Positions 1 through 40,989 of a DNA stretch of 40,989 nt are shown in pieces. Source of the DNA: a virus; the IMG/VR virus record IMGVR_UViG_3300045996_000367, positions 1 through 40,989 of that record. One strand, written 5' to 3'. Position 1 is the stretch's first letter; each line of letters opens with the position of its first letter. Both the position numbers and the translations under genes were made by a program. The notes under the pieces were generated by a model that worked only from the letters and a program-made list of their open reading frames with translations, had not been told where the DNA came from and did no database searches.

Positions 1-20
1 GTTTCCAAAGGCGAAGACCT

Positions 21-353
21 TCAGACTTTTCCCCCACCCCTCCCCGCTCGCGCTGCCGCCTCTGCTGCCGTCTTCTCGGCATGGCAGGGCTCGTTGCACA
101 GCGGCTGCAGGTTGCTCTCGTCGTTGCTGCCGCCTTGCTCGCGCGGGACGATGTGATCGATGTGGTCCCGGCCTGCGATCCAGACCTTGCCGCACTTGGC
201 GCAGCGGTAGCCGTGAGCCAGCGCGACCCGCTCCCGCTTCTCCATCCATCCTCGGCCGCGCTCCATCGGCGTGGCTCCGGCCTTCGTCTGCAGGGTAGCG
301 ACGCGACGGGTGTCGACGGTGCCCAGCCTGGCGGGTAGCGTTCGCAACCCCAT
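21..353 (-). CDS. HNH endonuclease of the packaging module
   Basis: Predicted 110-residue HNH nuclease of the type found beside cos and the terminase genes in HK97-like phages, where it works with terminase in DNA packaging. A zinc-binding CAKC (51-54) precedes the core: IDHI with His67, Asn81, then LCNEPCH ending at His91. The upstream open frame is longer, but the ATG at 353 overlaps the stop of the preceding gene (TGATG/ATGA coupling), and the extra residues are low-complexity arginine-rich. If the window ends are joined, the next gene on this strand is the small terminase subunit (40425-40913), the classic HNH-terS-terL order. The family call is firm; the role in cos cleavage is inferred from position. 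Confidence 0.88.
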   Translation of the reverse strand: MGLRTLPARLGTVDTRRVATLQTKAGATPMERGRGWMEKRERVALAHGYRCAKCGKVWIAGRDHIDHIVPREQGGSNDESNLQPLCNEPCHAEKTAAEAAARAGRGGGKV

Positions 354-511
354 CAGTCCAAGCTCTGCGTTCCGACCCGCTCGCCTCCGAACTGCCGGCC
401 CTCCAGGTCTTCCAGTTCGGGCTGGTCTTCCTCGTCGGCTGCCAGCGCGGCGATCAGGGAGTCCAGCTTCCGCTCGATTCGGTCGAGCTGGGCTCGGTCG
501 TCTTCGGTCAT
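353..511 (-). CDS. Small acidic coiled-coil protein
   Basis: 52-residue acidic protein starting MTEDDRAQ. The pattern DRIERKLDSLIAAL is a short amphipathic helix or coiled coil; the rest is rich in Glu and Gln. The start is chosen because ATG at 511 overlaps the stop of the upstream gene (508-511) and its own stop overlaps the HNH start, giving a three-gene coupled string. No family recognised. Its position between a metallopeptidase-like gene and the packaging HNH suggests late expression with the packaging genes. Confidence 0.6.
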   Translation of the reverse strand: MTEDDRAQLDRIERKLDSLIAALAADEEDQPELEDLEGRQFGGERVGTQSLD

Positions 512-915
512 GCCGTGCTTTCCAGTTGCGCCGCATACCCGAGGAACCGCGCCTTCAGCGCATCCCAATCGCAACCCGCGAGGATTGGCCGCTCGTTCGT
601 CCTGACCCACCGCTGGAGCGTCTGGGCCGCGATCTCTTCCAGCATCGCCGCCCCGGGGTCTACGGCTAGGCCGTTTGCCTGCGCCCACAGCACGCATGAC
701 GGCGTACCGCTGAACTGCTCGGCGACAACGATGTGCGCCAGCTCATGCTCCCTCGCATACGCCAGCAGGTCGTCGCCGTAGCCAAGCCGGTGGCTGATCA
801 CGTGGTAGTGCGAGTCCTTCGGGTGCGGCCAGGCCGTCGTCTCGGCGCCGTTCGGGAAGACCACGCGCGCGCCGCAGGTGACCCACTCGATAGCGCAGTG
901 TTTCAGCTGCAGCAT
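508..915 (-). CDS. HExxH-containing protein, first gene of the late transcript
   Basis: 135 residues with a HELAH motif (57-61) on a predicted helix, followed by EEIAAQ at 93-98, which could supply the third zinc ligand of a gluzincin-like site. This is a metallopeptidase-like signature in a small protein; activity is not shown. Start at ATG 915 is preferred over 1020 because AGCGAGG lies at a proper distance upstream of it and the intervening peptide is low-complexity. It is the first gene after the terminator at 1050-1081, so it should be the first product of the antiterminated late message. The motif can occur by chance, so the function is unproven. Confidence 0.62.
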   Translation of the reverse strand: MLQLKHCAIEWVTCGARVVFPNGAETTAWPHPKDSHYHVISHRLGYGDDLLAYAREHELAHIVVAEQFSGTPSCVLWAQANGLAVDPGAAMLEEIAAQTLQRWVRTNERPILAGCDWDALKARFLGYAAQLESTA

Positions 916-1049
916 GTTCTGGCCTCGCTTCGGACTCACCGCCCGTGGTCTGGGGCGGCAGCGTGCCTGCCGTTCTCGCTCATCGCCTGCGTGCGAGCGA
1001 GGCACCCGGAGCACCCTCATGAAAGGTGTGCAGGCTGGCCTCTGCGGAG

Positions 1050-1081
1050 AGGAAAAGGAAAAGCCGCCTCAGGGGCGGCTT
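1050..1081 (-). terminator. Rho-independent terminator after the early PR operon (tR'-like)
   Basis: Perfect 8-bp stem AAGCCGCC/GGCGGCTT (1061-1068 with 1074-1081) with a 5-nt loop. On the minus strand it is followed by TTCCTTTTCCT. It separates the early genes (1162-6939) from the late genes starting at 915. The 916-1049 stretch holds no convincing gene. This is where a Q-type antiterminator would have to act; no good late promoter could be identified next to it. Confidence 0.75.
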
Positions 1082-1161
1082 CGTGAATAGAAACGGGGCG
1101 ACGGTGGAAGCGAGTGCCATTCAAGGCTTCCGGCCGGACTACCTCCCACAGCGTCCGGCTC

Positions 1162-1335
1162 CTATGACTTCGTCCCTGGCTCTGCGCTCCAGGTCAGCCC
1201 CTCGGGGGTGTATTCAGCTTTTCGCGGGCGAGCGAGTCCGCTGCGGTATCGACTCCCGGTTGCAAAGCCGGGCGTGTGGTTCAGCGGACTGCCCGCGTTG
1301 GGCGAGACTCCGACGCGCGGAGTGATGGCGCGCAT
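1162..1335 (-). CDS. Small Pro/Arg-rich protein, unknown
   Basis: 57 residues starting MRAITPRVG, rich in Pro, Gly, Arg and Ser, with no recognisable domain. ATG at 1335 lies one base after the TAG stop of the upstream gene (1337-1339). A GAGG ribosome-binding sequence 9 nt upstream overlaps the end of that gene, so coupling is likely. It is the last gene before the terminator at 1050-1081. Support is the start context and placement; homology is unknown. Confidence 0.45.
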   Translation of the reverse strand: MRAITPRVGVSPNAGSPLNHTPGFATGSRYRSGLARPRKAEYTPEGLTWSAEPGTKS

Positions 1336-1336
1336 C

Positions 1337-1561
1337 CTACAGTACCTCGTCAAGACCTGCAAGAGGTTTCTGCGCGACCTTCTCGCACATCGCCTCGGAC
1401 CACCCATAGGTGGTTCCGGTTTTCACGTCGCACACGTCGAGCGCACCGTTGCCATGCACGCAGGTGACGACGGCATCCGTCCACGTCACGCGGGCCGGCG
1501 AGTGGTACTGCCGAACGGTATCGCCCACCTGGATGGGCTGTCGATGGTTGGGGTCGCTCAT
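1337..1561 (-). CDS. Small hypothetical protein
   Basis: 74 residues. The central part (QVGDTVRQYHSPARVTW, then VVTCVHGNGALDV) reads as a small beta-rich SH3-like or Tudor-like barrel, which is a guess from pattern only. ATG at 1561 has a clear AGGAG 9 nt upstream. It follows the Q-like gene with a 12-bp gap, so it lies at the distal end of the early operon. Confidence 0.68.
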   Translation of the reverse strand: MSDPNHRQPIQVGDTVRQYHSPARVTWTDAVVTCVHGNGALDVCDVKTGTTYGWSEAMCEKVAQKPLAGLDEVL

Positions 1562-1573
1562 GGCCCGATTCTC

Positions 1574-2215
1574 CTACCTGTCGAAAATCGGCGCCCCGCG
1601 CACCAGCGCCCCGCGGTCGTGCTTCGCCTTCCCGATGCACCGCTGGAGCCAGTCGTGCACCACCTCGGCACCGGGCGGCCGCGGCCACTTCCCGGTCCCG
1701 GCGCAGTGGTTGCACCGCTTCGTGCTCAGGACCGGCGCGTCCGGCAGCTTCCGCTGGCCGTGGCCGTCGCACACGGGGCAGGCGGGCGCCAGCCAGTGGT
1801 ACAGCGCCGGGCTCAGGATGTCCGGCTCGACGCCGCGCGCGACGGCCCACTCCAGCAGCAGGCGCATGGCCGGCGCCCAGCCGAGTAGCTGGTGCGCCCG
1901 CTTCCGCATCGCCGCCGCGTGCTCCACCAGCACCACCGTGCGCGCCCGCTTCACGTCCGGTTTCCCGCGCAGCTTCGGCAGCGTCTCAGCGCGCGCCAGA
2001 ATCTCGGCTTCTGTCGCCTTGCGCGGCTTCCCGGCGGACTGCCACTCGCTGCGGAGGTGCGACAGTGCCTCGCCCATGCGGTTGCCGGTCAGGCCGGCGG
2101 CGATCAGGTGCGTCGCCGCGCAGGTCGCATCCGGGTTCAGCGTCAGGTCGCTGGTGCTGGTGGCCAGGAGGTACTGTTCCTCGAGGCTCGGGCGGTCGTT
2201 GGGGTCTGCCAGCAT
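1574..2215 (-). CDS. Zinc-finger protein, candidate Q-like late antiterminator
   Basis: 213 residues with a DnaJ-like pair of CxxCxGxG motifs: CPVCDGHG (146-153) and CNHCAGTG (168-175), followed by a helical tail. Lambdoid Q proteins of the phage 82/DLP12 class carry a comparable zinc motif and lie at the end of the PR operon just before the late genes. This gene has exactly that position, with the terminator at 1050-1081 downstream. The upstream open frame is an artefact: ATG 2215 has GAAGGAG at good spacing. The helix around 92-130 is arginine-rich. The zinc motif is seen directly; the Q role rests on position and family resemblance. Confidence 0.72.
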   Translation of the reverse strand: MLADPNDRPSLEEQYLLATSTSDLTLNPDATCAATHLIAAGLTGNRMGEALSHLRSEWQSAGKPRKATEAEILARAETLPKLRGKPDVKRARTVVLVEHAAAMRKRAHQLLGWAPAMRLLLEWAVARGVEPDILSPALYHWLAPACPVCDGHGQRKLPDAPVLSTKRCNHCAGTGKWPRPPGAEVVHDWLQRCIGKAKHDRGALVRGAPIFDR

Positions 2216-2217
2216 GG

Positions 2218-2499
2218 TCACTCCTTCGTTGTTTCTGCGCCAATCAGCGCACGTCCGAGCTGTGCCACCGTCAAGCCCTGCGGCGTGACGCAGTCGGGCG
2301 TGACGGCGTACTCCGCGGTCTGCCGGTTGCCGCGGCGGGCGAGGTAGTGGTGGCGGTTGGCCATGATCCAGAGGTAGCTGTGCGGCTGTTCGCACTCCAC
2401 GCCAACAGGCAACTGCTCCAGGATCTCGCGCGGCTTCCACCAGCCGCCCTGAGCGACGACCAGCCACGCCTCGCGGTAGAAGCCAACGGTCTGCGTCAC
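2218..2499 (-). CDS. Winged-helix-like protein, paralogue of the next upstream gene
   Basis: About 93 residues from a GTG start. GTG at 2499 overlaps the upstream stop as GTGA and has GGAAGG upstream; earlier in-frame ATGs would lie inside the neighbour. The N-terminal half resembles a winged helix (REAWLVVAQGGWWKPREI, a helix with hydrophobic spacing, then a wing). The C-terminal segment YAVTPDCVTPQGLTVAQL matches YGVTPACRIPGGITLQEL of the upstream protein, so the two are probably tandem duplicates. DNA binding is inferred. Confidence 0.7.
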   Translation of the reverse strand: MTQTVGFYREAWLVVAQGGWWKPREILEQLPVGVECEQPHSYLWIMANRHHYLARRGNRQTAEYAVTPDCVTPQGLTVAQLGRALIGAETTKE

Positions 2500-2852
2500 G
2501 CCGCTCGCCTTCCGGTGTCGTTGGCGGCCGACAGCGCCGGCCTTCCCCATGCCTTGCGGACCTGTTCGCACGCGCGCGCCGTCGCAACCGGGCTCGCGCT
2601 GAGTTCCTGCAGGGTGATGCCCCCCGGGATACGGCAGGCGGGTGTGACCCCATAGGCGACGCCGTTCTTCCGGCTGTTGTCACGGAAGCGCACCAGGTAG
2701 TCTCGTTTGAGCATCCCGCAGAGGACGGAATCCATGCGGGCGCGGTCGCACCCTAGGAGGTCGGCGAGCTCGGCGTGCCTCCATCGGCCTCCCTCGGTCA
2801 GCAGGTGCAGCCAGACGGCCTTCACGATGCCGGGGTGGGCTGTCTCGCTCAT
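2496..2852 (-). CDS. Winged-helix DNA-binding protein
   Basis: 118 residues. HPGIVKAVWLHLLTEGG is helix 1, ELADLLGCDRARMDSVL is a helix-turn-helix, and LVRFRDN is the wing. It ends in an Ala-rich tail. ATG at 2852 overlaps the upstream stop as ATGA. It shares a C-terminal Y-x-VTP-x-C-x-x-P-x-G motif with the gene immediately downstream. It lies in the nin-like region between replication and Q. A regulatory or replication-accessory role is possible; nothing more specific is visible. Confidence 0.75.
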   Translation of the reverse strand: MSETAHPGIVKAVWLHLLTEGGRWRHAELADLLGCDRARMDSVLCGMLKRDYLVRFRDNSRKNGVAYGVTPACRIPGGITLQELSASPVATARACEQVRKAWGRPALSAANDTGRRAA

Positions 2853-3031
2853 GCGCGTTGCCCCTTAGGCTGGACGGCTTCGATACCCGCGAACGCCACC
2901 TCGAACAGCGGCAGGCGGGCGAGCTGGTGGGCGCGCTCCTCGCTGCCGCGGCTCATGCTGCGGGCAAGGTGGGCGCGGCGGCTGTCCACTGTCGCGCGGC
3001 GAACACGCTGGACGGTGTAGGGGCGCTTCAT
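2849..3031 (-). CDS. Small basic protein, unknown
   Basis: 60 residues starting MKRPYTVQRV, very rich in Arg (RRATVDSRRAHLARSMSRG), then a more hydrophobic tail. ATG 3031 overlaps the upstream TGA (ATGA) and its stop overlaps the next start, so it is translated as part of a coupled chain. The charge suggests nucleic-acid contact; no family is recognised. Confidence 0.6.
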   Translation of the reverse strand: MKRPYTVQRVRRATVDSRRAHLARSMSRGSEERAHQLARLPLFEVAFAGIEAVQPKGQRA

Positions 3032-3495
3032 GCGGGAGATCCTTCGAACATGGGTAGCCGCGCGGGCCAGGTGCCGGCGGCGATGACTGCGTTCCGCGTG
3101 CGCTGGGCGAGATCCGCCTCCACCGCGCGCCGCTGCTCTTTCGTGTAGTAGCCGCTGGTGCCGACCAGCCAGTGGCAGTCGGGACAGCCCGGCCAGCCGC
3201 GCCGGCAATCCGTCTTGATGCCCGTGCCCTTGCCCATATCCGCGTGGCAGAACTGCGGCCGGCAGGCGAGGCGGCAGCGCATGCAGTAGCCCAGGCCGCG
3301 CACCGCGTCCTCGTAGCCGCGGTGCTGCAGCATCTGCTCCTTTTCCACCGCAACACCGCTGGTGCCGCCGGCGTATTTGCCCGTGCGCATCGGGCGCAGG
3401 GTGGCGCTGGCGAGGGTCTGCGCCCAAGGCTTCACCTCGCGGGCGGCGGTCGGGCCGTCCTGACGGATGCGGCGCTTGAAAGGGGTGCGCTTCAT
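3028..3495 (-). CDS. Zinc/HNH-like nuclease-fold protein of the nin region
   Basis: 155 residues. A basic N-terminus (MKRTPFKRRIRQ) is followed by CMRC, then CHADMGKGTGIKTDC and PGCPDCHWLVGTSG. The paired Cys/His and the H-x-D/H-x-x-C-x-x-CH layout resemble the phage DUF1364/Ref-like HNH-fold nucleases that accompany recombination genes in lambdoid nin regions. It is coupled by ATGA to DUF1367 upstream. I infer a structure-specific DNA nuclease or recombination helper; the exact family would need a profile search. Confidence 0.7.
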   Translation of the reverse strand: MKRTPFKRRIRQDGPTAAREVKPWAQTLASATLRPMRTGKYAGGTSGVAVEKEQMLQHRGYEDAVRGLGYCMRCRLACRPQFCHADMGKGTGIKTDCRRGWPGCPDCHWLVGTSGYYTKEQRRAVEADLAQRTRNAVIAAGTWPARLPMFEGSPA

Positions 3496-4013
3496 TCGCC
3501 GAATCCCGCCAGCAGGAACTCGATCTGCTCGATGCGCTGCGCCTCGGAGAGGTGCTTCCACAGAGTCCGGCCGGCGTGCTCGGTGCGCAGGAACTCCACG
3601 ATGTCCGCGTGCACCTTCTCCATGTCGCCCTGCTCCAGCCGCGCGTAACTGATCGACCGCGGAACCGGGATCACGCCGCCCTTCGGGCCCGGCAACCAGT
3701 CCACGAAGCCGGCGCCGACCTTGAGCCACACCCGGAACTGTTCGAAGCTGTCGAACTTCTCCTGCGCCTCGAAGATCCGCTGCTCCAGCGCCATGTGCTT
3801 GCGGTGGTACCAGCCGATGCGCTCTTGGTGGGTGCGGATCTCCACGATCTCGCCGGGCTCCAGGCGCATCAGGCGGTTGAAGAAGCGGCGCCACTGGCGT
3901 TTGCCCTGCTCGCCCAGGCCGTCGACGATGCCGAAGAGCACGTTGCGCGCAGCCAGCTTCTCCGCCTCCGGGATCTCGGCGGGCTGCTGGCGGACGAGGG
4001 TGATGTCGCTCAC
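3492..4013 (-). CDS. DUF1367 family phage protein
   Basis: 173 residues matching the DUF1367 pattern as I know it: HRKHMALEQRIF in the middle, then FRVWLKVGAGF and the PRSISYARL signature. The family occurs in nin-like regions of lambdoid phages and its function is unknown. The GTG at 4013 is taken as start because it overlaps the upstream stop as GTGA and the protein begins SDITLVRQ, the usual family start. The longer open frame upstream is a shadow of the RuvC-like gene. Confidence 0.85.
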   Translation of the reverse strand: MSDITLVRQQPAEIPEAEKLAARNVLFGIVDGLGEQGKRQWRRFFNRLMRLEPGEIVEIRTHQERIGWYHRKHMALEQRIFEAQEKFDSFEQFRVWLKVGAGFVDWLPGPKGGVIPVPRSISYARLEQGDMEKVHADIVEFLRTEHAGRTLWKHLSEAQRIEQIEFLLAGFGE

Positions 4014-4492
4014 GCGCTCTCGCTCCCATAGCGGGCGATCAGCGCCGCATCGGCCAGCGCCTGCCCCTTTCCCTTCAGGTCCAGGTCGCGCCAGGTCGGC
4101 CACAGCTGGATGGCGCGGCTGCGCGCGGCGTCCTTGTCCTGCCCGATCAGCAGCGCGCGCTTCTTCCACGTCTGCGGCGGCACCAGCGTATAGGCGATGC
4201 CGATGCCCTGCAGCAGGCCTTCCACCACGCCGGCGGCATGGCCAAAGGTGAAGACGCTCGTCACGCCCTGCTTCGGCATGGCGTGCACCTGCTCGAGGTA
4301 GGCGTGCGTCCCGGACAGGTCGTACTGGCCGTGTTTCTTCAGGAAGTACGCGAGAGCAGCACCGTTGACGCGGCTGGACTTGCCGGTCTTCAGCGTCGGC
4401 ATGAGCAGTGAATCCGCTACCGTGCCGTCCGGCGCCAACACCACCACGGCGCCGGAGCAGCCCGGGTCAATTCCGATCAGGCGTTGCTTCAT
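4010..4492 (-). CDS. RuvC-like Holliday-junction resolvase
   Basis: 160 residues of RNase-H fold. IGIDPG at the N-terminus supplies Asp9, YLEQV supplies Glu67, and ALADAALIA near the C-terminus supplies Asp148, the metal-binding acidic residues of the RuvC superfamily. QDKDAARSRAIQLWP matches the helical segment before the last acidic motif. Start at ATG 4492 has GAAGGGG upstream. Phage resolvases of this type resolve branched replication or recombination intermediates before packaging. It stands where lambda has nin genes such as rap. Confidence 0.87.
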   Translation of the reverse strand: MKQRLIGIDPGCSGAVVVLAPDGTVADSLLMPTLKTGKSSRVNGAALAYFLKKHGQYDLSGTHAYLEQVHAMPKQGVTSVFTFGHAAGVVEGLLQGIGIAYTLVPPQTWKKRALLIGQDKDAARSRAIQLWPTWRDLDLKGKGQALADAALIARYGSESA

Positions 4493-4673
4493 CGCTGGTC
4501 CCCTTCTGCAGCTCCGCCCTCACCTCGTCCACCAGACCGTCCTGCAGCGGGCGTGCCGAAGCTTCGGCTGCTTCCGCTAGTTGCCGCGCCGTGTCTTGCG
4601 CCCATGGCACTGGCAGGCGCGCCAGGGCGACGTAGTGCGCCACGGCGTCCGATCGCCAGGTTTCGTAGGGCAT
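4467..4673 (-). CDS. Small helical protein, unknown
   Basis: 68 residues, largely one amphipathic helix (DAVAHYVALARLPV ... ARQLAEAAEASARPL). Its 3' end overlaps the RuvC-like gene by 26 bp. ATG 4673 lies 3 bp past the stop of the upstream gene and has no obvious Shine-Dalgarno, so translational coupling is assumed. No family recognised. Confidence 0.6.
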   Translation of the reverse strand: MPYETWRSDAVAHYVALARLPVPWAQDTARQLAEAAEASARPLQDGLVDEVRAELQKGTSDEATPDRN

Positions 4674-4676
4674 GGG

Positions 4677-4862
4677 TCATGCGGCCAGCCGGTACAGGTT
4701 CTTGTGGCGGCCGCACCGCTCAGCGACGGCCACGCCGGTCTCCATGAGGCTGCGCAACGCGCCCGCCACCACCCGCGCCGGCCAGCCGGTGATCTCGCGC
4801 ATTTCGGTGAACGTGAGCGGGCCGTGCTCAAGCAGGCGTTTCGCTGCATAGGTGCGTGTCAT
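4677..4862 (-). CDS. Small winged-helix protein
   Basis: 61 residues that fit a minimal winged helix: AKRLLEHGPLTFTEM, REITGWPARVVAGALRSLMETG as recognition helix, then VAVAERCGRHKNLYRL as wing. ATG 4862 overlaps the stop of the replication gene (ATGA). Similar small proteins regulate phage genes or assist replication initiators. It is the third winged-helix-like gene in this operon, but its sequence is not obviously a duplicate of the other two. Confidence 0.72.
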   Translation of the reverse strand: MTRTYAAKRLLEHGPLTFTEMREITGWPARVVAGALRSLMETGVAVAERCGRHKNLYRLAA

Positions 4863-5683
4863 TGCAAAACCTTTCCTCGCAAGGCTTCGTTGATCTGCGC
4901 GCGGATGTGCGCCGGCGGCGGCTTCGTGTCGCGGTCCTTGTCGGCCAGCATCCGGCGGGTGTCCTCGGCGGTGTCGTGGTGGCGGGCTTCGGCCGGCGGC
5001 GCAACGCCGTCCCTGCCGCGGCCGCGCAACTTCGCCCAGTCCTCGCGGATCGCCTCCATGAACGCCGCGTCCCAGTCGACGTAGGCGTAGCCCTTGGCGA
5101 CGGCCTTGCGCTTGAAGGCGTCCAGGTGCTCCGGCAGCTGCCCGTAGCCCTTCTCCGCTGCCCACGCACTGACCCGCTCGCTGGTGGTGAAGTCCGCCGA
5201 GATGGCTGTCTTCCGGGCTTTTGCAGCTGAACGGGGAGGTCGCGCGGCATCGCGCGTTACGCCCTCGTCTACGACTACGTCTCCGTCTACGACTACGGGC
5301 GCAGTTGCAGGCAGTTGCGCGCAACTGTTTTCAGCTGCGCTCGGCACCACCCGATTGCCCGCATTCGGCAGCGGGTACTTCGGCTCAGAGCGCGCTTGCC
5401 ACCGCGTGTCCAGCATCTGCAGGTAGGGCTTACCGTCGTGGGCGTAGAGAGCGATCAGTCCGGCCTTCTCGCACGCAGCGATCCAACGGGAAATGTCGGC
5501 CTCCCGCACGCGGTCAACCCGTAGCGGATAGAGGGAACTGCGGAGGATGGACGGCCTGGCGTCGTAAAGGCCGTGGTCGTCCACCTTGCTCATGAGCCGG
5601 CGATAGAACACCTCCGACGGCGGATCGAGCTGGTCGATCCGATCGCTGGTGAGGATGCCCTCGCGGATCATTCGGTTAGGCAC
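4859..5683 (-). CDS. Replication initiator-like protein (lambda O / DnaT-like)
   Basis: 274 residues in three parts. Residues 1-100 (MIREGILTSDRIDQL ... VDDHGLYDARP ... WIAACEKAGLIALY) form the winged-helix domain usual in phage replisome-organiser proteins. Residues 105-165 are a low-complexity linker. Residues 165-225 (FTTSERVSAWA ... YVDWDAAFMEAIREDW) match the DnaT-like C-terminal domain that contacts ssDNA or helicase. As in lambda O, the DNA for the linker carries a repeat cluster (5266-5327), a candidate origin. No separate helicase or P-like loader is recognisable downstream, so the host helicase is probably recruited directly. Confidence 0.82.
   Translation of the reverse strand: MPNRMIREGILTSDRIDQLDPPSEVFYRRLMSKVDDHGLYDARPSILRSSLYPLRVDRVREADISRWIAACEKAGLIALYAHDGKPYLQMLDTRWQARSEPKYPLPNAGNRVVPSAAENSCAQLPATAPVVVDGDVVVDEGVTRDAARPPRSAAKARKTAISADFTTSERVSAWAAEKGYGQLPEHLDAFKRKAVAKGYAYVDWDAAFMEAIREDWAKLRGRGRDGVAPPAEARHHDTAEDTRRMLADKDRDTKPPPAHIRAQINEALRGKVLQ
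5266..5327. other. Candidate replication origin: iterons and palindrome inside the initiator gene
   Basis: Two exact 14-bp copies of CGTCTACGACTACG lie at 5266-5279 and 5284-5297 (18-bp period). They are followed by GCAGTTGC at 5301-5308 and 5311-5318, and by a perfect 16-bp palindrome CAGTTGCGCGCAACTG at 5312-5327. The cluster lies in the stretch coding for the protein linker, as lambda ori lies inside O. The repeats are seen directly; origin function is inferred. Confidence 0.5.
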
Positions 5684-6023
5684 CGAGGGTCTCCAGCGAC
5701 CACACGCGGACGAAGTGACCGTGGGTCTTCACCGATTCGGCCGCACGCATCACCGGCGAGCCGTCGGCGTGGTTCATGGGAGCGATCAGCCCGGCGCGGC
5801 AGGCGATCGCCGGCAGGCTGCCCCAGCTCTTGTGGGAGTGCGGCACCGCCACCGCGTCGTGGCGGAACTGTTCGAAGGTCATCGTGGTCTGACCCTGCGC
5901 CCGGCGCATTGCGACCCAGGCGCGCAGTTCCACCATCACGGCGGCCGTCCAGTAGCCGTAGAACATGATCGACAGCTGCTGGCCCTGTGCCTTGGCAGCC
6001 TGGGAAGCGAGGGCGTCAAGCAT
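5676..6023 (-). CDS. Hypothetical protein, possible winged-helix replication accessory
   Basis: 115 residues. The N-terminal half is helical (SIMFYGYWTAAVMVELRAW). The C-terminal half (SWGSLPAIACRAGLIAP ... RAAESVKTHGHFVRVW) resembles the small helix-wing segment of replication-associated phage proteins. It precedes the initiator and overlaps it by 8 bp, and ATG 6023 overlaps the upstream stop (TGATG). A role in early DNA metabolism is inferred from position only. Confidence 0.72.
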   Translation of the reverse strand: MLDALASQAAKAQGQQLSIMFYGYWTAAVMVELRAWVAMRRAQGQTTMTFEQFRHDAVAVPHSHKSWGSLPAIACRAGLIAPMNHADGSPVMRAAESVKTHGHFVRVWSLETLGA

Positions 6024-6235
6024 CAGACGCCCCTCACCCGCGGCCGGCTCGCGTCGACCGACCCGGGCCGGTACACCGTGCGGTCCTGCGGGATGTAGGG
6101 CTCCGTGCTGGCGCTGTTGCAGATCCGGTCAGGCGGGGTGTCGAAGGTCACCACGCGCAGCGGCGTGTGCTTGCCCGACTTCGTCGGCGACAGAGGGCCC
6201 ATGCCGGACCAAGCGGGGGCGGTGCGGGTCTTCAT
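6023..6235 (-). CDS. Small Pro-rich protein, unknown
   Basis: 70 residues, rich in Pro, Arg, Ser and Thr, without helices or membrane segments that I can see. ATG 6235 overlaps the stop of the cII-like gene (6232) and its stop overlaps the next start. No family recognised; probably an extended or disordered protein. Confidence 0.62.
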   Translation of the reverse strand: MKTRTAPAWSGMGPLSPTKSGKHTPLRVVTFDTPPDRICNSASTEPYIPQDRTVYRPGSVDASRPRVRGV

Positions 6236-6618
6236 GCGACCGCCCGGATGCCGCCGCGCGCGCGCAGGTGCTCCATGGCCTTCATCGCGCGCTCCATCGT
6301 GTTCGCACAGTTCGACATGACTTCGACCAGCTTCACCGCCTCGTCCTCGGGCGCCTTGCGATCCGGCCGCGCGTGCAGCGTCTCGTCGCAGGCGTGCATC
6401 AGCGGGTCGTAGGCTTCACAGAACGTCATCAGGCGGATCACCTGTCCAAAGGTGAGGCGCTGGTCGCCGGTGGAGCTGGCGCAGACCTTCAGGCGGGCAT
6501 AGGCGCTGTCCGGCTTCATGTCGGGGAAGATGTGGGCCGCCACCTGCTTCCAGGTCTTGCCGGAGGCGTTGATCGCCTGCGTGATGGCGTCGAACTCGTC
6601 GTCGTAAAAGAGCTTCAC
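6232..6618 (-). CDS. CII-like transcriptional regulator (Phage_CP76 type)
   Basis: About 128 residues. FDAITQAINASGKTWKQVAAHIF and KPDSAYARLKVC match the phage CII/CP76 regulatory family (phage 186 CII and relatives), with a helix-turn-helix early in the chain and a helical C-terminal half. It is the second gene after cro, as in lambda. An ATG at 6630 exists but has no Shine-Dalgarno; the GTG at 6618 has GGGAG 5 nt upstream and is preferred. A terminator (6667-6703) separates it from cro, so its expression should need read-through. Confidence 0.78.
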   Translation of the reverse strand: MKLFYDDEFDAITQAINASGKTWKQVAAHIFPDMKPDSAYARLKVCASSTGDQRLTFGQVIRLMTFCEAYDPLMHACDETLHARPDRKAPEDEAVKLVEVMSNCANTMERAMKAMEHLRARGGIRAVA

Positions 6619-6636
6619 GGGGGCTCCCATAGAAGT

Positions 6637-6655
6637 TAGGGGTGGCTAGGGGTGC
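6637..6655. promoter_or_regulatory. Tandem TAGGGGTG repeat upstream of cII
   Basis: TAGGGGTG occurs at 6637-6644 and 6648-6655, an 11-bp period that puts both copies on one face of the helix. It lies between the tR1-like terminator and cII, where a CII operator for a PRE-like plus-strand promoter could be. No good -35/-10 pair is seen beside it. Confidence 0.3.
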
Positions 6656-6666
6656 GCGTTTCGGGC

Positions 6667-6703
6667 AAAAAAAGGAGGATTCGTCTCATGCGAACGAACC
6701 CTC
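6667..6703 (-). terminator. tR1-like terminator between cro and cII
   Basis: On the minus strand a 10-bp stem GAGGGTTCGT/ACGAATCCTC (6694-6703 with 6675-6684, one G-T pair) with a 9-nt loop is followed by CTTTTTTT. It would stop PR transcripts just after cro, as tR1 does in lambda, making cII and replication genes dependent on leakage or antitermination. Confidence 0.85.
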
Positions 6704-6708
6704 ATGTG

Positions 6709-6939
6709 TCAGGCGGCCTTGCGATCCAGCGCGTGGCCGGCACGGGCGCGGCCGCGGCGCAGGGCTGGCAGAAAGAGGTCCGGCCGTTCCAGCTTCACAG
6801 CGGGCGGGATGCCGCGCGTTTTCCAGTTCTGGACCCGCTGCACACTGCCGTCTTTAGTCCAGCCGAGGATCTCGGCCACCTTGACGGGGCCTCCGAGGGC
6901 GGTGACCAATGCCCAATCGGGGTGTTCTGGTGTTTCCAT
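6709..6939 (-). CDS. cro: Cro-like repressor, probably leaderless
   Basis: 76 residues. ALVTALGGPVKVAEILGW, VQRVQNWKTRGIPP and a short basic tail match Cro/YdaS-type helix-turn-helix proteins; the N-W-K-x-R-G-I-P motif closes the recognition helix. The gene diverges from the CI-like repressor across a shared operator. The ATG at 6939 is exactly the predicted +1 of PR, which leaves no 5' leader. An ATG further upstream (6981) lies before the promoter and an internal GTG would cut into the helix-turn-helix. The product should repress PR and PL during lytic growth. Confidence 0.85.
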   Translation of the reverse strand: METPEHPDWALVTALGGPVKVAEILGWTKDGSVQRVQNWKTRGIPPAVKLERPDLFLPALRRGRARAGHALDRKAA

Positions 6940-6945
6940 GCGCCA

Positions 6946-6974
6946 ATTAAACGCGATGTTTAACTCCATGTCAA
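6946..6974 (-). promoter_or_regulatory. PR promoter
   Basis: Minus-strand TTGACA (6969-6974), a 17-bp spacer and TTTAAT (6946-6951), with predicted +1 at 6939. It drives cro and the early operon. The layout is the same as PL at 9139-9167, and each element overlaps an operator palindrome. Confidence 0.88.
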
Positions 6975-6985
6975 ACGCCACGTTT
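6947..6985. promoter_or_regulatory. OR: two repressor operators
   Basis: Two palindromes of the form AAAC-N5-GTTT: TTAAACGCGATGTTTAA at 6947-6963, overlapping the PR -10, and AAACGCCACGTTT at 6973-6985, overlapping the PR -35. Centres are 24 bp apart. The same pair with the same spacing occurs at OL (9126-9166), which strongly supports binding by CI and Cro. Confidence 0.85.
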
Positions 6986-6988
6986 ATT
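6960..6988 (+). promoter_or_regulatory. Candidate PRM promoter for the repressor
   Basis: Plus-strand TTAACT (6960-6965), 17-bp spacer and TTTATT (6983-6988); each hexamer matches consensus at 4 of 6 positions. It is a weak promoter overlapping both operators, as expected for a maintenance promoter. Predicted +1 near 6995 gives a 27-nt leader to the CI start. Confidence 0.45.
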
Positions 6989-7021
6989 GAGCTTGGGCGC
7001 GGTTGCCCAACAATCGCCCGG

Positions 7022-7750
7022 ATGGATGAATCAGCGAGTCGGCTCTATACGGCAGCGCGCCTTATGCTGGAGACGGAGGGCCAGACAAACGTCGCGGCAG
7101 CGTTAGGCGTGAGCCCGCAAACACTCAACAACTGGGAGAGCCGCGGCGTCTCCAAGATGGGCGCCATCAGAGCTCAGGCTGTCATCGGCTGCAATGCCAA
7201 CTGGCTTCTTTCTGGCCGCGGAGAGATGACTGCGGAACCAGCCGAGGTCGTTGTTGAAGTTGTCACGACAGGCGACACCAACGACCCGCCCCGCGTTCGC
7301 GGGAGGTATTCCAAAGCGACGCTCGGGGATACAGTGATACCTCAGTACAAGGCCGGCGGCTCCATGGGAGCGGGCCTGTTACTCAGAGACCAGCCTGGAC
7401 ACATCACCAGCTGGCGCGTGACCCCAGAATGGATCCAGAAGAACGTGCACAACGTGACCAGCCCGCAGAACCTTGCGATCGTCACCGGGTTCGGCGACTC
7501 AATGAAGCCGATGTACAACCCGGGCGATCCGCTGCTCGTCGACACCGGTGTGAACGCGGTCGAGTTCGACGGCGTGTACTTCTTTCGCATCGGTGACGAA
7601 GGCTTCATCAAGCGGCTGCAGCGCGTGCCTGGTGAGGGCCTGGTGGCGATCTCCGAGAACAAGGCCTACCGCGACTGGACGATCCGCGACAACATGGACT
7701 TTCAGGTCTTCGCGCGTGTCGTGAAGGTATGGCGAGGCGACGACTACTGA
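7022..7750 (+). CDS. cI: CI/LexA-like phage repressor with S24 autopeptidase domain
   Basis: 242 residues. An N-terminal helix-turn-helix (about 20-45: QTNVAAALGVSPQTLNNWE) binds operators. The C-terminal S24 domain has catalytic Ser160 in GFGDSMKPM and Lys197 in FIKRLQ. The likely self-cleavage site is Ala111-Gly112 in YKAGGSMGAG. RecA-stimulated self-cleavage would induce the prophage. ATG 7022 is chosen because upstream in-frame ATGs lie before the promoter; its Shine-Dalgarno is poor. It diverges from cro and is followed with no gap by an RcsF-like gene, so the lysogeny transcript is polycistronic. Confidence 0.92.
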   Translation: MDESASRLYTAARLMLETEGQTNVAAALGVSPQTLNNWESRGVSKMGAIRAQAVIGCNANWLLSGRGEMTAEPAEVVVEVVTTGDTNDPPRVRGRYSKATLGDTVIPQYKAGGSMGAGLLLRDQPGHITSWRVTPEWIQKNVHNVTSPQNLAIVTGFGDSMKPMYNPGDPLLVDTGVNAVEFDGVYFFRIGDEGFIKRLQRVPGEGLVAISENKAYRDWTIRDNMDFQVFARVVKVWRGDDY

Positions 7751-8116
7751 ATGCCCGTGAAGCTCCTACCTACCCTGCTCTTCATGCTCGCGCTTGCCAG
7801 CTGCGCCTCTGCGCCCGTCATAGAGCACATCGTCATTGACGACAGTTCGGCCGGCATCAGGAACACGGTGCGCGTACTGGAGCGGCCGGTCGGTACCGTG
7901 CTGCAGCAAGTCAGCGCCCGGTCGTGTAAGCGGATGTCCTGGGAGCCGGAGCCGTCGCGTGAAAACGCCGTGGCGCAACTGCAGATCAAGGCGGCCCGCC
8001 TAGGCGCCAGCGGAATAGCCGATGTCCGGTGCGAGCAGGAGACCGGCCGGGAGCTCACGACGAACTGCTGGAGCGCGGTGGTGTGCAGCGCCACGGCTGT
8101 GAAGGCGGGTCCGTGA
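7751..8116 (+). CDS. RcsF-like outer-membrane lipoprotein
   Basis: 121 residues. A signal peptide (KLLPTLLFMLALASC) ends in a lipobox with lipidated Cys18, and Ser at +2 is compatible with outer-membrane sorting. The rest resembles RcsF, the envelope-stress sensor that forms two crossed disulphides. Four Cys stand at 59, 94, 106 and 112; RcsF as I recall it has 74, 109, 118 and 124, so the 35- and 6-residue spacings agree. QIKAARLGASGIADVRC and WSAVVCSATAV match the RcsF core. The ATG directly abuts the repressor stop, so it should be expressed in lysogens. Possible roles are surface alteration, superinfection exclusion or manipulation of host envelope signalling. Confidence 0.78.
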   Translation: MPVKLLPTLLFMLALASCASAPVIEHIVIDDSSAGIRNTVRVLERPVGTVLQQVSARSCKRMSWEPEPSRENAVAQLQIKAARLGASGIADVRCEQETGRELTTNCWSAVVCSATAVKAGP

Positions 8117-8280
8117 AGACCTGGAAGGTTGTCCAGATCGTCGGCGTCCTGGTGCTGCTGCTCGGCGTGATCATCCGGGTCGGCACCGGCGACTATGCGG
8201 GCACTGGAATTGCGGTGCTCGGGGTGATCGTGTACGCGGTAGGTCGCGTGGCGACGTGGCTCAAATCCGATCGGCCGTAG
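8113..8280 (+). CDS. Small two-helix membrane protein
   Basis: About 55 residues starting at GTG 8113, overlapping the upstream stop (GTGA), with GGCGGG upstream. Two hydrophobic segments, VVQIVGVLVLLLGVIIRV and GTGIAVLGVIVYAVGRVAT, are joined by a short loop. It would be co-translated with the RcsF-like lipoprotein and may act with it at the envelope, for example in exclusion. No family recognised. Confidence 0.65.
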   Translation: MKTWKVVQIVGVLVLLLGVIIRVGTGDYAGTGIAVLGVIVYAVGRVATWLKSDRP

Positions 8281-8456
8281 TCGCGGCCGCGGTGGTGGCC
8301 CAGGCTGGGAGGTCGACCACGTGCAGCCGCTGTGCGCTGGCGGCGCAGATCACCCGCAGCAACCTGCAGTGGATCAGGAAAGAGGACCACCGCTTCAAGA
8401 CGCTGGTGGATGTGAGGGAGTGCAGGAAGGCAAGAAAGAATCCACGTGACGACTGA
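8256..8456 (+). CDS. Small CxxC protein, uncertain gene
   Basis: 66 residues from GTG 8256: an Ala/Val-rich start, CSRC, then a basic segment (LQWIRKEDHRFKTLVDVREC) with a third Cys. It overlaps the previous gene by 25 bp and the next by 11 bp and fills an otherwise empty stretch. The ribosome-binding site is poor. A tiny zinc-binding protein is possible; equally it could be non-coding. Confidence 0.38.
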   Translation: MAQIRSAVVAAAVVAQAGRSTTCSRCALAAQITRSNLQWIRKEDHRFKTLVDVRECRKARKNPRDD

Positions 8457-8685
8457 GAATGCCGATTCGCCAGAGCCGGACGAGGTCGACGAGACAGTCG
8501 TCGCCTATGCCACCATTCTGATGCTGAATGACTTGCTCTACGAGCTGGTGGAGAGAGACCGCCCACTTGCAGCCGCTCTCATACGGCGATTTGAGCGCAC
8601 GCTAGCCTCAGAATTTGCCAAGAGCATGCCACGGTCGTCAGCGATCATTCGTGCATCGATAGAGGGCCTGAAGGCGAGGAAGTAG
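8446..8685 (+). CDS. Small acidic-N-terminus helical protein
   Basis: 79 residues from GTG 8446 with a purine-rich AAGAAAGAA upstream. Acidic disordered N-terminus (residues 1-17), then a helical body (TILMLNDLLYELVERDRPL ... RRFERTLASEF). Part of the repressor transcript. No family recognised. Confidence 0.62.
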   Translation: MTTENADSPEPDEVDETVVAYATILMLNDLLYELVERDRPLAAALIRRFERTLASEFAKSMPRSSAIIRASIEGLKARK

Positions 8686-8686
8686 C

Positions 8687-9031
8687 ATGAGCGAGACCAC
8701 ACCATCCAGAGACGCCTTCTTGCTTCAATTGGAAGAGACACGCGCGGCAGGCCGCAGACACGGCGGAACGGTTACCCCGCCGCCGCCGCGCGATCCATTC
8801 CCGCCGGGCGGCAGTGGAAGCGATAATGACCGCATGAACGAGCGCGTCGAGAAGCTGGAGAAGTTTGCGGAGGACACCCGCGACCGACTCACGCGGATCG
8901 AATCAAAGCTGGACACCTTCGTCACGAAGGCCGATCTCCACCAAGAACTGCACAGCCTGAGTTGGAAGCTAGCCACCCTCTGCTCTGCACTCACCGCCGC
9001 CGTGTACTTCATCGCTAAGAACGTCCAATAG
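8687..9031 (+). CDS. Coiled-coil protein with C-terminal membrane anchor
   Basis: 114 residues: a Pro/Gly-rich N-terminal half, a coiled coil (ERVEKLEKFAEDTRDRLTRIE) and a C-terminal hydrophobic segment (LATLCSALTAAVYFIAKNV). This layout resembles XhlA-like tail-anchored phage proteins. It is the last gene before the terminator of the lysogeny transcript, so a role in exclusion or control of host envelope functions is more likely than lysis; this is inference. Confidence 0.72.
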   Translation: MSETTPSRDAFLLQLEETRAAGRRHGGTVTPPPPRDPFPPGGSGSDNDRMNERVEKLEKFAEDTRDRLTRIESKLDTFVTKADLHQELHSLSWKLATLCSALTAAVYFIAKNVQ

Positions 9032-9051
9032 GCGAGCATCGCGCCATCACC

Positions 9052-9075
9052 AGCCCGCCGCGCGCGGGCTTTTTT
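9052..9075 (+). terminator. Terminator of the repressor operon
   Basis: Stem AGCCCGC/GCGGGCT (9052-9058 with 9064-9070), 5-nt loop, then TTTTT. It closes the transcript from cI through 9031 and insulates it from PL just downstream. Confidence 0.9.
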
Positions 9076-9125
9076 GCGCCTACCGTGCGCTACGTATCCG
9101 AATAGGTAACCAACGCGGCCGTCTA

Positions 9126-9166
9126 TTAAACATGGTGTTTGACATTTTCATAAACATCACGTTTAA
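9126..9166. promoter_or_regulatory. OL: two repressor operators
   Basis: AAACATGGTGTTT at 9128-9140 and AAACATCACGTTT at 9152-9164, centres 24 bp apart exactly as at OR. They overlap the PL -35 and -10. The surrounding 45 bp align with the PR region read on the minus strand, with about three quarters of bases shared, pointing to duplication or strong selection for a matched switch. Confidence 0.85.
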
Positions 9167-9167
9167 T
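9139..9167 (+). promoter_or_regulatory. PL promoter
   Basis: TTGACA (9139-9144), 17-bp spacer, TTTAAT (9162-9167), predicted +1 at 9174. It drives the rightward early operon from 9205 to the terminator at 18851. It is the mirror image of PR in sequence and spacing and is under the same operators. Confidence 0.88.
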
Positions 9168-9204
9168 AACTCCACGCCCACCAAACAGGGCGCCAGGAGG
9201 CGGA

Positions 9205-9390
9205 ATGCGGTTCTTCACGGCAGGCAAGACGACCCCGGCACAGCCGGTCCAGTGTCGCGCGACGGGCAATCACCGGGTCGCGGCGAACGATGAACCGGAG
9301 CCGCTGACGCAGGTCGCGCAGCCGGGTGAGCGGGTCGAGGTGCGGGCGCTGCCGGATGTCGACGCTCTGCGGAAGGCGGCGCTGCTGTGA
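9205..9390 (+). CDS. First gene of the PL operon, unknown
   Basis: 61 residues with a very strong Shine-Dalgarno (AGGAGG, 4 nt before ATG 9205). No domain recognised; the chain is polar with a Pro/Glu-rich middle. In lambda this position is held by N. It lacks an obvious arginine-rich N-terminal motif, so I do not call it N, but position makes it the first candidate to test for antitermination. Confidence 0.65.
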   Translation: MRFFTAGKTTPAQPVQCRATGNHRVAANDEPEPLTQVAQPGERVEVRALPDVDALRKAALL

Positions 9391-9758
9391 GCGCGGCGAA
9401 GCACACGACCGCTCCGTGGAGCGTGAGTCCGCTTGACCCCCGAGACCCCGCTGGCTTGTGGATCAACGCCCAATTTCAGGACGCCACGCACGGCTCGATC
9501 AAGGGCTCCGTGTGCCGCGCCTACAGCCACCTGTACCTGACACAGGACGAGTGCGACGCCAACGCCCGCCTGATCGCCGCCGCGCCGGATCTGCTGGAGG
9601 CGCTGCAACGGCTGATGCCGACGCCGCTGACCGGCAATCCCACGCACGCGCAGTTGGTGGACTTCTGGACCTACGAGAAGCAGCAAGGGCGCGGCGAGGC
9701 GGCAGACGTTCTGTTCGCACTCGCCGCCATCGCCAAGGCCACCGGGAGCGCCGCATGA
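9387..9758 (+). CDS. Conserved phage protein of the APDLLEAL type
   Basis: 123 residues starting at GTG 9387 (GTGA overlap with the upstream stop). The pattern KHTTAPW at the start and ANARLIAAAPDLLEALQ is common to many short phage and prophage proteins of unknown function, often several per genome. The C-terminal half is helical and Ala-rich. Confidence 0.78.
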   Translation: MSAAKHTTAPWSVSPLDPRDPAGLWINAQFQDATHGSIKGSVCRAYSHLYLTQDECDANARLIAAAPDLLEALQRLMPTPLTGNPTHAQLVDFWTYEKQQGRGEAADVLFALAAIAKATGSAA

Positions 9759-9922
9759 GCCGCTTCTTCGACAACGACTACGAGGATGCCGAGGCGTCGG
9801 AACTGCGCGCCGAAGCGCGCGCCGAGCGCCGCCGCATGGCTCCGCACTGGTGCTCTACCTGCCACGGCCACACCGGGCCGGGATCGCCCTGCGAGCCGGA
9901 CGACGAGGGGGACGACGAGTGA
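9755..9922 (+). CDS. Small zinc-motif protein
   Basis: 55 residues: an acidic/basic helical start (AEASELRAEARAERRRM), then HWCSTCHGHTGPGSPC, a likely zinc site, and an acidic tail. ATG 9755 overlaps the upstream stop. The short Cys motif recurs in phage operons; function is unknown. Confidence 0.68.
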   Translation: MSRFFDNDYEDAEASELRAEARAERRRMAPHWCSTCHGHTGPGSPCEPDDEGDDE

Positions 9923-10077
9923 CCCGCGCCCTTTTCCCGGTGATCGACCTGTGGGCCGCCGTGCGCCGCCGGTGCCAGATCGCGTACTACCGCTGGGCGC
10001 TGGCGGAAATCAGCCCGCTGCATGAGGACGTCCCGATGATCGTCCACCGCCTGCGGACTCTTCAGGAGCGCGTGTGA
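9919..10077 (+). CDS. Small basic helical protein, unknown
   Basis: 52 residues from GTG 9919 (GTGA overlap). Arg-rich and hydrophobic (LWAAVRRRCQIAYYRWALAEI). No domain recognised; coupled translation is its main support. Confidence 0.58.
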   Translation: MTRALFPVIDLWAAVRRRCQIAYYRWALAEISPLHEDVPMIVHRLRTLQERV

Positions 10078-10307
10078 TGGCGTACTGCGGATCTGCACCC
10101 GGCCTGTGCGGCATGCGCGCCGACTGCGCTGACCACCGCTGCCCTGGCGTAGCGATCGCGCTGGAAATGCGCAACGGCGGCGAGAACGTCGACACCAACG
10201 CCCCTCCCGTGACGCCCGACCAGATGAGCGGCTGGACCCTCTACCTGATCGCCATCTTCTGCGCTGTGGCTCTGGCCGCGGCGTGGCTTCCCCTTCTCAC
10301 CTCCTGA
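10077..10307 (+). CDS. Cys-rich protein with C-terminal membrane segment
   Basis: 76 residues. The N-terminus has four Cys in YCGSAPGLCGMRADCADHRC, a possible metal or disulphide knot; the C-terminus is one membrane helix (LYLIAIFCAVALAAAWL). AGGAG upstream serves either GTG 10074 or ATG 10077; the ATG overlaps the previous stop as TGATG. Function is unknown; probably a small inner-membrane protein. Confidence 0.66.
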   Translation: MAYCGSAPGLCGMRADCADHRCPGVAIALEMRNGGENVDTNAPPVTPDQMSGWTLYLIAIFCAVALAAAWLPLLTS

Positions 10308-10315
10308 GCACGACC

Positions 10316-10624
10316 ATGAAACACACCATCAAGGGCTACATCACCGCCGAGCCGATCAACTACGGCGAGAACAAGGGCAAGCTGGCCGTCAGCTTCACCA
10401 CCTACCGGCCCTGCGCCGAGTTCTCGCCGTCCACCGTGGTGGTGCGCGAGCACACGTTCGAGGTCGACGTGGCGGACAACTTCGACTGCCGGCCGGGGAC
10501 CATCGCCAACCTGGAGAAGGAGAAGGAGCGCATCCGCAACGAGGCGGCCACGAAGGTGATGCAGCTGGATGACTGGATCGGGCGGCTGCAGGCGATCGAG
10601 AACAGCGCGGAGGTGTCGGCGTGA
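10316..10624 (+). CDS. Conserved hypothetical, precedes recombination genes
   Basis: 102 residues: a beta-rich N-terminal part (MKHTIKGYITAEPI ... LAVSFTTYRP) and a C-terminal coiled helix (IANLEKEKERIRNEAATKVMQ). ATG 10316 begins after a short gap and the end overlaps the next gene by 4 bp, so it is probably part of the recombination cluster with the exonuclease two genes on. Confidence 0.72.
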   Translation: MKHTIKGYITAEPINYGENKGKLAVSFTTYRPCAEFSPSTVVVREHTFEVDVADNFDCRPGTIANLEKEKERIRNEAATKVMQLDDWIGRLQAIENSAEVSA

Positions 10625-11214
10625 CCGAGAAAACCCACTACCGCAAGGCGTTCGACTCGCCCTACCTGTCCAGCGCCGACATTGTCGAGCCGACCGTGCT
10701 CACGGTGAAGTGCGTCCGGCTGGAGAAGGACAAGACGAAGAAGACGAAGGACGAGTTCAACACCGCCTACTTCGTCGAGCGCGAGATCCGGCCCGGCGAG
10801 AAGCTGAAGCCGATGATCCTGAACGCCACGAACAGCAAGACCCTGAAGGTGCTGACCGGGTCGGCGTTTATCGACGACTGGAACGATGTCCGCATCACGG
10901 TCTACGTGGACGCGAACGTGAAGTTCGGCAACAGCAACGTGGAGGGTCTGCGGATCAGCGCCGAGCACCCCGCCGAAGAGACGCTGGGCGGCGCGAGCTT
11001 GCGCGAACACTGGCTGGCGAAGGCGAAGGCAGCGGAAACGCTGGAGCAGCTGGGCCGGGTGTCCAAGGAAGGCGCACGCACGTTCAACAACGCCCGCGAC
11101 CGCGACGGCTTCCAGCAGTTCGCCAAGGCGGTACAGGCGCGCGGCGCCGAACTGCGCCAGGCGGCTGCCCCCCAGGAGCAGAGCGCAGAAGCGCCGGAGG
11201 GCGCCCATGCTTGA
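10621..11214 (+). CDS. Conserved phage protein of the recombination cluster
   Basis: 197 residues from GTG 10621. HYRKAFDSPYLSSADI, KPMILNATNSKTLKVLTG and DDWNDVRITVYVDANV are the hallmarks of a widespread phage family found upstream of exonucleases; its function is not established. The C-terminal 75 residues add a helical segment (AKAAETLEQLGRVSKEG) and an acidic tail. It stands where an annealing or ssDNA-binding protein would be expected; that role is inference. Confidence 0.8.
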   Translation: MTEKTHYRKAFDSPYLSSADIVEPTVLTVKCVRLEKDKTKKTKDEFNTAYFVEREIRPGEKLKPMILNATNSKTLKVLTGSAFIDDWNDVRITVYVDANVKFGNSNVEGLRISAEHPAEETLGGASLREHWLAKAKAAETLEQLGRVSKEGARTFNNARDRDGFQQFAKAVQARGAELRQAAAPQEQSAEAPEGAHA

Positions 11215-11923
11215 GACGCTGTTCCGCTGCTCGTCGATCGGCAAGCTGATGACGGAGCCCAAGACGCTGAAGGAAGGGCCGCTGTCGGTCGGCGCGAAGA
11301 CGTACATCCGCGAGCTGGCCGCGCAGGAGATCTTCGGCGTCGAGTTCGAGTTCTCCAGCCGGGAAACGGAGAAGGGCACACGCTGCGAGGACGACTCGAT
11401 CGCGCTGCTGAATCGCGTGCGCGGGCTGTCCCTGACGAAGAACACCGAGCGTCGCCAGAACGGCTACATCACCGGCGAGTGCGACCTCTTCGACCGTGCG
11501 CCCCGCCGCGGCCACGACCTGAAAACCTCCTGGTCGCTCAAGACTTTCCCGATCTGTGTCGTTGACTGCGTCGACCGCCTCTACGAGTGGCAGATGCACG
11601 GCTACATGTGGCTGTGGGACGCGACCGAATGGGAGGTGAACTACTGCATGGTGAACACGCCGGAGGACCTGATCGGCTACGAGCCGCTGTCCATGCACCT
11701 TGTCGACCACATCCCTGAGCACATGCGGCTCACGACCTGGACGGTGAAGCGCGACGCTGAGAAGGAGGCGCAGATCATCGAGAAGGTAAAGCACGCCCGC
11801 GCCTACTACGCGCAGGTGATCGCCGAGTTCGACGCGAACCACCGGGAGCTGGTCCGCCCCTCCCCCACCCGTCTCAGCACCGTCGAGGCGTTCACCGAGC
11901 ACCGGAAGCTGGAGGCGGCGTGA
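11207..11923 (+). CDS. PD-(D/E)XK exonuclease (YqaJ/lambda Exo or RecB-like)
   Basis: 238 residues. Glu61 in KGTRCEDDSI, Glu91/Asp93 in TGECDLF and Asp104/Lys106 in HDLKTS form the PD-(D/E)XK site; YEWQMHGYMWLW supplies the Q-x-x-x-Y-type motif common in lambda Exo and RecB nucleases. It probably resects dsDNA ends for phage recombination. Its gene overlaps the preceding unknown by 8 bp and the helicase-methyltransferase by 4 bp. Confidence 0.87.
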   Translation: MLETLFRCSSIGKLMTEPKTLKEGPLSVGAKTYIRELAAQEIFGVEFEFSSRETEKGTRCEDDSIALLNRVRGLSLTKNTERRQNGYITGECDLFDRAPRRGHDLKTSWSLKTFPICVVDCVDRLYEWQMHGYMWLWDATEWEVNYCMVNTPEDLIGYEPLSMHLVDHIPEHMRLTTWTVKRDAEKEAQIIEKVKHARAYYAQVIAEFDANHRELVRPSPTRLSTVEAFTEHRKLEAA

Positions 11924-14418
11924 ACGAATACGCTGAGTTCCTGCGCCAGAAGATCAAGATGGCCAGCTTCAAGGGCTTCACGGTGGAGCCCTCGGAGATC
12001 CATCCGATCCTCTACCCGCACCAGCGCGACATCACCAGGTGGGCCGTGCAGGGCGGCAACCGCGCCATCTTCGCGAAGTTCGGCTTGGGCAAGTCGATCA
12101 TGCAGTGCGAGTGGATGCGCCAGATCATCGGCGCCGCGGGCGGCTGCGGCCTGATCGTGTGCCCACTGGGCGTGCGGCAGGAGCTGGTGCGAGACGCGGC
12201 GATGCTCGGCATGCGGCTGGTCTTCATCCGCAGCGCGGCGGAGATCGTCGACGGCCAGGCCTTCTACATCACCAACTACGAGACGGTGCGCGACGGCAAG
12301 CTGGACCCGGCGCTGTTCACCGCGGTCAGCCTGGATGAGGCGAGCGTCCTGCGCTCGTTCGGCAGCAAGACGTATCAGGAGTTCCTGCCGCTGTTCGAGG
12401 GCGTGCGCTTCAAGCTGGTGAACACCGCCACGCCGAGCCCCAACCGTTTCAAGGAGCTGATCCACTACGCCGGGTTCCTCGGCGTGATGGATACGGGCCA
12501 GGCGCTGACCCGCTTCTTCCAGCGTGACAGCGAGAAGGCGGGCAACCTGACCCTCTACCCGCACAAGGAACAGGAGTTCTGGCTTTGGGTGAGCTCGTGG
12601 GCCGTGTTCGTGCAGTACCCGAGCGACCTCGGCCACTCCGACGAGGGCTACCAGCTGCCGGCGATGGAGGTGGTCTACCACGAGGTGCTGACCGACTACA
12701 CGCAGGCCGGCGCCGATCGCGATGGGCAGAACCTCATGTTCCAGAACCCGGCACTCGGCCTGAGCGCCGCGGCAACCGAGAAGCGGGACAGCCTGCCCGC
12801 GCGCGTGGCGAAGGTGGCGGAGCTGGTCCAGCAGGATCCGACCGCGCACTTCGTCATCTGGCACGACCTCGAGGCGGAGCGGCACGCCCTGCAGCAGGCC
12901 TTGCCGGAGGCGGTCAGCGTGTGGGGCAGCCAGGACCTTGAGGAGCGGGAGCAGCGGATCGTCGACTTCGGTGACGGGAAGTACCGCGTGCTTTCCACGA
13001 AGCCGGTGATCGCCGGCAGCGGCTGCAACTTCCAGCGCCACTGCCACCGCGCGATCTTCGCCGGCATCGGCTTCAAGTTCAACGACTTCATCCAGGCATG
13101 CCACCGCATCCAGCGGTTCCAGCAGCCCCACCCGGTACGCATCGACGTGGTCTACAGCGAGGCCGAGCGCGAGGTGCTGCGCACGCTGCAGCAGAAGTGG
13201 ACCCAACACGAGGAAATGGTCGCCAACATGACCGAGATCATCAAGAAGTACGGCCTGAACCAGCTGGCCATGCAGGAGACGCTGGCCAGGTCGATCGGCA
13301 TCGAGAGGATCGCTGTCGCCGGCGAGCGCTTCGCGGTGGCGAACAACGACTGTGTGGAAGAGGCGAAACTGCAGCCGGAAAGCTCCGTCGACCTGATCGT
13401 CACCAGCATCCCCTTCGCGAACCACTACGAGTATTCGCCCTCGTACAACGACTTCGGCCACACGGAAGACAACGACCACTTCTGGGGCCAGATGGACTTC
13501 CTGACGCCGCAGCTGCTGCGGATCCTCAGGCCCGGACGGATCTACGCCTGCCACGTGAAGGACCGGATCCTGTTCGGCAACGTGACCGGCGCCGGCGCCC
13601 CGACCGTGAGCCCCTTCCACTGCGAGGCCATCATGCACGGCCGCAAGCATGGCTTCGACTACATGGGCCTGATTACGGTGGTGACGGACGTGGTTCGGGA
13701 GAACAACCAGACCTACCGTCTCGGCTGGTCGGAGCAGTGCAAGGACGGCACGAAGATGGGCGTCGGCTCGCCGGAGTACATCGTCCTGTTCCGCAAGCCG
13801 CAGACCGATCGATCGAAGGGCTACGCGGACGTGCCGGTGAAGAAGTCGAAGGACAACTACACCCGGGCGCACTGGCAGGTTGACGCGCATGCCTTCTGGC
13901 GCTCCAGCGGCAACCGGCAGATCACCGCCGAGGAACTGGCGCAGCTGGGCCCGGACAAGCTGGCCAGCCTGTTCACGAAGTACAGCCTGCAGCACGTCTA
14001 CGACTACGAGTTCCACGTGCGCATCGGCGAGGACCTGGAGGCGCGCGGCGCCCTTCCGTCGACCTTCATGAGCCTGGCGCCCGGCAGCCATCACCCAGAC
14101 GTCTGGCATGACGTGACGCGCATGCTGACGCTGAATAGCGATCAGTCGCGCCGGGCCGTCGAGAAGCACGTCTGCCCGCTGCAGTTTGACATCGTTGACC
14201 GGCTGATCGAGCGATACAGCAACCTCGACGAGGTGGTGTACGACCCGTTCTGCGGGCTGGGCACCGTACCCTATCGCGCCATCCTGAAGGGCCGGCGCGG
14301 TGGCGGCTCTGAGCTGAACGCCGCGTACTTCATGGACCAGGTGCACTACCTGGGCGCGGCGGAGCGCGAGTTCACCATGCCGACGCTGTTCGACGCGCTG
14401 GAATCGGAGGCCGCATGA
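11920..14418 (+). CDS. SNF2-type helicase fused to an adenine/cytosine-N DNA methyltransferase
   Basis: 832 residues with two enzymatic halves. Residues 30-430 form a SNF2/SF2 helicase: Walker A FGLGKS (54-59), motif II LDEAS (138-142), motif III TATP (169-172), and motif VI ACHRIQRF (393-400). Residues 465-820 form a DNA amino-methyltransferase: motif IV TSIPF (495-499), in place of the usual S/D/N-PP-Y/F, and motif I DPFCGLGTV (775-783). The order IV before I is that of beta-type enzymes. KHVCPLQFDIVDRLI before motif I is typical of N6/N4 methylases. It may modify phage DNA against host restriction while translocating, in the manner proposed for DarB-like proteins. Confidence 0.9.
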   Translation: MNEYAEFLRQKIKMASFKGFTVEPSEIHPILYPHQRDITRWAVQGGNRAIFAKFGLGKSIMQCEWMRQIIGAAGGCGLIVCPLGVRQELVRDAAMLGMRLVFIRSAAEIVDGQAFYITNYETVRDGKLDPALFTAVSLDEASVLRSFGSKTYQEFLPLFEGVRFKLVNTATPSPNRFKELIHYAGFLGVMDTGQALTRFFQRDSEKAGNLTLYPHKEQEFWLWVSSWAVFVQYPSDLGHSDEGYQLPAMEVVYHEVLTDYTQAGADRDGQNLMFQNPALGLSAAATEKRDSLPARVAKVAELVQQDPTAHFVIWHDLEAERHALQQALPEAVSVWGSQDLEEREQRIVDFGDGKYRVLSTKPVIAGSGCNFQRHCHRAIFAGIGFKFNDFIQACHRIQRFQQPHPVRIDVVYSEAEREVLRTLQQKWTQHEEMVANMTEIIKKYGLNQLAMQETLARSIGIERIAVAGERFAVANNDCVEEAKLQPESSVDLIVTSIPFANHYEYSPSYNDFGHTEDNDHFWGQMDFLTPQLLRILRPGRIYACHVKDRILFGNVTGAGAPTVSPFHCEAIMHGRKHGFDYMGLITVVTDVVRENNQTYRLGWSEQCKDGTKMGVGSPEYIVLFRKPQTDRSKGYADVPVKKSKDNYTRAHWQVDAHAFWRSSGNRQITAEELAQLGPDKLASLFTKYSLQHVYDYEFHVRIGEDLEARGALPSTFMSLAPGSHHPDVWHDVTRMLTLNSDQSRRAVEKHVCPLQFDIVDRLIERYSNLDEVVYDPFCGLGTVPYRAILKGRRGGGSELNAAYFMDQVHYLGAAEREFTMPTLFDALESEAA

Positions 14419-14807
14419 CCTCTCCCAACTCAGAGAGCGGGGGCAAGGACTGCGCCTGCGTGATGGACGATCCCCTGTACCCGGGCCGGTCGATTCTTGG
14501 CCGAATCGAGCCGCAACCACCGGCAGGCATCAAGTACATGCTCGGCAACCAGTCGTGGCTTCCGGCGCATGAGCGCGACCTGATCACGCTGCACTGCGAA
14601 GAATGGGGAAACCTCGGGCCGCTGGAGCTGAACGCGGAGATCAAGCCGAACAAGGCAGGCTTCCGCGTGCGCTGCACCACGATCATCGCCCCGCCTGGCG
14701 CACACGGCTACACGGAGGTCGATGGCGTCTATTACTGGACGGACATGAACTGGGACATGAAGAAGCCCGGGATGGCTGCCGCCTGCGTGACGGAGGTGAG
14801 CCGATGA
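14415..14807 (+). CDS. Hypothetical protein, unknown
   Basis: 130 residues. The middle (GNQSWLPAHERDLITLHC, then FRVRCTTIIAPPGAHGYTEV) is beta-rich. ATG 14415 overlaps the stop of the methyltransferase fusion (ATGA) and its own stop overlaps the next start. No family recognised; being coupled to the methyltransferase it may belong to the same anti-restriction function. Confidence 0.72.
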   Translation: MTSPNSESGGKDCACVMDDPLYPGRSILGRIEPQPPAGIKYMLGNQSWLPAHERDLITLHCEEWGNLGPLELNAEIKPNKAGFRVRCTTIIAPPGAHGYTEVDGVYYWTDMNWDMKKPGMAAACVTEVSR

Positions 14808-15004
14808 GCCGCCTTTCCATTTGGCTATGCCTGTCCGTCACCGGGCTCATGTATTGGGGCTTCGTGCATGGCTTCGCGTCGATGGCACTCGACCACTTTG
14901 CCGCGCCGATGTGGTTCGGCGGAATCAGCCTGCTTCTGCACTGGCTGATGAACCCCGCCGTTCCAGTCACCCATGAAGCACAGAAGGAGACGCCACATGA
15001 CTGA
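14804..15004 (+). CDS. Small membrane protein
   Basis: 66 residues with a hydrophobic segment right after the start (LSIWLCLSVTGLMYWGFVHG) and a second weaker one (FGGISLLLHWLM). ATG 14804 overlaps the previous stop and the gene overlaps the Lar-like gene by 8 bp. Function is unknown. Confidence 0.66.
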   Translation: MSRLSIWLCLSVTGLMYWGFVHGFASMALDHFAAPMWFGGISLLLHWLMNPAVPVTHEAQKETPHD

Positions 15005-15782
15005 ACTGAAGCCCTGCCCGTTCTGCGGGGGCAAGGCGAAACTGCACGACGAACAGGTGGCCGAGGACTGCATGGAGGCGTGGGTCATTTGCGATAGCTG
15101 CGGTGCCAGCAGCGAGCGCATCGAAGGCGCGTACAGCGAGCGACCGGCCGCTGCCGCCGCTTGGAACCGCCGCACCTCTCCCGCTTCCCCAGCGCAACCC
15201 ATAACGCCGGAGCACGCACAGCAGGCTTTCGGGCATGTGAGGGGCACCGCCACGTTGGCGTCGGACGAATCGAATGGGAAACGCAGCACCTCTGCTGCCA
15301 CGGCGAGCGGCCATGAACTCCCCGACGGCACGGCTGCTACGGCGGCCTCCCTGCCGGTGGCGAACGGGGGTGACGCACGGGTGGCAAGTGCTGGCAGTCC
15401 CTTTGCCGAGCCGCCGCACCCTGCGGAGCACCGGGCACTCCTGGCGTGCGCCGACGCTTTCGAGCGGTCAGCCGACTGGCTCGATAGAGGCACTCTACAA
15501 GGCAGCCACCGGGACTTTCCGCTGGCTGGCACGCAAGACTACCGCATCGCCGCTGAGGCGCTTCGTCGTCTGGTCGCCCTTGGCGTGCCGGTGGATGCGC
15601 CCGGCCCGCGCTGGCATGAGGACTTGCGCGCTCTCCTTCTGGAGCTTCGCCCGATGACCGCCTACGGGGTTGTCGGCAGCCGCGACGTTGACCAGGCGCG
15701 TTACCGCGCCGCCTTGGACGGCGCCCTGGCGCTGCTCGATGCCGCCGCTGGCGTGGCATTACCTGCGAAGGACCAACAATGA
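14997..15782 (+). CDS. Lar-type restriction-alleviation protein with long C-terminal extension
   Basis: 261 residues. The first 60 match the Lar family: KPCPFCGG with Cys7/Cys10, CDSCG with Cys32/Cys35, and the closing AAAWNRR. Lar of the Rac prophage eases host type I restriction. A Ser/Ala/Pro-rich linker (62-150) leads to a helical C-terminal domain (155-255: HRALLACADAFERSADWL ... AEALRRLVALGV) that normal Lar proteins (60-90 residues) lack. Its place two genes after the methyltransferase fusion fits an anti-restriction island. Confidence 0.83.
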   Translation: MTELKPCPFCGGKAKLHDEQVAEDCMEAWVICDSCGASSERIEGAYSERPAAAAAWNRRTSPASPAQPITPEHAQQAFGHVRGTATLASDESNGKRSTSAATASGHELPDGTAATAASLPVANGGDARVASAGSPFAEPPHPAEHRALLACADAFERSADWLDRGTLQGSHRDFPLAGTQDYRIAAEALRRLVALGVPVDAPGPRWHEDLRALLLELRPMTAYGVVGSRDVDQARYRAALDGALALLDAAAGVALPAKDQQ

Positions 15783-15985
15783 GCATCGCAAATTCAATCC
15801 GCGAAGCGGTGATGTACCACCATGCGCCGCTGATGGACGATGCGCTGCTGAATCGCATCCTCTCCGCGTTCATGCAGTCGGGCGAATGGTTCCCTGAGTA
15901 CACCCACGCGCTGACGTTCGCCCTGTTCGTTGCCGAGGCACTGGACGGCGGCACCTCTGGCGTGGGAGGCACTGATGCAGCCTAA
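15779..15985 (+). CDS. Small helical protein, unknown
   Basis: 68 residues, helical and moderately hydrophobic (DDALLNRILSAFMQSGEWF ... ALTFALFVAEAL). ATG 15779 overlaps the previous stop and the gene overlaps the next by 11 bp. No family recognised. Confidence 0.68.
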   Translation: MSIANSIREAVMYHHAPLMDDALLNRILSAFMQSGEWFPEYTHALTFALFVAEALDGGTSGVGGTDAA

Positions 15986-16274
15986 CCTCAAGCCCGAAGC
16001 TGTCGCGGCGCTGCGGCAGATGGTTGACGACAGCCGGGCGCTCACTCAGGCCCTGGCCGCGCTGGTCAACCAGCCATCGCGCGAGTTCAAGGCAGACCCC
16101 GGCCACGAATACATCGACCGTTCGCAGGCGATGGATCGTGTCCTAGCCATCCGTGACGCGCACTACCGCCTGTGCGAAACCGCCCGGCAGTCGGTGATCG
16201 CCCTTGGCGTGTCAGGCACCGGCCATCAGACGTTTTCCGCGCACACCCCAATGGGTGGGAGTAAGGCGGAATGA
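15975..16274 (+). CDS. Small helical hypothetical protein
   Basis: 99 residues, mainly helices (PEAVAALRQMVDDSRALTQAL ... AMDRVLAIRDAHYRL), with a Ser/Thr/Gly-rich tail. It ends 9 bp before the 3' end of the antisense gene at 16283, so transcription from PL runs directly into a convergent gene. No family recognised. Confidence 0.68.
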   Translation: MQPNLKPEAVAALRQMVDDSRALTQALAALVNQPSREFKADPGHEYIDRSQAMDRVLAIRDAHYRLCETARQSVIALGVSGTGHQTFSAHTPMGGSKAE

Positions 16275-16282
16275 GTACGCAT

Positions 16283-16546
16283 TCAGCCGGGCACGAACCC
16301 CACCTGCGTCATGTCGTCAGCTCTCAGCATCCAGGCGACGTAGCTCGGGTGAACGTAGATCGCCATGTCCCCCGGGTTCTCTCCCGAGGGGATGAGGCGC
16401 AGCATGCCGAAGTCCGTCATGTCGACCTTCTTGCAGTCGATGTACCGCAGGCTGCTTTCCCCCGACTTCATTGTCCGCATCATCGAGGCGAAGGCTTCCA
16501 GCGGCGCTTCGGGGTGAAAGGCCACTGCGGTAATCGGGGTTGCCAT
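16283..16546 (-). CDS. Antisense small protein inside the PL operon, unknown
   Basis: 87 residues on the minus strand, the only such gene between 7022 and 20134. ATG 16546 has a strong AGGAG 8 nt upstream. The composition is protein-like: DCKKVDMTDFGMLRLIPSG, NPGDMAIYVHPSYVAWML, with mixed strands and helices. It diverges from the ASCH-like gene (26-bp gap) and converges on 16274. It must have its own promoter, which I cannot locate. Position suggests a separately timed accessory gene such as an anti-defence or control protein, but nothing in the sequence names the function. Confidence 0.68.
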   Translation of the reverse strand: MATPITAVAFHPEAPLEAFASMMRTMKSGESSLRYIDCKKVDMTDFGMLRLIPSGENPGDMAIYVHPSYVAWMLRADDMTQVGFVPG

Positions 16547-16572
16547 GCGTCTCTCCTGTTGAGGATGCCAGT

Positions 16573-17265
16573 ATGAAGGAACGACCCATCCTGTTCCAGG
16601 GCGCCATGGTGCGCGCGCTGCTGGCCGGCACGAAGACGCAGACGCGGCGGGCGGTGAAGCCGCAGCCGTGGGCGTCGTGTTGCATCGAGGAAGGCATGGA
16701 GGGTGAACCGCCGTTCGTGTATTCCGCGCTCGGCGGCGACGGCCCCGGGCACGACGTGCACGAAACGCGCTCGCCCTGTCGCTGTCCCTACGGCGCGCCT
16801 GGCGATCGCCTGTGGGTGCGCGAGACCTTCTACGCCTTCGGACGCTGGGAGACCCGGTTCAGCACGAAGAAGGGCCGCGACGAATGGCACTTCGTCGACA
16901 TGACGCAGGAGTTGAACCTGGCGTACAGGCACGCCGCCGACAGCGACGAGGTGCCGCACATGCTCGGGCGAAAGCTCGCGGGTGCAGCGCCGACGTGGTG
17001 GAAGAGGCCCGCCATCCACATGCCGCGCGCTGCCAGCCGCATCACGCTGGAGATCGCCAGCGTGCGCGCTGAGCGGCTGCAGGAAATCAGCGAGGCTGAT
17101 GCTATGGCGGAAGGCATCGGGTGGAATGACTACGAGGACGAGAACGGCGAGCGCATGGATCCGCGCGATGCTTACCGCTGCCTTTGGGAGCAGATCAACG
17201 GCGCCGGCAGTTGGGAGTCGAATCCATGGGTGTGGGTGGTTGAGTTTCGGAGGGTGACGCCGTGA
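16573..17265 (+). CDS. ASCH/PUA-like phage protein (so-called morphogenetic protein)
   Basis: 230 residues. RPILFQGAMVRALLAGTKTQTRR at the start, CPYGAPGDRLWVRETF and ITLEIASVRAERLQEISEADAMAEGI are the signatures of a PUA/ASCH-like family present in many phages and annotated, without good evidence, as morphogenetic. ASCH domains bind RNA or modified nucleotides. ATG 16573 is chosen from the conserved MKERPILF start. It precedes DUF4224 and integrase with 4-bp overlaps. Confidence 0.82.
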   Translation: MKERPILFQGAMVRALLAGTKTQTRRAVKPQPWASCCIEEGMEGEPPFVYSALGGDGPGHDVHETRSPCRCPYGAPGDRLWVRETFYAFGRWETRFSTKKGRDEWHFVDMTQELNLAYRHAADSDEVPHMLGRKLAGAAPTWWKRPAIHMPRAASRITLEIASVRAERLQEISEADAMAEGIGWNDYEDENGERMDPRDAYRCLWEQINGAGSWESNPWVWVVEFRRVTP

Positions 17266-17480
17266 ACCTCTGGCTGTCCGACGCCGAAGTCGCCGACGCG
17301 ACACGCCGCACCTACCCGGCGGCACAGGGGCGCGTGCTCAAGGCGTGGGGCGTGCCGTTCCAGCGCCGACCGGACGGCACCCTGCAGGTCGGCCGGGCGG
17401 CGATGGAGGCCGCGATGGCCGGCAGTAGGATGGACGGCAAGACCGCGGCCAACGGCCTGAACTGGAGCAAAACCGCATGA
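17262..17480 (+). CDS. DUF4224 family protein, excisionase-like position
   Basis: 72 residues from GTG 17262 (GTGA overlap). LSDAEVADATRRTYPAAQGRVLKAWGVPFQRRPDG is the DUF4224 pattern, a small helix-turn-helix-like domain normally encoded just before tyrosine integrases. By position it may direct excision or regulate int; this is not established for the family. Its stop overlaps the integrase ATG. Confidence 0.82.
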   Translation: MNLWLSDAEVADATRRTYPAAQGRVLKAWGVPFQRRPDGTLQVGRAAMEAAMAGSRMDGKTAANGLNWSKTA

Positions 17481-18508
17481 TCCGCCCTCGCGACCGCGCC
17501 AGCGCCGCCGGCCTGCTGCCGCGCATGGAGGCCCGGCCGCGCAAGGACGGGCTGGTCACGTACCGCTACCACCCGATCGGCGGGAAGCCGGTGAACCTCG
17601 GCACCGACAAGGGCGCCGCGATCAGCCAAGTGCTGGACATGAACGGCCGCAGCACCGACGAAGGCACGATCGGTCAGCTGTGGCGGCTGTACCAGGAAAG
17701 CCCCGGCTGGCTGCGGCTCGGTGACGCCACCAAGGAGTCGTACCGGCAGGCGTGGGCCATGCTCGCCAAGGTGTGGGAGGGCGGCGTGGTCTCCGCCATC
17801 AAGCCGGCGGACGTCGCCCGCTACCTGCGGGTTCACCGGGCCGACGCGCCCGTGCGAGCCAATCGCGAGGTCGCCGTCCTGTCGAACCTGTTCAACTTGG
17901 CGGTGGAGCGCGGCGACATCGAGCGCAACCCATGCCGCGAGGTCCGGCGCAACCCGGAAGACCCGCGCACCCGGTTGGTCGAGAAGGCGGAGCTGCAGCC
18001 GTTCATCGACTGGGCGTTGCAGCAGGGCGACAGCGCGGTGGTGATCGTCAGCATGGCGGAGTTCGCGGCCCTCACCGGCAACCGGCGGGCGGAATTCCGC
18101 AACCTGCACTGGCCGCAGGTGGATGAGGAACTGATCCGGCTGCAGCGGGCGAAGGGGCGGCGCGGCCAGGGCAAGCGCGAGCTGGTGGCGGTCAGCACTG
18201 CCCTGCAGGCCGTGCTGGACCGGATGAAGGCGGCGGCCGGCTACAACCCGATGGGACCGGTCTTCCGCGCGCCGCGCACCGGCAACCCGTACACCGACCG
18301 CGGCTTCAAGGCGATGTGGAACCGCCTGGTGGTCGCCGCCCTGCGCGAGAAGGTGATCGCCGAGCGGTTCACCTTCCACGACCTTCGCGCCCACTACACC
18401 ACCTACTACAAGCTGCAGTTCGGCAGCTTGCCGGAAATGCACGCCGACCCGGCAACGACCGCGCGGGTGTACGAGCGGAGCCGGGAAGTGCGGAGGACAA
18501 GCCTGTGA
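17477..18508 (+). CDS. int: Tyrosine integrase
   Basis: 343 residues. The N-terminal part holds the arm-binding and core-binding (SAM-like) domains (60-160). Catalytic residues visible: Arg203 in TGNRRAEF, His301 and Arg304 in FHDLR, a later His322 and Tyr332 in RVYERS. It would recombine attP (about 18933-18982, 425 bp downstream) with a host tRNA-His gene. It is the penultimate gene of the PL operon, as int is in lambda. Confidence 0.92.
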   Translation: MIRPRDRASAAGLLPRMEARPRKDGLVTYRYHPIGGKPVNLGTDKGAAISQVLDMNGRSTDEGTIGQLWRLYQESPGWLRLGDATKESYRQAWAMLAKVWEGGVVSAIKPADVARYLRVHRADAPVRANREVAVLSNLFNLAVERGDIERNPCREVRRNPEDPRTRLVEKAELQPFIDWALQQGDSAVVIVSMAEFAALTGNRRAEFRNLHWPQVDEELIRLQRAKGRRGQGKRELVAVSTALQAVLDRMKAAAGYNPMGPVFRAPRTGNPYTDRGFKAMWNRLVVAALREKVIAERFTFHDLRAHYTTYYKLQFGSLPEMHADPATTARVYERSREVRRTSL

Positions 18509-18828
18509 CGGATGCCGTGGCAATCACCAGCAAGACGCAGGAGGCCGTGGACCGCTTCTACCTTCAGCAGGGGCCGTGTTGCGCTGGCTGCGACTGGTGG
18601 CACCACATGAACTCCGTCATTGGCGAGTGCCACAAGTCGGCGCCGGTGTCGGCGGAGCAGCGACTCAGCATGGTGCGCATCGACTGGCACACCTACCGTT
18701 TGCGCGAACCGCAGGCGGGCCACATCCTCACGAACCGCGAACACCTCTGCGGCGACTTCAAGGATGGGTTCGACTGGCCGAGCCTGCCGCGCGCTTACCT
18801 GCGGCGGATAGGATGGGAGCAGGCCTGA
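18505..18828 (+). CDS. Cys-rich small protein between int and attP
   Basis: 107 residues from GTG 18505 (GTGA overlap with int). Four or five Cys (CCAGCDWW, GECHKS, HLCGDF) could bind zinc or an Fe-S cluster; WWHHM and WHTYRL are aromatic patches. It lies between int and attP and would be the last gene at one prophage end. No family recognised. Confidence 0.7.
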   Translation: MTDAVAITSKTQEAVDRFYLQQGPCCAGCDWWHHMNSVIGECHKSAPVSAEQRLSMVRIDWHTYRLREPQAGHILTNREHLCGDFKDGFDWPSLPRAYLRRIGWEQA

Positions 18829-18850
18829 CCCGCGGGAACGATCCCCGGCA

Positions 18851-18876
18851 AAGCACGCAGCTACGTGCTTATTTTT
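18851..18876 (+). terminator. Terminator of the PL operon
   Basis: Stem AAGCACG/CGTGCTT (18851-18857 with 18864-18870), 6-nt loop, then ATTTTTC. It ends transcription 22 bp after the last PL gene and just before attP. Confidence 0.85.
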
Positions 18877-18926
18877 CGGGCATCTGTTCCCACGAACTCC
18901 TCGCCACGCCGCGCCAGTGCTGGATC

Positions 18927-18982
18927 GGTGGCTCGGATTGTGATTCCTGTTGTCGTGGGTTCGAGTCCCATCAGCCACCCCA
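18927..18982 (+). other. attP core: 3' part of tRNA-His, folded without a D-arm
   Basis: From about 18934 to 18982 the sequence is the 3' half of a tRNA-His(GUG): anticodon loop TTGTGAT (18938-18944), T-arm GTGGG-TTCGAGT-CCCAT (18955-18971) and AGCCACC with C and A of CCA. Phages integrating into tRNA genes carry such a fragment to rebuild the gene. In addition, GGTGGCT at 18927-18933 pairs perfectly with AGCCACC at 18973-18979, so acceptor stem, anticodon arm and T-arm can form with the D-arm missing. The anticodon stem is weak (3 bp plus a wobble). It is not scored as a functional tRNA. Confidence 0.8.
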
Positions 18983-19030
18983 GCGAATACTAGGTTTGCC
19001 GCTACAGAAGCAGTAGCGACACCCCCTCAA

Positions 19031-19049
19031 AATTCCCACCGTGGGAATT
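19031..19049. promoter_or_regulatory. 19-bp palindrome upstream of the cargo operon
   Basis: AATTCCCAC-C-GTGGGAATT, perfect 9-bp arms around one base, 17 bp before the first cargo ATG. Another hairpin, CGCTAC/GTAGCG, lies at about 19004-19022. The first looks like an operator; either could also be an integrase or Xis arm site of attP. Confidence 0.5.
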
Positions 19050-19065
19050 CAGCCGGTCCAGTCGC

Positions 19066-19713
19066 ATGCACCAGCTCCCCTGTTCCACCATCACCGGCGC
19101 CCGCCGACTCATCGCATCCGGCTGGCGTCCGGACGACGAGCCCGGCCGGGTGTCTCCGCCGCCCGGCGACCAGCAGAGCGCCTGCCAGTGGGTGTCTGAC
19201 TGGACATGGCAGGCCATGGCCATGATGGCGCTGGAGGTGCGCGGGGAGGTGTGCGCCGGCACCCGGCGGCCGATCGCCCCGACCTTCGGCCCAGGCACCG
19301 GGTGGTACCCCTCCGCCGCCGCGGCGCCCGGTTCGGTCCAAGACCGGCGCGAGCTGCGCGCGGCCGCCCTGCCCGCCACCGTCGTGGTGCTGCGCCGGCG
19401 CGGCGAGCGCATACCGGCCGCCCAGCTGCTGCGCACCGAGCCGCCCAGCGGCCTGCTGGTGTGCATGGACCGGTACACGGCGCCGGCCTGGTACGGCTGC
19501 CTGTTCGACGACAAGATGGAGCGCGAGCTCCTGCCGCGGCTGATGCACCTGCAGCTCGAGCGCGAAAGCGGCGGCGTGCGGCTGTATGCGGGCATCGAGG
19601 TGGGCGACCGCGGCGATCCGGATCGGCGCCAGGCGTGGCTGTGCACCCCGACCCCGGCGCGCATGCGCGAGATCCTGCTGGCGATGGCGGAGCAGGAAGG
19701 CATGGCCGGCTGA
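19066..19713 (+). CDS. Unknown protein, first gene of the att-end cargo operon
   Basis: 215 residues, Ala/Arg/Pro-rich with scattered Cys and Trp. TWQAMAMMALEVRGEV and MREILLAMAEQEGM are helical; RELRAAALPATVVVLRRRGERI and GVRLYAGIEVGDRGDP read as strands. No family recognised. ATG 19066 has no clear Shine-Dalgarno; later starts are possible. The gene lies immediately beyond attP, so in the prophage it is the outermost gene opposite to int, a usual place for lysogenic-conversion or defence cargo. It is coupled to the next gene (TGATG). Confidence 0.62.
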   Translation: MHQLPCSTITGARRLIASGWRPDDEPGRVSPPPGDQQSACQWVSDWTWQAMAMMALEVRGEVCAGTRRPIAPTFGPGTGWYPSAAAAPGSVQDRRELRAAALPATVVVLRRRGERIPAAQLLRTEPPSGLLVCMDRYTAPAWYGCLFDDKMERELLPRLMHLQLERESGGVRLYAGIEVGDRGDPDRRQAWLCTPTPARMREILLAMAEQEGMAG

Positions 19714-19910
19714 TGGAGATGCGGCGCCCTTCCCGGCTGCCGGACCCCTGCTGCGGCCTGCGGCTGTACCGGTCCAACCCGGAAGACCCCGGCCAGCTGG
19801 TGAACGTCACCTTCCACGATGGCGTCCAGGTCGCGGAGGTGGTCGACGGCGAGGACGCCGGCCTAGAGCTCGAGGTGTGCGACATGCCCGGCGAGTTCGT
19901 GCCGGCATGA
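19713..19910 (+). CDS. Small unknown protein of the cargo operon
   Basis: 65 residues starting MEMRRPSRLPDPCC, with beta-like segments (LRLYRSNPE, LVNVTFHDGVQVAEVVD) and an acidic end. ATG 19713 overlaps the previous stop by one base and its stop overlaps the next ATG, so three proteins are made in series. No family recognised. Confidence 0.62.
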   Translation: MEMRRPSRLPDPCCGLRLYRSNPEDPGQLVNVTFHDGVQVAEVVDGEDAGLELEVCDMPGEFVPA

Positions 19911-20134
19911 TCACCGACCGGCCCCTGCGCCCGGGTGCGTATCGGTACTGGCCGCTGGCCATCCTGCCCGAGCCGGACGCGGCCGTGATCGTCGGCGTCC
20001 GCATGGACTCGCTCGGCGAGAAGCACGTGATCTGGCCGGACGGCCGCACGGTACCGGCAGCCGAGGTGAAGGGCCAGTGGGAGCTCATGCCGGAACCGCC
20101 GGAGGAGCGGAAGGTGTTCCGGCGCCGGGGGTGA
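19907..20134 (+). CDS. Small beta-rich unknown protein of the cargo operon
   Basis: 75 residues starting MITDRPLRPGAYRYW. Strand-rich (AAVIVGVRM, KHVIWPDGRTV, GQWELMPEP), like a small barrel. ATG 19907 overlaps the previous stop (ATGA). The last gene of the cargo operon; it converges on the lysis genes. No family recognised. Confidence 0.65.
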   Translation: MITDRPLRPGAYRYWPLAILPEPDAAVIVGVRMDSLGEKHVIWPDGRTVPAAEVKGQWELMPEPPEERKVFRRRG

Positions 20135-20214
20135 CGGACGTCACAGACCTCCGGGCCCGGCCGGAACATGCTGTCGCCATGATCCCCTGCCGCCCCGCCT
20201 GGACCGCTGTGCAG

Positions 20215-20241
20215 TGCCGGATCCGGCAGCGTTCCTGCCGG
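20215..20241 (+). other. Palindrome and hairpin downstream of the cargo operon
   Basis: Perfect palindrome TGCCGGATCCGGCA (20215-20228) overlaps a hairpin CCGGCAG/CTGCCGG (20223-20229 with 20235-20241). There is no T-run. It could end cargo transcription by a rho-dependent route. The rest of 20135-20284 shows no convincing gene; a 34-codon frame at 20179 lacks a ribosome-binding site. Confidence 0.35.
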
Positions 20242-20284
20242 CTGTTGTGGCGCGGACGGCAGGCGTTCATCCGGCGCCAATGAG

Positions 20285-20316
20285 AAAAGCCCCCCGACCC
20301 GTGAGGGCCGAGGGGC
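20285..20316 (-). terminator. Terminator at the end of the late operon
   Basis: On the minus strand a 12-bp stem GCCCCTCGGCCC/GGGTCGGGGGGC (two G-T pairs) with loop TCAC is followed by TTTTC. It lies 34 bp after the last lysis gene and ends the whole late transcript. Confidence 0.88.
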
Positions 20317-20349
20317 AAGCAGCCTGCGAAGGCTGAGGACTCAACAGGT

Positions 20350-20553
20350 TCAGCCGGCGTGGAGCTCGCCACGCAGGCGCGTGATCTCGGCGTTCAGCGT
20401 AGCCCATTCCGCCGGTGTCGGGTCGCGACCTTCGGCCTCCATGCGTTGCAGCGCCTCGCTGGCGGAGGTGACCATCTTCGTCACCTCGACGCCAGCCTGG
20501 ATCAGCTGGGGCAGCGCGGTCATCAGCTGCAGGGCGTAGGCGACGGCGGTCAT
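20350..20553 (-). CDS. Small helical protein at the end of the lysis cassette
   Basis: 67 residues: a hydrophobic helix (VAYALQLMTALPQLIQAGVEV) and a charged helix (LNAEITRLRGELHAG). ATG 20553 overlaps the lipoprotein stop (ATGA). A role in lysis timing or as a spanin partner is possible by position only. Confidence 0.68.
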   Translation of the reverse strand: MTAVAYALQLMTALPQLIQAGVEVTKMVTSASEALQRMEAEGRDPTPAEWATLNAEITRLRGELHAG

Positions 20554-20924
20554 TGCGTGACCCCCAGGCCGGTGACCAGCGCATTCATGGCCGACAGCGC
20601 AGCCTGCGCGGCCTGGACGGCGCGGCCGGCGGCGGTGGGGCTCACCAGCGGCGTGCGGACGGCGGCCTCGGCGGCGTCGAGCGATGCGGCGGCCACGATG
20701 TCGGCGCGCTGCAGTTGCTGGACGAGTGCCGGTTGCGAGCACGGCGCCGGGCGGGTGGCCGAGCATGCGGGCAGCTTCTTGTAAGCCACCGCGGCGGTCA
20801 GCGCCGTTGCATAGGCGCTCTTGGCGGCGTACACGGCCTGCTGCGGCGTGTCGGGTGCCGCGCTGGGCATGCTGGCGCAGCCGGCCAGGGATGCGGCCAG
20901 CGCAAGGACGATCAGGTGCTTCAT
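20550..20924 (-). CDS. Lysis-cassette lipoprotein, possible outer-membrane spanin
   Basis: 124 residues. The signal peptide MKHLIVLALAASLAGC ends in lipobox LAGC, and the mature chain is Ala-rich and helical with two further Cys (LPACSATRPAPC). It follows the holin with an ATGA overlap, where Rz1-like o-spanins occur, but it is longer than typical Rz1 (about 60 residues) and not strongly proline-rich. A periplasmic-facing lysis helper is likely; the spanin call is tentative. Confidence 0.7.
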   Translation of the reverse strand: MKHLIVLALAASLAGCASMPSAAPDTPQQAVYAAKSAYATALTAAVAYKKLPACSATRPAPCSQPALVQQLQRADIVAAASLDAAEAAVRTPLVSPTAAGRAVQAAQAALSAMNALVTGLGVTQ

Positions 20925-21157
20925 GGGGTTCCTTTCGGGGTGGTGGGCTCGGACACCGCCGGCTGCTTGATCGGCCGGCAGACGATCACGCCGATCAGGC
21001 AGGCCATGCGGATCAGGCTCTTGTGACCGGCGTCCAGGGTGGTCAGCATGTCGGTGTTGTCGGCGATAAATTGCAGGACCTCGGGCAGGGCAAGGCCGGC
21101 GGTGGCGAACCACATCGACCAGGCACGCCACAGGGATTTCCAGTTCTCAACCAGCAT
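20921..21157 (-). CDS. Putative holin
   Basis: 78 residues starting MLVENWKSLWRAWSMW. Hydrophobic segments FATAGLALPEVLQFI and LIRMACLIGVIVCRPI suggest two membrane spans. The N-terminal ENWK-x-x-W-RA pattern is common in a phage holin family encoded next to endolysins. The start is fixed by AAAGGAA upstream. It would permeabilise the inner membrane to release the GH108 enzyme, which lacks a signal peptide. Confidence 0.75.
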   Translation of the reverse strand: MLVENWKSLWRAWSMWFATAGLALPEVLQFIADNTDMLTTLDAGHKSLIRMACLIGVIVCRPIKQPAVSEPTTPKGTP

Positions 21158-21245
21158 GGGGATTCCTTTCGGGGGGAGTTGATCGGCCACGGGCAGTGCG
21201 GCGCCGTGTGTGAGGTCGACCCGCAGCGCGCGCAGGCCATGGCGG

Positions 21246-21794
21246 CTACGCATCGACCTGGACGCGGTGCAGGATCTGGCCGTACACGAACGCCTCGTCC
21301 TTTGGCCGTGCCTCCGCGAGTTCGATGTAAAAGGAGCCCTGCAGGCTGTTCAGCGCGCGCAGCATCACGGCCTTGCCGCCGGCGCCTCGCCACTGGAGGT
21401 AGGCGCGCAGGGCGGCCACGGTTGCGGGACCGATGCGACCGTCCACGAACAGGTCCGCGTACCGGCTGCCGTTCGCGTTGAAGACGTTCAGGCAGCGCTG
21501 AAAGAACATCGCCGGGCGCGCCGGTCCCATGTTCACTCCGGTGTCGACCAGCTCGTAGCCGATGTCTGCGTCGACCGCGTGCACCAGGTCGAATCGCGGC
21601 TCCAGGATGTAGCGCTTGCGGTAGATGTGCTGCGCCAGCTCCATCGGTAGGTCGCGCATGTCGCCCTGATAGCCGTTCAGCCGCGCGACAGCCTGCGTGA
21701 TGCCGAAGCGCGTCGGGCCGCCGCTGTCCGCCGGGTGGTCGACATAGCCGGCCTCTGTCGCGATCACGCGGTCGATGATGGTGTCCAGGTTCAT
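21246..21794 (-). CDS. Endolysin, GH108 N-acetylmuramidase
   Basis: 182 residues. IATEAGYVDHPADSGGPTRFGIT at the N-terminus is the GH108 catalytic signature, with Glu14 as the acid. The C-terminal part (VDGRIGPATVAALRAYL) matches the PG_binding_3 domain that follows GH108. No signal sequence, so it needs the holin downstream (20921-21157). It cuts the glycan backbone of peptidoglycan. ATG 21794 overlaps the upstream stop. Confidence 0.92.
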   Translation of the reverse strand: MNLDTIIDRVIATEAGYVDHPADSGGPTRFGITQAVARLNGYQGDMRDLPMELAQHIYRKRYILEPRFDLVHAVDADIGYELVDTGVNMGPARPAMFFQRCLNVFNANGSRYADLFVDGRIGPATVAALRAYLQWRGAGGKAVMLRALNSLQGSFYIELAEARPKDEAFVYGQILHRVQVDA

Positions 21795-22225
21795 CGCTGC
21801 TCCTTCGTGGTCGGCTGCTGGAAGTACGGGCGGGCCATCGCGTTCAGCTGCGTGTGCAGGTTGTCTAGCCGCAGGCGCATGTCGCGGATGGTCTCTTCGG
21901 ACTGCTGCTGCCTAGCCATGAGCCGGGTGATCTCCCGGTCGTTCGCCTGCGCTGTGGTCACGCTCTCGCGCATCAGCGTGCGCATTTCCGCCATGCCGGC
22001 CGTGAGCGCCTGGACGTTGAACCACATGGTGATCAGCACCATCGCCAGCGTGCCGGTGGCGCCGAGGATTCCCCACAGCGGGATGCGCATGTCGACCATG
22101 CGGCTGAGACTGTTTCGCATGTCGGCCTCCACCAACGGGTCTTCGGGTGGAGCGCCGCGTCGCAGTCGCTCGTTGATGATGTCCTCTGCGTCCGCTGCGC
22201 GGCGTCGTGCTTCCTTCGGCGCCAT
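21791..22225 (-). CDS. Membrane protein with cytoplasmic head and coiled-coil tail (lysis-associated)
   Basis: 144 residues: a charged helical N-terminal part (PKEARRRAADAEDIINERL), one membrane segment at about 52-74 (WGILGATGTLAMVLITMWF), then a long coiled coil (DREITRLMARQQQSEETIRD). Topology is compatible with an i-spanin-like or tail-anchored accessory. ATG 22225 is preferred over 22273 because AAAGGA precedes it. It lies between tail and endolysin genes. Confidence 0.72.
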   Translation of the reverse strand: MAPKEARRRAADAEDIINERLRRGAPPEDPLVEADMRNSLSRMVDMRIPLWGILGATGTLAMVLITMWFNVQALTAGMAEMRTLMRESVTTAQANDREITRLMARQQQSEETIRDMRLRLDNLHTQLNAMARPYFQQPTTKEQR

Positions 22226-22305
22226 CGCGATCCTTTCAAGCAGCGGCTGCCGTGATGCCGTGGCGAACAGCATGTCTGCCTTTCAGCATTGGAAAGTGCA
22301 CGAAA

Positions 22306-23157
22306 TTAGAGAGCGCCCAGCGCGGATGTCAGCGCCTGCATTTGCCCCTGCGTCATCGCACCATTGATCCACAGTCCAAACCGGAACTTGAACGCAGGGG
22401 CGGTGTTGACGTTTCCGATTGCGGGGGTGAGCGACTTCGCCGCGTAGTAGGTGTCGATCGTCTTTTCGTCCGAACGTTCGCACTCGCCGTCCTTGAAAAA
22501 GGACTTAGCGCCGTTAGTGTGCAGGACTCCGATCACGCGCCCGGCCGCATACAGGTTTTTGCGGTACATGAAACCGGCGATGCCGAGCGAGGGGTCGTAA
22601 GACTGAAAGCCGATGCGGCTTTTCCCGTCTCCACTTGGAGAAGACAGCATGCCGCCAAAGCTCGTCGTAGAAGTGGTGTTCTCGAAAATCGCAAGCTGCA
22701 TCGTGACGGCAGCGGTAGGGTTGTCCATTGTCAGCGCCGCGATCACGCCGAATGGATTGGCGGTGCCCGTGTGCGCAGTTGCAGCGCGGAAAGCCGCACG
22801 ATTCACACCCGTCCCGGCAGCAGGGTCAAAGTCAAGCTGGTAGTAACCGGCTGCGGTGTCCAGCGTCGTCCCGGCAGCAGCACCATTGGGCGTGAAGTCC
22901 CGCGATGAGCTCCAGAAGTCGTACAACTTCGTGACGTTGCTGCCCGAAACTTTCACGCCGAACGGTGCCCCGGCCACGGCAACAACTTGGGATGAGGTAA
23001 GCCCAACATCCTCCAGCGCCTTGAAGACGGTGTACGTCTCGTTGAAGTCGTTGATCTGCCCGCCGTCAGCGATCACGCGGGCAACGTAGGTCGCCATCCC
23101 TGCCGGGTAGATGGCAGCGCCGGTGGTCGCTTTGTTGCTCTTGAGTAGTGCGCTCAT
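22306..23157 (-). CDS. Tail-spike-associated protein, unknown
   Basis: 283 residues, rich in Gly, Ala, Thr, Ser and Asn, with beta-strand pattern throughout (VTMQLAIFENTTSTTSFGG, KFRFGLWING). No catalytic motif is visible. It follows the sialidase spike gene by 2 bp and shares its lower GC, so it is probably a second receptor-binding or spike component, or a spike chaperone. AMTQGQMQALTSAL at the end resembles short C-terminal modules of fibre proteins. Confidence 0.78.
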   Translation of the reverse strand: MSALLKSNKATTGAAIYPAGMATYVARVIADGGQINDFNETYTVFKALEDVGLTSSQVVAVAGAPFGVKVSGSNVTKLYDFWSSSRDFTPNGAAAGTTLDTAAGYYQLDFDPAAGTGVNRAAFRAATAHTGTANPFGVIAALTMDNPTAAVTMQLAIFENTTSTTSFGGMLSSPSGDGKSRIGFQSYDPSLGIAGFMYRKNLYAAGRVIGVLHTNGAKSFFKDGECERSDEKTIDTYYAAKSLTPAIGNVNTAPAFKFRFGLWINGAMTQGQMQALTSALGAL

Positions 23158-23159
23158 GG

Positions 23160-25232
23160 TCAGGCTCCCAACAGGGTCGTAAGGTTGAGGACGGACATCC
23201 GCAGCGTCGTGTAGCTGGAATCCTCCCAAAAGACACCGATGGTCCGGTCATCGAGAACCACCGGCATAGAGTAGGCAGAGCCGCCAGCGGTGATCTGGCA
23301 GCTTGCGGGCCATGTGGTGCCGCCGTCATAGCTCGCGTACAGCGTGACCTTTTCGCGTGTTGTGGAGTTCGGTAGCGACAGGAGCAACTTGGGAGCGCTC
23401 GACTTCATCGGGTCCACTGCTGCGGCTTGAATAAGTCCGCACATCACTTGACTGGTGGTGATGGTCGCCCCAGTTCCACCCACCATCACGAACGGATCAG
23501 ACGCAAGCGCTGTCCCGCCTGCCGTGACCTTGAACATCGGCTTGCTGTTGGTGTAGTTCGTGGCGCGCATCGTCCACAGGATGTCGCCCCGCCAGTCTTC
23601 TGCGATCGCGCACTCGTTGCTCTCTTTGACGAGATGCCGGGGAGCGCGAACACCGACGCTCCAATTCGCCCCGTAGTCATCGGAGTACAGGAGAACCGCC
23701 CGGAAGGTTTCGGGAAATTCCTCCAGGTTCGTGTTGTCGTTCGGGTACTGCGGGCAACCGTGCCAGGCGGGAACGACAATCCGGCCCGCGTAGTCGCCGT
23801 GCCGCAGTTGAATGGAAGTAGCCGGACCCGGCGCGAGGATGCCCCATTCAGTAGCCATTGGCGGGAACTGGCTGGTGATTTCAGTTCGCGCAGACCACGT
23901 GACGCCGTGATCGTCGCTGTATTGCGTGAAAACGCGCGTGTCGGTTCCGTCCGTTTCCTGCCAGCAGTACATCAGGAATACGCGGCCTTTGTTCGGCCCG
24001 GTGTGGAGTACCACCGATGTAAGAGAAATCCACCGACCCTCTACCGCTGCGCCCTCGGGATTGGTTGTTCCCGCGCCGAGGTAGGCCAGAGATCCGAGGC
24101 TGAATGCGCGGGTCGTCTTGTTCCAGGTGATCCGCTTTACCGTCAGGCTTCCACGCCCGAAATCATCCGTGCTGTTCTCCGAGGTGAAGCCGAAACAAAG
24201 GACCGTGGTGCCGTCTGCGCACATTTGCGCACCGGCCATCCGATTCTGCAAGAAGGATGTGCCGTCAAGCGCGTTCGACATGACGGTCGTGTTCGTGACC
24301 GCGTAGGCGGATTCGGTGCGCGCCAGCGCCTTGTCCACCCACAGCGACAACTCGCGCCGGGCAGTCGCCTGCGGGTCTTCCTGGATCACCCTCGTAACCG
24401 TCTTTTTGCCGATCGTCATTGAGGCGGGAGCCGCCAGCGTCTTGGGTCGCAGCTTGCTCAACACCGTGCCGTCGGGGAGCATGGCCTGCACCACCACATC
24501 GGCGCTGTCCGTGTCCTCATGCAGGGCGCCCGATGCACTGGCCTGGATGATCAGGGAGCTTGGAACACGCTTGCCGGTGTCCGTCGCTGTTGGACCAGCG
24601 GCCTTGAGGTAGATGATGGCGGTCTCTGAACTCACCCCCGACAGCACCGCAAAGTACTGGCCCACAGCGAGCGTCCCGTCAGCGAGGGCCGCCGCGGTTG
24701 TCGCGTACAGGCGAGCCGTACCCCACGCGCTGTCCCGCGCGGTCTCTGCCAACGTCTGCGCAGCCTGCGCCGCCAGTTTGGCCGTGTTCGAGTCGGCTGC
24801 ACTGCCGGAGGAAGCAGAGGCGCTGCCGGCCGCTGCGGAAGCGCTCGCGGCAGCCGCAGACGTCTGGTTCACCCAGGCGCCCGCGACTCGCACGTAGGTG
24901 TAGCCGTCTGTTCCGAAGTACGTGTCACCGTTCTGAATAGCCGACGTGTCCGGCCTCGTCGTCGGAGCACTTGCGTAGGTGCCAGGGTAGATCCGGTTGT
25001 CGATCGCTGAGCGGGATGCGGCGGCAGCAGCCACCTGCGTGCCAATGGAGCCTTCGGCCGTGTCCAGGGCATCATCGAGCTGCTCCTGCATTCCATCCAA
25101 CATGCCGCTGATGGTCTTCTTAACGTGGCCGAGTCGATCTGTGGCAGTTGGAGCGAGTGAGGTTGCCACTGTGGCGAGGTGGTCAACGTCCGTTTTCGCG
25201 TTGTTCAGGTCGGTGATAGTGATGGCCGGCAT
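23160..25232 (-). CDS. Tail spike with GH33-like sialidase domain
   Basis: 690 residues. Residues 1-125 form the virion-binding head with coiled coil; 125-170 are an Ala/Ser-rich trimerising stalk. Residues 300-690 form a six-bladed sialidase-like propeller with three Asp boxes: SDDHGVTW (439-446), SDDYGANW (517-524) and SYDGGTTW (634-641). Catalytic-type residues appear to be kept: Arg477, Glu540 in SNECAIAED, Arg556, and Tyr654 with Glu670 in AYSMPVVLDDRTIGVFWE. It probably removes sialic-acid-like sugars (possibly bacterial nonulosonates) from the host surface during adsorption. GC is visibly lower than in flanking genes. Confidence 0.86.
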   Translation of the reverse strand: MPAITITDLNNAKTDVDHLATVATSLAPTATDRLGHVKKTISGMLDGMQEQLDDALDTAEGSIGTQVAAAAASRSAIDNRIYPGTYASAPTTRPDTSAIQNGDTYFGTDGYTYVRVAGAWVNQTSAAAASASAAAGSASASSGSAADSNTAKLAAQAAQTLAETARDSAWGTARLYATTAAALADGTLAVGQYFAVLSGVSSETAIIYLKAAGPTATDTGKRVPSSLIIQASASGALHEDTDSADVVVQAMLPDGTVLSKLRPKTLAAPASMTIGKKTVTRVIQEDPQATARRELSLWVDKALARTESAYAVTNTTVMSNALDGTSFLQNRMAGAQMCADGTTVLCFGFTSENSTDDFGRGSLTVKRITWNKTTRAFSLGSLAYLGAGTTNPEGAAVEGRWISLTSVVLHTGPNKGRVFLMYCWQETDGTDTRVFTQYSDDHGVTWSARTEITSQFPPMATEWGILAPGPATSIQLRHGDYAGRIVVPAWHGCPQYPNDNTNLEEFPETFRAVLLYSDDYGANWSVGVRAPRHLVKESNECAIAEDWRGDILWTMRATNYTNSKPMFKVTAGGTALASDPFVMVGGTGATITTSQVMCGLIQAAAVDPMKSSAPKLLLSLPNSTTREKVTLYASYDGGTTWPASCQITAGGSAYSMPVVLDDRTIGVFWEDSSYTTLRMSVLNLTTLLGA

Positions 25233-25243
25233 GCTTTCCTCGT

Positions 25244-28111
25244 TTAGTCGTTGATGACGCTGGCTTTAGCGGGCACGGCCTCGTCGTCGGCCGCGTAGTA
25301 GTCGTCGCTGTAGTTCACCGCCCGAATGCGGACGTACTGGCCGTCGCTGGTGCCGATCTCCTGCACCAGCCAGGCCTGCGCGGGTCGCGCCACGTCGGCG
25401 GCGAAGCTGAAGATGGTCCGCACGCCGTCATCCGGTGTCGGGTTGGTAACGATCGCCTCGGCGGGGGCGCCAGCCAGCACCACCTGGTTTGGTTCGGCGC
25501 CGGCGGTGCACGCAATACTCTGGAGCGAGCCATCCCGCTTCATCAGGACAATGCTGTGCGGCTCTCCCGGCAGGAACTCCACGTCTCGGCTTAGGGTGAG
25601 CGTCAGACCGCTCTGTGCGATCACTTCGCCATCCCAGCTCTTGAACCGGGTGTTGTCGACGATGTCGACGCGCGAGTTCGGCAGCAGCGATCGGGCGTCC
25701 GTCGTGGTCTCCGTCTCGATCGTCACGCGCTGCGACAGCAGGCGGTTGTATTCGCGGTTTGCACGGAACCACGCCTGCTCATAGCTGCGGATGCCGGTGA
25801 TCTCGACCTTCTTCAGCTTCGTGTAGCTGCCGTCCAGCGGGAGGCGGATCGTCTCCTGGTCCTCGGTGTCTGGGTCGTTATAGACCAGCTCGACGCCGTC
25901 GTACTCTGACTCGCTGGCGAACTTGCGGGTGATCGTCTCAGCGTTCGGCTTCTTGTTGCGGTGCGTGAACAGCGCCACGCTGGTCGACTGCGGCCGGTCC
26001 AGCGCCAGCCGGATCTTCCCGTTCTGCCGGTAGGCGACGCAGAAGGCGGCATTCGCGATGGCGTTGACCGTCTCCTCGAAGCTGATCTCGTCGGAGTCGA
26101 ACGTGTGGTTGAACTGCCCCACCTCCGGGTGCCAGGCGTCGAGCGCCTGCTGCGTCGCCCAGATCTGCGCCATGTCCACGTCGTCGGCCAGAACGCGGTT
26201 GCCGATCTTGGGGTCGACCGACACGGCGGCGATGATGTCGACGATCTTGCTGGTCGCCGCGATGGTGCCGCTCACGTGCAGGCCGTCTGCATCAAAGGCA
26301 CCGGAGAATGCCGCGCCGTCGTAGATCGGCAGCTTGCGCGACACCAGGCAGTTCAGCTCGCGCCGGCGCAGCGTCGTCGCATCTGCGTTCGCCTTCGTGA
26401 TCGTGTGGATCGTCGTCTTGTTGCCGAAGTGCGCCTTGGTGACCGGCGAAACGCTGTAGAGGTCCACCAGCTGGATCTCGTCGATGACGTTGCCCTCGAA
26501 GTCGTAGTCGAACAGCGTCGTGCGGCGGGCGCGCACCCGCGCCGGGCCGACCCAGCCGGTGATCTGCTCCAGCGTCTCCGCCCGCTCCTTGCTCTCCGCC
26601 CCGCTCAGGCTGCCGGTAACCGTTTCCACCACGCCGAGCGGGTTCAGGCTTCCGTCGAGCTGTTCGATCTGGATCTCGTAGTCGACGGTGGCCGACTGCT
26701 TGGAGCCGTCGTCCTTGTAGATGCCGGCGCGCGCCACCGTGTTCGCCCACACCTCGGTGCGGTCGGTCTCCGGCAGCGTGTACCAGTCGCTCCAGTGCGA
26801 CAGGCCGTTGTCGATGGTGATCGTCGCCACCAGCCCCGTGTCGTGCGCCACCGGCGGCACTTCCGCGTCGAAGGTCGACGCCAGCGGGTAAACCTGCGGG
26901 TTCCACTGCGCGCCCACCAGGCGCACGAAGCCGCTTTCGACGCCGGCGATCGTGCGGGTGCCGCTGTAGTTCAGCTGCGCCTGGAACGCGAAGCCTGCGA
27001 TCGGCCCCTCGTTGACTACTGCTTCGGCGACCGTCAGGGTGGTGCCGGTGTGGCTCACCACCGTGAACGTGCCGCCGTTCGCCGGGTTGCCGGCGGTGAC
27101 GATCAGCATCGAGACGCCGTCGACGACCGCGTTGAAGAAGCCGCCCGAGCCCGGGCCCGAGGCCGTATAGGTCTTCGTCGCGGCATCCACCGTGATGACG
27201 ATGCCGCCGTCCGCCAGCAGCTCGCGGTAGACGTTCGACATCGTGATCGTGAGGGTTTGTCCCGCCTCGGCGATCGACGCGAAGTTCGGCCGGCGCTGCC
27301 CCTCGCCCTGGTAGATGATGTCCTGCGGGTGCGCCGGGATGACGCCAGGCACGCCCGGGCCGTCGCCGGCGTAGAAGTAGAACTGCGCGCCGGGCTGCAG
27401 CTCGATCTGGTTGGCCGCCAGCAGGGTGACGCCGTCGACGGAGCCGCTGCGCCGCACGCTCAGGATGCCGTCGATGATCGCGTCGCCAATCTGCAGCTGC
27501 GGCGTGCCGGAGTTCGGCGAGGTGAACGGCGCGTACACCTCCGCACTGGCGCCGGTCACCTCCGACAGCAGCGAGTCGCCGTCGCGCAGATCCTCCACAT
27601 CGTAGTACCCGCGGCCGATGCAGTAGTAGCCGTACTCCACCTTCTGGTGGTTGATGTACTTGGCATAGGTCGGCATCAGCAGGCTGGGGATCGACCGTAC
27701 CGTGCCGTAGATGTCCTCGACCCGCTCCATGACCCGGACGCGGTTCTCGCGGTCCGACAGCTGGTTGTTCGGGCTCTCCTGCGTCCGGTTCGCCTTGTCG
27801 ATCGGCTTGTCCTTGCCGCCGAACAGGAGCGTCGAGACCGCCTGCAGCACCACCGCGATCGCGATGTTGATCAGGATGCTGATGGGATCGCCGGGGCTCT
27901 CCAGCACCACGTACACCGGTGCGTCGCCCTCCAGGATCGCGCGGACGTCGCCGGTGATGTCCGTCTCCGCCGACGGCTCACCGCGGAAAACCTGGACCGT
28001 GACCTTCGGCGTCTCGCCGTAGTGATCCAGCAGCCACAGCGCCAGGCTGTCGGCCTCGAACACCTGCGGCGGCTCGGCCGAGAACGGGTGCTGGTGCAGA
28101 TGGATATTCAT
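25244..28111 (-). CDS. Tail-tip / host-specificity protein J
   Basis: 955 residues. The N-terminal part, with SDRENRVRVMERVEDIYGTV and YGYYCIGRGYYDVEDL, is typical of lambda J-like and Phage-tail_3 tip proteins. The central part (YDGVELVYNDPDTEDQETIRL, ANREYNRLLSQRVTIE) is the baseplate hub-like domain, and the C-terminal part has fibronectin-like strands. It forms the central tip that contacts the cell. ATG 28111 overlaps the NlpC gene stop (ATGA). Confidence 0.9.
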   Translation of the reverse strand: MNIHLHQHPFSAEPPQVFEADSLALWLLDHYGETPKVTVQVFRGEPSAETDITGDVRAILEGDAPVYVVLESPGDPISILINIAIAVVLQAVSTLLFGGKDKPIDKANRTQESPNNQLSDRENRVRVMERVEDIYGTVRSIPSLLMPTYAKYINHQKVEYGYYCIGRGYYDVEDLRDGDSLLSEVTGASAEVYAPFTSPNSGTPQLQIGDAIIDGILSVRRSGSVDGVTLLAANQIELQPGAQFYFYAGDGPGVPGVIPAHPQDIIYQGEGQRRPNFASIAEAGQTLTITMSNVYRELLADGGIVITVDAATKTYTASGPGSGGFFNAVVDGVSMLIVTAGNPANGGTFTVVSHTGTTLTVAEAVVNEGPIAGFAFQAQLNYSGTRTIAGVESGFVRLVGAQWNPQVYPLASTFDAEVPPVAHDTGLVATITIDNGLSHWSDWYTLPETDRTEVWANTVARAGIYKDDGSKQSATVDYEIQIEQLDGSLNPLGVVETVTGSLSGAESKERAETLEQITGWVGPARVRARRTTLFDYDFEGNVIDEIQLVDLYSVSPVTKAHFGNKTTIHTITKANADATTLRRRELNCLVSRKLPIYDGAAFSGAFDADGLHVSGTIAATSKIVDIIAAVSVDPKIGNRVLADDVDMAQIWATQQALDAWHPEVGQFNHTFDSDEISFEETVNAIANAAFCVAYRQNGKIRLALDRPQSTSVALFTHRNKKPNAETITRKFASESEYDGVELVYNDPDTEDQETIRLPLDGSYTKLKKVEITGIRSYEQAWFRANREYNRLLSQRVTIETETTTDARSLLPNSRVDIVDNTRFKSWDGEVIAQSGLTLTLSRDVEFLPGEPHSIVLMKRDGSLQSIACTAGAEPNQVVLAGAPAEAIVTNPTPDDGVRTIFSFAADVARPAQAWLVQEIGTSDGQYVRIRAVNYSDDYYAADDEAVPAKASVIND

Positions 28112-28488
28112 GCGTCCGCCCTCGCCCAGAACTCGATCACCTGATATTCGGCCTGCAGCTGCGCCAGCGGCTGGTAGAACGTGCCGCTGTCGGTCGCGTG
28201 CAGCACCTTGCCGCCGTAGAAGATGCCGCAATGGTGAATCCCCAGGCGCGGCGTGCGGCCCATGAGCACGACGGCGAAGTCGACCGGCTCCGCCACCTGC
28301 TCAAATCCGTGCGCGCTCTTGTGCAGCTGCAGCCGGAACGCGCTGGCAATGCTGCGCACGGAGCCGCTGATCGTCTTGTAGGCTGTTGCGGTGACGCCGC
28401 GCTCCGTCGTGAGCACGTCGACGGCCAGCTCCCAGCACGGCGGCGAGGGATAGACCTTCGCCTGGTACATCGAAACGTTCATGCTCAC
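28108..28488 (-). CDS. NlpC/P60 peptidase, tail assembly (lambda K-like)
   Basis: About 126 residues. Cys in PPCWELAVDVL and His in RLGIHHCGIFYGGKVLHAT give the NlpC/P60 Cys-His pair. It lacks the JAMM half of lambda K. It probably cuts peptidoglycan cross-links at the tail tip. GTG 28488 (GTGA overlap) and ATG 28482 are both possible starts and neither has a Shine-Dalgarno; I use the GTG because this overlap style recurs in the genome. Confidence 0.86.
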   Translation of the reverse strand: MSMNVSMYQAKVYPSPPCWELAVDVLTTERGVTATAYKTISGSVRSIASAFRLQLHKSAHGFEQVAEPVDFAVVLMGRTPRLGIHHCGIFYGGKVLHATDSGTFYQPLAQLQAEYQVIEFWARADA

Positions 28489-28991
28489 AGGAACGAGCGG
28501 AGGGTCGGGCACTCGCGGGGGACGTAGAGTTCCCCCGTGCGCAACATGTTGTATTTCGGGGTGACCGCCTGAATGGCCGCTGCCCCGACCTGGTAGCTGA
28601 TCGACTCCACCTCCAGTACCGCGCGCGCCACCATGTCCGTCAGGTCGTCGCTCAGGTACTCGCGGTAGACGCATCGGATCTTCTCCAGCGTGTTCAGCGG
28701 GATGCGGTCCATTTCCTCGCGGAACTGGTCCTCGATGTCGGTCGTGTCGATGCGGATCTCGAAGTTCTGATCGAGGTGGCCTTCGGTGCCGGCCAGCACG
28801 ATCTCGAAGTTCACCGGCTGGACGGCGATGCCGCCGCTCTCGGTGGTGACGGTGCCGAAGTACGGCTCGCGCCACAGGCAGTACGCCTGCGTCATTGCGC
28901 TGTGGCTGATCTCGAGGGTCTGGATCGGCCAGATGCTCTGCGGCGCGCTGGCCAGGAACACCTTCAGCCGCTGCTCGATGTCCAGGCTCAT
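28485..28991 (-). CDS. DUF1833 minor tail protein (lambda L-like position)
   Basis: 168 residues. ISHSAMTQAYCLWREPYFG and VNFEIVLAGTEGHLDQNFEIRID are typical of the DUF1833 family, found between the tape-measure-proximal minor tail protein and NlpC in siphoviruses. ATG 28991 overlaps the upstream stop. Probably a tail-tip ring protein. Confidence 0.85.
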   Translation of the reverse strand: MSLDIEQRLKVFLASAPQSIWPIQTLEISHSAMTQAYCLWREPYFGTVTTESGGIAVQPVNFEIVLAGTEGHLDQNFEIRIDTTDIEDQFREEMDRIPLNTLEKIRCVYREYLSDDLTDMVARAVLEVESISYQVGAAAIQAVTPKYNMLRTGELYVPRECPTLRSFL

Positions 28992-29473
28992 ACGTCCAGC
29001 ACCAGCGAATCGACGTTCGCGAACTGCGCAATGCGCGCGAGTAGGTCGTCGGTGCTGCCCTCGTACTCATTCCAGAGGTCGATCAACGTCACGGCCTCGG
29101 TCGCAGTCATGTCGTAGGCCTTGCTCTCCGCCTCGACCACGAAGCTGATCGTGGTGATCTGCCCGCCCGCGCGCGCCGCCGAATACGTGCCCGGCACGAT
29201 GTTGCAGCTGTGCGTCTGCAGCCCGAAACCGCTGTCCAGCGGCATGCCGAAGGAGATCGCGCCCTTCTTGATCACATGGTGGAAGAAGGCGGTCCAGACG
29301 GCAAATTTCTCCGGCGGCAGGACCATGCTCACCTGGAACTGCTGGACGCCGCGGTCCCACTGCAGGGCGTAGCGCGACATGCCGCCAGCCACTTCGGTCC
29401 GCTGGACGCCGCCAGGCGCGCCGATGCTGTAGTCGCGGATCAGAGGCTTGAAGCCGCTCGGGATTGTGGGCAT
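28988..29473 (-). CDS. Minor tail protein (lambda M-like position)
   Basis: 161 residues starting MPTIPSGFKPLIRDYSIGAPGG. The WDRGVQQFQVSMVLPPEKF and FFHHVIKKGAISFGMPLDSG segments recur in distal tail proteins encoded just after the tape measure. It follows the tape measure with a one-base overlap (ATG 29473). It likely forms part of the tail tip. Confidence 0.82.
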   Translation of the reverse strand: MPTIPSGFKPLIRDYSIGAPGGVQRTEVAGGMSRYALQWDRGVQQFQVSMVLPPEKFAVWTAFFHHVIKKGAISFGMPLDSGFGLQTHSCNIVPGTYSAARAGGQITTISFVVEAESKAYDMTATEAVTLIDLWNEYEGSTDDLLARIAQFANVDSLVLDV

Positions 29474-31407
29474 CAGCGGTTCCGCCTGACGTTGAAGTTG
29501 CGCGACAGCGTGCGGCTCGCGCGGCTGTTGGGGTCGTTCGGCTGTGCCCATGCAGCCTCGACGGCTTCCTGGATGATCAGCGCGCGCTCGCCCGGGGCGA
29601 TGCGCTGCTCCTGCACTCGGTCGATGCGGCCGGTCGTCTGGTTGACGATGGTGATGTTGTCCTTGCCGCTGCCGAGCGCGTGGTTCGGCACGATGGCACC
29701 GGCAGTGCGCGGGGTGAACAGCTCCGGGCCGCGCTCGCCGACCATGTACGGCACGCCGGCCGCTACCGGGCCGCCCTCCGCGCGGAAGCCGCCGAAGGCG
29801 CTGCCGATCACGTTGGACAGCATGCCGCCCCAGTCGATACCGCCCCCGCCGCCGGCCGCGAACGGGTTCGGCGGGGTGACGCCGTCGCTCATGGACTGCC
29901 GCAGCCGCGCCATCATCGGTTCCAGCACGCCGACCTTCAGGATCAGCGCCGCGATGTCGCGCAGGATGCTGCCGATCACTTCCTTCGCGCTGCCTCCGCC
30001 GAGCACCATGTCTTCGATCGCGTTGGAGAACGACTGGCCGAAGCCTTCCGTCATCCGCTGCACCTCGCTCATGCCCATCGCGACGTCCCGCAGCGGCTTC
30101 TCGACCTCCTGCAGCCGGTTCGCGAACTGTGCGGCGTACCGCTGCGCCTCGTTCAGGATCTCCGACTCCATGGCGAGGGCGTCGGCTTCGTCGAAGCGGT
30201 CGCTGGTGGCGAAAGGCTTCGGCTCCCTCGGCCCGGCCGGCGCGCGACCAGCGCGGAACGAAGGCAGGCGTCCGCCTGGGCCGCCCAGCCGCGGTGCCGC
30301 CACCTTCCCCCAGCCGGCCGTCTGCGACGCAATGCTGCCGACGTCGCCGAGCAGGCGCGGGTCACGGCTGCCGCCCGCTTGGCCGATCGCCATCACACGC
30401 GCCTGGAACTTGTCCAGCTCGGCGCGGGCGCGCTCCCCATCTGCCTTCACTGCGTCGCTGATGGCCGTGAAGCCGCGCAGGTCGCCGCGGCCGAGTGCCG
30501 CGATCTGTGCCGCCCATGCGCCGATCTCTCGTCCAACGGACAGGAAGACGAACCCCACGTCCGAGCCGACGACCGCGATCGTCTGGAACACCGTGATCAG
30601 CCCGCCCACGGCGCCCTTCACGATGTCCGTGGCGACGCTTACCGTGCCTTCGTTCTTCGCGACGTCGACCAGCATCCCCGACACTTCACGTAAGGCCGGG
30701 AGCAGTTCGCTGGCGGCGCGGTTCGACACGCCGCCGATGGCTGCCGCCATCCGGTCGAGGTTGTCGTTGAACTCGCCGGCCGCCGCCGCCGTCTCGCCGC
30801 TCAGGACGATGCCCAGGTCGGCCGCTTCCTTCTTCAGCGCCTCGATGCCCTCGGCGCCCATGTTCAGCATCGGGATCAGGTCCGCGCCGGCCTTGCCGAA
30901 GATGTTCACCGCCAGCGCGGTCTTCTCGGCGCCGTCCTTGAACCCGGCGAACTTGCCCGCCACCTCGGTGAGCACCTGATCGGAGGTCTTCAGGCTGCCA
31001 TCGGCGTTCGTGACGCTGATCCCCAGCGCATCGAAGCCCTTCACGGCGTCGCCCGTGCCCTCGGCCGCGTCGCTCATGTTGCGAGAGAGCTTGACCAGCG
31101 AGGCGCCCAGCGTCTCCTGGCTCACCGCGCCCAGCTTCGCCGCGTACACCAGCGCCGTGTACTGCTCCACCGCCAGGCCGACCTTCTGCGCCGTTTCGCC
31201 GGCGGCGTCGGCCGCGTCGATGGCCGACTTCACCATCGCGACAGAGGCGGCGCCGACGGCGGCAAATGCCGCGCCCACGGCGACGCCCATGGCCTCGGCT
31301 TCCTTCTTCAGCTCCGCCAGGCGCTTCTCCGCGCGCTTGGTGTCGCTCTCGAAGCTGCCCGTCTTCAGGAGCAGGTCGATCAGGATCGAGCCAGCGGCCA
31401 TCGTCAC
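29473..31407 (-). CDS. Tape measure protein
   Basis: 644 residues. A helical N-terminal section (LLLKTGSFESDTKRAEKRLAE), hydrophobic and Gly/Ala-rich stretches (VGGLITVFQTIAVVGSDVGF; FAAGGGGGIDWGGM) and the C-terminal AEGGPVAAGVPYMVGERGPELF motif are typical of siphovirus tape measures. At about 0.15 nm per residue it predicts a tail near 97 nm. It follows the frameshift pair, as H follows G/T in lambda. Confidence 0.93.
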   Translation of the reverse strand: MTMAAGSILIDLLLKTGSFESDTKRAEKRLAELKKEAEAMGVAVGAAFAAVGAASVAMVKSAIDAADAAGETAQKVGLAVEQYTALVYAAKLGAVSQETLGASLVKLSRNMSDAAEGTGDAVKGFDALGISVTNADGSLKTSDQVLTEVAGKFAGFKDGAEKTALAVNIFGKAGADLIPMLNMGAEGIEALKKEAADLGIVLSGETAAAAGEFNDNLDRMAAAIGGVSNRAASELLPALREVSGMLVDVAKNEGTVSVATDIVKGAVGGLITVFQTIAVVGSDVGFVFLSVGREIGAWAAQIAALGRGDLRGFTAISDAVKADGERARAELDKFQARVMAIGQAGGSRDPRLLGDVGSIASQTAGWGKVAAPRLGGPGGRLPSFRAGRAPAGPREPKPFATSDRFDEADALAMESEILNEAQRYAAQFANRLQEVEKPLRDVAMGMSEVQRMTEGFGQSFSNAIEDMVLGGGSAKEVIGSILRDIAALILKVGVLEPMMARLRQSMSDGVTPPNPFAAGGGGGIDWGGMLSNVIGSAFGGFRAEGGPVAAGVPYMVGERGPELFTPRTAGAIVPNHALGSGKDNITIVNQTTGRIDRVQEQRIAPGERALIIQEAVEAAWAQPNDPNSRASRTLSRNFNVRRNR

Positions 31408-32053
31408 CCTGCTTTCTTCTTGAAGCCCATCGCGCGCATCGTCGCGAGGTCAGCGTCGCTGTATTCGTCGTTCGGCGGCGAAAGCCACCGCAGCGCGTCT
31501 TCGATCGCCTGTGTCCGTGCCTCGGGCAGGAACGCTGACGCGAACCCGAGTGCGGCCGGACGGTGGTAGCGATGGTGGTCGTCGAACGGGTAAAGCTTGA
31601 AGAACTCCACCCACTCCAGAAATTCCGGCTGCGCCATGCAGCCCTTCCACTCGGCGATCGTTCGACCGCCCAGCGCGAGGGCAAGGACGTGCCAGAAGTA
31701 GTCCTCGCCCTGGGCGGCTAGCCTTTTCCCGCTTCCCCGATCTCGTTCGAGCCGACCAGGATCATTTCGCACAGCTGCGGCTTCAGCGTCGCCGGGATCA
31801 GCTTCGCCTCGTCCTCCGTCAGCAGCGCCGAGCCGTCCGGATGGCACAGCGCGCCCGCGATGAACTTCGCGCGCAGATCCTGCCGCACGATGTCGCCGGC
31901 TTCGTCGTCGCTGATGCGGTTCTGCGCGCCGAGGAACAGCGCGATCTCGTTCGGCGTCTTCGCCTTGAAGTGCAGCGTGTGCTCCTGGCCATCGGCGAGC
32001 TTCCGCTGCGCCGAACGCACGCCGCCCCGGAACATCAGGAGCGACTTGTCCAT
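31404..32053 (-). CDS. Tail assembly chaperone, frameshifted product (lambda GT-like)
   Basis: Product of a -1 shift at 31724-31730: about 110 residues of the upstream frame continue as RLAAQGEDYFWHVLALALGG and end at 31404, just inside the tape-measure start. The second frame has no plausible start of its own. The T-like part contains EFFKLYPFDDHHRY and LRWLSPPNDEYSDADL. Such fusion proteins bind the tape measure and help tail tube proteins assemble on it. The frame relation and the heptamer are read directly from the sequence. Confidence 0.85.
31718..32053 (-). CDS. Tail assembly chaperone, unshifted product (lambda G-like)
   Basis: 111 residues starting MDKSLLMFRGGVRSAQRKL and ending EIGEAGKG. 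TPNEIALFLGAQNRISDD fits the G-like chaperones. It is made in larger amount than the frameshifted form because shifting is partial. It lies between the major tail protein and the tape measure; ATG 32053 overlaps the major tail protein stop (TGATG). Confidence 0.85.
   Translation of the reverse strand: MDKSLLMFRGGVRSAQRKLADGQEHTLHFKAKTPNEIALFLGAQNRISDDEAGDIVRQDLRAKFIAGALCHPDGSALLTEDEAKLIPATLKPQLCEMILVGSNEIGEAGKG
31724..31730 (-). promoter_or_regulatory. Programmed -1 frameshift site G GGA AAA
   Basis: GGGAAAA read on the minus strand as G-GGA-AAA in the zero frame, three codons before the stop. This is the X-XXY-YYZ class used by lambda (GGGAAAG). Slipping back one base re-pairs GGG and AAA and opens the downstream frame. 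Confidence 0.85.
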
Positions 32054-32535
32054 CAGGGCGTCTTCCAGGTCGCGGTGACGGCGCCGGAGCGCTGGATGGT
32101 CAGCGTGCCGCGGACCACCTCGTTCGTGGCGATGTCCAGCGCGACGCCGGTCACGAAGCCTTCGAAGGTGAAGCTGGAGCGCGTGGTCGGCGGGACGATC
32201 TCGTTGCCCACGCTCAGCGTCGGCGCCGCGGTGCCGTCGCTCAGGAGCACGATCCAGTCGACCATTTCGCCGCTGTCCTTCAGGTCGAACAGCAACTGGT
32301 GCGCCGCCTCCTGCGGGTTCAGCACGAACGGCACGGTCACGGTGGCCGGGCTGGACAGGCCGGCGATGTAGGTGCGCTCGTCCTCGTTGTCGAGGCAGGT
32401 GTCCTCGATCTGGTCGCGGCTGCCGTCGGTCACGCCGCTGATGCCCGTGGGGCAGACCATCTTGACCAGCGCGGGCGTTCCGCTGCGGTCCACCAGGTAC
32501 AGGTGGGTCCCTTGGGTCCGAATTCCATTGGCCAT
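32053..32535 (-). CDS. Major tail (tube) protein
   Basis: 160 residues starting MANGIRTQGTHLYLVD. ISGVTDGSRDQIEDTCLDNEDE and SSFTFEGFVTGVALDIATNEVVRGTLTIQRSG match tube proteins with the lambda V/gpN fold. ATG 32535 has AAAGGAAA upstream. It lies between tail completion and chaperone genes, as expected. Confidence 0.9.
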   Translation of the reverse strand: MANGIRTQGTHLYLVDRSGTPALVKMVCPTGISGVTDGSRDQIEDTCLDNEDERTYIAGLSSPATVTVPFVLNPQEAAHQLLFDLKDSGEMVDWIVLLSDGTAAPTLSVGNEIVPPTTRSSFTFEGFVTGVALDIATNEVVRGTLTIQRSGAVTATWKTP

Positions 32536-32601
32536 TTCAGTTTCCTTTCGTGCAAGCGACAAAGGCCGCTCGCGGCGGCCAGGTGAGGGAAGTGGTAACG
32601 G

Positions 32602-32967
32602 TTACCGCCCGACCCAGAGGTCGAACTGCAGTGCGATGCGGAACAGCTGCGTGTCCGTCTCGCGCTGGTTGATCGGCATGCCGGTCATGTGGCCGTGCGG
32701 CTCCAGGGCGTTGCGGACGGCGATGGCCAGCTGCTCGATGCCGGCGTCGGTGGTGTGGTAGCAGTCCACCTGCACCGTGACCCGGTCGGTCGGCGGCAGG
32801 TCGGACAGGTTGTTCTCGGGCACGTCGCTGATCACGGACCACACGACATAGGGGGCGACAGTGCCCTGCGGCGCGGCGCCGTGGCGGAACACCTTCACCG
32901 GATCGGTGCCCACGATGGCCGTCACCGCCGGCGCGGCTTTCAACAGAGCGAAGATCGGCGGCAGCAT
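32602..32967 (-). CDS. Tail completion / terminator protein (DUF3168)
   Basis: 121 residues. PPIFALLKAAPAVTAIVG, AAPQGTVAPYVVWSVIS and VTVQVDCYHTTDAGIEQLAIAVRNAL are DUF3168 signatures, the gp17-like family that caps the tail tube at the head-proximal end. ATG 32967 is preferred over GTG 32970 because GAGG sits at better spacing for it. Confidence 0.87.
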   Translation of the reverse strand: MLPPIFALLKAAPAVTAIVGTDPVKVFRHGAAPQGTVAPYVVWSVISDVPENNLSDLPPTDRVTVQVDCYHTTDAGIEQLAIAVRNALEPHGHMTGMPINQRETDTQLFRIALQFDLWVGR

Positions 32968-33527
32968 CACTTCCTCGCGTTCTGCGCGGCGAGCTTCTTC
33001 ACGATTCGATCAATCCGTGACAGCAACTCGGTCTGCGTTGTCTGAATAGCCTCTTCGGCGCGGGACAGAAACGCCGGCCGAAGCCATGGCGTCGCCGCCT
33101 GTTTGCTGGTGCCGTACTCCATCATGTAGGCAATGTCGTTGGCGCGGATCGCGCGCGCCATCCGCTTGCGAATGCGCCGCGTGGAATCTGCCGCCCTTCG
33201 TGACGCTCGTCGGCTTGCTTTGCCAGACGGGTGCTCGATGTATTTCACGAGCACAAGAAACTTCTCGCCTTTGACGCCCTGCGGCGGATTCTTTCGCCGC
33301 AGCCCGATCTGCTTCTCCGTGAAACCAGTCGTGTCTGTGATTCCTGTCTTGCCTGGCTGCGCCACGGCAGCGCGGAAGTTCGCCTGCGCCTGCTTCACGA
33401 TCACCATTGCGCCTTTGCGCAGCGCGGCACGGACTGGCCCGCCATTGCGGCTTACAAGCTCTGGGGGAAGTGCACGGAGGGTCGCCAGCACACCATCGAC
33501 CCCGGTGAGCGAAACGTCGACCTTCAT
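32967..33527 (-). CDS. HK97 gp10-like tail-head joining protein
   Basis: 186 residues: VSLTGVDGVLATLRALPPELV, then GPVRAALRKGAMVIVKQAQANFRA and the AYMMEYGTSKQAATPWLRPAF motif, hallmarks of the HK97 gp10 family. The middle carries an unusually Arg-rich stretch (ASRRASRRAADSTRRIRKRM). Neck or tail-joining function is known for the family. Local GC is lower than in neighbouring genes. Confidence 0.9.
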   Translation of the reverse strand: MKVDVSLTGVDGVLATLRALPPELVSRNGGPVRAALRKGAMVIVKQAQANFRAAVAQPGKTGITDTTGFTEKQIGLRRKNPPQGVKGEKFLVLVKYIEHPSGKASRRASRRAADSTRRIRKRMARAIRANDIAYMMEYGTSKQAATPWLRPAFLSRAEEAIQTTQTELLSRIDRIVKKLAAQNARK

Positions 33528-33874
33528 GCGCCGCTCTCGTTGTCGCCACTGCTCACGACGAGGGTCAGGTACTCGACGCCGCTTTCCCGGTCGCTGAGCA
33601 CTCCTTCGACGTTGTAGACCACCTCGGCGCCCATCTTCAGGTGCACCAGGCGCATCGTCGGCACCACGTCGTCGCGGTACCGGATCGTCACGCGGGCCGT
33701 CACCTTCGCCTGCGTCGCCTGGCTGGCGATGAACTCGCGCGCGCTCAGCGGCTCAACGCTTGCCCACACGGTGGCCACTGGCGCCCAGCCCTGCGTGATG
33801 GCGCCGGTGTCGCCGTCCTGCGTCTCGGTCCTGCCCTGCAGGGTGACGCGGTGGCGCAGCTTGCCGACCTTCAT
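33524..33874 (-). CDS. Head-tail adaptor / head closure protein (SPP1 gp16-like)
   Basis: 116 residues. KVGKLRHRVTLQGRTETQD, PVATVWASVEPLSAREFIASQ and VTARVTIRYRDDV match the phage head-tail joining family PF05521. It lies between connector and gp10-like genes in the standard HK97 order and overlaps both by 1-4 bp. Confidence 0.9.
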   Translation of the reverse strand: MKVGKLRHRVTLQGRTETQDGDTGAITQGWAPVATVWASVEPLSAREFIASQATQAKVTARVTIRYRDDVVPTMRLVHLKMGAEVVYNVEGVLSDRESGVEYLTLVVSSGDNESGA

Positions 33875-34344
33875 CAGACCCCCAGGCCGACGCGGAAGGG
33901 ATACGCCAGCTGCTCGGCAGCCTTCGGCAGCGCCGGCGGCCGCGCGTCGTCGCCGCGGTTCTCATGCAGGCTGGTCAGCGTCAGCAGGATGGCGGCCTCG
34001 AGGGCGTCGTTCAGGACGATCCCCGCGTAGGTCTCGCGCGCCAGCGTCTTCGCATCGGCCAACTGCCGCTCCGCGTAGCCCTCGGCTTCCTCCTGCGTGA
34101 GCGCGTCCTCGATGTCGGCCGCCGCTTCCCTGGCCGTGTCGTAGGCGGAGCTCGCGGTGGTCAGCGCGGCCGGCACAGCGGCCACGGCGGCAGCCAGGGC
34201 TGCGTCATCGGCGTAGATGCGCCGGTTCAGGAACTCGGCCAGCAGTCGCTCGGCCGCGTTCAGGTATAGGGTGACCTGCGCATCCGGGTAGCCCGAATCG
34301 ACGCGCAGGTGATCCCGCGCGGTAGCCAGGTCGACGAGGCTCAC
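33874..34344 (-). CDS. Head-tail connector (HK97 gp6-like)
   Basis: 156 residues. LVDLATARDHLRVDSGYPDAQVTLYLNAAERLLAEFLNRRIY is the gp6/gp15-like connector signature. A helical insert (about 55-100, Ala/Glu-rich) precedes LNDALEAAILLTLTSLHENRG. It forms the ring below the portal. ATG 34344 overlaps the upstream stop. Confidence 0.9.
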   Translation of the reverse strand: MSLVDLATARDHLRVDSGYPDAQVTLYLNAAERLLAEFLNRRIYADDAALAAAVAAVPAALTTASSAYDTAREAAADIEDALTQEEAEGYAERQLADAKTLARETYAGIVLNDALEAAILLTLTSLHENRGDDARPPALPKAAEQLAYPFRVGLGV

Positions 34345-34577
34345 TTCGCCTTCGCCTTGGTGGTGGTCTTCGCCGCCGTCTTGCGGGCGGTGGTGCCAGT
34401 GTCGGCGGTGTCCGCCGTGGTGTCCATGTCGCCAGCGGTGGTCGCGACTTCGGCGTCGCTGCCGTCGTCCTTCACCTTCGTGGCGGCGCCGGCGTCGATC
34501 AGCTCCTGGCCGCGGTGGCTGTCCATGCGGACGACCTTACCGGCGCGGGGGTCGGAACTCTTGAACTTGATCAGCAT
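34341..34577 (-). CDS. Small capsid-module protein with Lys/Thr/Ala tail
   Basis: 78 residues. The N-terminal half is ordered (MLIKFKSSDPRAGKVVRMDS, GQELIDAGAATKV); the C-terminal half is a low-complexity acidic then basic tail (TADTADTGTTARKTAAKTTTKAKAK in pattern). Found between capsid and connector genes, as small head proteins are. A decoration role is possible but not shown. Confidence 0.75.
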   Translation of the reverse strand: MLIKFKSSDPRAGKVVRMDSHRGQELIDAGAATKVKDDGSDAEVATTAGDMDTTADTADTGTTARKTAAKTTTKAKAK

Positions 34578-34592
34578 GTGAACTCCCTTCGG

Positions 34593-34620
34593 GCAAAGAA
34601 AAAGCGCCTCGGGGGCGCTT
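34593..34620 (-). terminator. Terminator inside the late operon, after the second HNH gene
   Basis: Stem AAGCGCC/GGCGCTT (34602-34608 with 34614-34620), 5-nt loop, minus-strand tail TTTTCTTT. It lies between the HNH gene and the remaining head and tail genes. Downstream genes would need read-through, which fits antiterminated late transcription. Confidence 0.8.
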
Positions 34621-34640
34621 GGTGGTGGAACCGCTGCAGG

Positions 34641-35285
34641 TCAGGCATCGACCAGCCTGTTGTGCTTCGACTGGTTCACTGCGGCCGGTATGACCTGCAG
34701 GTTGAATTCGTTGTGCAGCCCGCAGACCGTCTCGCCCTTAAGTGGGTAGAAGTGGTCGACGTGGTGCTTGATGCCGGTCGCCTCGCTGATGCGGCGGCAC
34801 TCGGCGTAAATCGCTCGTATCGCGTCACGATCCGCCCACACGGGCATCGCTCGCTGCTTGCGCGTCTGCCGCGCCCTCACATGCTCGGCGCCTCGCTCGG
34901 GATTGGCGGCGCGATATTCCTTCTTTTTCGCGAGCCGCTTCTCGCGGTGCTTTGCCCAATCGACGCGCGATTGCACCAGCTTGTGCTCGCGGTTCTCTGC
35001 GTAACCCTTGCGGCGCAGTTCCCGCTTCCGCTCGACGTTCTCCGTCTCCCATTTCCGCGCGCGCTTCTTGGCAGTGTCCGGGTCGCGCACATACCGTTCG
35101 CGGGCAGCTTGCCGGTGGCGGTCCTTGTTCGCCTCGAACCATGCCTTTGCGACCGCTCTCACGCACGGTTTGCATTCGGTGGTGAGGCCGTCCGGCTTTG
35201 CCCTGTTCTTGTAGAACTCGCCGAGAGCCTTGAATTCCTTGCACTTGGTGCAGCGCTTCGCGCCACTACAATGCCCGTCAGCCAT
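34641..35285 (-). CDS. HNH endonuclease, probable homing-type insertion
   Basis: 214 residues. An N-terminal zinc ribbon (KRCTKCKEF ... TECKPC), a long basic coiled helix (60-140), then an HNH domain: HHVDHFYPLKG, LHNEFNLQVIPAAVNQSKHN. A GGAGG precedes ATG 35285. It interrupts the usual capsid-to-connector order, has its own terminator and lower GC, and resembles free-standing HNH homing endonucleases of phages rather than the packaging HNH at the left end. Confidence 0.88.
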   Translation of the reverse strand: MADGHCSGAKRCTKCKEFKALGEFYKNRAKPDGLTTECKPCVRAVAKAWFEANKDRHRQAARERYVRDPDTAKKRARKWETENVERKRELRRKGYAENREHKLVQSRVDWAKHREKRLAKKKEYRAANPERGAEHVRARQTRKQRAMPVWADRDAIRAIYAECRRISEATGIKHHVDHFYPLKGETVCGLHNEFNLQVIPAAVNQSKHNRLVDA

Positions 35286-35320
35286 GCTGAAACCTCCGAA
35301 ACAGGTCTAGGTGTGGTCAG

Positions 35321-35354
35321 AGCCCGCAGCGTGTTGACGCACTCTGCGGGCTCG
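35321..35354 (-). other. Strong hairpin between capsid and HNH genes
   Basis: Perfect 10-bp stem GAGCCCGCAG/CTGCGGGCTC (35321-35330 with 35345-35354) with a 14-nt loop that can pair further. There is no T-run. It could protect the 3' end of capsid mRNA, attenuate transcription or mark the insertion point of the HNH gene. Confidence 0.5.
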
Positions 35355-35373
35355 CCCATTTTAGGGCCTACGG

Positions 35374-36570
35374 TCAGGCAGCGAAGCCCATATCCCCGTA
35401 AACGAAACTTTCGGGGCGGTAGACCGCCAGGGCCAGTCGCTCCTCGGCGAGGATGGTCACCATGTTCTTGATGAAGTCATCCTCGTTCTCGGTCGCCACT
35501 TCGACGCGGGCCTGCCAGCGGTCGAAAATCTGCGCGCCCTGCATGAAGGCGCCCACCAGGAACTTGTCCACGGTGATCGCCTGGGTGGCCACCACCGGGC
35601 GATTCCACAGCGTCGCGCCGATGCTGCCCTGCGGGTTGCCGATGATGTAGCGGCCGTCCGCGTCCTTCGTCAGCTCGATGCGCGCCCAGTCGGTGGGGTG
35701 CACCACGATGCCGGTCGAGGGGTACTCGGCCAGCTCGGCCTGCAGCAGCGCCAGGCGGATGATGTCGATCGCGGTTTCGGTGCCGGCCGGATCGAACGGC
35801 GCCGAGTAGGCGGTGGCCTGCGGGATGATGCCCAGCAGGTTCTGGCCGGTGCCGTCGCCGTTCAGGAGTTGGGTCTCCTCCTTGTAGGCCAGGCCGTAGC
35901 GCAGGCGGCCATCGATGAAGCTGGCCAGCTGCGAGGCGTCGCTCAGGATCTGGCGCGACGCCTTCATGTAGTGGGCGATGACCTTGGCGGTCGTGCTCAC
36001 CAGGTCGAGCTTCAGCGTGGACTCGGGCTTCGCGGCACCTTCCGCCACCATGCCGGCGCTGTTCGTGAAGCCCGTCTCCTTGACGTACTCCAGCGTGCTG
36101 CCGTCCATGCGGCCCGGGGTGAGCAGGTCGCGCACCGTCATGCGGCGGCGGGCCATGCCCAGGATGCCCGGCACGCGGGTCTGGTTCACGGCATCGCCCG
36201 CGGAGCCGTCAGCGTCCGTGGTCAGCGAGGTGATCGCCGCCTTCACGGTCATGTCGACCCGGCCGCGCGGCGTGGTCTTGCCGGCGAAGGCCTTGAAGTC
36301 GTCGGTACTGACGAACTGCTCGCCCAGCGACTGGTGCTGCACGTCGCCGCCGGCGCCGTTGGCTTCCAGCTTGGCCAGGGCTTGCTGGGTGTGCTGCAGG
36401 TTGGCCTGCAGCTTGCCCTGCTCGAGCAGCAGCGTGTCGACCGTGGCCTTCGTTTCCTCGGACAGCTTGCCCGCGTTCTTCGCCTCGGCGAGAGCCTTCT
36501 CGCCGGAAGCCTTCACTTCGTCGCCGATGCGCTTCAGTTCGGCCTGCACTTTTTCGATGTCGATGGACAT
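35374..36570 (-). CDS. Major capsid protein, HK97 fold
   Basis: 398 residues. Residues 1-75 are a coiled coil (IEKVQAELKRIGDEVKASGEK), the delta or scaffold domain removed by the head protease, probably before SLGEQFVSTDDFKAF. The rest has HK97 capsid features: VPGILGMARRRMTVRDLL, LPxSTxxYVKETGF-like strand, ASRQILSDASQLASFID, and WARIELTKDADGRYI. ATG 36570 has AAAGGT upstream. Placed after the protease, as usual. Confidence 0.93.
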   Translation of the reverse strand: MSIDIEKVQAELKRIGDEVKASGEKALAEAKNAGKLSEETKATVDTLLLEQGKLQANLQHTQQALAKLEANGAGGDVQHQSLGEQFVSTDDFKAFAGKTTPRGRVDMTVKAAITSLTTDADGSAGDAVNQTRVPGILGMARRRMTVRDLLTPGRMDGSTLEYVKETGFTNSAGMVAEGAAKPESTLKLDLVSTTAKVIAHYMKASRQILSDASQLASFIDGRLRYGLAYKEETQLLNGDGTGQNLLGIIPQATAYSAPFDPAGTETAIDIIRLALLQAELAEYPSTGIVVHPTDWARIELTKDADGRYIIGNPQGSIGATLWNRPVVATQAITVDKFLVGAFMQGAQIFDRWQARVEVATENEDDFIKNMVTILAEERLALAVYRPESFVYGDMGFAA

Positions 36571-36580
36571 GGGATACCTT

Positions 36581-37453
36581 TCAATTGACGTGGATGAGGG
36601 AAAAGCCCGACAGGGCTTGGAACACTTCGGCTGCAGCAGGCGGGTCGCCCGCCTCGCGTTCGGTGGGATCACCCTCACCGTTGCCAGCGGGATCGCCCGC
36701 GCTGGACTTGAACTCGGAGATCAGGCGCACGGCCTCGGACTTCGGCATGCCGGAGGCGCGCAGGGCGGCCTCGATGCGGCGCACCGCGGAGGCGTTCGCC
36801 TTGCCGGCGCCCTTCTGTACCTGGTCGGAGGGGAGCAGTTCGTCGGCGAAGCCGTCCTCGACGGCCGCCTCGCCGCCGATCCAGGACTCGTTGTCCATCA
36901 GCTTCCCCATCGCCTTCACGTCCTGCCCGGTGCGGGCGGCGTAGATGCTGGCCATCGCGGCGTCGAAGGGCTTGAGCGTGTCGGCCACCTCGATCAGGTC
37001 GTTCCGGTTGCCAACGACCATCACCCAGGCGTTGTGGATCATCAGGAAGCCGGCGCGCGCGATCTGCACCGTGTCGCCAGCCATCGCGATGATCGAAGCC
37101 GCGGAGGCCGCGAGCCCCAGCACCTTGACCGTGACCTCGCCGTCGTGCTCGCGCAGCAGGTTGTAGATCGCCAGCCCTTCGAACATGTCCCCGCCGGGGC
37201 TGTTGACGTTGACCGTGACCGGCCCCTTGCCCATCGCGCGCAGCGCCGCGGCGACTCGCTTGGCGGTGACGCCCTCGCCGCTCCAGTAGTCTTGGCCGAT
37301 CACGTCGTAGACGCTGATGGTCCGCTCCTCGTCCTTGTCGGCCGCAGCACGGACGCCGGTGTTCCAGCGGTCCAGCGCGCGCGGCTGCAGCTGGCTGCTG
37401 ACGGCGGCGCAGGGGCGCCCCTCCGGCGCACCCGGTAGCGTTTTCTTGCTCAT
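36581..37453 (-). CDS. ClpP-like (S14) head maturation protease
   Basis: 290 residues. The ClpP fold is evident: VNVNSPGGDMFEGLAIYNLL, catalytic Ser117 in GLAASAASIIAMAG, His140 in FLMIHNAW, and the Asp region MDNESWIGGEAAVEDGFADEL. A C-terminal extension (215-290) is acidic and low-complexity. It cleaves the capsid delta domain during prohead maturation. It lies between portal and capsid genes. Confidence 0.93.
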   Translation of the reverse strand: MSKKTLPGAPEGRPCAAVSSQLQPRALDRWNTGVRAAADKDEERTISVYDVIGQDYWSGEGVTAKRVAAALRAMGKGPVTVNVNSPGGDMFEGLAIYNLLREHDGEVTVKVLGLAASAASIIAMAGDTVQIARAGFLMIHNAWVMVVGNRNDLIEVADTLKPFDAAMASIYAARTGQDVKAMGKLMDNESWIGGEAAVEDGFADELLPSDQVQKGAGKANASAVRRIEAALRASGMPKSEAVRLISEFKSSAGDPAGNGEGDPTEREAGDPPAAAEVFQALSGFSLIHVN

Positions 37454-37456
37454 GGT

Positions 37457-38740
37457 TCAGCCCTTCTGGGGTTCGGCGTCGATGCCGAGGAAGGCGCGGA
37501 TCGAAGCCCGCGCCTGGTTCGCGTCGCTGGTGGCGCCGAGGGCGTCCAGCGTCGTCATTGCCGATTGCACCGTCAGGACCGAGGCGTTTCCGCCCATCGG
37601 CTCCCGGTCTTCCAGTTCTCGGATCTCGTCGCGGGTCAGGATGCCGTTGTTCACCATGGCGCCGTAGAAGGCAGCGCGGCCGGCGCTGTCCGCGCGCAGC
37701 AGCCCCTCGACCGCGAACTTCGGGTAGTAGCGCACGCGATCGCTCGGGGTCAGCAGATCCTTCGAGATCGCCTGCTCGATGCGGCGCAGCCACGGACCCA
37801 GCGTGAACGTCAGGAAACCGATCATCTGCTGCTCGATGCCGGTGCCCCAGCTCGTCGACTTCTCCGTGTGGCCCACCATCCAGGGCGGCACGCGGAACCA
37901 GCGACAGATCGCCTCGACGCCGAAGGCGCGCGACTCGAGCAGCTGCGCGTCCGACGGCTTGATGCCCAGCGAACCCGCCTCCGTGCCGCCCTCGAGCAGC
38001 GGCATTTCCCCGCGCTCGATGGACCCGGCCAGGTTTTTTTTGAACTCCTCGCGCTGCGCCGGCTTGAGCCAGTTGCTGACCTTGTAGTACAGGGTCTGCA
38101 GCAGCCCGTTCTTGAACGTCCGCGCCGCGGCCTGCTCTGCCGCGATGGCAGCGCCGAAAACCTTCGCGCCGTAGGCGATCACCGAGACGCCGTTGATGCC
38201 GTCCAGCGTGAACCCGGGAATCGTCCAGATCCGGTCGACCGCGATCTCGCGCATCGTGCCGTTCGGCCGCGGGTATTGGTAGATCCGGCGCCCTTCGACG
38301 TTCCGCGTGATCACCAGCTTGTCGGGGTCGAGGAACGCCAGCCCGACCACATGCGGGTTGGGCCCCTGCGAATACAGCTTTTCTGCCCGGCCCGCGCCGC
38401 GCAGCAGCATGGAGGCCACCATCGCCTCCCAGAAGACCGAGGCTGTCGAATCAATGTTCGCCTGGTCATGGATAGCGAAGTGCAACGGATGCAGCGGGGC
38501 GAGCCGCTTCCCGCCGGACGCCCGTTCGAACATCGACAGCGGCAGCGTGGCGATCGTCTCCGAGATCAGCCTCACGCAGCTCCAGGCCGCGTCCAGCTGC
38601 ATCACCGAGCGCGCCGTCACCTCCACGCCGGCGTCGTTGTCCATCGGGCCGCGGTACAGGTCCGCGTCCTTCAGCGTGAACGACCGCACCCAGCCGTCGA
38701 TCGCGGCGCGGACGCGGCTTAGGGGGCCGGGCCGTTTCAT
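37457..38740 (-). CDS. Portal protein, HK97 type
   Basis: 427 residues. AWSCVRLISETIATLPLSMFE, DPDKLVITRN and WFRVPPWMVGHTEKSTSWGTGIEQQ are typical of HK97 gp3-like portals. ATG 38740 overlaps the terminase stop (ATGA). An A8 run in the coding strand (38033-38040) contains A-AAA-AAC in the reading frame, a slippery heptamer in an otherwise GC-rich gene; it is probably chance, but slippage there would truncate the portal. Confidence 0.94.
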   Translation of the reverse strand: MKRPGPLSRVRAAIDGWVRSFTLKDADLYRGPMDNDAGVEVTARSVMQLDAAWSCVRLISETIATLPLSMFERASGGKRLAPLHPLHFAIHDQANIDSTASVFWEAMVASMLLRGAGRAEKLYSQGPNPHVVGLAFLDPDKLVITRNVEGRRIYQYPRPNGTMREIAVDRIWTIPGFTLDGINGVSVIAYGAKVFGAAIAAEQAAARTFKNGLLQTLYYKVSNWLKPAQREEFKKNLAGSIERGEMPLLEGGTEAGSLGIKPSDAQLLESRAFGVEAICRWFRVPPWMVGHTEKSTSWGTGIEQQMIGFLTFTLGPWLRRIEQAISKDLLTPSDRVRYYPKFAVEGLLRADSAGRAAFYGAMVNNGILTRDEIRELEDREPMGGNASVLTVQSAMTTLDALGATSDANQARASIRAFLGIDAEPQKG

Positions 38741-40419
38741 GCGCGCACGCCCTTTGCGGGACTGCTCAACCAATCATCCATAGAGCCCATCCCTTCAGGG
38801 TTCAGCGACATCAGCGTCACCGCGTTGAACGTCGCCATCAGCGGGTCGATCTTGGCGGTGCCCGATGCCTGCTTCGTGATCATCAGCGCGTTGCCGCGCT
38901 GCTCAACCTTGGCGTTGCCGGCGGCCCAAGCCATGAGGCGCTGCGCCCCATGCACGAAGACCCCCTCGGCCAGCTTGCGCTCCAGGGTCTTGATGGCTCC
39001 CATGAGCTTCCATCCCTGGCTCACGCCAATGATCTTTTCCTCGGGGACGTCGGCTTCGATCAGGGCGTCCAGCACGCCGCCGAGCCCCGCCGGGTCCGCG
39101 CCCACCTTGTCCAGCAAGCCGGAATCCTCGATGCGCGACACGATCTCCGCCAGTTCGGCGACGTCATCGCCCATGTGCTTGACGATGGTGAGGTCGCCAT
39201 CCTTCTCGAAGTCGCGCAGGCGGGATGCTTCGGACTTCCGCCGCTCCAGCACGCTCTCATGTGCCCAGGCATGCGCCCAATGCAGCCACTCGCGGGTCAC
39301 GCGGTGCCGGCCCACCGCCGCAGCGCCCAGCAGGTCATCAAGCCCGCCGCCGTCGATGCCGAAGTCGATCACCTCGGACCACTCCAGCAGGTATTCCAGC
39401 GTCACTTCGCGCCGGCCTTGCCGCTCCCAGAAGTCGGCGCCGGCCCAGCGGTCGCTGCGAAGGTTCAGGCCGATCTCGACGTTCAGGTGCTTCGCCAGGA
39501 AGCCGCGCATTGCCGCCTCGCCGGCCTGCTCCGCGATCGTGAACTGGCGCAGCAGGAACTCCTCGTCGACAGACGCGCCCAGATTGGGGTTCGTGACGTA
39601 GAAGTTCTTCGGGTCCCTGTGCGCTTCCGCGGCGACCATGGCCGGAGGGAACTCGTACAGAACCGGCAGAAAAGCCGGGTCGACCACCTTGCCGTCGCGC
39701 ACATCGCGCGCGTACTGCAGCTTCTCCTTGAAGACGCCCGCAGGCGGCTCGTCCGACTGCGTGGTCGAATACATCACGAAGCCCTCGGGCCTTGACGCCA
39801 TGCCGCCGGTCGCTTCCAGCAGCATCCGGTCGGCGTTCGGCTTCTTCCCGAACAGCCAGAGCTCGTCGACGAAGGTGACGATCCACTTCTTGCCGGCGAC
39901 CGTCTCGCTGTCCGCCGCGACCACCTGCAGCGTGGCGCCCGTGGTCCGGTGCGTGATCGTGCGAATGTGGTCCTGCACATGCAGCAGGTCCGAAAGCTCC
40001 TCGTCGGCCTTGATCGCGTCGCGCGCGGGCCGCCAAGCGTTGTTCGCCACCTCGATCGTCGGCGCCAGGATGCCCATTTCGCCCGACTGCCGCCAGTTCA
40101 GCAGCAGCTCAGTCAGCATGATCCCCGCCGCGTCCGTGCTCTTGCCGTTCTTCTTGGAGATCAGCAGGAACACCTCGCGGATCAGGCGCCGGCCGGTTTC
40201 CGGGTCGTAGGAGCCGCGGATCGCCGCCACCAGGTCCAGAATCCATGCCCGGCTGATCTCGCCCAGCGTAGGGCTCCCGGCGACGTCGACGGCCCGCAGC
40301 TCCTTGAAGATGCGCAGTCCCTCCTCGGCCTGGTCGGGGAACAGCGGTGCGCACGGGATCAGCGACTCGCGCGCGACGATGCGCCGCTCCCAATCGGGGC
40401 ACGCCGTCGTCCATTCCAT
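38737..40419 (-). CDS. terL: Terminase large subunit
   Basis: 560 residues. Walker A SKKNGKST (88-95), Walker B TFVDELW (182-188), and a C-terminal nuclease domain beginning FGIDGGGLDDLLG, where the first Asp is a metal ligand. It is closest in pattern to the HK97-type Terminase_1 family. It drives DNA packaging and cuts concatemers at cos with TerS and the HNH protein. It starts 5 bp after the TerS stop. Confidence 0.94.
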   Translation of the reverse strand: MEWTTACPDWERRIVARESLIPCAPLFPDQAEEGLRIFKELRAVDVAGSPTLGEISRAWILDLVAAIRGSYDPETGRRLIREVFLLISKKNGKSTDAAGIMLTELLLNWRQSGEMGILAPTIEVANNAWRPARDAIKADEELSDLLHVQDHIRTITHRTTGATLQVVAADSETVAGKKWIVTFVDELWLFGKKPNADRMLLEATGGMASRPEGFVMYSTTQSDEPPAGVFKEKLQYARDVRDGKVVDPAFLPVLYEFPPAMVAAEAHRDPKNFYVTNPNLGASVDEEFLLRQFTIAEQAGEAAMRGFLAKHLNVEIGLNLRSDRWAGADFWERQGRREVTLEYLLEWSEVIDFGIDGGGLDDLLGAAAVGRHRVTREWLHWAHAWAHESVLERRKSEASRLRDFEKDGDLTIVKHMGDDVAELAEIVSRIEDSGLLDKVGADPAGLGGVLDALIEADVPEEKIIGVSQGWKLMGAIKTLERKLAEGVFVHGAQRLMAWAAGNAKVEQRGNALMITKQASGTAKIDPLMATFNAVTLMSLNPEGMGSMDDWLSSPAKGVRA

Positions 40420-40424
40420 GGCGG

Positions 40425-40913
40425 TCAGAGCTTCTTACCGCCGGCGGCCACCAGCCGGGGCGGCGTCTTCGGGGTGAACCGCCCGCCGGCCTTCTTCGCC
40501 GCCTGCTCCTTCGCTTCCTTCTTCCCGACGGACGCCGGCTTCGCGTGCATGTACGGGGCCGCCTGCACCGCCGCCGTCATTCGTGCGGACTTGGACGCGC
40601 TCGGGCTGCGCATCACAGCCAGCAGGTACTCCAGCGGCGTCAACCCCGCGCGCTGCTCGTCCGTCAAGCCATCGTCGGAGTCGACAGCGGGCGCCGGCGG
40701 CGGTTCTGCAGGCTTCTCCGGCGGCTTCGTGCCGAACGGCCAGCCCTCCGGCGCGTCCGGAGACTTCTCGCCGCTCGGCAGCGTATAGCCGCGCCCGGCG
40801 GCCTTCTTCGGCGCCGCCGGAGCCTTCACCTTCTTCGTTGCCAGCTTCTGCTGCCGCTTGCTGGTGGGGTCTACCTTGCGCCCGGCCCCCGGGCGGCTTC
40901 CGCCTCTGGGCAT
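40425..40913 (-). CDS. terS: Terminase small subunit
   Basis: 162 residues. The N-terminus MPRGGSRPGAGRKVD is the common start of one family of phage TerS proteins. A Lys/Pro-rich linker follows, then a helical domain (DEQRAGLTPLEYLLAVMRSP ... ARMTAAVQAAPYM) that oligomerises, and a Lys-rich tail. ATG 40913 has AAAAGGAA upstream. It recognises the cos or pac region, which should be the adjacent DNA. Confidence 0.88.
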   Translation of the reverse strand: MPRGGSRPGAGRKVDPTSKRQQKLATKKVKAPAAPKKAAGRGYTLPSGEKSPDAPEGWPFGTKPPEKPAEPPPAPAVDSDDGLTDEQRAGLTPLEYLLAVMRSPSASKSARMTAAVQAAPYMHAKPASVGKKEAKEQAAKKAGGRFTPKTPPRLVAAGGKKL

Positions 40914-40989
40914 GTCTATTCCTTTTGATTCCTGCCAGGGCCAGCCCAGCCGGTCAACTTTCAAACGCTGAAAATAATCTGTCCGTGAG
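40914..40989. other. Non-coding end, candidate cos region
   Basis: The 76 bp before terS, together with bases 1-20, contain no gene and separate terS from the HNH gene once the ends are joined. GC is lower here than elsewhere. HK97-like phages have cos in this gap. Whether the window ends are the physical cohesive ends cannot be decided from the sequence. Confidence 0.4.

What the first reader, a model, noticed from the sequence alone, without database searches (positions are those of the whole stretch)
7751..8116. Phage-encoded RcsF-like lipoprotein fused transcriptionally to the repressor
A lipobox protein with the RcsF cysteine pattern (35- and 6-residue spacings kept, 12 instead of 9 between Cys2 and Cys3) abuts the cI stop codon with no gap. 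It would be made in every lysogen. RcsF senses outer-membrane damage by threading through porins; a phage version could occupy porins, dampen envelope stress signalling or block related phages. I know of no described phage system of this kind.
Basis: partly seen in the sequence, partly recalled or inferred. Interest (0 to 1): 0.85.

Follow-up and report, generated by a model that had tools for sequence, protein, structure and literature searches.

The report
RcsF-fold lipoprotein beside phage repressor
This temperate phage carries, directly after its repressor gene and between its two operator pairs, a small outer-membrane lipoprotein with the fold of the bacterial stress sensor RcsF; similar lipoproteins sit beside repressors in other phages, which suggests prophages use them to change the host's surface, most likely to keep rival phages out.

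Summary
ORF 7751-8116 starts on the base after the cI stop and encodes a lipobox protein with RcsF-type cysteines (spacings 35/12/6). RcsF kinship is real but distant: Pfam RcsF 25.5 bits (cut-off 29), yet an AlphaFold model built without any RcsF sequence finds E. coli RcsF first (E 2e-5, TM 0.79). In phage relatives Cys2 and Cys4 are kept or lost together while Cys1 and Cys3 stay, matching RcsF's crossed disulphides. The gene lies in a lambda-type immunity region: operator pair - cI - this gene - terminator - second operator pair (the only four AAACN5GTTT sites in 41 kb), the rexA position. Of 51 distinct genes in this slot of related phages, 36 look exported; RcsF-fold lipoproteins recur there beside unrelated repressors. 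So: a lysogeny-slot envelope lipoprotein. Best guess is superinfection exclusion by acting on an outer-membrane protein; untested. Damping of Rcs signalling is unlikely if hosts resemble the prophage-bearing family sampled (IgaA and RcsF 0 of 61 genomes), but the window's host is unknown. 'No described phage system' is too strong: Serratia phage BZS1 p65 was reported as RcsF-like in 2020, without function. Recurrent RcsF-fold cargo in the immunity region appears new.

The parts
6709..6981 (-). cro-like DNA-binding gene, divergent from cI
   Evidence: phrog_8008 DNA-binding E 1.9e-14; homologues in the same place in relatives
6949..6985 (.). first operator pair (OR-like): AAACGCGATGTTT 6949-6961 and AAACGCCACGTTT 6973-6985
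   Evidence: AAACN5GTTT occurs 4 times in 41 kb, 0.13 expected; both pairs have 24-bp spacing
7022..7750 (+). cI-type repressor (HTH + S24 autopeptidase)
   Evidence: PF00717 E 2.2e-15, phrog_4 2e-40
7751..8116 (+). RcsF-fold lipoprotein (the finding): signal peptide 1-17, lipidated C18, core about 49-118 with C59, C94, C106, C112
8113..8280 (+). 55-aa protein with two predicted membrane helices, GTG overlapping the lipoprotein stop (GTGA)
   Evidence: no family match; not found in the loci fetched
8282..8438 (+). frameshifted relic of an exported HNH-type protein, which is intact as the cI-adjacent gene in another prophage (L117)
   Evidence: tblastn 76-81% identity in two frames, E 5e-20
8446..8685 (+). 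small soluble protein, unknown
   Evidence: ORF list; no family match
8687..9031 (+). coiled-coil plus membrane-helix protein
   Evidence: phrog_6136 E 4e-8; similar gene behind cI in L015/L016
9052..9077 (+). intrinsic terminator-like hairpin and T run ending the cI transcription unit
9128..9164 (.). second operator pair (OL-like): AAACATGGTGTTT 9128-9140 and AAACATCACGTTT 9152-9164
17477..18508 (+). tyrosine integrase (temperate phage)
   Evidence: PF00589 E 1.7e-8, over the curated cut-off

Best explanation
Gene 7751-8116 is a lysogeny-slot (moron) gene in the rexA position of a lambda-type immunity region. It is probably transcribed with cI, and translated by coupling to the cI stop codon, up to the terminator at 9052, so it is made while the prophage is silent (inferred, about 0.85). 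The product is exported, lipidated on C18 and, with Ala at +2, sorted to the outer membrane (predicted, 0.85 if the host follows the E. coli sorting rule). It folds as an RcsF-type beta-alpha-beta-beta domain with crossed disulphides C59-C106 and C94-C112 (predicted, 0.85). Its most likely job is superinfection exclusion: the anchored RcsF-fold domain binds an outer-membrane beta-barrel, or the Bam machine that assembles one, and so blocks or alters a receptor or DNA-entry step for related phages (inferred, about 0.45; no binding partner or phenotype was tested).
For: Fold: first PDB match RcsF E 2e-5, TM-score 0.79 by target length, from an alignment without RcsF; a relative (L121) gives RcsF chains as its five best matches. 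Cysteine covariation: C1 and C3 kept in every RcsF-like relative aligned, C2 and C4 both present (window, BZS1, L027, E. coli) or both absent (12 others), matching C74-C118 and C109-C124 of RcsF (PMC9907809). Immunity-region anatomy: operators and terminator. Slot: 36 of 51 distinct cI-adjacent genes exported, against 21% for the second and 10% for the third gene downstream. Recurrence: RcsF-like lipoproteins directly behind S24 repressors in L102, L121, L122, L124 and L125, one gene away in L123; the L102 and L121 lipoproteins are 87% identical although the repressors are of different lineages. Precedents for exclusion: Ltp, a lipoprotein of the lysogeny module that stops DNA injection (PMC3952083); receptor-matched exclusion lipoproteins in mEpimmI phages (PMC11893012); the cI-distal region is a known moron site with rexAB and bstA (PMC7067206). 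T7-like phages also carry RcsF-like lipoproteins, one before the RNA polymerase gene, which fits protection of an infected cell.
Against: No expression, localisation, binding or exclusion data. Pfam score under the cut-off. Some RcsF-like phage copies lie elsewhere (BZS1 before the lysis genes, L130/L131 antisense in tail modules), so lysogenic expression is not universal. Not all slot genes are exported.
Confidence: 0.5

Rival explanations
1. It is an envelope-fitness cargo rather than an exclusion factor: the lipoprotein changes outer-membrane stability, stress tolerance or surface properties for the benefit of the lysogen, as lambda Bor does for serum resistance.
For: The slot holds many unrelated exported proteins, not one exclusion family; the RcsF/YbjQ fold is common among bacterial envelope and small proteins.
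Against: Fitness cargo alone does not explain RcsF-like lipoproteins in T7-like phages, although some of those have an integrase or lie in bacterial genomes.
Confidence: 0.25
2. RcsF decoy: it binds IgaA, BamA or porins in place of host RcsF and damps or sets off the Rcs envelope stress response.
For: RcsF fold; a designed RcsF-mimicking peptide activates Rcs and perturbs the outer membrane in E. coli (PMC10710380); BZS1 infects Serratia, in the order where Rcs is found.
Against: IgaA and chromosomal RcsF absent from 61 of 61 genomes of the family in which prophages with this kind of cI were found; Rcs is described as conserved in Enterobacteriaceae; proline-rich porin-threading linker missing. 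The window's own host is unknown.
Confidence: 0.1
3. Lytic-cycle role, such as timing of lysis or spanin-like work at the outer membrane, as proposed for BZS1 p65.
For: BZS1 p65 precedes the holin gene (PMC7556043).
Against: Here the gene is in the cI unit between the operators, which is shut down rather than induced in the lytic cycle.
Confidence: 0.04
4. Hitch-hiking or decaying cargo: the slot collects horizontally moved genes and this one has no current function.
For: A frameshifted HNH relic sits just downstream, so slot genes do decay.
Against: The ORF is intact, keeps signal peptide, lipobox and both disulphide pairs and has normal codon-position GC.
Confidence: 0.1

Closest known systems
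E. coli RcsF (PF16358)
   Same: Outer-membrane-type lipoprotein, beta-alpha-beta-beta core, four cysteines with crossed pairing pattern
   Different: Below the family cut-off; C2-C3 loop 3 residues longer; short linker with one proline where E. coli RcsF has a long proline-rich one; phage gene in a cI operon; no evidence of an Rcs partner
BZS1_p65 of Serratia phage vB_SspM_BZS1 (PMC7556043)
   Same: Phage-encoded four-cysteine RcsF-like lipoprotein with a lengthened C2-C3 loop (spacings 11 and 6) and the NCWSxVxC motif
   Different: Lies between Q and the lysis genes, not behind cI; has an insertion of about 18 residues; about 30% identical in the aligned part
Lambda rexAB / BTP1 bstA (cI-distal accessory genes)
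   Same: Position between cI and the terminator before the second operator set, presumed cI-promoter expression in lysogens
   Different: RexAB and BstA are not lipoproteins and are unrelated in sequence
Ltp of S. thermophilus phage TP-J34; Lpp of mEpimmI coliphages; Cor of phi80/N15; Llp of T5
   Same: Phage lipoproteins acting at the cell envelope to exclude phages; Ltp gene lies in the lysogeny module
   Different: Different folds and families; exclusion was shown for them and not here (Cor and Llp details are background knowledge)
YbjQ_1 / DUF4156 lipoproteins
   Same: Same structural superfamily; one YbjQ-type lipoprotein also sits directly behind cI in L036
   Different: Lack the cysteine pattern

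Membership tests
RcsF (PF16358 / NCBIfam NF008048) | Score above the curated cut-off | tested here: not met
   25.5 against 29 bits in Pfam, 25.7 against 140 in NCBIfam
RcsF (PF16358 / NCBIfam NF008048) | Signal peptide with lipobox | tested here: met
   LFMLALASC18, Ala at +2
RcsF (PF16358 / NCBIfam NF008048) | Four core cysteines in two non-consecutive disulphides | tested here: met
   All four present; C2/C4 covary across relatives while C1/C3 are constant. The bonds themselves were not observed
RcsF (PF16358 / NCBIfam NF008048) | RcsF core fold | tested here: met
   Foldseek first match 2y1b E 2e-5, TM 0.79, rmsd 2.0; core pLDDT about 78-91
RcsF (PF16358 / NCBIfam NF008048) | Long disordered proline-rich linker that threads through porins | tested here: not met
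   About 22 residues with one proline between C18 and the core, against about 33 with eight or more in E. coli
RcsF (PF16358 / NCBIfam NF008048) | Works with IgaA/RcsCDB | tested here: inconclusive
   IgaA 0/61 in a family of prophage-bearing genomes; the window's host is unknown
Lambda-type cI-operon (rex-position) moron | Same strand directly behind cI, before a terminator and the second operator set | tested here: met
Lambda-type cI-operon (rex-position) moron | Expressed in the lysogen | not testable with these tools
   No expression data; no sigma70-like promoter found between cI and the gene, which is weak evidence
Superinfection-exclusion lipoprotein | Lipoprotein encoded with the lysogeny genes | tested here: met
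Superinfection-exclusion lipoprotein | Expression excludes phages | not testable with these tools
   Needs plating assays

The most novel reading that the evidence does not exclude
An unrecognised family of phage RcsF-fold lipoproteins (the two-cysteine clade has no Pfam match at all) is used repeatedly as an exclusion module: anchored in the outer membrane, it inserts into or docks on a beta-barrel in the way RcsF does and so closes a phage receptor. The cI-distal slot of this phage group would be a changing rack of such envelope-exclusion proteins.
Probability: 0.2. Interest if true: 0.85.

Novelty: new variant of a known kind. Interest (0 to 1): 0.6.

Why it matters
If right, it adds a fold with a well-studied outer-membrane partner chemistry (porins, BamA) to the small set of phage exclusion lipoproteins, shows that prophages reuse an envelope-sensor fold even in hosts that seem to lack the signalling pathway, and marks the gene directly behind cI as a place to look for envelope-acting exclusion or fitness proteins in a large group of temperate phages.

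Tried and rejected
Close relatives by single sequence: none in 2.9 million viral contigs, 85,000 genomes or the plasmid collection. E. coli RcsF as query finds no phage copies apart from two Salmonella records, one a large draft-genome contig and one a short fragment. PHROGs has no family for the protein; the Rz-like spanin hint (E 0.11) covers the signal peptide only. The viral fold library gave one weak heavy-metal-binding match. The idea that the slot is an RcsF-specific site was rejected: relatives hold many unrelated exported proteins. Host assignment failed: no tRNA genes in the window, no close phage, genome handles unnamed. Partner status of the 55-aa membrane protein: no relatives in the loci fetched. 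Terminators behind the lipoprotein in L102 and L122: no convincing site. Disulphide distances could not be measured because model coordinates are not exposed.

Full report
Observation. The product has a signal peptide and lipobox (C18) and cysteines C59, C94, C106 and C112 with spacings 35/12/6. Codon-position GC resembles its neighbours.

Kinship. Pfam RcsF scores 25.5 bits (E 1.3e-5) against a cut-off of 29, and YbjQ_1 21.9 against 23. By sequence the only PDB chains that match are RcsF. I folded the protein with an alignment of phage and Pseudomonas relatives and no RcsF sequence. The core reaches pLDDT of about 78-91, and its first fold match is E. coli RcsF, E 2e-5, TM-score 0.79. A relative from another phage gives RcsF as its five best matches. 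Across the RcsF-like relatives Cys1 and Cys3 never vary, while Cys2 and Cys4 are present together or absent together. That is what RcsF's bonds C74-C118 and C109-C124 predict (PMC9907809). So it belongs to the RcsF-fold superfamily but is not an RcsF orthologue: the curated cut-offs are missed and the proline-rich linker is absent.

Anatomy. The motif AAACN5GTTT occurs four times in the 41-kb window (0.13 expected): twice between cro and cI, and twice at 9128-9164, each pair with 24-bp spacing. An intrinsic-terminator-like site lies at 9052. The order operator pair - cI - lipoprotein - small genes - terminator - operator pair is the lambda plan OR-cI-rexA-rexB-terminator-OL, with the lipoprotein in the rexA place. 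The phage has an integrase. The cI-distal region of lambdoid phages is a recognised moron site, and bstA there is transcribed from the cI promoter (PMC7067206). Expression of our gene in lysogens is therefore inferred and was not measured.

The slot. I collected 80 viral loci encoding the same type of cI C-terminus and examined the next gene. Among 51 distinct genes, 17 are lipoproteins and 19 have signal peptides by a simple rule (71%), against 21% of second genes, 10% of third genes and 10.5% of other ORFs. The classifier and gene calls are crude and the phages are related, so the size of the effect matters more than the P values. The slot proteins are of many unrelated kinds. RcsF-superfamily lipoproteins recur there: L102 (RcsF-like, two cysteines) and L036 (YbjQ_1 over its cut-off).

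A search starting from the lipoprotein, blind to repressors, found more phages. In L121, L122, L124 and L125 it lies directly behind an S24 repressor of another lineage, and in L123 one gene away. The L102 and L121 lipoproteins are 87% identical although their repressors are not of one lineage, so the cargo moves between immunity regions. In L132 it overlaps the end of a gene with only a weak helix-turn-helix match, which I do not count. Other copies are in T7-like phages, antisense in tail modules (L130, L131) and beside an integrase in a bacterial genome (L133).

Function. Anatomy and the exported-protein bias point to an envelope function during lysogeny. Exclusion of other phages is the leading idea because lysogeny-module or prophage lipoproteins with that function are known (Ltp, PMC3952083; mEpimmI Lpp matched to the receptor used, PMC11893012), and because T7-like phages also carry relatives. 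I give exclusion about 0.45. General envelope fitness is the main rival. The host of this window could not be named.

Novelty. An RcsF-like phage lipoprotein has been reported once, BZS1 p65, with no function (PMC7556043), and morons behind cI are well known. I found no report in the library searched of RcsF-fold lipoproteins as recurrent immunity-region cargo, or of the exported-protein bias of this slot. The library holds open-licence papers only. I rate it a new variant of a known kind.

Noticed in passing
window 8282-8438; L117 slot gene; L116; L052: Frameshifted relic of an exported HNH-type protein, intact directly behind cI in prophage L117 and present near cI in L116; a periplasmic nuclease in the same slot would be an interesting exclusion candidate.
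   Followed up: partly
L002 (OQ622254 1581-1976), L003, L006-L008, L128; Pseudomonas genome loci L023-L026: T7-like phages, one annotated with an integrase just upstream, and four Pseudomonas genomes carry two-cysteine RcsF-like lipoproteins.
   Followed up: partly
L130 3959-4345, L131 507-893: RcsF-like genes on the opposite strand inside phage tail modules, a classic moron arrangement.
   Followed up: no
L011/L045, L014, L078 genes directly behind cI: A family of lipoproteins of about 92 residues with no Pfam match (tested for L011 and L014) recurs in the same slot.
   Followed up: no
L004 6435-7160 (Bordetella phage IFTN9): The slot gene is an exported tRNA_anti-like (OB-fold) protein with an LprI-like N-terminus.
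   Followed up: no
window 11920-14418: One 832-residue ORF matches both SNF2-type DNA helicase and DNA methyltransferase families; similar DNA (about 71%) occurs in Pseudomonas phages.
   Followed up: no
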